NCBI RefSeq assembly: GCF_001638985.1
Contig: NW_017265166.1
Coordinates: 372,001-436,000, forward strand
Direction of reading: 5' to 3'
DNA from: Phycomyces blakesleeanus NRRL 1555(-)
Taxonomy: Eukaryota; Mucoromycota; Mucoromycetes; Mucorales; Phycomycetaceae
DNA length: 64,000 nt
Below, piece by piece: positions 1 to 64,000 of this stretch. Under the pieces are notes generated by a model, which searched no databases, was not told the origin of the DNA, and saw only the letters and a program-made list of their open reading frames with translations. The stretch's first letter is position 1. Each line of letters opens with the position of its first letter. Position numbers and translations under genes: made by a program.

Positions 1-255
1 AGACAGTCAAGATATAACGACCCTAATAAAGCCTATCTCTGTCTCACAAAAACCTAAATATAAAATGATTTCTACCCTGAGGGCTGAGAGGCAATTTTGA
101 CAAGTATGGGATACATGTATTTTTGTACACTGTACATCAAACGGCAGAGTTTGATACATTCAGTCAAATAAACACGTCTCTGGCTTATTTGAACCATGAA
201 TGATAGAGACAGAGGTTTATTAGGAACAAAACCTCGATAAAATAACTAAAGTCGT
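1..255. mobile_element. MITE-like terminal-inverted-repeat element
   Basis: The left end (about 3-45) starts with cagtcaagatataacg and carries cctaataaagcctatctctg. The right end (about 205-253), read on the minus strand, carries an equivalent cctaataaacctctgtctct block next to a cgaggtttt stretch. The CAGTCA start followed by a TATAACGA-like motif resembles pogo/Tc1-mariner terminal repeats. No transposase is present, so this would be a non-autonomous copy. The window edge may clip the left flank, and the repeat match is imperfect. Confidence 0.4.
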
Positions 256-2061
256 AAGAAGCATAACAAGAGAGATTTCCAGGACGGAGTAAGTATCATG
301 ATTATATATACATATATATAAATGACCCGAGTATGGTTACTTCCATTACTACAAGTATTGTTCCTTGGGTAACTTTGTGCTTTTTGTTCGGCATAAGAGG
401 CAAATTCACTTTCCATGCATGTTTAATACATGTACATACAATTCATATGTATATACCTCTCGGACAAACATATTGACATTATGTAGTTCATTAAGTATGT
501 CGGATATTTTTAAGTGTAGATTGAATACACCAAGTACTACAATTAAAATCTCTTATGCTTCTATTGGACCTTTTCTTTAAAGTAAAATAAAAATAAAGGC
601 TTGGTAGCACAGGTCAAGTTTAATTAAGAAGAAAAAAGCAAAAGTAGGATGGCTTTAAGACGGAGAAAAGGCTGTAAGGATCTAACCAACTCTTGTTAAA
701 AAAAAACCAACAGATTGGTGAAATGCATCTATGGTTCGGCAGAACCGGAGTAAAAAATCTTGTTTTAAGATTGATCAGTTACGATCTTGTCTAGTATTTC
801 TAAAGAACAGCTAAAGGGTTTGTCCGGCATGAGACTAATGGACATGGTGTGTATTCAATTCTATCTGTATACTGAATATAGGGAAATTCAAGGACAATAA
901 CAGCCGATCCTTATAGCCAAAAAACATACCGTAATGGTATTAAAATTGTATAAGAATAGTATCTTAGTTTGTGTAAGATATTAGTAAATCAATATTTTCC
1001 GTGAGACCATGGATATTTCCCACATTATCCCATGAAAATAATTATATAATAGTAACTGAACAGCTATACAGTTATGCAGAATAATACATAAAAGGCGAAA
1101 TATGTCCTTTTTGCAAATATACGGATTTAACCTGACTCATACGACCTGGAGACTCAACACCTTCCTCCTTTAATATATCAAGAGACTAGTATAGCCCGAC
1201 AGGACGGCCTAGATATCATATCATATCATATCATATCCTATCCTATTTTTTTTCTGCTGCCTTAAAAAGCAAAGCTCGACCTTCCTTTTATATCTGACAT
1301 AGTAATCAATAGATCCCTTTTCTCCCTTTCTTTCAAAGTAAAAGGGTTCAACATTGGAACATTAATGGTATATGCTGTCGGAAGAGAAATAATTATTTCC
1401 AAAAGACGGTAGATGCCAAGAAAAAGGCCCTGGTGCTGGGAATCTTTTTATAAAATAAAATAAAGTAAAATCAATTGACTGTTACATCTACTAATAATTG
1501 GTCATACTATAGCACACTGGCTCATAATATATCATTCATTCACATTTTTTATAAGCATTTTAAACTTGGTTGGTCACATATCGAAAGTAGACCACACTAT
1601 AATAGGAAAGCAAAGGTGGTCGAAGCTGATACAAAGGCATTTTTTAAAGTCAAGAAAATAAAAGACTAAAAAAGGAATTTTGAAGATAAAAACCTTTTCC
1701 AAATAAAGACATTTTCACCTAACGTATTTTATTTTAACCATAACAATATAATTTAATGATAGGATGACAGTTAAAGTGTATTTGGACCCCGCACTTATAG
1801 TGAGCAATACCAACTTTTACAATTCATCTATGTCCAACCATATTGTCCAAACTATAGATAATGATCAATTTTGACCAATTTGTGTAAAATAGAATGAAAC
1901 ATGCCATCCAGTTGGCTCCCTGGAGATCTTCCAAAACTGGAGATAGCACAAAGATGAAGGAGTTTCTAGTTTGCTTTAATATAAAAGAAAGGGTATTGCT
2001 TTCAACAATTTTTATTCCCTATCCTTCTCTTTATCAACCTTTTCCTTTCATCATTCTAGTG
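256..2061. other. Intergenic, AT-rich
   Basis: No ORF here has recognisable protein character or splice structure. It contains a short (catat)n run near 1212-1240. The last 60 bases before 2062 are pyrimidine-rich, as expected upstream of the transporter start. Nothing else is seen. Confidence 0.6.
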
Positions 2062-4510
2062 ATGGAAGAAGTAAAGGGCCCCACCTCCTTACATAAGGAA
2101 GAGGGCGTAGTCGATTCATCAAAAGTTGTGTATTATGATGAAGTAACTAAAGAAGAAATCTACCGGACCACGTCTACTACAAACCATATCGAAGACGAAG
2201 AAGACTCTCCTATTGAAGAAGTCAGAAATGTTGTGCCAAAGTAAGCAGTAATAATACTAATAATAATAATAAAAAAATCACCGTACACATCTTAACATCT
2301 TCTTTATTATAGTACCGATGACCCCTCCTTACCTGTATATACCTTTCGCATGTGGCTCCTCGGTATCGCCTTCAGTTGTATTCTTTCATTTGTCAATCAG
2401 TTCTTCTGGTTCCGAAACAGTCCATTGATGGTATCGCCACTTGTTGTTCAGTTGCTTTCATTCCCAATTGGAAGGTTCATGGAAAAAGTTATTCCATCCC
2501 ACCCTTTCTTTAATCCTGGCCCCTTTAACATGAAGGAGCATGTCTTGATCACTGCTATGGCTAACTGCTGTTATAGTACTGCCTACGCCGTCGATATTGT
2601 CGTCATCCAGAAACTGTTCTACAATGAAGATCTTGGCTGGGGAGGAGGTCTCCTCATTATCTGGACTACCCAATTTATCGGTTACGGTATGGCCGGCGTA
2701 CTTCGTCCTTACCTTGTCTATCCTGCAGCAATGATCTGGCCCACAAATCTTGCAAATATCTCTCTTTTCCGCTCATTCCACGTCCTTGACACGTAAGACA
2801 CCAGAACATAACGTACAAACCACACCGAAAAGTATTGACATAATTTATTATTCTTATTCTATAGTAACTGGACTGGCCCTACTCGTTTCCGCTGGTTCCT
2901 TTATACCTTCGCCGCCATGTTTGTCTACTACTGGCTCCCTGGTTATTTCTTCCAGATCCTTACCGCGTTCTCATGGGTTTGCTGGATCAACCCAAAGAAC
3001 AAGGCCCTCGCTCAGGTCACTGGTGCTAGCGGAGGCTTGGGTATCTTTGCACTTGCTTTTGACTGGGCTACAATTTCTTCCTATCTTACTTCACCCCTTG
3101 TTGTTCCCTGGTGGGCAATTGCAAACATCTCCGTTGGTTTTGTTATTGTCGCATGGATCATCGCACCAGCCATGTACTACGGAAACGTATGGGACGCCCA
3201 ACGCTTCCCCATCCTCACATCTACACTATTCAACAAAGATGGTGAAGTCTGGAACAATAAGCTTGTCCTGACCTCAGATAATCTCCTTGACGAAGCTGCC
3301 TATGCAGAATACGGTCCCTTGAGAATGACCACTTTCTTTGCTTTCACCTATGGTGTTGGTTTCGCAGGTGTTACTTCTGTTCTCACCCACACCCTCCTCC
3401 ACCATGGCCGGGAGATCGTTGAGCAGTTCAGACAATCACGTACAGGAGAAGAAGATATCCATCGCAAGCTTATGCGTGTCTATCCCGAAGTTCCCAGCTG
3501 GTGGTACTATATTATCTTCCTCATTTCTTTCGGCGTTTCTTTTGCTGTGATCTATGCTTGGCCCATCCATCTCCCCTGGTGGGGTCTTATCCTCGCAATG
3601 GCCATTTCTATTATATTCGTTCTTCCCATTGGTATCATTCAAGCTATTACTAACCAGCAACCAGGTCTCAATGTTATTACCGAGTTTATCATTGGTTACG
3701 CCCTTCCCGGTCACCCAATTGCCAACGTCACTTTCAAGACTTACGGTTACATTTCGATGTACCAGTGTTTGACCTTCGTCAGTGATCTTAAGCTTGGTCA
3801 TTACACCAAGGTACCCCCAAGAGCTATGTTCTTTGTTCAGACTGTCGGTACTTTCTTAGCCGGTCTTATCAACTTGGCTACTGCTCGTTGGTTGATGGAA
3901 ACTACCGAGAACATCTGTACTCCAGAGGGCTATCCTTTCACTTGCCCCAATGCTCGTACTTTCTACTCTGCATCCATCATTTGGGGTGTAATTGGTCCCG
4001 GAAGAATGTTCGGTGTTGGCTCCCAATATAGTGCAACTTTGTACTTCTTCTTGATCGGATTCCTTTTGCCCATTCCCTTCTGGTTCCTTTCCAAGAGATT
4101 CCCCGAGAGAAAGTGGTTGTCATACATCCACATTCCTCTTATCCTCAACTCCACTGGTATGATGCCTCCTGCCATGCCCATCAATTTCTCTATGTGGTGT
4201 GCTACAGGTTTTATCTTCATGTACTGGTTGCGCAAATACCGCCACGAATGGTGGTCCAAATATAACTATGTCACCTCTGCTGCATTTGATTCTGGTAAGA
4301 TTTTACTACTTTTCGATTTTTGAATTTTTTTTAACTTGTTATGTTTTGTTTTTAGGCACTGCCATCGCTGGTCTCGTCATCTTTGGTGTTGTTACTGGAT
4401 CTGGTTATACCCCTGACTGGTGGGGCAATGGTGGCTATGGCGAAAATGGCACATTTGATAATTGCCCGCTTGCTAGTGCTAACGGATCCTCCGTCTGTGC
4501 TATCTGCTAA
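2062..4510 (+). CDS. Oligopeptide transporter (OPT family)
   Basis: Proton-coupled peptide transporter of the plasma membrane; the OPT family imports small peptides and, in some members, metal chelates or glutathione. Four exons are supported by frame: 2062-2240, 2313-2792, 2865-4294 and 4356-4510, giving 747 aa. An acidic soluble N-terminus of about 60 residues precedes the family signature DDPSLPVYTFRMW at the exon 1/2 junction. A dozen or more hydrophobic segments follow, including NWTGPTRFRW across the exon 2/3 junction, and the family-typical SGTAIAG stretch spans the last intron. An in-frame ATG at 1894 would add 56 residues that do not look like OPT sequence, so 2062, which follows a pyrimidine-rich tract, is preferred. 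The substrate cannot be told from sequence. Confidence 0.93.
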
Positions 4511-4760
4511 AATATTTACTCCCTTACTACTTAACTATAATTCCTATTATTTTTATAATACCTTTACTTATTCCTATTATTCTACGTACATAAATAAATA
4601 AAATAATTAATTTATAAAATCAATTTTATATGCGTTATTGTCTGCTTCGTTTGACAGGCTGTTGATTTAAACTCATAACAGCAGTCCGATGGGGGTTCTT
4701 TTGAAATGAAATAGCAAGGGGAAGGCAGAATGTATAACTCACACTTTGAATGGATCCATT

Positions 4761-7320
4761 ATGTTTCCAATCCAATTATCACTTGTAGGAAATCAAAGAC
4801 TCATTCTTTCCACCCGAGGAAGATCCGGCTTTATTAAGACTCTTCCCTGGTTACGCCATGCGCGAGAATTTGCATCAAGTAAAGTACTAAACTCATGCTT
4901 AGACAATGTTGCTCACATTCCAAAGATTCAAAGGATTTTTCGATCAGCAAGACTCGTAACATTGGAATTATTGCTCACATCGATGCTGGTAAAGCTTGAT
5001 TTATCTCTAATAAATATATAATTCGGAATTTCTAACGTTCAGTAGGAAAAACAACGACATCCGAGCGCATGTTATACTATGCCGGTGTAACAAAAAAGAT
5101 TGGAGGCAGGTTAGACACCAATACGAATTCTGACTGATGGAAGAAGATAGATATCGACCATGGAGACACAGTTATGGACTATCTGGCGGCAGAACGAGAA
5201 AGAGGAATCACAATCAATAGTGCAGCAATTACCTTTGGATGGGAAGGACATCGCATCAACCTAATTGATACACCTGGTCACGTAGATTTTACGATGGAAG
5301 TAGAGCGTGCAGTGCGAGTTCTAGACGGTGCAGTAACGGTACTGGATGGAGTAGCGGGCGTAGAAGCACAAACAGAGACCGTGTGGAAACAAGCAGACAA
5401 ACATTCTATTCCACGAATTGCATTTGTAAATAAGCTTGATCGTACAGGTGCAGCATTTGGACGAACTGTCAAGGAAATGTGGAAAAAACTTAGAGCGCGT
5501 CCGCTTGTACTCCAATTACCAATCTATGCAGAAGGTGGACATGGAATCCGTGGCGTTGCTGACTTGGTCACAATGGAAACAGTTTTATGGGATCCTACCA
5601 AGATCGATGGTTCTGCTTTTGTACGTGAGCCTTTAGTAGAATCCACAGATCCAAAATTATGGGAAGAAGCGGTCCGAGGAAGGACAGCATTGGTTGAAGC
5701 ACTAGCCGAAATGGATGATGCTATTGTCGAAGTGTTCTTTGAGGAGGCGGATGGAGAACATTTAGCTGTACCAGCTATAGCACTCAAGGCTGCTCTTCGT
5801 AGAGTTACGCTTGAAAACAAGGCTGTCCCAGTGTTGTGTGGAGCAGCATTTAAAAATGTGGGTGTCCAGCCTGTACTCGATGCAGTAATTGACTATCTCC
5901 CCAGTCCACTTGACAGACCGCCGGCACTTGCTACTATGCGTGACGCCAAAACAGCACTTATACCTCTATCTGAGGTTGGAAAGTTATGTGCTCTTGCCTT
6001 TAAGGTGACTCACGATCCACGCCGTGGCCCTCTTGTATACGTCAAAGTTTATTCCGGTAATATTTAGTGTGTTTATTGTAAATGAATGCTTATATTGATG
6101 TATTTTCTGTACCGACCCTGACAGGAAAGCTGCCAGTGAGAGCTACATTGTACAATACCACAACTAACCACAAAGAGAGAGCAAACAAGTTGTTACAAAT
6201 GTATGCTCGTGAGGCAGAGGAAATTCCAGTGATCCAAGCCGGAAACATTGGAGTAATTGTAGGACTTAAAGACACCCGTACAGGAGACACCTTAGTCTTG
6301 GCCAACGACACTCAGGCCATTAAATCAAATCTTCAACTCAACACCATTGAGATCCCCAGCCCAGCATTCTTTGCTGCAATTGAACCGGATGCAGTCTCAG
6401 AAGAACAAGCCATCGAAGAAGCTCTCCGTAACTTAACACGCGAAGATCCCTCTGTTAGAGTATGGACTGACGAAGAAAGTGGACAAATGTTAATCAGTGG
6501 AATGGGAGAGTTGCATCTCGATATCATCAAAGACCGCCTTATCAATGATTTTAAATGTAAAGCCACCATGGGAAAAATGCGCATCAGTTATCGTGAAACT
6601 TGTCAGGCTCCCGGAGTTGCCTCCACTGTGTATGACAAAGAGGTTCTTGGGAAGAAATCCAGGGCAGGTTGTAGTGTGACTCTTGAGCCCACAGAGGACC
6701 CCTCGAATCAGATTACTATCCAACTCCAAGAAGATCTTGCTGACTCACTACCCCATTTGACACAAGAAGACATTGATCAAGCAATTCAAACCGGTTACCA
6801 GTCTGGATTATCTCGTGGTGCTGTTCTTGGTTTCCCGCTTGCTCAAGTCCATGTTAAAATTGATAAATTAGAGACTTTTGGTGCCGAAACTACATTAGGA
6901 GCAATATCTGCTTCTGTATCCAATAGTATTCAAGAGGCTCTTCGTCATGCTGATCCATGTCTTTTGGAGCCCATGATGGAAGTTCACGCTGAAGTGAATG
7001 AACATCATATTGGAAGTGTTGTTAGTGACCTCAGTGGTACAAGAAGAGGCCATGTAATTGGCTTATATGCTACAGATGATAAGACCGCAGTCCAGGACAC
7101 TGAGGTGTATTCTCCTCCAGACAGCCTTCATCAAGACGTTGATGCTTACAAGGCAAAACAGGTTATCAAGGCACATGTTCCTCTTAGTTCAATGCTCGGG
7201 TATTCAAACTCTCTTCGTAGTCTGACAGGAGGTAATGGACAATTCTCAATGCGGGTTATTGGTTATGGTGCGATGAGCAAGGATCGAGAAAGATCGGTAG
7301 TTCAGGAAATGAGAGGCTGA
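4761..7320 (+). CDS. MEF2: Mitochondrial elongation factor G2 (ribosome-releasing factor 2)
   Basis: Translational GTPase that, with ribosome recycling factor, splits mitochondrial ribosomes after termination (human GFM2, yeast MEF2). Exons are 4761-4878, 4926-4988, 5046-5105, 5151-6056 and 6125-7320, giving 780 aa. An Arg/Ser-rich, acid-poor N-terminus fits a mitochondrial presequence. The G1 loop AHIDAGKTTT is assembled across the second intron. Then come GDIDHGDTVMDY (assembled across the third), RERGIT, the G3 motif DTPGH and G4 NKLD. The C-terminal half has EF-G domains II-V and ends GYGAMSKDRERSVVQEMRG. The third intron (5106-5150) must start with GC rather than GT to keep the conserved reading. 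The next ATG upstream, at 4750, opens a 12-codon overlapping uORF and could modulate translation. GFM2 is preferred over GFM1 from the segment between G1 and RERGIT. Confidence 0.92.
5106..5150 (+). other. 45-nt GC-AG intron in MEF2
   Basis: The flanking exons encode KKIG and DIDHGD. The only in-frame junction giving the conserved Gly-Asp-Ile-Asp-His-Gly run removes gcaggttag...gatag. The nearby GT at 5110 would change the frame or introduce a stop with every available acceptor. GC-AG introns are spliced by the major spliceosome but are a small minority. Confidence 0.75.
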
Positions 7321-7491
7321 TTTTAACAATTGGGTCCCTCATTCGAGCCACCAAATGGCCGAATTTAATTGGCCAAGAATGTAATAGCATAGAATGGGTA
7401 ATCTGGCAAGGAGGAATGACCCGGGGATTCAAATAGACAAATTGCAATAAACTGCCCTTTTTTTTTCTCTCCTTCATCTTCATCTTTCATC

Positions 7492-8315
7492 ATGAGTCAT
7501 ACACACGGCCCCAACTGCAATCATGATGCACCTTCACAGACTGTTGCCGTGTCAGACGCTAACAAGGCACCACCCCTTTTAAGATCTACTGCAGAATACC
7601 TTATGGATGTCAAGAAATCTGGGCTTAAAGCACGTCAGGGTGTATTCAACGGCAAACGAGTCGAATACTTCAAGGGTAGAGTGACGCAAATACTGAAATA
7701 TGCATTTTGCTAATTATTTTCGTAGGAAAGAGTGCAATTAACGCTCTTCTCAAGGAGAACTTTGGTAAGCTGGTGACAAAGGGCCCTCCTCTGACTGAAA
7801 GAGAGCAGGCTCATGCTGTGATGAATGATCTTGGACGTCATGGCTTCATTCTGCATGTTGACCGCGGAGATTCCATCAGTGGCAAGGGCTCGCCAAAGGT
7901 TTTACAACCTAACGCCGTACAAGAAATCAAGGAAGATAGTTACTACATGTGGATTTGGGAAGGTTCTCAGCTAAAGTTATATGTTGGTGCTGCTTGTCTT
8001 GTGGCTACAATTCTTGCTGCAGTCCTGTTCCCCCTTTGGCCTGATAGTCTTCGTATGGGTGTGTGGTATCTTAGTGTTGGTGTATTGGGATTGCTTGGTG
8101 TTTTCTTTGGTATTGCCGCCGTCCGTCTTGTACTTTATGTTATCTCTATTATCATCCTTCCTCGTGGGTTCTGGCTCTTCCCTAACTTATTTGCGGATTG
8201 TGGTGTCATTGAGAGTTTTGCACCTTTCTACGGATGGGATGAACCAAAGCAGACGAAGCAAAACTCTATCGAAACAGAAACACCCCAAACTATATCAGAC
8301 ACCAAAACAGACTAG
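7492..8315 (+). CDS. SEC62: Sec62, ER protein translocation subunit
   Basis: Membrane component of the Sec61/Sec62/Sec63 complex, which moves proteins post-translationally into the ER. Two exons, 7492-7675 and 7726-8315, encode 257 aa. The cytosolic N-terminal domain includes LRSTAEYLMDVKKSGLKARQ and, across the intron, GKRVEYFKGKSAINAL, both typical of the family. Two hydrophobic segments lie at about residues 155-175 and 185-215, with a short loop between them. They are preceded by YYMWIWEGSQ, which matches the family's WIWE region. The C-terminal tail is short and polar. The length is close to fungal Sec62. The gene starts 171 bp after MEF2 on the same strand. Confidence 0.93.
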
Positions 8316-8483
8316 AGTTTATTATATATTTTTTCCCTTATTTTCTTCTTCTTTTATTCATTTATCATGTCCAGCAGGATAGAAAGCATCTTTTGCTGCA
8401 TCTTCATTTCACTCGGCTTGTCGGTTACCCGAAAAAACGGGACCTTGCGCTATCATTTCACCATTGAATAAAATATTGCTCAG

Positions 8484-9338
8484 TTACATTCCTAATGCTC
8501 TTACTTTTTCGAGGATTATTTGCTGTCTAGCTCGCTCCCTATCCATACTACGCAGGACATGTCGATCGACTTGCTCTAATTCACATTTTATCTTCTCTTC
8601 GAGAGTCTCCAATTCTTCTGGTTTACATGCACCTATCAACTCTCTAAAACACGGTTTTAACCCTTAGCATGGCACAACATAAAAACCGCATGGTACGGCA
8701 CTACACTACATCGCATCACATCACATAACATAACATAACATTACATAGCATCACACTAAAGAAATACACTTTACCTGGCAAATAGTCCGTTTCGTTCCTT
8801 CTTCTGGCGTTCTTCTATCGATTGCCTGTGTTCAAACATTTCCTGTTCCTTTTGATCCTAAATCCAGTTTCTAACAAGTTAGCTTTACAACAATGCCTAC
8901 AATACAGTATATTACCTGTCTGTCCTTCATTTCTTTCACTATATCTAGAATATCTGTCTCCTTAACCATCCTAGCTACAGCTCCCAGCACGTCAGGCGTA
9001 ATTGAAGTGGCTGAAGCAAGAGATACAAGTAAACTATCAAGACTATTGTCTTGCTCCTCTTCTTGTTTTACGCTCGCTTTTTGTTTTGCCCAGTACTCAT
9101 TCCGCACTTGATCAATTACATCTTGATCGATCAAGGCCAAGTCGATTGCAGTTGGAATTTGAGGCTGTTCTACAACTGGCTGATCTCACATCATCTAATC
9201 AGTCATCCTTCTACTGTCTGTCGTATTTTCTACTCACCGGTTGAGCTGGAGGGATAGTCTATACATACACTGTTAGTTATGGTCAGTTTATAATAGCATA
9301 CTTACCTTGAGAAGGGAAAGGATCTGGTTAATGTCCAT
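8484..9338 (-). CDS. DGCR6/gdl-like coiled-coil protein
   Basis: Five exons on the minus strand, 9306-9338, 9238-9258, 8916-9179, 8775-8857 and 8484-8643, all join in frame to give 186 aa from MDINQILSLLK to VRALGM. The C-terminal half is strongly charged and helical. The blocks ELETLEEKIKCELEQVDRHV and RSMDRERARQQIILEK line up by eye with the C-terminal core of the DGCR6/gonadal (gdl) family, including its terminal LEK motif. The middle (LLVSLASATSITPDVLGAVARM) resembles the family's helical segment. The molecular role of DGCR6 proteins is unclear; animal members are small nuclear or cytosolic proteins. The family call is from pattern memory and is moderate. The start lies 200 bp from the start of the divergent neighbour. 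The fourth intron holds degenerate acata/acatc pentamer repeats near 8695-8755. Confidence 0.55.
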
Positions 9339-9538
9339 GACTTGGATGAGTAAGAAATAAAACAAGTTTTTATTTATTTATTTATTTATTTCGCTGTCTT
9401 GTTCACTTTGCGAGAGTTATGTCTAAATCAAATAAAATAAGGCAGAAACTGCACTAGGCAAAATAGCAACAAAACTATCTCCCCCTTTTTTTTATATTCT
9501 ACTCCTCTTTTCCTTGTACAGACGCAATTGCTCATTGA
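9339..9538. promoter_or_regulatory. Shared divergent promoter region
   Basis: These 200 bp separate the start codons of the DGCR6-like gene (minus) and the INO80F-like gene (plus). They contain a (ttta)n run at about 9370-9391 and a poly-T/pyrimidine tract before 9539. Both genes must draw their core promoters from this space. No specific factor site is recognised. Confidence 0.5.
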
Positions 9539-10420
9539 ATGGAGGAATCAAGCATCAGAAAACGCGGATCAAGTAAGTGGCTTTGACTCTATTGTCTCTT
9601 GTTTGGCCTAAATAATACATTATAGGTTTGGCAGAAAAATACAAGATACTCAAGAAACGAGTTCGTCAGTCAGAGGAGGTAACTAGCTATAATAAAATGA
9701 TAATGAGCTAATGTGATTTGGTAGGAAAGTGTGATAATAAGCAATAAGCTTCAAAAAGCACGCAAAAAAGTGGCCTGCCTGGCCCTTGAACGCACGTAAG
9801 ATTACGATGATACACTTTATAATACGCGCTACTTACATAGCCACTCATGTATATGTATATAAAGACTTATCCTTGAACAGCTGGAGAAATATCACCCCCA
9901 ACCATTCGAAAGTGACTCTGATAGTGAGATATTGGACACTGATATTGCATGGATAAAGGTTTGAAAAGGAATTAAAAGATTACACGTTTTTAACTGACAG
10001 TTTGTTGTTGTTCGCTTGAGTGTCGTACAGCCTCAATCTCCTTCACTCTTTGCTACTAAAGAGAGCTTGGATTTAAATGAGGAGCTGATAGAAAAGGTAA
10101 AAAGGAGGCAATACCGCTAAGCACCTAAACTAATTCAACCTGGTTTTTTTTAGCCACGCGATAAACCGCATTACACGGAGCAAATAGACGCCCTCTGTGT
10201 AGCAGAGACAGCGCACGAAGAGCTTAATAATATGTATCCCTTGTCACATATCACGCCTGTAACGTGCTCTGACAAAGACGGATTGGACAATAATGGCCCT
10301 CAAAGGAGTAGCAGCATGTGTATGTCTACCTTGACCAGCCCATGGGTGCATGAGCAGACCTATTTTCCTGTGCATACATACCCAGCCCCTCACCAGACCA
10401 TGCCTTCGCCAAGAAAATGA
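9539..10420 (+). CDS. INO80 complex subunit F (TFPT)-like protein
   Basis: Six exons, 9539-9572, 9626-9678, 9725-9795, 9865-9958, 10031-10096 and 10154-10420, join in frame to 194 aa. Residues about 8-60 form a basic coiled coil: AEKYKILKKRVRQSEEE, then SNKLQKARKKV and LALERTLILEQLEKY. This has the K-Y-K-x-L-(K/R)-x-(K/R) start and L-x-x-E-R-x-x-L-L-x-x-L end of the INO80F/TFPT domain of the INO80 chromatin remodeller. An acidic Ser-Asp segment (FESDSDSEILD) follows, then a Pro/Ser-rich disordered tail. Other short basic coiled-coil chromatin proteins look similar, so the exact family is moderate while the gene structure is secure. It is very intron-dense for its size. Confidence 0.55.
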
Positions 10421-10616
10421 GCCTATAATGATTAAACTCTCTGTTTCTATTCTTGACAGCACTTGATGGTCCAATTGTTAATAAAGAATAGTATTCAATC
10501 ATAACACTTTCGGGCCCGTTGCTCATTTAGGAATATGCAGCTTCTTTGCCACTTCTTATAAACGTATCTGAATGTACATTTTAGCCATCCTCTATTCTTC
10601 ATCATCTTATCCTCTT

Positions 10617-11667
10617 ATGCCCCGTAAAGAAAAATCAAGCCTAAATCTCATGGTGGTCGGTGCACCGGGATCGGGCAAAACGTCTTTTCTGAACACTTTG
10701 TCCTCCCATCTAAACACTTATGGGCATGGTATTACAAAACCTAGTCAGACCCAGTCTGACCATTTGTTTCGTACTACTCAACTACAATGGCAAGACAACA
10801 AAAACCTGATCTCGCTAACTTTGGTTGATACGCCCGGCTTTACCGAAACAGTATTGGGCTACCAAGCGCACTACACTAAAAAGTATTTAGAGCATCAGTT
10901 TGACAGAGTTTGGATGGAGGTAAGCCTATTTATAATAATAACAATAAATTGACTTTTTCAGTAGTACTGATTCCCTCTTCTTCCCCCCCCCCCCCCCCAA
11001 ACCCTTTTTACTTTGATAGGAAGTCAAACTTAAAAGAAATACAAAAGTCCAAGACACTCGGATTCATGTCTGCCTCTATTTTATTGATGCCTCTATCACC
11101 GACTTTAGTCCCATGGAGATTTTGCTTTTAAGAGAAATAGCTGCGCATGTATCTGTGGTACCTGTCTTGGCCAAGTCAGACCTTCTTTCTCCCGAAGAAT
11201 TGGCCGAAAAAAAGCAGTTTATCCGGAACTTGCTCTTTGATACCTATCAAATACCAGTATACGGGTCTAGCCATATCGATACTGTCGAGGAAGACATAAT
11301 GGATTGGTGCGTTCCTGACTTGACGACTCGCAAGTCTACCTGGAGACCTCTTAAAAGCTACGTAGAATGGCTTGACCAACAACACAACGAAAACGATGAA
11401 ATGGAAGAAGCAGGTCAATTAAAAGACTATCTCGAGCAGATGCCATTTTCTGTCACTTTCCCTAAATCTCTTGAATGCTCTATAAGTTCAGAAGAACCAA
11501 GTCCTGGTATAGACTACAGTGAAACTATGGATTTAATCCAACTTCTGTTGGCGAACAGAGATAGCTTTCGTCACAAAACAAATGCATACTTTTATGAGAA
11601 ATACCGTACTCAAAAGATATTTGACGAACGTACAGATCAGCTTATGGCAGTCCATTCCTGTGACTGA
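10617..11667 (+). CDS. Divergent septin-like GTPase
   Basis: Two exons, 10617-10919 and 11020-11667, give 316 aa. The P-loop is GAPGSGKTS, G3 is DTPGF and G4 is AKSD. The order of septin landmarks is kept: LMVVGAPGSGKT, then LVDTPGF, YLEHQFDR, DTRIHVCLYFID and VVPVLAKSDLLSPEELAEKK. Septins form heteromeric filaments at septa and the cell cortex. Differences from canonical fungal septins are a shorter protein, no predicted C-terminal coiled coil and an atypical P-loop. An upstream in-frame ATG at 10572 would add 15 residues; 10617 follows a pyrimidine-rich stretch and is preferred. The intron carries a 16-base poly-C tract at 10983-10998. Confidence 0.78.
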
Positions 11668-11689
11668 ACAGCCTCTCGACACATGCACC

Positions 11690-11698
11690 ATCATACCC

Positions 11699-11791
<93 letters not shown>

Positions 11792-11803
11792 CCTTTATGT
11801 ACC
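11690..11803. repeat. (CATACA)n / (TATACA)n microsatellite
   Basis: About ten cataca hexamers pass into tataca/tatata variants, starting some 25 bases after the septin stop codon. It therefore probably lies in that gene's 3' UTR. Low-complexity ORFs here in both strands (His/Ile and Cys/Met runs) are repeat translations. Confidence 0.9.
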
Positions 11804-14800
11804 TATAATTATATTCCTCATCTTCGTATATATTAGTATTTACTACCTGTCTATATTTTAAGTAAAAATTATCCATATTATATATTTTTTGAATTATTAT
11901 ACAAAATAAACATAATACAAATTGCTGTTACTACAAAATTAAATTTGATAAACCAATCTTGGGATGCAAATGATCGAGTTTCGTTCTTTGTCAAGATGTA
12001 AGATTATGATTTAAGTACACAGATTTTATTTCCAAGAATGGTCCAGATTTCGGCTTGAGTTTATGTGAGTAGACAAACACGAGTATCTAATATATGGTAT
12101 ATTTTTAGCTGTAGGAAGATATTTTGGTATTATTGCATGTATCATGTACACCGTAAAGATGTCATTCCCATATTAGGTCAATTCTCCTATCAACTTTATA
12201 TATTTGCACAGAACATGCAAAAGTCATATATACATTACTCTCCAATATCTAAGACAGAATATTTGTTGAACTTGTTTCAGCCATTGTAAACAATAAGTAC
12301 AATAACAATACATAGAACAAATAGAACCGCATGTATGTATAATCTTTTGGTTTTTTTATACATATTGACACCAAAAGGACAGCTGACCAAGAGTATACAT
12401 AATCTGTTAAAGCTTATTATTAAAGACATACTCGTTATACTAGGACTTATACAGAGAAATTTAGTTATACTGATATAAGTGAGGTCTTTAGCTATGATAT
12501 TTTGGCTTGAAATAATTTATGAAAGCAGCTAGTTTATACACTCTTTGTATTATTGTGAGAATCTAATATTAAGAGAACACCTTTTTGATTAAATTTCGTA
12601 TAGAAAGAAGATAATAATTTAATATTGATCACGCATATCTTATACTGAAACGACGAATGAACAAATTCTCCAATAAAAACTGAGTAATGTTACTTTACAG
12701 CTCTTTCGTCTTGATATTCTCTTCCTTCTTTCTTTTGTCTTTAAAAGCAAGCATTCTCGTATTTGGCCTGGTATTTCCTTCCTGATAAAAATAAATAGAT
12801 TATAGACAAGACATCTCTTCAATCAGTGAAATCTTTTGTATTATCTATATTCTGCCTATGACAACTTGGCTTTAATGTTCAGCACTTATCATAAGATTTT
12901 GATGCGCTAGAAAAATTTCTCTTGTGGTATGTGGCAGAAATGATGTTTTAATACATATATATACATGCACTGGATAACATCTCTGTTAAACAAGTTGCTT
13001 TACTCCAAGCTAAATTTAAGATTAATTTTGAATCATAAATTCTTCAAAAGTAAATTCAAATCAGTATAAGGTGATAGGTATCGCAGAAACTCGCATTCAA
13101 ACGACATCCTACAATACAAGACCTGAAACACTGAGGTGCATAGTATAAAGTACTTCTCACTGGTCATTACTTTGTCAGTCGTACAGCTTATAATCTTCAA
13201 CTCTAGGTTACTTATTTTATTGCTTATATAGACATCAATTTATTTATACCTTGTTAAACTACTTTTTTAACAAGAGATTCACTATGAGTTATTATCTTGA
13301 CTCTAAATGCTAACATGTAAAAGGCTGATATCGATGTTTTGAAACGGTTTCTGTATAAATGATGAAGCTAACCCTGAGGCTTTATGTGAAAATACGTTTG
13401 TCTTATTCCATCATACTATTCTGTACAGTTGTATCAAGAGACCTTATTTGATTGTATCACACTCCAAATATTATTTTTATTTATGTTTAAATTCCAAATG
13501 ATATAAAAATGAGAAACGCTCTAGACCTAACAAAAGACATTTATCTATTTTGTCCACAAATTCTTGGTTGTATTAAGATCAAATACGGAATTATATATAG
13601 GGAGAAAAGAAAAATAAATATAAGCTATATGTATATTATTCACCTCTATCTTGCTTTACTTCAAGGACCATGAAGCAATCATTAGAGCAGGTGCAAAAGT
13701 ATCTACTTAAATATTCTTGAAACATTCAAAAATCGTTTCGCTCACTTGACAAACCTTTTGGAGCCTTTTTTTTCAAATTCGTGCACCATAAATTGCCCAA
13801 AGCCTTTGCATTATATAAACTGACGATGTATTAATCACCCTTACAATAAATTTGGCTCTAAAAAAACTTCCTGTTAGTTCATGTTTTCTTTAATGTTCTT
13901 ATCACTGCAAGATTATAGAGCCGTTTCCTTTTTTTTCTTACGTAGAGATGTACTTCTTTTAACGGTCAAATATGTGTTTTTATATCACTTTGATAGTACA
14001 TATAATAATCTTGTGGTTAAGAATATATTGATTCACCCTGACCAATCTTAGACATTTTACTTCTTTCTATATTGAATATACATGTCTCGGGTGCAATGCT
14101 GGTATCATACATAGCATAGAGCCTGCCTATAGGACTGCTATAAAATCTGATGTGATAACGTGATTATAGACATATTTCGTATCCACATACACTCATGTTA
14201 GACCATTTCTGATTGATTATAGCTAGCTAGATACAATATACAAATATGAAGATGATTATACGCACTATGATCAATATGTCTTGAATAGAAAGCCATCATA
14301 GTGCATATATCTTCTTCTGATACCTGTACTTCAGCAGACAAGTGGGTTTTTTGGGAATATATATAGAGCTTTATATTTAATGAAAGTCCTTTTAGCAAAG
14401 TCCTGCGCTTTATATCCCACAAAACGATCCTTGAAAAAGACATCACATTTTTAAAAGAGCTATATTGGTTACTATATATTTCATATGAAAGGTTATAAGT
14501 ACAGCCTTCACTGTAGGTGAGATTAATGGCTAGATTTCTTCATTTTTATTCTTCGGAAAGAAAAATAAAAAGGAGACGTTCAGGCAGATAATAAGGAGAA
14601 ATATAGAAAATGAATTTTGAAAAAATATAATGTGTACAGGAAGTAAAGGCGATTTTGTTACAAATGACCACAGATTTCTTTTATATATATATACTCTATA
14701 TGGAATCTGGTCAACAGCGCACAAGGCTTAGACATTACAGTGTGCCATATTTCTATTTTGTAAATATAAGCCAACCAACTCAAGTATAGAAATGTACTCT

Positions 14801-14903
14801 ATCACAAAAACATTTCCTGTTTTCTCTTTCTCTTTTCTTATATATATATATATATATATATTATTTCTTTTTTTAAAAAAGAAGTGTGGTCATTGTCTTC
14901 ATC
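11804..14903. other. Intergenic, AT-rich
   Basis: About 3.1 kb with no ORF of protein-like composition and no splice-linked family similarity on either strand. No tRNA A/B box pair was seen. A (ta)n run sits at 14840-14862 just before the F-box gene start. Confidence 0.6.
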
Positions 14904-16758
14904 ATGGTGGCATCCGAATTACCTTTCGAGATTACTCGTCGCATTGCAGACTTTCTTCAACCCAGAGATAAAATTCAGTGCTGTTTCGTGTGCAAGGCGT
15001 GGCTGCCTGCTATTCAGGAATCTCTTTTGGAAACCATAGTGATTAATGATTATGGAAAATTCGCCAAATCAGTAGGTCTATCCGGTTCAACAAGCAATTT
15101 CCTTCAAAGATATGGCCACAGTTCTCGGAAGCTTCACATAGGCCAATATGCTCAAATATTTGGTGAAGAACTTCTTGCCCTTCAGAGATGTCTTCCGCAC
15201 ATACAGTACTTTAAATGGAGTACTGCGAATATCGATGAGTATACATTTATTGATCATTCTGGCTGGAAGTTATGGGAGTTCCTCACAGATCTCGAAGTAA
15301 AAGTATGGGTCTATGTTCCTCACACAGCACCATCCTTATTTTATTCATTATTCTCTAAAATACGACCACTAAGACGACTGGAGTTCAAATATATGTTTAA
15401 TACCGGTTTATATAAGCACACAGTTGGCGAGTTTGATGCCCTTAATAATAGTCTTCCAGAACTGACTCGCATGGCTCTGGGAGCTCAACTACTCTCAATA
15501 ACTCTACACGAATTATCAATGATCAAAAATGTAAAGCCGCTGCAATGTTTAAAAAGCCTGGAGGTCAACCTCATTAATTCTACATATGAATGGCTGTATT
15601 ATATCGCCATTAAGTTTCCAAATATCAGTATTCTTAAGACCATAATATTCGCTAGTAACACGGCTAGCGAACAGAGCTTAGAGGTGGCCAAAATGTTTGC
15701 TCGGATTCCATACCCCTTTCAACAATTGGAAGAAATCAATGTCAGGGTTGAACTAGGCTCAGAACAGATATTTATTGATTTTGTAAAGCAGCTCTATCTT
15801 TTTAAAGCTCCAATCAAGACATTATGCCTTTCTTTGGGTGGATCCGTTCAAATGTCGGCCTTTTCAAGAGACGTCTTTGAGTCGAGGAACATATTCTCGT
15901 CTACTTTGGAAAAAGTGACAATTAAAGCGTCTTCGTTAACTTTGATATTTTGGGCATATACGGATAATCTCGAGCATTTCCCTCACCTAGTCGATCTCAA
16001 TATCCAGGTTGAAGATTCTACAAGCGAGATAGATATTCTTCTGGACCGATGTCCTTCATTAAAGACCTTCCGTTTTGATTCGGGGACTCTTCGTCGCCGC
16101 CTCTTTGACCGAGTCACATCGGAATTTTCAACAAATCATGGCCTGCGCGAATTAACTCTCACTTCGACACATATCGTCACTGATACACTCAATTACATCT
16201 CACATCGTTGCAAGAAGCTCAAGAGCATGTTTCTTGAGAATGTATATGTAGCAAAACCGAAATCAGAAGATACAAAGACCAATTGCATCGACATGTCATC
16301 GACAAGCTTTATACATCTTTCTATTGGCAGTGTTATGTTTGTTGACCCATCTACCAAAAATATCATCAATATATTTGCTTTATCTTCAACAATGGTAAGA
16401 ACATGCATATCCATAAAAAAAAGGAATAGCTTCGGTATTAAAGCTATATTAATACATACTAAACTTGAATTTCACACATACACAGAACCCTATAGGGAAT
16501 ACATGGGTATACTGTGTACCTGATGTTGAATGCCGTACACGACGGGAACCCAAGGGATGGATTATAGGTGGAGAGGAAGCAAAGTACGTCGAAGACTTTT
16601 TCCGCAATTTCTCAGAGATAGTGGAGAAAGAATATACCGAAGAACAGCTTTACAAAGATGAATATGCTAGAATGGTACCCAGCTGGAAAGATAATCTTAA
16701 TAATGGTTATGCTATGTTTAAATATGGATCTTTGATAAATCTAAATATCATATCCTAA
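14904..16758 (+). CDS. F-box/LRR-type protein (paralog 1)
   Basis: Likely substrate adaptor of an SCF ubiquitin ligase. Two exons, 14904-16394 and 16486-16758, give 587 aa; the intron has a perfect tactaac-like branch site (tactaaac at 16457). The F-box is at residues 4-45 (LPFEITRRIADFLQPRDKI, then a Cys-rich FVCKAWLPAIQESL). The body has irregular leucine-rich repeats such as LTRMALG, LKSLEVNL, HLVDLNIQV and LRELTL. The C-terminus WKDNLNNGYAMFKYGSL matches the end of paralog 2 at 52982-54895. The start at 14904 matches the paralog's start (MVASELPFEI versus MIAQDLPFEI). Confidence 0.85.
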
Positions 16759-18147
16759 TCACAGAATCGATAGTTTTTTTTTTGGCTAAATCAAAGCCTT
16801 TACTACCAAAAAAGAAGTAATAAATATAAATAAAAGGATATGGCCTATTCAACTTTATTTCACAAAATCCATCTTATAATAGTTCAAATAATTGTATTTT
16901 ATTCAATGGCAATGTAAAGAGGAAGAAGGATCTACTGTTAGAGACTGCTTTGTGAGATAAGCGTGAGATATATTTTTTTTTAAAAAAAAAGGGTGTATCC
17001 AATGTTTAAACTATAGTAGCAAAGAAACAAAACAAAATATTACCATCGGAATCACTACTCATTTTCCATAGTAGCTTATTGAAAATAACAAGGTTAAATT
17101 GATTGATTTTTTATTTTAGTTGATCAAAATTAAATGTCTTCTTTTCTGCTTTATTTTGCCAGTATATTTTGGATAATACTCTTGTATTAAAGAATATAAA
17201 CACATCATGTAGTATATTTTAATATACGCCTTTTTGCTTCTTATTACAAGATGTCGTATCTTATCTTGTGAAATTAAGAAGTATATATACGCTTTTCAAG
17301 GCTCAGCAGAAAGCAATATCATTTTCTCTTTGGATCACAAAAAAAAAGAGTTCCTTTTATAATTTCTTCTTTTTTTTGTAATGTTGTGTAGTTTTCATGT
17401 TCACTATTAAGATATTCTATTACCAAGCTACAGAATACAACAATTTTAAAGCTATCAAGCAAAGCATAGCATCATTGTGACTATTTGAATAACTCCATTT
17501 TGCTGTCAAATTATTATTATTTTTTTAAAAAAATCAAATAAAAAAATTGCCAAGATATCTGATTCACCCAAAGTTGATTTTTTTATACGTGTAAGTATTT
17601 CATATGATCAAGACTGTTGTAAATCGTCCATTTTTTTTTATTTTTTTCCCCTTTGTAGTCTGGCTTTGAAATGTGAATGACTGCATCGCTTTGGGGTAAT
17701 GAACTTTCTCTTCTCTCCTGCCTCAAAGTTGCTTCCTTGGGTAAGGTTAGCAGTTACGGCATCTTGAAAGACTTTTGACTTTAATCTTGGTAAAATAAAA
17801 TAAAATATGTATAAAAATAAAGATAAAGATAAAAAAACAAAACATATGTACAGCTGCACAATAATAATCATTTATAAATAAAAACCAAGACTTGAAAGCT
17901 TACTGTTACAAGAACTGTCTATTTATATATATATATACCTATATCGGCACAAACTACACCAACGCTTGAAATATATACGCATACACACATACACATACAC
18001 TTATATTAAAGAAGAGGAAGAGGAAGAGGAATTAAAAGCGACATCTAGACAACCGTCTATCATTACACAAATAAAGAAGAAGAAAGAAGAAGAAAAACTT
18101 ATTATTTAAAGCCGATTGTGTCATCATTCCTTTCAAAAACATTAACC
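16759..18147. other. Intergenic, AT-rich
   Basis: No credible ORF. Many poly-A/T runs occur (for example 16970-16992). A purine-rich gaagagg/aagaag stretch at 18010-18095 precedes the Arf-GEF start and probably belongs to its 5' UTR. Confidence 0.6.
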
Positions 18148-21100
18148 ATGTCCTCTCAAATCCACGGATCCCTTGTCTTACCGGCCATCTCACCTCTATT
18201 ATCAGATGAACAAATAACGCCTGGAAGTAATGGCTATATAGATGCAGACCACAGAATCAAATCAGAATTGAATTGGTCTCAACTTGTCCATGCAGAAATC
18301 ATCGGTATGCCTCCTTGAAACATCCTTTTCCTTTTTCTCCTTTTATTTATTATTTAACTTTATTGGTTGTATAGCTGTAACAACAGCTATGCGTAAGAAT
18401 GCACGATGGTCTGGGATGACAGTCAGTGGATTGAACATGGGCGATCTTGGACAGCGCATGGGATTACGTACCCCTAGATTCACAAAAGAGAATCATCCAC
18501 AGAATGAAGTAATTTGGATTCAATACAAACTAAAAGAGCAAAAACTCTTTACAAAGCTTTATTCATCTTGTAACACGCCTTAGGAAAATCCACTTATGCT
18601 GGGATTCAAGAGATTAAAAGAAGCCATCGAGAAATTTGATGGTATATATATTTATATATTTATTTATTTATTTTATTTAAAGCTAAGGGATATAGGTAAT
18701 GTTTGATTTGATGTATTTGATTTACTAACAGCATTCTCTCTCACATTATTTGCTCTCTTTTTCTTTTGTTTTGTTACTATTGATGATAATGTCTTGTTAA
18801 GATGTTAGAGATATGGATACATTGACGCTTGTGACACCGTTCCTTGATGTAGTTCGATCAGGAAATACTACTGGATCAATTGCTGGCACAGCTCTTGGAA
18901 GCATAGAGAAATTTTTACATTATGGAATTATTGGTAGGTATTAGCAATAGAGATAGATAGATAGAAAAGGAGAGAGGGAGAAGCTTACAAAAAGAATCCG
19001 ACCTTAGCAGATTCGTTTCTAATATATAATAAAAATAAAAATAAAAATAAAACAATAGGCTTGCAGTCTCCTAATATCGGCACCGCAATGAATGCACTAG
19101 CAAAAGCTGCTACTCGATGCAAATTTGAAGCTTCGGATGCTGCTTCAGACGAACTGGTGCTTTTAAGGATGCTTCAATTGCTTCAGATGATACTGACAAG
19201 TGAATGTGGACAAGTATTGAGTGACGAGGCAGTATGTGAAATGATGGAGACTGGTCTTAGTATGTGCTGTCAGATGAGATTAAGCGGTATGTATTTTTAT
19301 AGATTAGTAATAATAAAAAATATCATGTCTAAATTTTTTTCCCATAATTAACTCTCAGTTGTATAGAAATGTTGCGAAGATCTGCTGAGCATGTCATGAT
19401 TAATATTATAGTAGCAATGTTTGAAAGGTAGGTTACCAATCTATAAGTATATAATGAGGGTACAAAACATGTCTAAACCAAAAAAAAACCAAAAATGTGT
19501 AATAGATTAAAGGTACTAGAGGATGAATGGCAGTTTGTAGACTTGCAAAGCGAAACAAACGACGACGAAAAAGAAGTATCCTCAAATGCTCCCCACATGA
19601 AGACACCACGACCAACCCTCTCACCTGTATCTAAATCTGAAGATGATGAAAAAGTTAAAGAAGAGTCAGGTACAGAATCTTCAGATACTGAACAAATCTT
19701 ATCTGAAAAAACCGAGGAAAATGAATCATCAACAGAAACACCTCAGGATACACCAACAACAACAGCAACGGCAACAGTAGAAGTGTCTGAAAAGGCAAAA
19801 GATGAAGATGAAAATCTAGAAGCGCAAAAATGTAAGATATTGATGATAAATGTAGCTGTGTGGATATATATATATATATATCTTGTTCTTTGTCTACAGA
19901 ATAACTCATACACACACACGAAATGACAATGATAATAATTATAATGATACGTATTAGCAAGAGCTTATGGACTTCCATCTATCCGAGAATTACTTCGCGT
20001 ATTGATCTCCTTACTCAACCCACACGAACACACACACACTGATTCTATGCGAATGATGGCGCTAAGTATCTTAAATGTTGCCTTTGAAGTTGGAGGCAGA
20101 AGTATAAGCCGTTTTGAAACCTTACGAAGCCTTGTAATGGACGATTTTTGCAAATACCTCTTCCAAGTAAGTAAAGGGCAACTATTTTAATAAAGGGAAA
20201 AGAAAGTAATCAATACTCAATATATACAATTATCCCAAAAAAAAGCTTGCAAAGACAAACTCTATACAACTTCTTGCCTCTACATTGCGTGTTATATCGA
20301 CTGTTTTTGATACTATGAGACCCCACCTCAAGCTTCAACACGAACTCTTCTTGTTTTTCCTTATTGAACGCCTGTCACCACCACCTGGTGCCGGAACTAG
20401 AACCATAGTAGCTGATGTAGATGACGACGGAAATGTTGGGTTTATTCCGGTTAGCAGAGAGCATTCTTTGGAAACACGTGGGCCAGGCCATGTTGAAATC
20501 CGCAGTGCATCACCAAACATGTTCTTGGGAAGAACTAATGATTATCCAAAGCCTGCCAAAGGATACCAGCCAGATGCCATGGCTATATCGGGCGAGGTCC
20601 GTGAACTCTTACTTGAGTGTCTTGTTCAATGCTCAAGAACATCGACTTTCTTGATTGATATTTGGTACAATTACGATTGTGACATATCGTGTGGAGATTT
20701 ATTTGAAGAGCTTATACAGTTCTTGAGCAAGGTAATTATTGTCCTTTAGTGTGTATGTGTATAATACAAGAAGGTAGTAGTTTTGGATGGAACTTGTATG
20801 TAAACAAATTGTTGTAGTTTAATTTTATTCTAATACATTTCAAAAGAATTCTTTCCCAGATTTACAAAACTATTCACTGACTAGTTTCCACGTCAATTGC
20901 TTTGATACGCTTTTAAGCTTTATAAAACAAATGGTGAAGCGGTCCGAGGATGAGGTATGGATCAGAATGACAATTAGAATGTTGATTATTATTATTGGCA
21001 GAAACATATATTAGCACCTTATTCACCAAATATATATATATTCATTAGGCATATGCCGATGTTGAAGAAGATAATGTAAGTAAATAATGTCAATATCTTA

Positions 21101-23548
21101 CTTTATTCTAATTATTTAACCATTTTACAAACAACAACAACTATGATTATTTAGGATCTTGTACCTGTAGATGAACTCCTAAGACGAAAAGCAAGAAAGA
21201 AAATCATCTTAAATGGTGCTGCATTATTTAACGAGAGTCCTAAAAAAGGAATTCAATATCTCACAGGTAAGGAAGAGCTATATATATTCTCTAAAACAAT
21301 CGACACTTTAATGGAATGGTTTGGCTGACTAATGACGAATGATTATTGCTTTACTTATATATACATATATATAGAAAATGGGATAATTGAAGCTGACAAG
21401 GAAAACGACACCAAGGAAAGCTTGGCTTACTTTTTGAGATCCACGCAGCAGTTGAACAAGAAGAGCCTAGGAGAGTATCTCGGAAAACCCGAGAACTTTG
21501 AGCTACTCCAAGTGTTTATGCGCCAATTTGATTTCAAGGGAGTAAGTTTATAGAAAAGAAAAAAATTGGGAGAAGTGAGAGGAAAGATTATTATGGATCT
21601 GGACAGAGTTTGTTAATTGTACCCCAAAAATAATAAGAAACGTATGGATGAGGCGCTTCGAATTGTGCTCGAGACATTCAGACTCCCTGGAGAATCCCAA
21701 CAGATCATGAGAGTTGCAGACACATTTGCAGATGTATTCTTTGAACAAAAGCCTTCAGAAATTGCAGACTCCTTGGCGGCCCAGATTCTTGCCTATTCAA
21801 TTATTATGCTCAATACTGATCAACACAATCCTCAAGTCCGAGTAAGATATTAAATATAAACATATATATGAAAATTTTCAATATTCTGATCTGTATGGGT
21901 TACTAGGGACGAATGACGCTGCAAGACTATATGCGAAATGTACGAGGAGTGAATGCAGGTCAAGACTTTTCTAAAGAATATCTGGTATGTAATTATATGT
22001 ATATATATATATATATTGGTGCTTATGAACATGACCTTATTACGTAGAAAGACATTTATGAAGCGATTCGTCAAGATGAGATTGTCATGCCAGAAGAGCA
22101 TGAGGGTCGCTTAGGATTCAACTATGCCTGGAAACAGCTTTTACATAGAGCAAATTCTGCAGCCCCGTTCACATCTTGTGATACACCTGCTTATGACAAG
22201 GCTATGTTTGAGCAAACATGGAAGCCTATTGTTGCATCCATCTCATACGGTAAGAACAATGTTGTTTCTCTCGTTAAGAAAAAGAAGAAAGTCAATTTCT
22301 ATCAAACTTATAATAATAATGGTTGTTATTATGGTTCATATTATAAAGCTTTCAGTACTGCACAAGATGACACAACTCTCGAAAAGGCCATCGAAGGCTT
22401 TTATCATTGCTCTTTGCTTGCTTCAAAGTTCGGGTTGCATAATGTTGTTGACAGCATTATTTCAAACCTTGCAATGATGTCAGGACTCTTGACAAAGGCA
22501 AACAGCGATAGTTCCTTACCTGACCCGATTGTTGAAGTTGCTGGTCAGAAATATGTCATTAGCCGCCTGGCTGTTAGATTGGGTCACAATTATAGAAATC
22601 AATTGGCTGCTGTTACAATGTTTACCATTATTAATAAACACAGTAACTCTTTGAGATCATCCTGGACAAAGGTAATATATATATATATTAATAAATGAAT
22701 AAATAAATAAACAGAAGCTTATGTTATATCGTGTTGATAGGTCCTACAAATCATTCGCAATCTTTTTGTTAATTCAATGTTGCCGGATTCCATGATTCAC
22801 TTTGAGGACTTTTTGGCTGGCTCAATCAGTATTCCTTTGAAACCTAAAAGTCCAGTCCCATCCAAACAAAATAACCGAAGAGATGGGTCGCTTTTGTCGA
22901 CACTTTCATCATACCTTCTGTCGCCTTACTCTAACGATGAGTCTTACAGAGCTGATCCAACAGAAGAAGAGATTGAGTGTGCAATGTCTGCTGTCATTTG
23001 TGTGTCAGCTTTTAATTTAGAGAAGATTCTCGCAGACATCAGGTAAAAAAGAAAGGCACAGCCAAGATTTCTCTTTGTATATTTTTGCTAATTATTATCG
23101 CTTGACTCTTTATATATATATATATTAGTGTTTTGGAAACAGAGCCATTGATATGCTTTATGAAAGCTATCGGAACAGTAGGATATGACAGCAAATCAAT
23201 CGAAAGCACTACAACAACTATTCCCTATGACCCTACGACAATCTTGTTCCTCCAATTTATGGTTACTATCGCAGACAGAAACATTAACCGAATTGATATT
23301 TTGTGGTAAGGATTATTTCTTCTTTCTTCTTGATATTGTATTTACTTGTGGTGCACTTCTTTTTAATTATTGGAAATCATTAGGCCATATGCTACCGGAT
23401 ACGCATTTGGAATTCTGAATCACGCTGAAAGACAAAGCGTATTGGTTGTAGAGCGGACAGTGGTTGGACTTTTGAGACTCTGTATTCAGAATGCTGCCAG
23501 TGTATGTATTTTTCTTTTTCTTTTTTCTGACCAGTATAATTGATCAAT

Positions 23549-23586
<38 letters not shown>

Positions 23587-23874
23587 CTATTAGGATAATA
23601 CACAAGATGAAATTCTCAAGTGCTTAAATCTTTTGAGAGATTTCCCACCAACTGTAATGCAAGCAGTAGCAGAGCAAATGATGGCAGGAATATACAACTT
23701 ATCTTCTGCAAATTCTGAAAATCTAAAGTGAGTATTATTTTTTGTAAGACAAACATTGCAACAAAGATATATTAACCTTTTTTCTCCCTTTCTTTTCACC
23801 TTTTTCTTAATAGCAATTCTGATTTCTTGAATACAATTCTTGAAATCAAGCAAAAGGTTGCAAGTGCAATGTAG
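18148..23874 (+). CDS. GBF1/Gea-type Arf guanine-nucleotide exchange factor (Sec7 domain)
   Basis: Activates Arf GTPases at the cis-Golgi for COPI coat recruitment. Twenty-two exons join in frame: 18148-18304, 18375-18508, 18584-18641, 18802-18933, 19059-19286, 19367-19427, 19506-19831, 19958-20166, 20246-20731, 20847-20954, 21049-21075, 21155-21266, 21375-21541, 21638-21841, 21907-21984, 22048-22249, 22349-22671, 22741-23042, 23129-23305, 23384-23501, 23594-23727 and 23814-23874, giving 1267 aa. The N-terminal DCB part has VTTAMRKNARWSG and ATRCKFEASDAASDE; EMLRRSAEH lies near the HUS region. A low-complexity acidic/Thr segment is in exon 7. The Sec7 domain spans about residues 680-865, with the catalytic Glu754 in FRLPGESQQ. 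Residues Tyr788, Ser789, Asp796 and Met806 match the brefeldin-A-sensitive pattern. The C-terminus ends inside the HDS region and is shorter than in human or yeast homologues. Confidence 0.93.
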
Positions 23875-24289
23875 AATGGCAATTTTCTTTTTATGGAATA
23901 AGCGGCGATATATCCGAACATTTTTTTTTGCTCTTCTCTATATTTTTTTTTCTATATATACAATATAAATTATAATTATACAATATTACACCAGCTCTTA
24001 TATAATTTTTATTAATTTTTATTTAATTTTTATATATACAATATATATATTAATGTGACATGAGATACTCTTGTTAGAAAGTCGCACAGAATTGGATACA
24101 AAAGAATAGCGAGAGCTAAAATAAATAATTAAGAAAGAAGAATAGGAAAAACAAGAAGCGATAGTAAAGCCAAATAATCAGCACACTTTTTCTTGATATT
24201 TTTCTTTTTGATTATTTGCAAAATAAAAATAAAAATCAAATATCTCTGATTGTTTTGTATCTGTAAAAGAAGAAGGATTTGAAGTAATA
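23875..24289. other. 3' flank of the Arf-GEF, AT-rich
   Basis: Poly-T and (ta)n sequence typical of a 3' UTR and spacer. No further exon continuing the Arf-GEF reading frame was found here. Confidence 0.55.
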
Positions 24290-24363
24290 CAGTCAGAGCT
24301 CGATATAGTGATATGGATGGTGGACAGAAATTTTATCACTATCACTATATCGAGCTTTGACTG
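24290..24363. mobile_element. 74-bp MITE with near-perfect terminal inverted repeats and TA target duplication
   Basis: The left end reads CAGTCAGAGCTCGATATAGT. The right end, on the minus strand, reads CAGTCAAAGCTCGATATAGT. The two 24-base ends (through gata) differ at one position. The element is flanked on both sides by TA (24288-24289 and 24364-24365), the target duplication of Tc1/mariner/pogo-type elements. CAGTCA termini with a CTCGATAT motif are typical of pogo-class ends. No coding capacity. Confidence 0.8.
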
Positions 24364-24569
24364 TATATATTTATTTAGAGTTGTAAGTTGTATTTTTTTT
24401 TTTCAGAAAATTGAAGTTGGGCTTTTTGAAATCTTTGTTATAATAGAATAAAATGTGCATGTTTATATTATTGACAATCTGTCAAATAAAGACAAGTAGG
24501 CTGGCCATTTACAGATAAAGGTGAAATCACATATTCTATATGATCAATCATTGTTCTAAGGGTTATTTA

Positions 24570-24640
24570 TGCGGTGACATCTGGTCAAATTACCAACGAT
24601 CTTTAACCAACGCTCTCCAACTGAGCTATAAAAAAAGAGG
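24570..24640 (-). pseudogene. tRNA-like fragment (A-box half)
   Basis: On the minus strand, tatagctcagttggagagcg is a near-perfect tRNA D-arm with A box. The following bases do not close an anticodon stem, and no B box (GGTTCGAATC-like) is found downstream. It may be a dead tRNA or the head of a tRNA-derived SINE. A functional tRNA is not supported. Confidence 0.35.
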
Positions 24641-24920
24641 AATAAAATGGCATCCTCTATTATTTATGGCATCAACTATAAAGGCAGTATGATGGTTCTT
24701 ACAATTATCTATGGCGATATAAAACTCATTTTTACCCTATTCATCAAGTTCATCTATGGCACCTTGCTCTGATTTAACAATATGGTGGGATGTTATGCCT
24801 TTTTTTCTCTTTTTTTTGGATTTATTGATACTGCCAACACACACAGTGCGCGACCTATTAAATTGAAATTTGAGAAAAGATAGAGTTACAGGAGGGGAAA
24901 GAAAGAGATATGAACACTAG

Positions 24921-25480
24921 TCAGGTGGAATTGAGGTCATGGGATCTATGTATGGCAGTCACTACCTTAGCTGCAACTACATTGGGGAAAAAGGGGGAGT
25001 TGTCAAAGACAACTGCCCAGCGCGCACGCCAGATGGTGTGAACCGTGATTGATGCAATCGCAATCTAGAGAGTGGAGGAAACGGAAGGAGAAAGCCGAGT
25101 AAGAATTAGAAGCCAGGAAACATCAGAAATATACCAAGACAGACACAGTTGCTGCAGTACCAATGTCCACACAGGAAACTTGCAAGGGCGGGAGAAGACG
25201 AAATGTTGGAGATAATCCACCGCAGAGAGACAGAGGGGACAGTTCGGACTAGGAAGGAAAGATGAGGTGCGGTTGAAGACGAACTCAGCGGTTGAGACCC
25301 TTTCCCAAAGGATTTCCCACCAGAGAGAACATATGGCGAAAGAAGGCGAGAATGCGGTTGCCGGCATGTCGTATGCCATGGGGAGGTATCCGACAGAGGT
25401 CACCTAGGGAGTCGGTCACGAAGGCGTGGTGGACGTTCAACCCTCACTTTATGTTTGCGTTTAGGCAAAATGCAAAAATG
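24921..25480 (-). pseudogene. 3' remnant of a non-LTR (LINE) retrotransposon
   Basis: The minus-strand reading contains a CPLC-x(7)-HF-x(5)-C-x(4)-W zinc-knuckle-like block (NCPLCLSAVDYLQHFVF), as found after the reverse transcriptase in fungal LINEs. Downstream in the same frame, past one TAG at 25065-25067, lies IWRARWAVVFDNSPFFPN, which matches the family C-terminal motif IWxAHWRFVFD. A frameshift near 25403 and the in-frame stop mark it as dead. No RT or endonuclease domain remains. Confidence 0.65.
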
Positions 25481-25631
25481 CGATCAGTGCAATCTTTTTT
25501 CTGCTAATCCTGAAAACTTGAAAACCCACAATCATGATTATCACATAGCCACTGTGTAATATGGAGAAAGTATGGTATTTTGTTTTTGGGGAGGGGGGGT
25601 TTCCACACTCTAACATCATTATTTTCTGATA

Positions 25632-26463
25632 GGCTTTACACCCATCACTAGGAGCGAAAAGGACTTCTCTTGCTCAATATGCCTTAAAAACAACAAAACA
25701 ACACGACCATTTATCACCCATCTCAAAAAACACGGCTTAAATGTGTCCCTTATGAAGAAGAGAAAAGTCGTCAAATTGGATTCTGCTGATAAACATTTTG
25801 TGGGCGAAGAAGAGGCAGATTAAGGCACAGATCAGCATCCGGCTGGCGAGGAAGTAGTAGAAGAGGAAACGACAAGCAAGAAGGTTTTCGCGCAGCTTCC
25901 ACCGTCGTCATTATTATTGGCGGAACAGCCAACAACAAAGCTATCCCGCCTCACACATCGTGATGTGATCTTGACAACCACGGACTCTCACACTGCCGAT
26001 AAAGCGACCCAAGAGGATAAGATTATGCTGGCCAAGTTGGGCAGGTGGGTCCCCATTGTATACAACCACGATAGTATGCAGTACGGGATGTTGACATCTT
26101 CATCAATTGCTTCCATATTATTATCAAAAAACCAAACGACAGGCACATGGTGCAGCCCCGCCAATGATAATAATCACTCTTCAAAAGAGGTTACGGAAAT
26201 CGATGCTTCTCACTTAATCGATATTTGAAAGTCACAAGGTAACCAATACGTATATATTTGACATTGAAGTAAATACTAACTTGTTTTCTCTCTCGTTAGT
26301 AAAGCTTCGAAAAAAACTGACGGAAACCCTACACGAGGAAATAACAGGTGAAATGATTGATTTACTTAACCAGGATTGGCTGGAATATCCACAAATGCGG
26401 TACTGCACATCACAACTACTAGCAGGTGCAATCATTATCGAAGGTCCAACAGCTCCTTGTTAA
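25632..26463 (+). pseudogene. Interrupted ORF with a C2H2-like zinc finger
   Basis: From an acceptor-like tag at 25630-25632, the plus strand reads a finger CSICL-x(11)-HLKKHG followed by a basic MKKRKVV patch. An in-frame TAA at 25821-25823 interrupts the ORF. The same frame stays open to 26228, with a patch reading LAKLGRWVPIVYNHDSMQYG, and a last protein-like block in another frame lies at 26300-26463 (LRKKLTETLHEEITGEMIDL). An intron between the last two parts is possible (gtaacc near 26238 to gttag near 26299), but frames do not join cleanly. The family is not recognised. It could be a decayed transposon-encoded or domesticated DNA-binding protein. Confidence 0.4.
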
Positions 26464-27942
26464 TATATATATTCATTTAATGTCATTATGAGATTATGCT
26501 CCCAAAGGCTTTGTATCTTATTCCCACTCAGGTTACTTTATCTACCAATATATACTTCCTTTTGTTTTGTGTCAAAAAGATTCAATTACAACAAAAATAA
26601 AAGTATTGCTTTGAAACGCAATATGAGGCTGGTCAATGTTCAAGAGGAATGTTAAATAGATATGTATCCAATTCTTTTTTAAAAAAAAAGATTATTGTAT
26701 TAAAAGGATATATAGCTAAAATTAAAGATACAAATGAAAATTAAAGAAAAGGCCTACTAGTAGTTTATTTTAATACAAGTCCAAATAAATCTATAGTTTT
26801 TACCGAATTTCTGGAACATCCAATACAGTACTGTACTATCTTTTTTGGATGAAAGCAAACACAACACCAACAAAAAGAAATAAAGGCTTGGAATCAGACC
26901 CTGATTCTTTGGTGAGTGGTGCGATTCTTTTTTTTTTACAGAATATATATATATATAGAAGGATGGTCAGGGCGAGATGAACCGGGGGTGAAGATGGGGC
27001 TCACAGTTGCTGGGATCTGTAGTGGTCTTTGGAGTATAAAATAAAGAGTAACGCTCAGCCTCATGGTAGCAACCGTTTCACAAAGAATGTTTAATGATGT
27101 GTAGCATAACCATATTTTATGATAAAGTACAGTTTATAACATACTCTTATGATTTAGAAAGATGTATATTGTTATTGCTAGCTCAGAGAAGGTTTTGTTA
27201 CATCTCTTTAGTAAACCTATTCATTTCTCCTTCTTCTTTATGAACTCTATATATAAAATATAAAATAAACAGAGCCATGTTAGTACTTGGAACTGTTATA
27301 CAAGTCCTTATAAATTATTGTATAAATGATCGTAACACGTTAGGCTGATATTTGTATCAATAGACAATGAGCCCTTGAGAAATTAATACAGAAAACCAAA
27401 AAAAAGGGCCTAGTATGAAAGTACAAATTCATTCAAAAAATATGCTTCGTACGAAATAAATAAAACAAAATAAAAAGGCTGGCTATACATAAGCTCTTAC
27501 AGTCAAAATAACACACCAATTCTAATATATTGTGCAACTCTAATCATATTTAGATTGGCTAGAGGAGAAAAGGACGATTAAGCTTTTAATTTACAGTTTC
27601 CCAGCTCTGGTCTTATTCAATTCAATTCAATTCAATTAGCTTAGTTCAGTTCAGTTCAGTTCAAAGCTAAACCGCATTTTATTAGTTTGCTCTCAAGCAA
27701 ACTTACCTGATTAAAGATTTTATCTTTCAATTAGTATCTTTTCTTTTCTGGTATGAATTGATATTGATAATGCTGAGTCATTTTTTATTTGTTCTTTAAT
27801 ATCATGATGATTTAAGCAGAAAAAAAGAAAAGAAAAAGAAATGAAGAAAAATAACAAAATAAAGGAAATGAAATATTCTGACAAATGTCTAAGTAATTAT
27901 TAAAAATGAAAGAGAAAGATAAATTTTTTGGTGTCGCTGTAA
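26464..27942. other. Intergenic with short tandem pentamers
   Basis: No gene seen. At 27615-27662 there are tandem attca/aattc and agttc pentamers (ttcaattcaattcaattcaa, then gttcagttcagttcag). The rest is AT-rich spacer and probably the 3' UTR of the deacetylase gene. Confidence 0.55.
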
Positions 27943-30137
27943 CTAGAGTAGATATACAGACAGTGCTGCTAATGCTACAAGAATAATACTATTAGAAGAG
28001 ATTAAGGATGAGGGGGAGGCTGCGCTTATGGTTTGGGTGGAGGTTTCTTTTGCACCAAGAGGGTTCACAGATGAATTGCTTGCTGTGGGCTTGGTGACCA
28101 CGACCTCCTTGTACTGACAGTCAGTTGTGGTACAGAGACAAGCATTACCAATAGGATCCCACCAAGTAGAGCTAAAAGTGACAATGGTATGGAGTTAAAA
28201 AATATGTATTTTTATTTTTATTTTTATACAAAACTTACTCGCAATTATCGGGAACGGGATATCTATAACCAGCTGAACCGCTCTGAGCAGCCGAGGCCGG
28301 CGTAGGATCAGCCAGACTAGGAGCACCATTAGGACAATTGAAACAAGTCTTGAAGTTTGATGTTCCGAAATTACAGCTAAGATAGACAGAGAGATAGATT
28401 TTTTTTCAAGTTGGTTAGTTACAAAAATAATAAAGAAATGCTATTAATATTACTTACTTGTTCAACAAATTGTCATCAATCTGATTGTTGTGATCATCGT
28501 CAAGACCATTGCAGATTTCCTTTGCAATAACTGGCTGTTGACACTTCATGTAATCTTGCTGACCGAATTCAGAGGCCTTGACTGGATTCTTCATCCATTG
28601 GAGAAGCTGCTGGTTAGTGACAAACCAGACGTCGGGCTTTGCGGCAATAGTCTGGAGGAAGCTGAGTACACCGTCTAACATTGGCTTGGGATCTGGGAGA
28701 CCTGGGTATGTAGTCAAATGAGCTGATAAAAAAAATTAAAAGAGACAGTTAGTATAATATACATACATACATATACATACATATGAGTAAAACTTACTAG
28801 GGTGGACGTAGATACCAAATGGCTGTCTGTTTCCTTCATACTTCTTGTTAAAGGCATCCAAGCTCCCTATTAGATTAAGAAGATATAATTAGGATTTGAA
28901 TACAAATTAATTTTGATTATATATATATATATATCTAATCCAATGATACTTACATTGAGTTACATCTTGTGGTTCTCCGGCAAGATAAACATCCATAAGC
29001 TGAGGAATGCTCTTGTTATCAAGAACAGCGTACATGGGAACTTCCCACACACCCGGAAGTTTAACCTGTCCGGATGCGCAGATGCCGGTCCAGCAATCGT
29101 TGGCCATACCATTGTCAAGTGTGTAGGGCCAATAAGCGTCATCAGTAACTCCACTAGCACTCGAGTCATACAAGAAGCTTTGCTCAGCAATGTTGCTCAG
29201 CGTTTCCTTGGTGTAGTTCAAGAATGGAGCACGGAAGCCTTGAATCTTTCCTTTGGGAATACCACCATAAGTATTGAGCATTGACTTGCAGCTCGAGATT
29301 TCCTCTAAAAAAATAATGATACAATTTGGTTGTTAATATATTTATGAAGCATAATGATGATAATACTATTAGTTAGATTTCTAATATAGTGATGTTACTT
29401 ACTGGCAGAGGGGGATCCAACATGGGAATAAGTGTGGCTATTTTATTTTATTTTACAAAGTAAAAATAAAATAATGAATATTAATATTATTGATAATAAA
29501 ATGACATTTTGTTTCCTTTTAAAATAAACTTACTCTGCGATTTCGTTTCCACTTGCATACCACTGCTGGACGAGCGAGAAATCGGTATATTCCATAGAGA
29601 CGTACCTATAACATTGAATTAGAATCAAACCAAAAGGTTTTCTTTTGAATTCAATGTGTATCGTACCATGTGCCATGAGCAGGACATCCGTTAGGGTTTC
29701 TAAAATGTATATATTGTTTAGTGAGCATTCTAAAGTAAACGACAACTCAAAGGTATATAATACTTACGTTGTGCTCAACATCTTTTTTGCTGTTTGGTAA
29801 AGAGAATCTTGAATAGAGTCATCAAAAGTTACGACCACCATCTATTAACAACAAAGAGTCAATATGACTTTTTCTTCTTCTTTCATACAAATCGATATGT
29901 TGTTTCTAATCAATTGATCGAGTATTTTACTTGGGGAACGTCTTTGGGAGAAAGTCCTCCGGGTGGACTCTGGGATGCGCACATACAGGTAGGTGCTTTG
30001 CAAGTATTGGGGTCGCAAGAATAAGAGGAGGTGGCGGCAGTTGAGGTGGTTGGTACACTAGCGCCTTCCTGTGCTGCTACAAAGCTGGCAAGGAGAGTGG
30101 CGACTGCTCCAGCCAAAGAGAATACTGATGCTTTCAT
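27943..30137 (-). CDS. GPI-anchored chitin deacetylase-like protein (CE4 polysaccharide deacetylase)
   Basis: Secreted cell-wall enzyme expected to remove N-acetyl groups from chitin oligomers. Ten minus-strand exons join in frame: 29931-30137, 29768-29841, 29667-29699, 29534-29605, 29403-29437, 28954-29304, 28798-28866, 28458-28722, 28239-28376 and 27943-28171, giving 490 aa. The signal peptide spans residues 1 to about 22 (LAGAVATLLASFVAAQ). CE4 motifs: TFDDS at residues 74-78 (metal-binding Asp), HTYSH at 130-134 (two metal His), RAPFL from Arg165, and DSSAS. A Cys-rich region (FKTCFNCPNGAPSLADP) and a Ser/Thr-rich stalk precede a hydrophobic end (ILVALAALSVYLL), consistent with a GPI anchor. 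The TFDDS motif and RAPF place it in the CDA-like branch rather than with small secreted deacetylases. Confidence 0.9.
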
Positions 30138-33100
30138 GGTGATTTAGAGATGATATATTAAAGAAGAAGGATAGTAATAAAAAAATGTATGACTTTAAGA
30201 GCAAAAAATAAAATAAAATTGATGTTAAATGTGGTTGTAATAAATAGGATAATTTGGCTTTGCATTTGCCTGGTTATTGGAGTCAACCCACAAACACAAA
30301 AAAAGGTTGTACAAAAGCTAACTCCTTATTTTAGAGGATCGCTGAAGGACAAGGCCCTGGGATATAATAAAAATAATATAAAAAAGTCAATCCTTATTTC
30401 CAAAAAAAGGCCAAGGGGACAAGTATAGATGCTCTTTGAATTCACTCTCATCTTTTTGGTTTTTTTTAGGGCGGCTTTGCAGCTCCCCGTTCCTGATTAT
30501 CATACTGTTCTTTGTCTAGAACCTTTTATAATTCCGCCTTTTCTGCACTTTTATTTTCTTGGTTCGCAAATATCCTGATTATTGATTGTGATACGTTAAT
30601 ATTCCAGGTAAAAAGATACGACAATAAAAGACTTATATATATATATTATAAATAAAATAAGCAGTTTGTTAAATTTCGGTATTAAAATACAAGTGTGTCT
30701 CAAGCCATTTATATGAATATTACATGTGCTTTGACTATCGACACAGGATAACAATAATACAAGTCAAATTCAAGGGAGTACATATACGCAAATACACAAG
30801 CAAATACACACAAACATAGATGTATACCTATACAGGCGCCATAATAATCAAAAGACGATCACATAGTATCTACATGAGAACAAACAACTTTAAAAAAAAA
30901 TCTTGTGCATTTACGTATTCTCGCGCGCATTATGTTAAACTATATCTGCCTCAAAGAACACAAAGATAGATCTTGTTCCCTAGAAAGGACTGCGCTTCTT
31001 CTCAGCTTCAAAGCCTTTCTTTATATCATTTGACGATTACCTAATATATATGTATGTACATGTATACATAATATATATATTATTGTACTCTTTGTGAACT
31101 ACTATTATTACTACTATGGCTACTAATAATAGTCACTGTGTAATCAACATATATAGAGCAATTAAGTGGCAAATGGTAAATGGTAAATGACAAATAGCTC
31201 AAGTTTATAATCATAGCAGAGTCAATAGCAACTGGCCAAGCTAGAATAACCAAGCACTTTTGTTTCTTAGTCGTATGTTGATTGCATTTTATCTGCTGCT
31301 GGTAAGAATAGATTTATGTAGATTCTTTAAAGGCAGACAAAGAGATGTATATATATATACTTGTAAGCTATATTTAAATAGTTACTATTTTATTGTACAC
31401 TTTTTTATTTAAAATAGCAAAAAGTATTATTAAAAGTAATAATGTATTTTTATAAATAAAATTTGAGGCTAAACGACCTCTTTACATACATCACTAGACC
31501 TACCTGATTTTATTATTATTCTTCTTCTTCTTCTTCTTCTTTCTGTATGCATTAGTTTTGTGGCTATGTCTACCTAAATATCTATCTATGTGTCCAGCAG
31601 TAGGTTAAAGTCGTTTCACACAGTCTATAATCTATCTTTGTACTTTAGATCCCTACGCAGTAATAAACATCATACTTACATATGAAGTATATTAATTATA
31701 TATATATATATATATATCGGTTTAAACTTATTCTGTATGTGGCTATTTGATACACTTGGCTAAGCAGAACCACATAAACTCTCGACCCTCTCGGTTTGTC
31801 AAACTGTGGTTCACAGCCCTGTATTTGTATAATGTAGCTATAGTAGTTATAGTATCTATTTTATTGTCATTATTAAGCCAAACCTCACAATTATAGGTAG
31901 ATTGAACATTGAGTTATTTGAAGGAATACAATATAAAAATATATATAAATTATAATCATTGTATTGAATTAATCAATCAGACCCTTTACTTTTTCTTTCA
32001 TTCAATCTTTCTTTATATATATGTATATTCCTGCCTAGAATAAAATATACTTCAGGTACAAAGAAATGTAGGGCTGTTAAAGTACCCAAGAATTCACACT
32101 CTGTCTATCTGTCTACCTTCAATGGTCAGCAGTTAGTGTACATTTACCTTGTCAAATATCAAAATAGCAAAAGAATTATTTTATTTTCAAAAACAGCGAA
32201 TAAAAGCTGAGAATTACAAAATATTTTATTTTATTTTATTTTTTTGGTTGACAGAATACCATGGAAGCCTTTTAGTTGAAAAGAGAATTTATTGCTTTGA
32301 AGCCCCATTCCAAGAAACCTGTGTTTCGTTTTACAGCCTGATAAGAAAGAAATATATATATATATGTATTTAAGCTAATTGGAATGATAATTCTTTGGTT
32401 AACAAAAATATCTTTTGACATATTGTACATCTTCCTCTCTGTATATATATATATATCATTTTTGTTTTAATGATCATATTAACTGTGAGCAATAATTAAT
32501 TAGCAATTAAATATTACAAATAATACGCTTATTTCAAAAAATTATTATTATAATAATTAATTATTTTATATATTTAAAATGAATGGTAGTGTATGTATGG
32601 TGGTATCTATTATTTCCTATTCTGGCTAATTAATCTAAAACCGAATTTAGAGTCCGGTATTTAACAGAAAATGATTCTCAATTTGGAATCTTTTATTTTC
32701 TTTTATCTATAACACTTTCGCTTGAACTATTTTACCAGGAACACCTCCTTTTTCTTTCGTTCTAAAATATTTGACCAATTTTAAGCCAAAACCAATTTTA
32801 TAAGAGAGAGGGGGAGAGATAGTGAGAGAAAAGAAGTTTAATATGTATATAAAGAAAAGAAAAAAAAAAGCCATTGGTTCAATTTATTCCGTAAATATAT
32901 TATTTCTTATATTTATAATTTTTGTACCATTTTAAAAGATTAGCTCCCAGGACAAAGCTTTTATTGATTGACAAATTGGATGGCCTGAATATTGGTAACA
33001 TATTCATTTAAATTTCCTAATGGGGAAATATGCTTCCTTTGCAATGTATAACAAAAACCAACACTTTGTTGTTTTTGGATTCTCAGCCTTTAGACAGAGA

Positions 33101-33692
33101 GGCAGGGAAATGGGCCCACGAACCAAAGGTGGGGTCTTAATTATAAAATATTATACATTTATAGTCGGAGAAGTTCATTTCTTGGTCATACAAGAATGTT
33201 CAAGAGCGATCTTTGTTTTTTTTTGTTACTTTTTGACGAACCATGGCACAATGTCTTGTCTGTGAAACGAATTAATTGATTCATTATGATATTGAAGGTG
33301 TAAGCACGTGTATGGCAGAGAGTGACTGTGGGAAATGTCAATTTGTATTGTGTACATCATCACTTTCTTAATAAATGTGTATATGTGGGTTTGCTTGATG
33401 TATGATGTGTATATTGTGTGATGTGTATATTGTGTGTATGTGTGTGTGTGTGTGTACATATATATTTAGCACTTTAAAGATAAGGGGAAAAAGGAACAAA
33501 AGGAGAGAGGTGTGCCTTATAAGCTGATGATGATTGGATAATAAAGAAAAATATAAAAAAGAATTTCGTAAGTTTTTAGCTAAATAATAATAATATTCCC
33601 CCTCATTAATATATATATATATATATATAAGACATTTACTACCATTCAATCCCTGAATTCAAACATTTACATTTTATATAAAGAAAAAACCA
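30138..33692. other. Intergenic, AT-rich
   Basis: About 3.5 kb without a credible ORF or family similarity. It contains (ctt)n at 31522-31542, several (ta)n runs (31698-31717, 33610-33629) and a (tg)n run at 33425-33455. No structured RNA was recognised. Confidence 0.6.
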
Positions 33693-36011
33693 TCAGTAAA
33701 TTAGCATTACTTCTTGAACCATAAAGAAAGACAAAATGTTACCTTTAGAATGAGATGGAATCTTCAAACCAGCTTCGACTGCCTCAATATCATCACAGTC
33801 CTTTTGCAAAATATCGATTACAGTCTTCATTTCTTGCTGCATAGTCTCCAATATCTGTAGAAAATAAGTAAGTAAAGCCAGCCAAACGCATACTATGTTC
33901 GCCCATTACCTTTGCAATATTAAGCGCACCACCTTCATCAGCAGATTTCCAAACTTCATTATTACTGGCTTCTCTTGACTCTCTTTCTCTCTTAATTGCC
34001 TGGAGTTTGAATGAAAGCATGTTGATCTTTGCCTGCATATGCTCTACGCCATCTGTCTTTGATGATAATTTCTCCATTTGTTTCTGTAAAGTTTCTTCTG
34101 TCTTGTAAAGAGGTGTACCGCTGAACCGAAGCACTTGAGAGTAACGCATCAACTATAATAACATATTTTTTTACATATAGTCAGAATAACTAACCAACCA
34201 GCCCAACAATATCTTCCCTCTGCTTCTTTTCTTATTTTTTCTCTTCTGCGTGATCACTTCAAATGATTATTGAACCCATACCCTTAATAGTCGCTTTGTC
34301 AAATCCATACTGCGTCGCCAATGTGCTTGCATTTTAACCTTTGTGTTTAATACAAGTTGATGTTCTGCCATAGCCAATCTCTCCTGTGCCTCCTGTACTT
34401 TTTCTCGGTGCAAAGTAGTTTGTTCATTCTGGATATTGATTCGCTTCAAGAGATCATCAAATCCAACCACCAGTACCGGAACCATACTGCAAACATTAAA
34501 CTCATCAAAAAAACAATAAACCTTGGATAAAGTCTCTTAAATATATATTTACCATGATGGATCAGGGTTGTTTCTAATTGCCTCGTCCCACAACTTTTCA
34601 TCTTGGTTCGGAGGGCGTACATAGAAACGAATTTCATTAGGTGGAACTTGATTATAAAAATAATGCTAAATAGTTGAGAAGAACAAAAAAAGGACAAACA
34701 GAAGACAGGACTTGATTAGATAAACCACTCTTAGAATACTACTAACAACTTACTTTAAATCCACACAATGGTGATGAGGGATCCCACTTTGCTCTTATTA
34801 TCGCCAGCTCTTCCCATGTTTTTTCAGGCTGTGGTGCTGTAACTGCTTGCTGCTGCTGTTGCTGTTGTGGCTGCCCTACATAACCATCCAATTATCTTAT
34901 TGAGTTACCTTATAACCATATCTCGGCTTCCAGCACAGTATATGTATATGTATATTTACCAAAAAATGAAGTAGTTTGCTGTTGTGGTTTTGCGCCTACA
35001 TACATATATATACATACACACAGACACACACACAAAATATTGTGTCAATCAATCAATTGAACCAATAACATACCAGCATATTTCACAGTGCATATGCATA
35101 CCAAATGAAAATCCTCCTGTTGTAGGTGCTGTTGTGTTGTTAGCACCAAAACTAAAGCTTCCAATACCAGCTCCAGCTCCAGCTCCAACTCCACTAGTAT
35201 TAGTCGCAGTATTTCCAAAGCTAAATGAACCAGGTGCACTTGTTGCTGTTGTTGTGTTATTATTATTATTTGCTCCAAAATTAAATGTGCTTGTCGAATT
35301 TGTTGCGGCTGGGGCTCCAAAGCTAAATCCACCGGCAGCAGCTGATGCTGGTGTTGATATAGGTGTAGAATTGTTGCCAAACGAGAATCCACCGGCAGCT
35401 GGTGCTGGCGTAGAGTTGTTTCCAAACGAGAACCCTCCACCGGCAGCTGGTGCTGGTGTAGAGTTGTTTCCAAACGAGAATCCACCAGCAGCTGGTGCTG
35501 TTTGTGTAGAGTTGTTACCAAACGAGAATCCTCCACCGGCAGCTAAAATTTATATCTATGGTTAATTGGTGTATTCATAATGCTTTGCAGCTCAAAATTA
35601 AAAAATAAAAATACAAAATAAAGATAAAAATAAAATAGAATTGTACCTCCTGCAGGATTAGGAGCACTAGTAGTTGGGTTTGCGCCAAAGGATTGGTTTG
35701 CTGTTGTATTTAGTGAAGCACCGGTTCCAAATAAGGTACCTGCCGAAGAATGTCCCGGGGGATTAGCCTGAGGTGCTATAGATACAATAGGCAACATAAC
35801 GAATAGTCGAGTAAGATATATTGAAGTTTCATCCTTTTTATGATGTTCATTGTCGTTTTTTTTTTACAATGTCATGACGATGTGTTTGTGTTTGTATGTA
35901 TGCGGGTATGTTTGTGTGTTTGTGTTGGTGTGTGAATGCAAGCTCAAATTTACCTGCTCCTCCAAAGCCTGTAAACGACTGGGATGTTGTGGCTCCAAAG
36001 TTGAAGGCCAT
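33693..36011 (-). CDS. NUP54: Nucleoporin NUP54 (Nup57), FG-repeat
   Basis: Central-channel FG nucleoporin of the NUP62-NUP54-NUP58 complex. Nine minus-strand exons join in frame: 35954-36011, 35647-35775, 35102-35542, 34960-34995, 34754-34875, 34553-34665, 34282-34486, 33910-34152 and 33693-33854, giving 502 aa. The N-terminal third is an FG domain rich in FSFG cores with a repeated GGFSFGNNSTPAPA spacer (four tandem near-copies in exon 3). Poly-Gln follows, then the conserved WDPSSPLCGFKHYFYNQVPP block and a C-terminal coiled-coil alpha domain (RRSMDLTKRLLRLMRYSQVL). At the 3' end, reading through to a TGA at 33693 is assumed. An alternative last intron (donor after AAAG near 33743, acceptor ttcag near 33655) would give a slightly different C-terminus. 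Confidence 0.92.
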
Positions 36012-36206
36012 GAGACGTCTGCACTGATCTGTGTAAGGGATGAAGTTAAAAAAAAAAGGAAACGGCTAATGGATAGCGGGGATGAGGTCAACTACGCGTT
36101 GTTTGCAAAAACCGCACTTGACAAAATAAAATTAAGCAGTCACACGATACGTTGAGATTCACAACCATTTTTCATCAAAAAGAAAGACAGAAAAATAACA
36201 TACTCA
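36012..36206. promoter_or_regulatory. Shared divergent promoter, NUP54 / TMEM42-like
   Basis: These 195 bp separate the two start codons. A purine-rich aaaaaaaaagg stretch and the block at 36061-36125, which is less AT-rich than the flanks, lie in between. No defined site is recognised. Confidence 0.5.
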
Positions 36207-36843
36207 ATGACATCCTTTATACCCACTGCAATCTTGTCTGGTGTGTTTGCAGCGCTATCATCCGTATTTGCCAAACTCTTTTCAGATGAACGCACAGCTG
36301 TTTTCCGCGACGTAATTATGGACTCAGGCTACCTGCCTTCCTTGCCGTTCGCAATGACTTCCGAGGTAGAAATGCTTGGAATGGATGCATAAATGCACTT
36401 AATCTCGAGAATACTCACGGTGGTTACAGATGTCATTGATTACAATGCGCGTCTTGTGCTTCTGTCTCATATTTGGTTGCAATTCCTTAATGTGGACACT
36501 TTTCACCAAGTCACTCAATACAGCACCTTCGTCTGTTCAAGTCACCATTGTCAATGGAGCAGTCAATTTTAGCGCTTCTGTAAGGAAATAATATACGCAC
36601 TTATTTTCTCCCTCTTTATTGACAAGAATTATTTATTCATCCTGTTTTATACTTTATTTCATTTCATTTCTTTTGCTTTTTTATTTATTTGAAAAAAAGG
36701 CAATTTTAGGTTTCTTGATATTCGAAGAGCCGCTGGCACTCCGTTGGTGGGTGGGTGCAGGCTTTATCTTGGCCGGAACCATCATATTGTCTCAATCCCA
36801 AAAGAAACTCGAGAACAAAAAATCGTCAAAAAAGACCGAGTAG
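36207..36843 (+). CDS. TMEM42-like / EamA-type small membrane protein
   Basis: Three phase-0 exons, 36207-36365, 36430-36579 and 36700-36843, give 150 aa. Hydrophobic segments include ILSGVFAALSSVFAKLF at the N-terminus, LCFCLIFGCNSLMWTLFTKS in exon 2, and ILGFLIFEE plus WWVGAGFILAGTIIL in exon 3. This is the half-size drug/metabolite-transporter layout of TMEM42, with the typical W-x-x-G-x-x-x-x-x-x-G end and a basic Lys-rich tail. The substrate is unknown for the family. It converges on the hydrolase gene, with 118 bp between stop codons. Confidence 0.75.
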
Positions 36844-36961
36844 ATAAACAAATAAATTTTTATTTATTTTTGTAAAAATAAAATTATTATTATTATTATA
36901 ACGTAAATATATTAAAACAACAACAACAGCAGCAGCAGTGGCAGTAACAGTAGCACTAGTG

Positions 36962-37891
36962 CTAATATTTTTTAGCTGCTTTAATGATCTCTTCTGCCAT
37001 CTCCACTCCATTATCCAGGTTAGCAAGATGTCCTGCATTAGAAACAATCTTTAAAGAACTGTCTATGTTGTGTTCTTGGATCCATGTTATCCAACCCGCC
37101 ATATAAATTTCTGTGAGTAAATCATTGTCTCCGCGCATAAGCAGATGTGGAATACAAACAGGCTTGTCCTTGAACTGGAAGCCATCGGAATGTGAAGAAG
37201 GGATCGGAGGCATGGCCCTGCCGCAAGCACGAAGGTAGAGAAAAAGAGTCTGGTCATGAACAAGCTCCATCGCACGGCTGGCTTCATTTTGGTTTTCGGG
37301 CTTTATGGCTGACATTACGATGGCTACTCGCATATTATCAATTGTAGATTTCTTTTCGGGCGAATCGTCAGCCATTACACCGAGATAATCCATCCATTCC
37401 ATACGGGGCCACAAAAGACTAGTAGAGCTGCAACCAATAGGTACCAGCAGACGGAAAGAGAAGCCGATTTCTTCCCAGGCAGTTTTTCTTTGGTCGCAGC
37501 AGATCTGAGCCAGCATACCACCCATGGAGACACCGCCGATAATGAGATCAATTGGGTTTTGAGAAGAAGGGTTGGCGCACCTGTAGGCTTTCATGACCTC
37601 GTCGAGATTCTCTAGGATGCTTTCAAAGGTTACTGGAGATTCTGGATTAGAAAATGCAACAGGCTGCGACAGACCGTGGTAAGGTAAGTCAATGGTCAAT
37701 ACACAATATTTGTGTTGGACAAGCGTAGGAAGTAAGCTATCAAATTGAAAGTGATCACCGCCAGTTCCATGGAATAGGATGATAAGAGGAGAACATTGGC
37801 TGGGACTGCCGGAGAGATAGCATTTCAAAGGAAGATACTCCAGAGCAGGTACTAGGAATTCACGATTAAGCAGGCTTGAATCAAATGTCAT
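36962..37891 (-). CDS. Alpha/beta-hydrolase fold protein
   Basis: Uninterrupted 309-codon ORF. The oxyanion-hole motif is LFHGTGGDHFQFDSLLP, the nucleophile elbow is GGVSMGGM (Ser), the acid is Asp in MRGDNDLLTE, and the histidine is in NAGHLAN, in the canonical order. There is no signal peptide, so it is probably cytosolic. The sequence resembles soluble ester or thioester hydrolases of the AB_hydrolase_1 type; the substrate is not predictable. Its start (ATG at 37891) is preceded by AT-rich spacer. Confidence 0.85.
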   Translation of the reverse strand: MTFDSSLLNREFLVPALEYLPLKCYLSGSPSQCSPLIILFHGTGGDHFQFDSLLPTLVQHKYCVLTIDLPYHGLSQPVAFSNPESPVTFESILENLDEVMKAYRCANPSSQNPIDLIIGGVSMGGMLAQICCDQRKTAWEEIGFSFRLLVPIGCSSTSLLWPRMEWMDYLGVMADDSPEKKSTIDNMRVAIVMSAIKPENQNEASRAMELVHDQTLFLYLRACGRAMPPIPSSHSDGFQFKDKPVCIPHLLMRGDNDLLTEIYMAGWITWIQEHNIDSSLKIVSNAGHLANLDNGVEMAEEIIKAAKKY

Positions 37892-39980
37892 TGTTATTAA
37901 TAGAATTAGTCTAGTTTAGTTTTTATTTCGTCTGTCTGTCTTTGGCAGTGGTAGTATATAAGGTTTTTTTTCTATTGTTCGATGCTTTAGGACATAGAGT
38001 AGTACCAACCATACAAGATAAATAAATTAATAACTGTTTTGTCATTGAGCAGTAAGGATAAATCGATATTGATAATATGATACCCATTCTTTTAAATATA
38101 AAAGAAAAAACGTAGACAATATGTGAGTTTACTTTTATTAGTTGAGTAGTTTTATACCAATTCTTGTGCTCTTTGCTTTAATATGCTACTGTAGAGTAAG
38201 CGCATGATATTATAGAAAGCGAACATGGCTTTAATCCAGATAAAGTATAAGGTCACTCAAGCCAAAACAAGCTTCTTTGTACACGTCAAGGTTGTGTTTG
38301 TAAAAAAAAAAGGGATTATTTTGAATAGTGCAAAAAAAAAGTAGGTTTGAATCTGTACCCTGATTCACGTAAATTATATATACTTGCACTTATTTACATT
38401 CGCACACCTCTTTTGGCCATATTTCACTTTGGACCAGATTGATAACGTGAATCTGTTTTTCTAATTATACCTAGACTAATCTTTATTTCTCTTTCTCTCT
38501 CTTTATGCTTCTCATATCTTCGATTTATGTTCCTCTTTATATAATAACCCAAGAATACATATTGCTGGGAAAACGTTATGCTTATCTTAAGGTCATGGAC
38601 AGAACGTTAAACATTCTCTCATTTAATGATATTTTCTGTATTCTGGTATGCCTTTTTTTTTACCGACTAGAGTCAATTATTATTTCTCTGCTAAACTCTA
38701 TTTCACTTCTTTACTTTCTATTGATAAAGCTAAATAGCAATTCTTTGGTTTTTAGCTGCTATAAAAAGATAAGTGTAGGCTATATTTGCTATTGAGCTTT
38801 ATTAGTCATCTCGCTAAAAAAACATAAAGCCTTCAAAATCGTTGTAAAATAAAATAAAATGTGCAAGTTAAGTATTTTTTTAAGAAACCGTTTTAATGTT
38901 TGGATTCAAGACCCCGGAATTCCGTAGCATTAAAACACTAATCAATCGAAAATAAAGGAAAAGAAATAAGCTTAGAGAGAAAGAGATATTTGATTATTTA
39001 ATAAAGATATATATATATATATATATCTTAATACCAAATGAGCTTTTCTTCTCTTAAAAACACCCTCTCTCTCTATATATATATATAACTAATCATTGTA
39101 TTTGTTCTCTCTGATCTGAGAATTGAATGAATTGAATGAATTAAATATAGGCTATTAACTTTATTGTCTATAAATATGCGAAAGTATTATATTTCTGACA
39201 ATATTTGCAGTAATAAACTTGTTTTAATATTATATAAAAGCAAAAGAATAGACCTAATAGCTTTGTATTAAATGAACACCTCTGGTATATATTCTATTCT
39301 TTTTTTTTGGAATATTTAGCTTACACTACATAGTCTGGAGTATATTACTTGTCGGCAACTGTTATACCCCCCTTAATAAAAGGATAAAATTCGATCTCTT
39401 TAGTAGTATTCATTTGCTAACTGTTTTTATCTTTATTAATATATTACTACAATTAGTATCTAGAGTTCTCGATTTTTTTTAATAGAAAAGTTGGGATACG
39501 TCTGTTATGTTTTGTGTCATCGTCACAACATCTCTTATGACAATCCCTCATATTCACTTGGAAATTCACCTTGATACCTTTAACTATTAGCATAACCTCA
39601 TTTCAATAAAACTCAATCTTGAACTCAAAATTCCACCACCTACCGTATTGTGATAATTCAGATAATATACATGTATACTTTATGTCTTATTTTTTGCTTT
39701 TCTACCTAATAATATTATAGCACTTTGAGAGAGAGATATAAGTTTATTTCCTAGTGACGTATGGGTCCATTTTGTGTTTACTTATACAGGCAAAATAACA
39801 TCTTGTACACTCGAACAAAAAGTGCACAGACCAGTTTAGAGTAACCTACGAATCGCCGGTGTATAAATTTGTACTCCACCTTAAGAGATATTGCTACACC
39901 GATCAAAACTAAACCATTCATTACTCTTTTTACTTCTTTGCTTCTTTGCTTTAATTCACTTCACTTTGCAATATTTGTTT
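37892..39980. other. Intergenic, AT-rich
   Basis: No credible gene. (ta)n and (ct)n runs lie at 39010-39028 and 39066-39085. The ORF-sized stretch near 38505-38795 is hydrophobic low-complexity sequence without splice partners or motifs. Confidence 0.55.
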
Positions 39981-40429
39981 GATTAAATTTTATCTGTCAT
40001 TACTGCTGTCATAGAACAGTTACACAACCCTACTAAAAAAATATACAGCTATGGCACGGCTCTGACGTGAGAGGCAAAAAACACCCCTGGCAAAAAAAGC
40101 GCAGTCCCAAACTTTAGTCGCAGACTGCGGGTATATCAAAATAAAGCCCATTCAACCGACACGGTTTTCTTCTCTTTAGCTTTTTTTATACTCTGGAGAC
40201 GGGTACCCCCTGATTGCCTGTAGTTGAGTTTGACGCGCTACCTATGGGTGATTGGGAGACATTCTTTTTCCATTCTGTGCAGGAAAAAGCGGAAGTGCGT
40301 CGTCTCTAGCTTCTTAGTTAATTCTTAGAGGCGCAGATCAACATTGTTCTGAATTGTGAATTTAATTGTATAATTTCTGAAACAATGGCGACGAGCAATG
40401 TTTAAAAAAAGCTGCCGCCGAGTTAGCAT

Positions 40430-40740
40430 CATGAAAGTTTATTGAGTGGAAGACGGGGAGGAAGTGGAGTTTACTGCCGACTCTTCATGAAATCCTTGTT
40501 TGAAGCTCTCTGGAACTGACGGTGTTGCTTGGTAGTCGAACACGCTGGACCCTGCTACTTTGTGGTAGGTTTCTCTGGTACGTTCGCAGGCCCTTCTCAG
40601 TGATGAGATAGGGTAGTTGGGATGAACCCGGTTGTTGTCTTACGCCACGGATTAACACCATTCCCACACCTCCTTCGCTACCAAGTCAGGTTTACGTCCT
40701 GAGGGAGATTGAGCCGCGTAATACGGGGACAAAGAACTTG
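40430..40740 (-). pseudogene. Degenerate ORF in an island of higher GC content
   Basis: On the minus strand one frame reads coherently across about 300 bases with two stop codons. It gives KPDLVAKEVWEWC, a stop, SVA, a stop, then DNNRVHPNYPISSLRRACER and SVFDYQATPSVPESFKQGF, ending at a TAA near 40444. The block is clearly less AT-rich than its surroundings. The family is not recognised. The composition and the isolated decaying reading suggest an old insertion (transposon or retrocopy). The stretch 40020-40340 is also GC-enriched but has no clear reading. Confidence 0.4.
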
Positions 40741-41556
40741 GTGTCATGCTTTTTATTTTTTTACATTAGTAAAAAAACATTAAGTGAAATCATATAAAAT
40801 AAAATAGCTTATTTATGTATATCTTTAAATAAATAAATAAAATATTCTTTAACTATTATCGTCTTTAATAAAAAACACGCGTTTAAACTTTTTTTTTACT
40901 TGATTGAAGTTAATGTTGTAATTAAGAGGTCTCATTTAAAAGAAAAAAAATAATCTAATCGAATAAATCTAAAAAGAAATAAAATACTATTTGTATTTTA
41001 CAACGTAGTATTGATGACTATGTTTAAATATAGATATTATTTTTGCCTACAAAATATATAAATTGCAGAATAATGTTTGGGAATTCCGATGGCATGAATT
41101 GTATATTATTGGACTCGGCTAATCCGGGTGAAATTGTGAACTGCATGTATTGGAATGAGATAAAAAAGGAGAGAGAAAATATGTGTATATGCGTATCTAC
41201 GATGACATAATAAATGACCTATTTACTGGGTAAAGAAGTGTGTGTGTGTGTGTGTGTTTTTTTTAAAAAAAAAAGATGCCTCTCCAGAAATAAGAAAGCA
41301 TTTAGGAAATGAATGGTGACTGGCTTCAATTTTTCTTTCTTTGTTGTTGTTGTAAGCCTCAAAGATTCATATTTGAATCATGTTTAGCTATAGTCAATTC
41401 ATGCATAGTCTATACGTTTATTATAAGTAACTTGGTACAAGTTATCCTTATTTAAAGGCATCATAGGCTTATATAATAATATAATAAAATATTTCTCAAA
41501 GAGATGCACAAGTTTTGAAAGAAGAAAAAGCAAAAGGCAAAATACATAAATAATTT

Positions 41557-43044
41557 TTATTTTGGTAGATATCCAATAATTGTGGCAGCCATTAGACATC
41601 CAATAGCACCAACTGAAAAAATCCCCAATATCAATTCTAGCCACAAATCTCCTATATCGTCATATTGATTACCGAGACCCATAACAGGTATAGTAAGAAC
41701 AGTTAAAAAGATAGGGCTAAGGACCCAAGCTAATACAAGCCATTCTGTTAAGGTATGCTTATTATAACCAGCCCATATACCAAGCAACAAGGACGATATT
41801 GTTCCCAGAACCATAGAGTATAGACCGACTTCAAAATCGTCTAGGTCATTATTGTTGGTGAGTCTGTCAAATTCTTTGCGCTCTTCCACAGTCAAGGGTG
41901 TGCCCTTGTTTTCTCGCGGTAGTTTTTCTCCGTTATTGCTTTCAATATAGGACTCGTCTAGCGAATCTATTTCAACTTTGTAGTCTGTAGGTTTATGTTC
42001 AAAAGGATTCGGATAGTATTTGACGCTAAAAGCCGATATTTGTTTGTGCAAAACAACAAGAGAAACGGTCTGAAGGATTGACATTGCGGTATATATAATA
42101 ATAATGACCTTGACCCATTTTTCTCCATCAATGTTCATGCACTCGATTGTGGTAAATAATAACTGTCCAATGGTAACAAACGTTTCAACGTAAGAAGTAT
42201 CATCTATATGGTAGGCCATTTCAAGCTGATCGATTACATCCGTTGAACTAAAATGAAGCCATACTTTTTCTACGGAGTGCTGATATCTGCAAGATGCACC
42301 GGGGCCAACGACCGTTATATCTTCGGTTTTACGACAGGATCTCGTGGACTTGGAAATATCATTTGAATTGGAACCATATGTCAAAGACCCATTCAAAATA
42401 CAGTGCTTTGTTTTCTTTGCTCTTTCGGGGCCAATCGCATGTAAAAAGGCTACAAGATAGGGGCCATTGTTGTCTTTCTCAACATTAATACCACTGGCCT
42501 TTAGGTCTTTCATTAGCCGATCCCTTAGCTGAATGACATTTGAAAGAAGTGTTTCTGAATCCACGTTATAACCCTTGTCAATTTTGTCTTTGATGTTTTC
42601 TGTTGTAGACCTGGATTCTGAAATATCCGGGGATTGTAATAAGGTGGGGGTGGTTGAGGTCTGCACATTATTGTCTCCCTTGGTACTTTTGGAATTATTT
42701 TCCTTTTCGTATTTTCGTAGAATGTAACTGTATTGGGCAACTCCGAGTACTCGTTCTCCATAAATCGCTTTGTATATCGAGCTCAATGCTAGGCCTATTC
42801 CGCTGGAAGGGTATATAAACGCCAGTATACGGCGGTAGAGAGTAGGGAGTTCGGTAACCCCACTTATAGATCGAACTGTTACCACATGTGTCATGTAACC
42901 GAGCATAACTGTTCGTAGAATTGAAATGATAGCCATTGTATTGGTTGATTCGATGCTGTCTTGTTGGATTGGTGGAGCATAGCATTTTGGTATGAAAGCC
43001 AATAATAAAGCACATACAGAATACCTTAGGCCTTGTAGATGCAT
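41557..43044 (-). CDS. Multi-pass membrane protein of unknown function
   Basis: Uninterrupted 495-codon ORF from ATG at 43044. The N-terminus is a signal-like hydrophobic segment (YSVCALLLAFIPKCYA). Further hydrophobic segments lie near residues 40-60, 75-95, 310-335 and three at the C-terminus (LGTISSLLLGIWAG, LVLAWVLSPIFLTVLTIPVM and LILGIFSVGAIGCLMAATII). Between them is a long soluble region with a Ser/Thr/Asn-rich segment and several Cys (CILNG, SCRKTED, ASCRYQH), perhaps lumenal or extracellular. No known family is recognised. Length, composition and the clean ORF in AT-rich surroundings argue it is real. Confidence 0.72.
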   Translation of the reverse strand: MHLQGLRYSVCALLLAFIPKCYAPPIQQDSIESTNTMAIISILRTVMLGYMTHVVTVRSISGVTELPTLYRRILAFIYPSSGIGLALSSIYKAIYGERVLGVAQYSYILRKYEKENNSKSTKGDNNVQTSTTPTLLQSPDISESRSTTENIKDKIDKGYNVDSETLLSNVIQLRDRLMKDLKASGINVEKDNNGPYLVAFLHAIGPERAKKTKHCILNGSLTYGSNSNDISKSTRSCRKTEDITVVGPGASCRYQHSVEKVWLHFSSTDVIDQLEMAYHIDDTSYVETFVTIGQLLFTTIECMNIDGEKWVKVIIIIYTAMSILQTVSLVVLHKQISAFSVKYYPNPFEHKPTDYKVEIDSLDESYIESNNGEKLPRENKGTPLTVEERKEFDRLTNNNDLDDFEVGLYSMVLGTISSLLLGIWAGYNKHTLTEWLVLAWVLSPIFLTVLTIPVMGLGNQYDDIGDLWLELILGIFSVGAIGCLMAATIIGYLPK

Positions 43045-44085
43045 TGTTTTTAAACACAAATATCTTGACGCAAGATAAATAAAGGATTATGGTAATTGTA
43101 TTAGAAGAATATTGTTTTCGATGAACAAGGGTTTATATATGTATTATTCCAAAAAGGAAAATGATGAAGCAAAAAGGTTAAAGATTTAAAAGATAAATAA
43201 ATAAATAGTTGAAGAATAGATGCTGAGCACATATTAATGTACATACAAGAAAAAAGTTTTTTTTGGTACTTACTAGAAGGTACAAATCCACAAAAATATA
43301 TTGATATGATCTTATTAGTCAATCTGCCTCACGATTATTCAAGCATTTTATCGAAAACAGCACAAATCAATACAGTACCATACAATGCAACTTATTTCTT
43401 GTATTTCTTATCCTCAGATTTCTTTTAGAATCTGCAAATAAATACATCTGATCGCATTTGCTTATTAAAGATTTTGATGATATTGACATTTACTAAATCG
43501 TGTGCTTTGGTACACAACTCTAAGAAAATGTACTACAAACCGGAATAAAGCCGGTTTCAAAGATTTTGGAAAACGAATATATATATATATATGTGACTGA
43601 AGATATGGGCAGTCTATCTATATAATTAAAAAAAAAGAAAGGCTTATTCTAGAATGTTTTGTGATCACTAAGCCCAGTCTATAACCATACTTTATGGTAC
43701 ACAGATCCAAAAAAAAACAATATAGTAGATCTTATTTTGAAATTATAAATATGAGTCATATATCTGTTCATACTGGCTACAGTGATAGAAGGTCTAAGTT
43801 AGGGGCACATTATATAAATAAATAAATAAATAAATAAATAAAAAGGATACTTTTTCTTATATCTAAATTTTTGAAAATTTGAAGTATGTAATCAATAGGA
43901 TCAATATCTCACGATTTTGGTTGGAAAGACTGTAGGGAATCTATATATACATATTGTATATAAGGTAAAAAGAGCAGGCAGAAAGTGGGGTGGTCATCAG
44001 ACATAAATTCACTATAGAGTATAGACATTTGATATTTTTTTTTGTGTATTGTTTATTCGAGATAACGTTGTAAATGTGGAAATAT
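43045..44085. other. Intergenic, AT-rich
   Basis: No credible gene. An (aaat)n tetramer tract lies at about 43815-43842. The small ORF at 43237-43428 has no supporting features. Confidence 0.55.
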
Positions 44086-44570
44086 CTAGAGAAGAGTTAA
44101 AACCAACTCGGCTTCTAGTTTTCTGATGTGGAGGGTGGCTAGAGCCGTTACGCGATTGGGGACAAACTCTAGGTCATCAAGAACAAAACGGAAGTGCGCA
44201 CACCAGATTGCACTTAGTGTGCATTCTACAATCATATAGAAATCAATAGCGGAGTTGGTTACAGTAATTGAATGAGGAGGGGATGGCTGGAGCAAGTAGG
44301 AGAAGGTCAGAGATTTGGGCACTGTAAGGAAACCGAGAGCAGATATGGTTCCAAATTCATGATTTGAGGGGGGCGGGTCTAAAAGAAGCGCTGGTTATCC
44401 TCTAAGGCTCCACATAGGGCGTAGTTAGGATCGCTAATCTCTTCAATGTTTTGTTCAAACAGTTGTTGTCGGCAAGGTATTTTGTGGCGCATGAGTATCC
44501 ACCAGATGGCAAAGGCCTTATGTGGCATGAGGGTGTTCCAGAACTTATAGACATTTGATATAAAATTCAA
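44086..44570 (-). pseudogene. Second LINE 3' remnant
   Basis: The first part (44379-44570) reads FWNTLMPHKAFAIWWILMRH and then a decayed zinc-knuckle-like block YALCGALEDNQRFF. The second part (44086-44322), in another frame, reads IWCAHFRFVLDDLEFVPNRV. These are the PHKxxxxWWxLLxxKIP, CALCGxxEDxxHFF and IWxAHxRFVxDD motifs of the same retrotransposon C-terminus as at 24921-25480, but more diverged and frameshifted near 44350-44380. Confidence 0.65.
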
Positions 44571-44927
44571 TTCAATTGTACATTTTTTTTACATACTTTT
44601 CCTGTGTTAAAAATCGAATTTGAATCAAATTAAGCGTTTATTTATTCATTTAAAATGAATTCAATATATCTTGCATATCGAATCTCTCTATTCCTGAAAC
44701 AATAAGAGGTGGCTAAGAAATCAGTTGTTTGAGAAATCTGTAGCTGTCGAAATAACAATGAACCAACAAAGAAGAATTTCCTTGTACAAGGTGATAATAG
44801 TATATAAATTTAAACTAATTTGATACTATGCATCAATTAGATACTGAATTTTATGATGCAAATAGTCAAAGAGATTATTTACAAAGTCATTTTGGTCTTT
44901 GCTCTATTACTATGTGTGCTAAGATAC

Positions 44928-44962
<35 letters not shown>

Positions 44963-45074
44963 GGTGGGTGGGTTTGCCAGTCACACGATCTTCATCCACA
45001 TCCCCTCTAACAGGATTGTTCATTATCTCTTATACTCTTGCCCCCCTTTCCTCTATTCCTTTGTTCACCCATAC

Positions 45075-45114
<40 letters not shown>

Positions 45115-45129
45115 TTGAAAGCATTCTAG
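44571..45129. other. Upstream region of the LRR gene
   Basis: AT-rich spacer with (ta)n(tg)n at 44930-44962 and an (att)n tract at about 45075-45113, ending 16 bases before the LRR gene start. The trinucleotide tract probably lies in its 5' UTR or core promoter. Confidence 0.6.
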
Positions 45130-47447
45130 ATGAACCCTAGACTTCTCTTTCTGCTCTTATTGGGCATTCTAGTATCTATTGCCTATGCACAAGGTATCAT
45201 TTGTATAGACACTTATATATACAGCTATTTTTATTTTTATTTTTGGCAACAGTCCTTGTATATTCTTACAAGAAAGCCGATACTCAATTTTTGTAATCAT
45301 GTAGACGAACCAGAAGAATCTCTCGGGGAGGATCAAGACTACGACTCGACTGAAGATGACAGCTCTTTAATCCCACCAGTCTCTGAAGAAGAAGCCCAGC
45401 CAAATGACAACAGCTCAAGTGATGGAATTGATTTTGTAGACCCAGCATTATCTCCTGAGACTAGCCCAAGCGACCCTGGGTTGTCTACCGTGATACCCCT
45501 GAATAGCATCGTGAGCGAGGCAACATGCTCAGCTTTAAGTCAATGGTACAAAGAGCTTGGTGGAACCAATTGGAAAACAAAAACCGGATGGGAGTCTACC
45601 AATATGACCTCTTGCTGCTCATGGTACAATGTGCATTGTAGCAAGTTTGGCCAGGTCGACAAAATGTAAGCATATTCTCAAGGTTTTTTTTTGTTAAGAA
45701 AAAAATATATATTCAGAACAGCTTATAATAATCTATTGTTAAAGAAACCTCTCCCGTAATAATCTTCTCGGACAACTGCCAGATAACCTGAACAACTTTC
45801 CAGAGTTGATCCATCTGTAAGTTTGATTTCAATTATTCTTATTTTTCTTTAGGAATCAATATCTAATTCGAATTTTCAAATTTGAATTGTTTAGTGACAT
45901 GAGTCACAATGAAATAACTGGATCAATCCCAAGTTCAATCAACAGCGCTATAAAGCTACAGACAATGTAAGGTGGATCCTTTATGCTAATAATCAAGAAA
46001 GTAATATTAATGTTTGATCATCATCTCTTTCATATGTATAAATTTAAAGCAAATTTGACTACAATAAGCTCAGCGGAGATCTTCCGCCAGTCTTGGGAAG
46101 TCTTCCGTCGCTTACCAACGTGTAACTATTTATTCAATCGCTAGAACAGATGTTTCTGGATAAACCATATACTTATGATTGTGTTGTTTATATAGTCATT
46201 TGAAGAACAACTCGTTTACAGGAACAGTTCCTGCTGCCTGGGGTAGTATCCCCACTCTCAAGGGTAAGGGCTTAACAAGCATTCATTATTTTTGATAAAA
46301 GAAAAAGAAAATTGACCTTAAATCCTATAATTAGGGTTATTCTTGAGTAACAATAAGTTAAAGGGCGGGTTTCCCGTTGCAATTCAAACAATGCCCTCTT
46401 TAGAAGTCCTGTATGTATAATAATAATAGTAGTAGTAATAAGGCAACAATAAGGATATACTGATTCAATTAAACCTAACGACATTATTTATGAAACAACA
46501 TAAAAAAGCTATCTAGATAACAACCAATTCGAAGGTCAAATTCCTCCTACCATAGGAAGCAGTCTTCCACATTTGACAACACTGTAAGGAAACGAATTTT
46601 TCTTTTTTGCAAGTACTGTCAATATTTCCCCTTAACGCCTAGGTTAGAAACCTTAAAGGAAACCGTCTTTTAGGCTCAATTCCAGAATCAATGGGATCTA
46701 TCACATCATTGACATCATTGTAAGTGTAGTAAGATGCAAATAAACACACACACAAAAGTTAATCGTGAGTGTGTCTACCTAACATGCAATACATTAGAGT
46801 ACTGTCGCACCAAATGCTTAATGGTTCAATTCCCGAATCGCTTTATGGGTTGTCTAATTTAGTGAGTCTGTAAGTAACACATATACATATATATGCTTGA
46901 ATTTCAAGCATAAAATAATAATGAAAAAAAAATGTACTGCAATCCATTCTTAGGGACCTGTCAAGAAACAGACTTACGGGTAATCTGTCCGAAAAGATTA
47001 GCGGCCTAGTCAAATTACAAAAATTGTAGGTTTATCTATGAGGGATGGTCTTTAGATAGCTGCCTTAGACCTTAATAATAATCTTATTAAAACAGGACTA
47101 TGAGCCACAATGGATTATCAGGCCCAATCCCTCCTCAGCTCGGATCCCTTCAGAAACTTCAACTGCTCACACTGAATTACAATATGTTCAATGGCCAGTT
47201 TCCTCCTGCGGAAGCCCCAAAGCCTTTGGGATACTGCTACATGGTTCCAAACCAATTCCAGGTTTGCTCTGACACAAACTCGATAACCGATGTCAACAGC
47301 TTAGCGTTCCAATGCGCTGTAGATTGTGCATCCACTAGAAGAGCCAACAGTACCCAGACCAGCAAAGCCTCGGGTCAATTGGACATTTATGGATTGGTTA
47401 CACTGATCGCCATTGCACTTGGATTGATTTCTGTAACCCTGCTTTAA
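45130..47447 (+). CDS. Plant-type leucine-rich-repeat cell-surface protein, one LRR per exon
   Basis: Twelve exons join in frame: 45130-45193, 45305-45665, 45745-45816, 45895-45966, 46050-46121, 46196-46263, 46335-46410, 46509-46583, 46648-46719, 46798-46869, 46954-47025 and 47096-47447, giving 475 aa. The signal peptide is LLFLLLLGILVSIAYAQ. An acidic Ser/Pro linker is followed by an LRR N-cap with paired Cys (WYKELGGTNW and SCCSWYNVHC), as in plant LRR receptors. Ten plant-specific repeats follow (for example DMSHNEITGSIPSSINS and DLSRNRLTGNLSEKISG). Nine middle exons each hold one repeat, six of them exactly 72 nt. A C-terminal Cys cap and a hydrophobic end (LVTLIAIALGLISVTLL) suggest a GPI or membrane anchor. 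No kinase domain. Intron 1 is 111 nt and stop-free in frame, so retention would be tolerated. Confidence 0.92.
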
Positions 47448-48921
47448 AAGAAAAGAAAAGAAAAAGAAAAGAAGGTCTGCATATTTTTCTGCTCTCATGG
47501 ATCGACAAAACAGATATACATCACTTGTGTTCGATCCAAACCGCCTTTTATTCTCTATATCGTCTTCGCCCCCCAAATAGATATGCAATATGTTCCAGTA
47601 TAAAGCCTTTTTAAGCAAATCATGTTTCTCTAATGTCGCAGCTCTTATAGTGATTCTCGTTTTCTTCTCCCCAAACAGGTTAAATTGTCTTGGTATGTTT
47701 GATGTCAAGAAGCTGAGGATGCTATAGGTTTATTTGTGCTGGGGCTAGGATTGGTTTGATAAATAGAAATTAGGGATAAACGGCTGAATGATTAAGGGAA
47801 AGGGATGTTCTATTGTTTCAATCATCTGATAGAGACATATTCAGGCAGACATGATTTATTTAATACAAAGCTCTTGGTTTCGAACGCAATTTTATTCTAT
47901 ATATTTTTAAAGGGTTATTGAGCTTGGAGATTAGATGGTCATTAGAGAGGATAAATTGGTGCCTATAAAAATAAATAATAATAAAAGTGACTTGATCTAT
48001 TTAAATCAACCCAGTTTATCTTTAAGAGACGGACCAAATGTGATCTATGGTGGGATTAAGTTTATCATTTTTGGTTTTGCTTTTATAGAAATCTCATAGT
48101 TCCTAAACAGAAAGGCCAAAAAGAACATGCAGTCGTCAGAAAGATATAAATTATATATAAATAAATAAAAAAGGACTATCTTATGCACTTGAACCTATAA
48201 GGATCAAAGAGTAGTCTATCAGAACCATAAATTTGCGTTGCTTAATTGGCACTCCAAGAAAAAAAAAAGGAATATATAGAAATTTAATCGCAAATAGTAA
48301 CAAGATTCTAAAGTACTAGTCTTTTGGTGCAGTCTACTGCTTTTTATCCTTAATTTCTTTTTTCATTAGATACATTTTCGATTATGTACTGGATGTCAAG
48401 GGTATATTAGTTTTTTATTAATTTCTAAATTTTTGTTCAATTTCATTTTTGTAACAAGGTATCGTTCTATCTTTCCTTACGGATCATCCTCCTTTTGATC
48501 CCATGGTGATTTGGAGTAACTTATCAAACATCACAATTAGTCATTAATTCATGCGATCGATTTTCCGATGCAAAGAGAGAAATAATCTAATAAAAGACAA
48601 GGCAAGGCAAGATTTGATATATCTAAAAAAAAAAAAAATACTTGCCACAACAACTATTAAATGATATTAATTTCAACCTTGATTTCTGTTTCATCAAGGG
48701 AAAGGCAATTATAGCTGTAGAATATGGATTAGGTAGCACTTTCATAGGCAATATATTTATTTATTACAAAGTTCAATCATAACAGTAATAGTAATAGTAG
48801 TAGGAGGAGGAGATATAATAATCTTATAAAAAAGAATAAGGAGAATCAAGGCTCTTTGCATGCCACGGAGACCAAAGGACGGGGTAAGATGGACCTGATA
48901 TTCTATATCACCATGTAGTAA

Positions 48922-48956
<35 letters not shown>

Positions 48957-49139
48957 CTCCTTACTAAAATAGAATAGTTTTTTTTTTCTTAAAAAAAAAA
49001 AAAAGATTGTATTAAAATTCAAAGTGCCTCGTCGTATAAATACCTAGCTTCTAGCAACATTGACCCAATATTTTCAAAAGCGCGTTCTTTTTACTATTAT
49101 TTGTTACTTATATAAAGCATTGCCATACATCTTATTAAT
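47448..49139. other. Intergenic, AT-rich
   Basis: No credible gene. An (ata)n tract lies at about 48921-48953, and an aaaga-type purine repeat at 47451-47474 right after the LRR stop. The final 100 bases hold a tataaa-like stretch upstream of the Kre9-like gene. Confidence 0.55.
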
Positions 49140-49897
49140 ATGAAGTTCACCGGCACACTCTTTGTTTCTGCTACCCTCTTGGCTATAGTCAACGCACAAA
49201 AGGCATCCATTATTGCAATCACCTCACCTCTGACTGGTACACAGTACAAAGCCGGCACTGAAGCAATCATTTCATGGGTAAACCCAACGGTCGACACAAT
49301 TACCCAGATTCTTTTGGCAAAAGGTCCTTCTACTGCGCTTCAGCCTCTGATGACTGTCGCTCAAAACGTTAAAGCCTCGGATGGAAAATATGTCTGGAAG
49401 ATCCCTGCAGAGCTTGCCGATGGTGATGACTGTAAGGATATCAAACACATACGCTCCCCCTCTCCTTCTTATTCGAAAAATAATATATCAAAATCAGATA
49501 AACAACCAACCAATCAACCAGCCAACTAACTAACTAACTTTTTTTCTCTCTATATAAATATATATGTGTGTTTTATTTACAAGATGCCTTTGAGTTTGGA
49601 ACTTCTCCAGACATGGCCTTCACCGGTCAATTCTCTATTCATGGCGGAACTGGTACAAGTGTTCCAGTATCAAGCCCAGCTACCCCAGCTGCTGCAAACC
49701 CACCTTCCATAGGCGCAAACTCTGTTCCAGCAAACGCAAACTCTGCTGCTGTACCCGCTTCAGCATCAGGCGCAACCGCAGGAAATTCAACAGCTCAGAC
49801 CACCCACTCTGGCGCAACATCCTCATTTCACACAGTATCTGGATCTGTTGTTGCTGCTATTGGTGTCTCCGCTTTTATGGTTTCTCAGCTGCTTTAA
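49140..49897 (+). CDS. GPI-anchored Ser/Thr-rich protein (Kre9/Knh1-like)
   Basis: Two exons, 49140-49431 and 49584-49897, give 201 aa. Signal peptide MKFTGTLFVSATLLAIVNAQ. Then comes a small beta-sandwich domain starting ITSPLTGTQYKAGTEAIISW and ending YAFEFGTSPDMAFTGQFSI across the intron, the pattern of the Ser-Thr-rich GPI-anchored (Kre9/Knh1 N-terminal) domain. A low-complexity Ala/Ser/Pro stalk and a hydrophobic tail (VVAAIGVSAFMVSQLL) complete a GPI protein layout. These proteins are cell-wall surface components; some family members act in beta-1,6-glucan assembly. The tandem repeat (NSVPANANSAAVPA) lies in the stalk. Confidence 0.88.
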
Positions 49898-50897
49898 AAA
49901 AAACCTAAAGAAAAACCAACCAAACAAACAAACTACAGAAAATTCTCTATCTTATAGACATGGGCAATATTTGCTTACTTCTTAAGTAAACCTTGTCAAG
50001 CGGACAGTACCTTATTTCTTCTTCTTCTTCTTCTTCTTTCTCTATATCTCTACACACTATTAAACCTATTGCTCTTATAGTATACAAACCCTTATATATA
50101 TTTATATTTATATATATCCTTTAAAGTTTTACACATCAATAATTTGCAGTGGATTTTCTATATCCAATAAAAAATATATATAGTACAACCTTTTTTATAA
50201 TAATAATAATAATAATCATCATCATCATTGGGTTAGTGACCAATATTATACTTTTTATTATATATATATATATATATTTTTTAAAAAAAAAGAAATCTTT
50301 GTGAGAAAAAGTAGTATCAAAAGCTACAGAAAATCTTACTTTGATAAATTGCTTTAACAAGTATTCACTATTGCAGGTAACATTTAAGAGTTATTATAGT
50401 GATTGCTACATACTGTTTTCCATTTTTAATTAATTATATATAATACACGTCATCCAATTCATCTTCATGAGTTCTTGCCCTACACATACACACAATCTAT
50501 TGAGTCAAAGAATGCTGTACAGTAGGTTATATCAGAAAGAAAGAAGACATATATGACATAGCCTTCAATAGATTGTCCAATAAAAAAAACCCCCCACAAA
50601 TCAAAAAGTATGTCAGTATAGACAACAGTGAAAAAAAAATTGAAGTCATCTTGATTGAATGTAGTTTATTTTTTGCTGTATAGAAAATATATACTTAAAC
50701 AATTGATCGTTTTTAGCTCTCCTTATTTTTAATGATAAACTACTCTCTATATCTATACATTGGTTTGATAGGTTATACTGCTATCTGCTTGTAGTACCAA
50801 GAGTCCTTTTGATTATCTAATTATATATATATTTCACAACTTATATGTCGTACAGGAAATACAATCAACCAATTCATTTTCTCCTTTGTTCTTTCAC
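49898..50897. other. Intergenic, AT-rich
   Basis: Contains (ctt)n at about 50018-50037, (taa)n/(atc)n at 50197-50226 and (ta)n at 50260-50277. No gene seen. Confidence 0.6.
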
Positions 50898-52536
50898 ATG
50901 ACAATCTCTAATGATCTTCAACTCAAAGAAGAAACAAGAACTGGGCCTCTCCAATGCATTCTATCAAGGATGCTTGTAGGTCTTGTTGATGAATGTGGCA
51001 ATCGATTGATGGTGGAGGAGGAATTAGCTTTCTTCAGACTTGCATTTGGAGATCTTAATGTGCTCACCAACCAACATAATCAAATTTATTTTAAAGTAAA
51101 TAGAGACAAGAGTGTATAGATTGCGGCTAATTGAGCAATCTCTTCTTTTTCTATTTGTCAATATTAGCATCCTGCATTCATTGGAAAAAGTGTGTTGAAC
51201 TTGGCTGTATCAAACTTCCTTTCAGCAGAATACCAATGGATAGACCAGGAGAAGATGGAACAAATGTATACTCTTATATTCTCAAACGATAAGCTTTACG
51301 AGATGATCGAGATTTTCTTTGAATTTGATAAATACCGTGTTGATAGCAGTTTGAACGACAATACCGTATTGATAGTCGATGCTTTTATTGGCATACTTTA
51401 TGAACATCATGAGTACTCACTCGGTCGTTGAACAATGGATAACTTCTCTCTTGAAACTATTCTGTCCAGTGATATTTAAGCTTTTACCTAGAGCACTATA
51501 CAATCGGCTTTTTGGATTGGAAAATGAAGAGAATGATGTTTCTATTTTCAAAAAACCTGAAACAACCGAGAAGTTCTTAAACTATGTTGTTCGTGGAAAA
51601 GGGGATATTAGAGCGATAAATATCGAGACTGTACTACCAGCCCCATTGTCCGGGTGGAGCGTGGAGATCAAATACAAACTATCGCCCAAAGCAGAATGGT
51701 ATATACATAGCCGCCATAGTCCCAGTAAGAGGAAGGCGCGTGAGCTAGCTATAATAGATATCGTGTCGTATTATTACAAGAACCCAGAGATGATCCACAG
51801 TCATCACCTACCGTCCCTCAATTCCCGTGAAAGCCCTGAAAATGTATTACTCATACCATACGAAGACTATTATGACATAGAACTTTCTCTCAAATCTCTT
51901 ATGATCTTAAAGCCGGTTGTAAAAAAAGAAGATATTTTGGAGGGAGCTGGTTACAAAAGGAGAATAATGTTTTTGGATGCTGACGACGACGACAATGATT
52001 TGATGGTTGCACTGCTAGGTGACTTATTGGCAAAGGATATTGCAGAAAAGCTAAGTGTTGAGGAGAGCTTATCGAAGAATGACTCCCACAATCCTAATAA
52101 GGAACCAAGCATATCCCAAAACCTATATCCTCGCTCTACCGATTATATTGATCCTTGCTACTTAACCAAGCCTCCTGATTCATCTATCAGAGATATTAAG
52201 CATGATATATCTACTTTTAGCGTGTACAAACAAGAAGATCTTGACAGTGTAAAAGCGGCAATTGCTCAGAGGCCTAGATTAAAAAGGGCTTTAAACGATA
52301 ATACTCGACAAAGACAGCCAAAGGATTACATTGAGAGGATCAAATATATATTAGGCGCTGATATAACAATAACTCTAGAAAGCTTTGGGCCCCAGCACTC
52401 ACTTTTATTTAAAGCTACATGTCTCTTCAGATTAAGTAAATTTGAAATCGTCACAAAGGCAGTGCTGTCTAAGAAAAGTGAAGCTGAAATGCAAGCTTAC
52501 CGGAATTTGATCGATCTTTTGAAAGAGCAAAAATAA
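50898..52536 (+). CDS. R3B2-like atypical RNase III with two dsRBD-like domains (frame broken)
   Basis: Exon 1 is 50898-51095 and exon 2 starts at 51168. Frame 1 of exon 2 stops at TGA 51429-51431, and the same protein continues at once in the +1 frame from GAA 51430 to 52536; together about 521 aa. Residues about 45-165 match an RNase III domain (LAFFRLAFGDL, HPAFIGKSVLNLAVSNFL, IFSNDKLYEM, NTVLIVDAFIGILYE, EQWI). The signature ERLEFLGD is replaced by HPAFIGK, so the two Glu and the Asp are lost, and the later DxxE has become DAFI. It is probably not a classical dsRNA cleaver. Residues about 202-270 resemble a dsRBD (WSVEIKYKL ... SKRKARELAIIDIV). The last 70 residues are a clearer dsRBD (GPQHSLLFKATCLF ... 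SKKSEAEMQAYRNLIDLL). One degenerate RNase III domain plus two dsRBDs is the architecture of Mucor R3B2, of the non-canonical RNAi pathway. No splice solution repairs the frame: no GT/AG pair nearby has the needed length. Confidence 0.7.
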
Positions 52537-52981
52537 TGATGGACTACTAAAATAAAGTAAAATAAAACAAACCAGGTTTGCAATGTTTTTGCTTCATAAT
52601 TTATAAACCAGTAAAAGTATTCATGTGAAGCCCAATCATCTATACACACACACACACACATATATATATACAAAAAATTGGTCATACTATTAGTCAGTCC
52701 AACACTGTTTATTCACCTAGTATGTGTAGTAAATTTATTCCACTCAATAGGCATAAACATCCTATCTGATATTGATTCTAGGGGAGAATATACATACTTT
52801 GGGGATAGGCACTTTTAGTCAGCTAATTGTTGAATACAAGTCTAATGAGAAACATTAGTACGACTATATATACATAAATCCAATATGCAAAATATTACGA
52901 CCATTATAAGAATAGGCTTTAATGTAAGAGTTTTGATAAAATGCTCATAAAAAAACAGGCTTAAAGTATCGTATACATGGA
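52537..52981. other. Short convergent spacer
   Basis: Holds (ca)n(ta)n at 52645-52668. No gene. It separates the convergent 3' ends of the RNase III-like gene and F-box gene 2. Confidence 0.6.
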
Positions 52982-54895
52982 TCAATGTAGACTATCAAAC
53001 ATTTTCTGCCACGTATGTTCATTACTGAACCATTTTCCAGTAATCGTATGACGCTCTAAACTTCCGCACTGCAGCATAACGTATCCATTAGGTAGACTAT
53101 CGCTCCAATTCTTTTTTGTAAAATATCCAACATCAGTATACGGAACCGTCATATTCTTAGAGAAGATCCGACTACTCTTAAAACTACTAAAGTACTTGAT
53201 AGCCATCTCGCTTTCGTTTCGTGCTAGATTCCAAACCTCAGAAGACCATTCATCCCTGCAAAATGTATTGTATACTGTGTAGAACCAACTCGTTTTCTTG
53301 TATATTTCCAAGAGCCCGTTCTGGGCGGACTCATTGTCTATTTGACGATCGCAGTAAGGACTTTTCTCGAAAAGATTCTCGGATATACAGATAAGGTTTA
53401 TAGTCCGGCTATCAATGTTGGCATTTAGAGATGTGGTAAATAAGACTTGGTGAAGTTGAAGAGTCTGAAGGTGAGTGTAAGACATGTCAATAACAAGACT
53501 TCCTGTGTTTTCAGAGATATCACCAGACACCGTAGATTTGCTAAGGCACATGTGCTCCAATCTCCTGCACCGAAAAGAAATATATTCAAGTATGCTAGCA
53601 GAAATAGATAGCTTTCCGATAATCAGCATACGTAGCGAATGTATATTTGAAGCTGTCAATGTAGATGTAGGTGCTGATGCAAATGAATCAGGACCAACAG
53701 AGAGTAGCCCAGAATCTACTTTTAGTCTTTTGAGAGAGACGCAGTGATCCAAAAGAACGTCCAATGCAACAGAAGAACGACGGACATCAATGTACATATC
53801 AACCAGACAAGGGTAATGATCCATGGACTCCGTGATTATCCAATTTCTAGAATAGCTGGTACATTCTTTAATATAAAGTGTCTCTAAAGTCTTTGAATAC
53901 GAATTAAAAGACTCTTTGATAACATCTCGGATTGTAACAGCAGTGTTTATATACGAATAGGCAAAGTAATCGATGTATCTGACTGGAATATCAAAGAAAC
54001 GAAATAATTTCCAAATGATAGGTTCCAATTGCCTTGAATTCTCTTCGACGTTTATTTTGACTGTGTTCAAGCGTTTTAGGACGGCCGAATCCATTCTGAG
54101 CATCAATTTGGACTGACTGGCAAGTTCATCAGACGTATCGTTGTGTTCAAAGGTCAACTCCTCCAGTACTTGTAGACTTGGATATTTGAAAGCAAAGTAA
54201 CACAACCATCCATATGTTGAATTCCGGACATTAAAATGCACGCTTCTTACGCTGGGTGCTGGTGTTACGTCGATGATTCTCACAAGATCGTCTGCTGTGA
54301 GGACAGGAGGTTGTACTTCTAGTCTGATGCTCTCCAGGTGAGGCATATAATCATGGATCTTATCAATATCTTCCAATGTAATTGACGGCGAAATGACTCC
54401 ACAATCTTGATCTAAGTTCAATATCTTAAGGTTTGGTAAAAAAGGGAATACGCGCATAAATTCCCTAATCGGATCAATGTCTTCCCAGTCAGACAGGTCT
54501 ACGTGTAGCTGTGTAAGAGATTCCCATAATCTCCAATCTGCCTGTGTTCCAAAGCCGTCTTCGCTTATAGAAGAATTCGAGCAGTAAAGGCGATCTAGGT
54601 TTGGCAATAGCTGCTGAATAAGAAGAAGCTGGTCATCGGCAATACATATATTCCCGTTCAAAGTTAAGGCTCGGACATGCCGGCCGTTTCTTTTGTAAAC
54701 ACTGTGTTTAGCTGATTCTATATTGCAAATTCCGTCCAGAGAGTTTTGGCAAGATATATTAATATTATTCCACAATGATTCTTCAAGAGCTGTCCTCCAT
54801 GAACTGAATGCATCGATACAATTGATCTTGTCTTTGTAAAAAAGAAACTTTACAATTGTAGCGATAATCTCGAACGGAAGATCCTGCGCAATCAT
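52982..54895 (-). CDS. F-box/LRR-type protein (paralog 2)
   Basis: Uninterrupted ORF of 637 aa. The F-box is at residues 4-45 (LPFEIIATIVKFLFYKDKINC, then SSWRTALEESLWNN). Irregular leucine-rich repeats follow (LLPNLDRLYCSNS, LTQLHVDLSDW, LEELTFEHND, LHSLRMLIIG-type segments). The C-terminus WSDSLPNGYVMLQCGSLERH matches WKDNLNNGYAMFKYGSL of paralog 1. Overall layout and several LRR blocks (TYGWLCYFAFKYPSLQVLEE versus TYEWLYYIAIKFPNISILKT) confirm common descent. Unlike paralog 1 it has no intron near the C-terminus, and it has an insertion of about 60 residues there. Likely SCF adaptor with unknown substrate. Confidence 0.85.
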   Translation of the reverse strand: MIAQDLPFEIIATIVKFLFYKDKINCIDAFSSWRTALEESLWNNINISCQNSLDGICNIESAKHSVYKRNGRHVRALTLNGNICIADDQLLLIQQLLPNLDRLYCSNSSISEDGFGTQADWRLWESLTQLHVDLSDWEDIDPIREFMRVFPFLPNLKILNLDQDCGVISPSITLEDIDKIHDYMPHLESIRLEVQPPVLTADDLVRIIDVTPAPSVRSVHFNVRNSTYGWLCYFAFKYPSLQVLEELTFEHNDTSDELASQSKLMLRMDSAVLKRLNTVKINVEENSRQLEPIIWKLFRFFDIPVRYIDYFAYSYINTAVTIRDVIKESFNSYSKTLETLYIKECTSYSRNWIITESMDHYPCLVDMYIDVRRSSVALDVLLDHCVSLKRLKVDSGLLSVGPDSFASAPTSTLTASNIHSLRMLIIGKLSISASILEYISFRCRRLEHMCLSKSTVSGDISENTGSLVIDMSYTHLQTLQLHQVLFTTSLNANIDSRTINLICISENLFEKSPYCDRQIDNESAQNGLLEIYKKTSWFYTVYNTFCRDEWSSEVWNLARNESEMAIKYFSSFKSSRIFSKNMTVPYTDVGYFTKKNWSDSLPNGYVMLQCGSLERHTITGKWFSNEHTWQKMFDSLH

Positions 54896-55490
54896 TTTTA
54901 TATATAAAAAAGAGAGAAAGAAAAAGAAACCGGTCTATTATTCTCAAATGATAGTAACTTTGGTTCCTTTATTGTTTTATTCAATCTGTGAAATGTTACA
55001 TAACAGTAACGAATGACGGCCCAGCTTCTGATCTCTTCCTTACTCTTATAATGATAAGGAATTACACCCTCAAACAAATGATACTTTTGTCCCATACGTT
55101 TGCTGTATTTTTCTTTCTTTCTTCTTCTGAAAGTAAAGCTCAACAAATCCTAGTGTTTAATTGAATAAATTATGCTTACATGTTACTATTATTTTCAACC
55201 TATATGTCTACCTACTTTTAAAATATTGATAGTCAAAACCTAATTGTAAGCACTGTTTTTCTTTATTATATACTGTTATTAAAATAATGTTACCATAAAG
55301 AAAAACTTGCTCAGCATATATCACAGTCAGTGTTTGATTTAATTAGAGTGTCGTCAAGAGCATACACAGCCGTTTATCTAAGCCTGAAGCTATATGTTTT
55401 TTATTGCTCGAATGTTTTAGTGAAAAGCCGAATTTAGATATTTGTTAAATGATTGTCTAAAAAAGTTGGTTAAATGGTCTTCTACATCAA
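54896..55490. other. Upstream region of F-box gene 2, AT-rich
   Basis: No gene. From about 55430 the sequence weakly matches the minus strand of 56359-56410, so the foldback element may extend outward here. A 16-base direct repeat (tggtcttctacatcaa) at 55475-55490 and 55491-55506 marks the arm boundary. Confidence 0.5.
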
Positions 55491-56358
55491 TGGTCTTCTA
55501 CATCAAAAACTTTATTAATGTCCCAAAAGAAAAGTTAATGAATAGGCCTCAATATAGCATTTTACGGAACTTATATAGGTTTTATGTAACAATAAGCTGT
55601 AGTACACTTCCAAAAACAGGTCTATTTTTAAGAAAAAGAATTATTTAATTAATAGCCCCAAAAGTGGAAGATAGTTCGAAGAAGTAGTATGTACCACACT
55701 TTTACTGAAATCACTTAATATAATATTGCAGCATATAAAGTAGTTTTTAACTCGGCTCAATAGGAGTCTGTGTTTGGTGCTCATATCTCTTAATATATCC
55801 AATCCTTCTTTCACGTACTAGGAACGAATTTGTAATACATCGAAAGAGAAATTCGGTATAATAAGAAATACGAGTACCAAACACAGCTTGTTAATTTCAG
55901 GAGAGATACTATTGGGGTTTCAAGGCTTTGTTATTGCCTTTTGCTTGCTACTTCATACTACTTTATATTGTTTCATTTTGCAATATAATTATTATATACT
56001 TTAATAAAATCAAAACACATTATATAATAATAACATAAGAGGTAAACTCTGCCGTTTACAATATAAATATCTTTCAGTTTAACAAGACTTACACTGAGAA
56101 GCAAGTAAAATATAATATAAGCGATTCTTAGAACGGCATTCTAGTAAAAGTGTGGTACATACTACTTCTTCGAACTATCTTCCACTTTTGGGGCTATTAA
56201 TTAAATAATTCTTTTTCTTAAAAATAGACCTGTTTTTGGAAGTGTACTACAGCTTATTGTTACATAAAACCTATATAAGTTCCGTAAAATGCTATATTGA
56301 GGCCTATTCATTAACTTTTCTTTTGGGACATTAATAAAGTTTTTGATGTAGAAGACCA
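55491..56358. mobile_element. Foldback element with 216-bp identical inverted arms
   Basis: Positions 55491-55706 are, as read here, an exact reverse complement of 56143-56358, around a 436-bp spacer (55707-56142). The arms begin tggtcttctacatcaaaaac and end taccacacttttact. The spacer holds a second, imperfect inverted repeat (ctgtgtttggtgctcat near 55768 against tacgagtaccaaacacag near 55880). No ORF is present. This fits a foldback or MITE-type element, or a locus able to give a hairpin RNA of more than 200 bp. Confidence 0.85.
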
Positions 56359-59300
56359 AAAACATTTATTTAGACAAACCACCGTGGATGAAAAATCTAA
56401 ATTTTCTATTTAAATTTACAAATTCAGTGATTTTACACAAACTGCTGTGGATACTCTTAGTATAGTGGCCCCTCAATAATTTCAAGGCTCTGGCGGCCCC
56501 CACTATTAAAAACAGGGCTAGACTTTCACGATTCTCGTTAAGTTCACTTTTACGATCATTTTTGGTCTTGAATCCTTAACGAGGAAGTATTTCAGTCAAT
56601 CAAGTTATGATAATTCTTATCTGTCAGCTCTTTTTTTTATTGTATATAGGGTTACTTCTAGCAAAACATGCTTTGACACACACACACTCTCTCTACCTTC
56701 ATCGGAAGATATATAATCTGCACTCGCTAATTTCTTTCTTCGATAATTTCAAGGCACTTGTGCTGCTATCCGACTTAACCATCTATGTTTTTAGATTCGT
56801 TTCAATTTCTTCTTTGAAACTTTTTATACTAGAAGCTTTGCATCCTTCTCCTCGGGGAGGGGGTATTGACCTATGTTAAGCTCTATGTATCTTTTCCCTA
56901 CTGCTAATAGTGTGTATAGAAAGGACAAATATAACAAGAAGTATGCTTATAACTATCGCGAAGAGTTGTTATAAGTCAGTGACGATGAAATAAATGTATA
57001 AACAAAAGTAAATAAGGGATTTGATCAATAAAATAAAGATAGATAAGAATTCTGTTTTATTATTGCTTCATCTGAAGACTTTTATATGTGAACAATATAT
57101 ACTACTTTGTTATAAAGCTCTATTAAAGCAGTACCAATGATGAAATACAATGCACAAGGGTATGCCTTGTGCAAGGGGATTGAAGGAAATCCTGCAAAGA
57201 GCGTCATACTTCTTTGCAGGATATTCGTGGTCTGAGCGGAACCAAAAGAACACACACAGTGTCACAAATCACTTAGTAATAACTACTTAGCAAACATCGT
57301 CTCTTAGTCATTCACCAATTTTATCATATATCTCAAAACATATAAATATCTCAAACATTCCAAAAAATAAACATTATCTTTATCTTCATATTCGTTCTAT
57401 TCCTATTCTCTTTTTGTGTGACTTCTCGAACATTACATGAGAAGGTCTATGTCACAAGATATCTAACTTTTGAACACTCCAAATTGATGCCTTTTGGAGT
57501 GTCTGGTTTATGTATTCAACTAAAAAAAATTGTACTTTTAGAAACAACTCGTATTTTTGCTATTGGGCATTTAAAGAGCTTATTGAAGTGGTGCAAGTTT
57601 CCCGAATTTCAGGGTTCTATGCTTTTTGAGAGTGAAAAAATCGGATATTTTGATCAAAATTCGAGTAATTGTAATATAATAAACCTCGAAGAGGTGGATC
57701 ACAATGTGTCTCACCAGGTTACTTAAAGCCAAAAAAAAAACATTGCTTATTTGATTCGATTTTTAATTTTCTATAATTGAAAAGCTATGATTACCATTGG
57801 TGTGCATTTGCATATGCTTGTAGAAATCTTAAAAAATATCATTTCCAGTACACTCATATTTAATCGACCATAGAAAAGGTTCATTTATACAAAGGCTCCG
57901 TGCTTCAAACTAAAATAGTCTCAAGCGAACCAAAGCTAGACTATGAGCCTCAAAGTAATAAGCGGAATCATACTATACAGTACTGTAGCGCATTATATTG
58001 TATTACAAAACAAAAGTTATAAATCAAAGCCTTTAATCCAACAGAGTATTATTTCTAGGTTATTCGTGCATCCAGTTGAGTTCGGTATACAAGCACAAAA
58101 TATCAAAAGCACTAGATCCTATAAATCGATAATTAGTAATCGATAGCGTCTTGCTCCCAAACAAACAAAACCTATACGTTCAGTAGCAGTAGATTGTCTC
58201 TTTGCTTTCATATTGTGCCGTCAGTCAGTCTGAGCAATAACAGAAAAAAATAGTAAATAAGCAGAGCCTTTAAAAGGTGATTTATATATATGTAATAGCC
58301 ATTTTACTAGCTTGATCTATCTGTGACCAGGCTAGCACAATTGCAAGCACCACTACTTTTTCATGGTGTATAATGTAACTTATATAAATAATTATAATTA
58401 TCGATAGAATGGTGTATATTTGAACACATATAAATGTAAAGTGTTTCAGGCAGTTGGGTTATTCTGTATTAATTTCTCAGTTGGATTATGATTGGTTTAT
58501 AAAGTAGTACAAACCAAGGTCGATTGACAAACACTAGGCTAGACCCTGTTCTTCTTTTTACTTTTATTTTACTCTAAGAACGATGCTTTAACTTGAGGTA
58601 CCAACGACTTTCAATAGTCAGGCTGTCAATCCCTTCATACTGAAGCACTGAAAGTACTTTTATTTCAAGAAAGTATTCCTACACTTTGTGTTTATTAACT
58701 CAAGACACTGGTGAAAAAGCTAGAAGAAAAATGGAAGTCTTTCACACGAAAGAAAAGAAAAGATATAAGCAGCAATTTTTTTCGGGGGTGCTTCTTAAAC
58801 TAATAAAGTCACAGCATGTGAAACAAACAAACAAGAAAACAAACAAATAAATATACACAAGACTTTAATTAAAGCTTTATAATCAACACAACTTTACACT
58901 TCTTTATTGTAGTTTAACGTCTAGCCGATTAATACTTTGTATATCAGTAGTACAGCTAAAATGAACACAGAGGCATATATAGTGTCTCGACAAGTGGCTG
59001 TTCAAAAGCATAAGCCTTGTTAACAGAATCACAACAGAAAGTAGAATAAAAAAGGGGATGGGGGTCCATAGCAACTGAATAATTTGACATGCATATAGTC
59101 CACCAATCGGAAGACATCATTTAAATGTTTTCATGCTAAAGTAAAGTCTGGACCACTATTGCTACTATGCTCCTCTAAGCCCCATGACACATGTGATGCT
59201 GCACGGACAGCACGGACCTTATGTGACATAAAAAGAACTAAAACAAAAAAAGAGGCAAAAGAAAAAAACAAAAAGTAAAACAAGTGCCTGCACAGCACGT

Positions 59301-60059
59301 CCTTCAGAATATAAGTGATACTTCTTTAAAACCCAAAACCCATATTTTAAGCATAGATATTAAATAAAGAAGTAAAATAGTAATAATATATACATGCTGT
59401 CAAGGCTAAAAGATAAAAGAAAACCGAAAAAGGAATAAGAAAAAAACCGAATTTTATAATATATTATCAAACTATCATAATAAAAATAATAAAAAAGAAC
59501 AGCAACTCATGATTGAGACGTCATGAGTTTTATAAAAAAAAAACACCTATCCAAACAGAACGCGTCAAAACAACTCTCTTCCACATACCATTAATACTTT
59601 ATACACTTCTTTACTGCTCTCTCACAAACTGCTTTAATCAACATAGACGTTAAAGACGAATCATGACCAATACAAATCCATTTTGCTAGTCAAATCTCAG
59701 GCTTTTATCATATGTAAAACAGTCAGTAGCAAGATATAAGACAACATGTCAAAGCCAGTACACAGCAAAAATGAAATACTGAGGTCCAACACTGGTTTGA
59801 CCATCAATCCATCCAAAGCCTATTCACACTCAGAAACAAGAGATAAACTGACAGGACTTACTATATTTCAAGGAGTATATGATATTCATCAAAGACACAC
59901 ATTGTGAAGATTATATTTGTCTAGTCTTTTGACAAACAAGGTCAACGATAAAAAAATAAGATCTCCATCCAGGCCTACAGGTATATAAAGGCTCGTTGAT
60001 TAATCATTCACTGTCTTTGATATTTCTGTAGAGACTTTTCAGGCAAAGTCAAGCAATCA
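56359..60059. other. Intergenic, repeat-rich, no clear gene
   Basis: About 3.7 kb without a credible coding region. The plus-strand ORFs at 57418-57726 and 57943-58146 lack splice partners, motifs and protein-like composition. Two adjacent perfect stem-loops lie at 57150-57221. From about 59960 degenerate units of the downstream array begin (ctccatccaggcctacaggt). Confidence 0.5.
57150..57221. other. Two adjacent stem-loops
   Basis: The first is gcacaagg-gtatg-ccttgtgc at 57152-57172 and the second cctgcaaag-(agcgtcatact)-tctttgcagg at 57193-57221. Both stems are 8-10 bp. Possible small structured RNA or remnant of a palindromic element; function unknown. Confidence 0.4.
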
Positions 60060-63000
60060 AGAACAGGTTTCCATCCAGGGCCACAGGTACACCAAGACTC
60101 GAGGAGCATATGCTCATTGTCTTTTGTATGCTTCTAGTGCCTTCCGTCCAGGTCAAGCATCAGGAATCCGATCAGAGTCCATGGTTATCAGGTATATCAA
60201 AACTCTATGAGCAGTTACTCACTTGTTTTTATATATTTGTAGTATCAAATTCCATCCAGGTCAAGCATCAAGGATCCGATCAGAGTCCACGGTTTTCAGG
60301 TATATCAAAACTCGATGAGCAGTTAGTCATTTGTTTTTGTATATTTGTACTATCCATTCCATCCAGGTCAAGCTTCAAGGTTCAAGTCAAGGTCCACGGT
60401 TTCAGGTATATCAAAACTCGATGGGCATTTACTCACTTGTTTTTGTATATTTCTAGTATCCATTCCATCCAGGTCAAGCTTCAAGGTTCAGGTCAAGGTC
60501 CACGGTTATCAGGTATATCAAAACTCGATGAGCAGATTCTCACTTGTTTTTGTATATTTATAGTATCCATTCCATCCAAGTCAAGGTTCAAGGTTCAGGT
60601 CAAGGTCCACCGTTTCAGGTATATCAAAACTCGATGGGCATTTACTCACTTGTTTTTGTATATTTGTAGTATCCATTCCATCCAGGTCAAGCATCAAGGA
60701 TCCGATCAGAGTCCACGGTTATCAGGTATATCACAACTCTATGAGCAGTTACTCATTTGTTTTTGTATATTTGTAGTATCCATTCCATCCAGGTCAAGCT
60801 TCAAGGTCCAGGTGAAGGTCCACGGTTTTCAGGTATATCAAAACTCGATGAGCAGTTACTCACTTGTTTTTGTATATTTGTAGTATCCAATCCATCCAGG
60901 AAAAGCATCAATGTTCCGATCTCCCAGCTATGGTCATAGGTATGACAAAACCATATGCGCATTTACTCACTAGCTTTTATCTATTACTAGTGTCAGCCAT
61001 CCAGGTCAAGTGTCAAGGACCTGATTTCCCGGCAATGGGTATAGGTATAGCAAATCGTTGTGGGAATATACTCACTAGTTATAATATATTTATAGTGTTC
61101 AGCTATCGATGTCAGGCGTCAAGGTTGCGATCTTCCAGCCAAGGTTATAGGTATAACAAAACATTATGGAAATATACTCACTGGTCTTAATATGTTTTTA
61201 GTGTTCAGTCATCCAGGTCAATCAACAGGATTCTGATCTCCCGTCCATGGTTATAGGTATAACAAAACGTTATGGCAATATACTCACTATTTTAAATATA
61301 TTTCTAGTGTTCCGCCAATCATGTCAAGCGTCCAGGTTCCCATCTCCCTGCCATGGTTATAGATGTAAAAAACATTAGGGACATATACTCACTAGCGTTA
61401 ATATATGTCTAGTGTTCAGTCATCCAGGTCAAGCATCTAGGTTCTGATCGCCAATCCATGGTTAAAGGTATAAAACAACATTATGGGCGTATACTCACTG
61501 TTTTTATTTAGTTCTAGTCTCCAGCCATCCAGGTCAAGCATCAAGGTTCTACTCGCCCGTCAATGGTGACAGGTATAACAAAATGTTATGGGCATATATT
61601 CACTAGTTTTAATATATCTCTAGTGTTGGGCCATCCAGGTCGAGCATCAAGGTTCCGATCGCCCGTCCATGGTTATAGGTATAAAAAGCATTCTCGGCCT
61701 ATACTCACTAGCTTTAATATTTTTCTAGTGTTCAGTTATCCAGGTCAAGCATCAAGGACCCTATCGCCCGCCCATGGTTATAAGTACAAAAAGCATTATG
61801 TGCATATACTCATTTTTTTAATCTAGTTCTAGTCTCCAGGTATCCAGGTCAAGCATCAAGATTCTGATCGCCCGTGCATGGTGATAGGTATAACAAAATG
61901 GTATGGGCATATATTCACTAGATTTAATATATTTCTAGTTTTCAGCCATCCAGGTCAAGCATCATGGTTCCGATCGCCCGTCAATGGTTATAGGTATGAA
62001 AAAACATTATGGGCCTATACTCACTAGTTTTTATATTTATTTCTGGTCTTCAGCCATCCGTGTCAAGCATCAAGGACCCGATCGCCCGTCCATGGTTATA
62101 GGTATAAAAAACATTATGGGTATACACTCACTAGTTTTATATATTTCTAGTGTTCAGTCGTCCAGGTCTAGCAACAAGGTTTTGATCGCCCGTCCATGGT
62201 GATAGGTATAACAAAGCGATATGGGCATATACTCTCTAGCTTTAATATACTTTTAGTGTTCAGTCATCCGGATGAAGCGTCAAGGACCCGATCGCACGTC
62301 CATGGTTATAGGTATAAAAAAAATTGGTATATACTCACTAGTTTTGATTTAGTTCTAGTCTCCAACCATCTGGTCAAACATTAAGGTTCTGATCTCCCAG
62401 CCAAGGTTATAGGTATAACAAAACGTTATGGGCATATACTCACTAGATTTAATATATGTCTAGTGTTCAGTCATCTAGGACAAGCATCAAGGGGCTGATA
62501 GCCCGTCTATAGTTATAGGTAAAAAAAAACATTATTGTCATTTACTCACTAGTTTTGATATTTATTTCTAGCCTCCAGCCATTCAGATCAAGCGTCAAGG
62601 ACCTGATCGCCCCTCCATGGTCATAAGTATAAAACAACATTATGGGCATATACTCACTAGCTGTAATATACTTCTTGTGTTCAGTCGTCCAGGTCAAGCA
62701 TCAAGGTTCTGGTCTCCCCGCCATGGTTATAGGTATAAAAAAACATTATGGGCATATACTCACTAGATTTAATATATCTCCAGTCTCCAGCTATCCAGGT
62801 CAAGCATCAAGATTCCGATCTCCCCGCCATGGGTATAGGTATAAAAAAACATTATGGGCAAATACTCACTAGATTTAATATATCTCCAGTCTCCAGCTAT
62901 CCAGGTCAAGCATCAAGATTCCGATCTCCCCGCCATGGGTATAGGTATAAAAAGCATTATGGGCATATACTCATTATTTTACTCTAGTTCTAGTCTCCGG

Positions 63001-64000
63001 CCATCCAGGTCAAGCATCAAGGTTCAAGTCAAGGTCAACGGATTCAGGTCGAGGTCCACGGTTTCAGGTATATCAAAACTCGATGAGCAGGTACTCACTT
63101 GTTTTTGTATATTTCTAGTATCTGTTCCATCCAGGTCAAGCTTCAAAGCCCACGTCAAAGTCCACGGTTTCAGGTATATCAAAACTCGATGAGCAATTAC
63201 TCACTTGTTTTTGTATATTTGTAGTATCTATTCCATCCAGGGTAAGCTTCAAGGTTCAGGTCAAGGTCAGCGGGTTCAGGTCGAGGTCCACGGTTTCAGG
63301 TATATCAAAACTCGATGAGCAGTTACTCACTTGTTTTTGTATATTTCTAGTATCCATTCCATCCAGGTCAAGCTTCAAGGTTCAAGTCAAGGTCCACGGT
63401 TTCAGGTATATCAAAACTCGATGAGCAGTTACTCAATTGTTTTTGTATATTTCTAGTATCCATTCCATCCAGGTCAAGCTTCAAGGCTCAGGTCAAGGTC
63501 AACGGTTTTCAGATCAAGGTCCACGGTTTCAGGTATATCAAAACTCTATGAGCAGTTACTCATTTGTTTTTGTATATTAGTTGTATCCATTCCATCCAGG
63601 TCAAGCTTCAAGGTCCAGGTCAAGGTCCACGGTTTTCAGGTATATCAAAACTCGATGAGCAGTTACTCACTTGTTTTTGTATATTTGTAGTATACAATCC
63701 ATCCAGGAAAAGCATCAATGTTCCGATCTCCCAGCTATGGTCATAGGTATAACAAAACCATATGCGCATTTACTCACTAGCTTTTATCTATTACTAGTGT
63801 CAGCAATCCAGGTCAAGTGTCAAGGACCCCATTTCCCGGCAATGGGTATAGGTATAACAAATCGTTGTGGGAATATACTCACTAGTTTTAATATATTTAT
63901 AATGTTTAGCCATCGATGTTAGGCGTCAAGGTTCCGATCTTCCAGCCATGGTTCTAGGTATATCAAAACAATAGGGAAATATACTCAATGGTTTTATTAT
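60060..64000. repeat. Tandem array of about 106-bp units, each with intron-like splice signals
   Basis: About 36 units run from 60.06 kb off the window end. Each unit has a 54-57-nt part containing ccatccaggtcaagc and ending in (t)cag or atag, followed by a 50-51-nt part that starts gtata, has an actcac branch-like site, a T-rich tract and ends (c/g)tag. A clear example is 60138-60191 (exon-like), 60192-60242 (intron-like), 60243-60299 (exon-like). There are two subfamilies: ctcgatgagcag units (60.1-60.9 and 63.0-63.7 kb) and cattatgggcat units (60.9-63.0 kb). Degenerate units extend back to about 59.96 kb. A long unspliced ORF (60110-60883) crosses seven units because the unit has few stops; that ORF is not called a gene here. 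Confidence 0.9.

What the first reader, a model, noticed from the sequence alone, without database searches (positions are those of the whole stretch)
60060..64000. Tandem array whose repeat unit looks like an exon plus a minimal intron
In most of the units inspected, the second half has every feature of the short introns seen in neighbouring genes: G|gtat donor, actcac branch-like site about 25 nt before the end, T-rich tract and tag acceptor, at 50-51 nt. The few mutated copies (for example gtac at the acceptor near 60350) are exceptions. Splicing the first six units (exon-like lengths 54, 57, 55, 56, 55, 56) gives one open frame with an 18-19-residue repeat (IPSRSSIKDPIRVHGFQ type). The seventh meets a TGA. 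Either this is a decaying gene grown by exon-intron unit duplication, a multi-exon noncoding RNA, or a satellite that captured splice signals.
Basis: partly seen in the sequence, partly recalled or inferred. Interest (0 to 1): 0.75.

Follow-up and report, generated by a model that had tools for sequence, protein, structure and literature searches.

The report
Satellite repeat that mimics introns
A 12.6-kb array of about 119 short DNA repeats in the fungus Phycomyces, part of a repeat block found in at least 33 places of its genome, has intron-like signals in most of its units, but those signals show no clear protection in recent copies, so it is likely a non-coding satellite that only looks like a many-exon gene and has likely misled gene annotation.

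Summary
The array runs from window 59875 to 8.5 kb past the window end (C36:431875-444509): 119 units of mostly 104-108 bp, with an evenly repeated head (62) and a diverged tail (51). It belongs to a >12-kb repeat block with at least 33 places in Phycomyces blakesleeanus NRRL 1555(-). Eight compared copies share tail units but hold 16-64 head units, as expected of a satellite changing by unequal exchange. The intron-like layout is real in the consensus, but the 50-nt 'introns' are shorter than all 14 introns mapped in two neighbouring genes, and no codon-position signal is seen. The Gs of the donor and acceptor change at about the background rate in head and tail. Between units, conservation is nevertheless highest at AG|GTATA, and in the head next at the branch-like TACTCA, which keeps a small chance for real splicing. 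Twelve annotated P. blakesleeanus 'hypothetical proteins' match array-derived peptides; an exact path for the one in this window needs introns of 34-67 nt. Best reading: a satellite whose founding unit carried splice-like motifs. No RNA data could be consulted.

The parts
57456..59874 (+). 5' region of the dispersed repeat block (no units)
   Evidence: 97.9-99.3% identical to seven other copies; 33 of 58 genome matches reach its array-side end
59746..59874 (+). short open stretch just before the first unit, used as the first exon of annotated models such as PHYBLDRAFT_71067; likely not a gene
   Evidence: tblastn 93% over 43 residues
59875..60086 (+). two diverged first units
   Evidence: cyclic profile
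60087..64000 (+). homogeneous head of the array; goes on past the window to C36:438710, then three transitional units, then the tail to C36:444509
60406..60455 (+). example of the 50-nt intron-like half of a unit (GTATAT ... TACTCAC ... TTTCTAG)
   Evidence: sequence, profile columns 1-51
62748..63638 (+). span of annotated gene model PHYBLDRAFT_74154 (partial hypothetical protein, 199 aa), likely a false prediction on the array
   Evidence: protein found; exact path with 6 introns of 34, 43, 51, 51, 67 and 48 nt

Best explanation
The region is the start of a tandem (satellite) array inside a dispersed repeat block of Phycomyces blakesleeanus, and its exon-plus-intron look is likely inherited from the founding unit rather than kept by splicing. 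Shown: units of about 106 bp, a homogeneous head in which units are most alike 36 and 26 units apart, an old diverged tail, and other copies of the block that share tail units but differ in head unit number. Inferred: the head grows and shrinks by unequal exchange or conversion while the tail, outside the exchange zone, decays mainly by changes at CpG; whole blocks spread by ectopic recombination, perhaps between chromosome ends. Predicted, untested: the array is non-coding, methylated and mostly silent.
For: Head identity 0.76 against tail 0.54; best partner of 18 of 62 head units is 36 units away and of 7 it is 26 away; head unit number 16-64 in eight copies with tail units in the same order; no excess protection in recent changes: tail splice-like columns 18 observed, 16.0 expected, head donor and acceptor Gs 21 against 19.3 and branch-like columns 62 against 56.9; no codon-position signal; tail stops as in column shuffles; only 19 of 51 tail units keep GT and AG; 'introns' shorter than the 14 mapped neighbours' introns; CpG-biased change, and passages of PMC11258239 place Phycomyces 5mC almost only in repeat-rich regions.
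Against: Between units the lowest-entropy windows are AGGTA/GTATA in head and tail and TACTC/ACTCA next in the head; base-matched column sets are as conserved in only 0.0017 (head) and 0.0247 (tail) of 20000 draws with donor, branch and acceptor taken together. In the head GT+AG together changed somewhat less than expected (27 against 34.0), T2 and A50 clearly so (6 against 14.7). Gene predictors called spliced proteins here in the annotation of the species. Transcription was not tested.
Confidence: 0.8

Rival explanations
1. The array would be transcribed and spliced into a noncoding RNA of many tiny exons, and selection would keep the head spliceable.
For: Donor-like and branch-like windows are the most conserved in the head; 182 of 226 head units keep GT and AG; T2 and A50 change less than expected in the head.
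Against: Donor and acceptor Gs and the branch-like columns change at background rate in the head and all splice-like columns do in the tail; layout unlike neighbouring introns in length and donor; tail mostly lacks intact pairs.
Confidence: 0.09
2. A protein-coding gene grown by duplication of an exon-intron unit, now decaying.
For: In the head one frame of the 48-nt exon-like half (columns 59-106) has a stop in only 10 of 103 distinct forms, against 29 and 96 in the other two frames; annotated models exist.
Against: No third-position excess, 60/41/46; tail stops equal column shuffles; all three frames of the spliced start are open; exon-like length in the tail is 1 mod 3 in 37 of 51 units, so the frame would turn at each junction; no Pfam match above cut-off in 5 array-derived proteins.
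Confidence: 0.04
3. The array would be a row of regularly spaced binding sites (core AG|GTATA) for a DNA-binding or chromatin factor, with a spacing near ten helical turns.
For: AG|GT is the most conserved part of the unit even in the tail (0 of 20000 base-matched sets as low); unit length is exactly 105 in 22 of 51 tail units.
Against: Core Gs are not protected recently in the head (G106 14 against 9.7, G1 12 against 9.7); no factor known to me; motif chosen after seeing the data.
Confidence: 0.05

Closest known systems
Satellite DNA with a homogenised core and diverged edges (alpha-satellite-like organisation; comparison recalled)
   Same: Head-to-tail units, block periodicity inside the head, old diverged units at the edge, varying copy number
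   Different: Here the array lies inside a dispersed block with a shared 5' region and shared tail; the unit consensus looks like an exon plus a short intron
Genes grown by exon-intron unit duplication, such as fibrillar collagens with 54-bp exons, or nebulin (recalled)
   Same: Repeated short exon-like halves separated by short intron-like halves
   Different: No protected reading frame, no constant phase in the tail, no codon-position signal
Introner elements (recalled)
   Same: Many similar intron-like sequences in one genome
   Different: The matches listed here cluster in arrays, each with an exon-like half; none was shown inside an ordinary gene
Subtelomeric repeat blocks of fungi (recalled)
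   Same: Multi-copy blocks with high identity, often near contig ends, beside a 74-bp tandem repeat
   Different: Several copies lie far inside contigs and no telomere repeat was seen beside them

Membership tests
satellite (tandem repeat) DNA | head-to-tail units of near-constant length | tested here: met
   119 units, head 104-108 bp in 58 of 62
satellite (tandem repeat) DNA | homogenisation and copy-number change between arrays | tested here: met
   36- and 26-unit periodicity; 16-64 head units in eight copies
satellite (tandem repeat) DNA | non-coding | tested here: met
   no codon-position signal; tail stops as in column shuffles; one head frame is mostly open, 93 of 103 distinct halves
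gene with tandemly duplicated exons | protected reading frame across exons | tested here: not met
gene with tandemly duplicated exons | transcribed and spliced | not testable with these tools
   no RNA data on hand
spliced noncoding RNA | splice positions kept more than other positions | tested here: inconclusive
   between units yes; recent changes no clear deficit
introner elements | dispersed as introns of different host genes | tested here: inconclusive
   all matches listed lie in array clusters, but 643 were counted, about 150 listed, and 40 of 92 candidates scored
subtelomeric repeat | next to chromosome ends | tested here: inconclusive
   16 of 28 places with known contig length lie within 30 kb of a contig end, at most about 7% of the genome; ends may be assembly breaks; TTAGGG x4 found once

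The most novel reading that the evidence does not exclude
The arrays are transcribed in some life stage and spliced into noncoding RNAs of dozens to over a hundred tiny exons, so that a satellite is kept splice-competent: AG|GTATA and the branch-like TACTCA are the most conserved windows of its head, and splicing would turn a repeat transcript into short exon RNA and a large pool of near-identical 50-nt introns.
Probability: 0.09. Interest if true: 0.85.

Novelty: new member of a known kind. Interest (0 to 1): 0.33.

Why it matters
It is a clear case of satellite DNA that imitates a many-exon gene well enough to have entered protein databases at least twelve times for one species, and it comes with a sequence test (between-unit against recent change at splice positions) that helps to separate mimicry from splicing. 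If splicing were shown after all, it would be an unusual satellite RNA. It also gives a marker repeat for repeat-rich, perhaps chromosome-end, regions of a model zygomycete.

Tried and rejected
Coding gene read through exon-like halves with the TAG acceptor (columns 50-51) and with a CAG acceptor (columns 57-58, a 48-nt half): one frame of the 48-nt half is mostly open in the head (stop in 10 of 103 distinct forms), but differences show no codon-position signal. Unspliced 35-residue reading of a 105-bp unit: stops in each frame of the tail. Rfam families at gathering score and tRNAs in the window: none. Pfam on 5 array-derived proteins: nothing above the curated cut-off. Cutting out other halves of the unit also gives low stop counts near the proposed cut, because the T-rich half holds most stops, so low stop counts are no evidence. 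Older copy on C4 (L047): collinear with this tail only in the last units and the 3' region (identity 0.77-0.85 per 250 bp from loc 17890 on), otherwise unit-to-unit matches, so it was not used for the constraint tests. A mobile-element reading was considered: by eye I saw no transposase or reverse transcriptase frame belonging to the block itself (no family search was made on these frames), and copies end at differing points, so I prefer ectopic exchange, unproven. Literature: nine searches on Phycomyces with tandem repeat, subtelomeric, repetitive, DNA methylation, centromere, satellite DNA and telomere, on Mucorales subtelomeric repeats, and two general ones listed no title about this repeat; of four papers passages were read, of the rest only listings.

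Full report
What is there. The window is C36:372001-436000 of a 53.5-Mb genome in 60 contigs. A transporter gene in the window is 99% identical to a Phycomyces blakesleeanus protein, and the gene model PHYBLDRAFT_74154 of strain NRRL 1555(-) lies on a contig of 452434 bases, the length of C36, so the organism is P. blakesleeanus NRRL 1555(-). Fetching the contig to its end and fitting a cyclic 106-column profile shows an array from C36:431875 (window 59875) to about 444509, 119 units. It has two diverged first units, a head of 62 units (mean pairwise identity 0.76), three transitional units and a tail, of which 51 units were analysed (0.54). Inside the head, the best partner of a unit is 36 units away in 18 of 62 cases and 26 away in 7, the trace of block duplications.

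It is one copy of many. The 5' region next to the array has 58 listed matches in the genome, 33 of which, this one included, reach the array-side end of the query; 32 of the 33 are 94-100% identical and one 85% (only 40 of 261 candidates were scored, so this is a lower bound). Eight copies (C36, C13, C22, C43, C52, C26, C11, and C7 at 1.82 Mb) were read in detail: the 5' regions of the other seven are 97.9-99.3% identical to this one over the shared part, tail units follow in the same order as far as the copies run on, with C13 and C22 ending early and C26 lacking a few units, and the number of head units varies from 16 to 64. Of the 33 places, contig length is known for 28; 16 of these lie within 30 kb of a contig end (positions, lengths), a zone of at most about 7% of the genome. 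Contig ends can be assembly breaks in repeats, so this is only suggestive; the telomere repeat TTAGGG x4 occurs once.

Does it splice? The layout G|GTAT - ACTYAC - TAG with 50-51 nt is in the consensus. It is not the usual layout of the introns I could map nearby: 3 in a transporter gene by exact protein match and 11 in a leucine-rich-repeat gene, taken as the path nearest to my marked boundaries that leaves one 475-residue frame, are 61-111 nt long, with donors GTAA 11, GTAT 2, GTAG 1. One of them has both a GTAT donor and an ATACTCAA stretch. Three tests of constraint were made. (a) Between units: in 226 head units of eight copies the lowest-entropy five-column windows are AGGTA, GTATA and GGTAT, then TACTC and ACTCA; base-matched column sets are as low in 0.0109 (GT, AG) and 0.0017 (with branch) of 20000 draws; for 51 tail units 0.0225 and 0.0247, while the branch alone gives 0.0365 and 0.2879. 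(b) Recent change among eight copies of the tail (185 variable of 4607 sites): splice-like columns 18 observed, 16.0 expected from base and CpG class. (c) Recent change in the head: 579 units from 22 copies or loci, 414 distinct, 367 edges of a minimum spanning forest with at most 8 differences each, 899 differences: GT+AG 27 against 34.0; G1 12 against 9.7; G51 9 against 9.6; T2 2 against 6.5; A50 4 against 8.2; branch-like columns 62 against 56.9. T2 and A50 change little, but so do several A and T columns elsewhere (A97, A105, A8, T87, T54); the two Gs without which splicing fails are not protected. Only 19 of 51 tail units keep both GT and AG.

Does it code? Probably not. Stop frequencies of the tail in the three plus-strand frames (0.051, 0.044, 0.044) match column-shuffled units (0.051, 0.049, 0.045). 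In the head one frame of the 48-nt half is mostly open (stop in 10 of 103 distinct forms, others 29 and 96), but differences between near-identical halves fall 60, 41 and 46 on codon positions 1, 2 and 3. Twelve database proteins match the unspliced array frame: eight NRRL 1555 models, three F4703DRAFT models recorded for P. blakesleeanus, and one named Helobdella robusta; one more F4703DRAFT model matched the spliced peptide. An exact path for the model in this window has introns of 34, 43, 51, 51, 67 and 48 nt with differing acceptors; exact paths for two other models (P0130 on C13, P0132 on C11) were not found with my script. I take these for ab initio predictions on a satellite; whether any has transcript support was not seen.

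How it works, as far as can be said. C>T and G>A dominate recent changes; rates at CpG are 0.203 in tails and 0.154 in the 5' region against 0.024-0.097 in other contexts. Passages of PMC11258239 state that 5mC in Phycomyces lies almost only in repeat-rich regions and is enriched at CG; passages of PMC13297926 say the same of repeats, and those of PMC7862722 list higher CG than non-CG methylation for this species. So the block has likely been methylated. The simplest account, inferred: an old array decayed, its 5' part was re-amplified and homogenised, the block was copied to many places (tail shared, head length free to vary), and the splice-like motifs of the founding unit came along. Tail units fall off slightly from the tail consensus with distance from the head (Spearman -0.36, p 0.008), as expected if the exchange zone lies in the head.

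What stays open. G106, the base before the donor-like GT, is kept in 92% of tail units where other consensus Gs are kept in at most 71%, yet it is not clearly protected recently (head 14 against 9.7; tail 1 against 2.9). I cannot explain this; a binding motif or an earlier phase of real splicing are possible. RNA data would settle it.

Novelty. A satellite with a splice-like consensus is a new member of a known kind. No listed title describes this repeat, but the library holds only open-licence papers, and repeat libraries of the Phycomyces genome projects were not seen.

Noticed in passing
window 55500-56358: About 860 bp with inverted ends of 207-216 bp and copies on C6, C20 and C2: looks like a small terminal-inverted-repeat element just upstream of the block.
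   Followed up: partly
flanks of several copies and the C36 and C22 contig ends (L009, L032, L037, L043): A 74-bp tandem repeat lies upstream of some copies and downstream of others; it may mark chromosome-end regions.
   Followed up: no
protein P0124, Helobdella robusta HELRODRAFT_184199: A 'leech' protein from a 19-kb contig matches the array; 40 residues are 100% identical to window 61114-61233. Likely Phycomyces DNA in the leech assembly.
   Followed up: partly
L041 and L031/L030 (copies on C11 and C13): Beside these copies lie a 1030-residue frame that looks like a LINE reverse transcriptase and a frame that looks like a Tc1/mariner transposase (labels by eye, no family search).
   Followed up: no
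unit columns 105-106 in the array tail: A105 and G106 are the best-kept pair of the unit in the tail (0.94 and 0.92), better than the donor-like G1 (0.71), the reverse of what splicing would need.
   Followed up: partly
window 35362-35531: A 48-bp tandem repeat of 3.6 copies inside an open frame.
   Followed up: no
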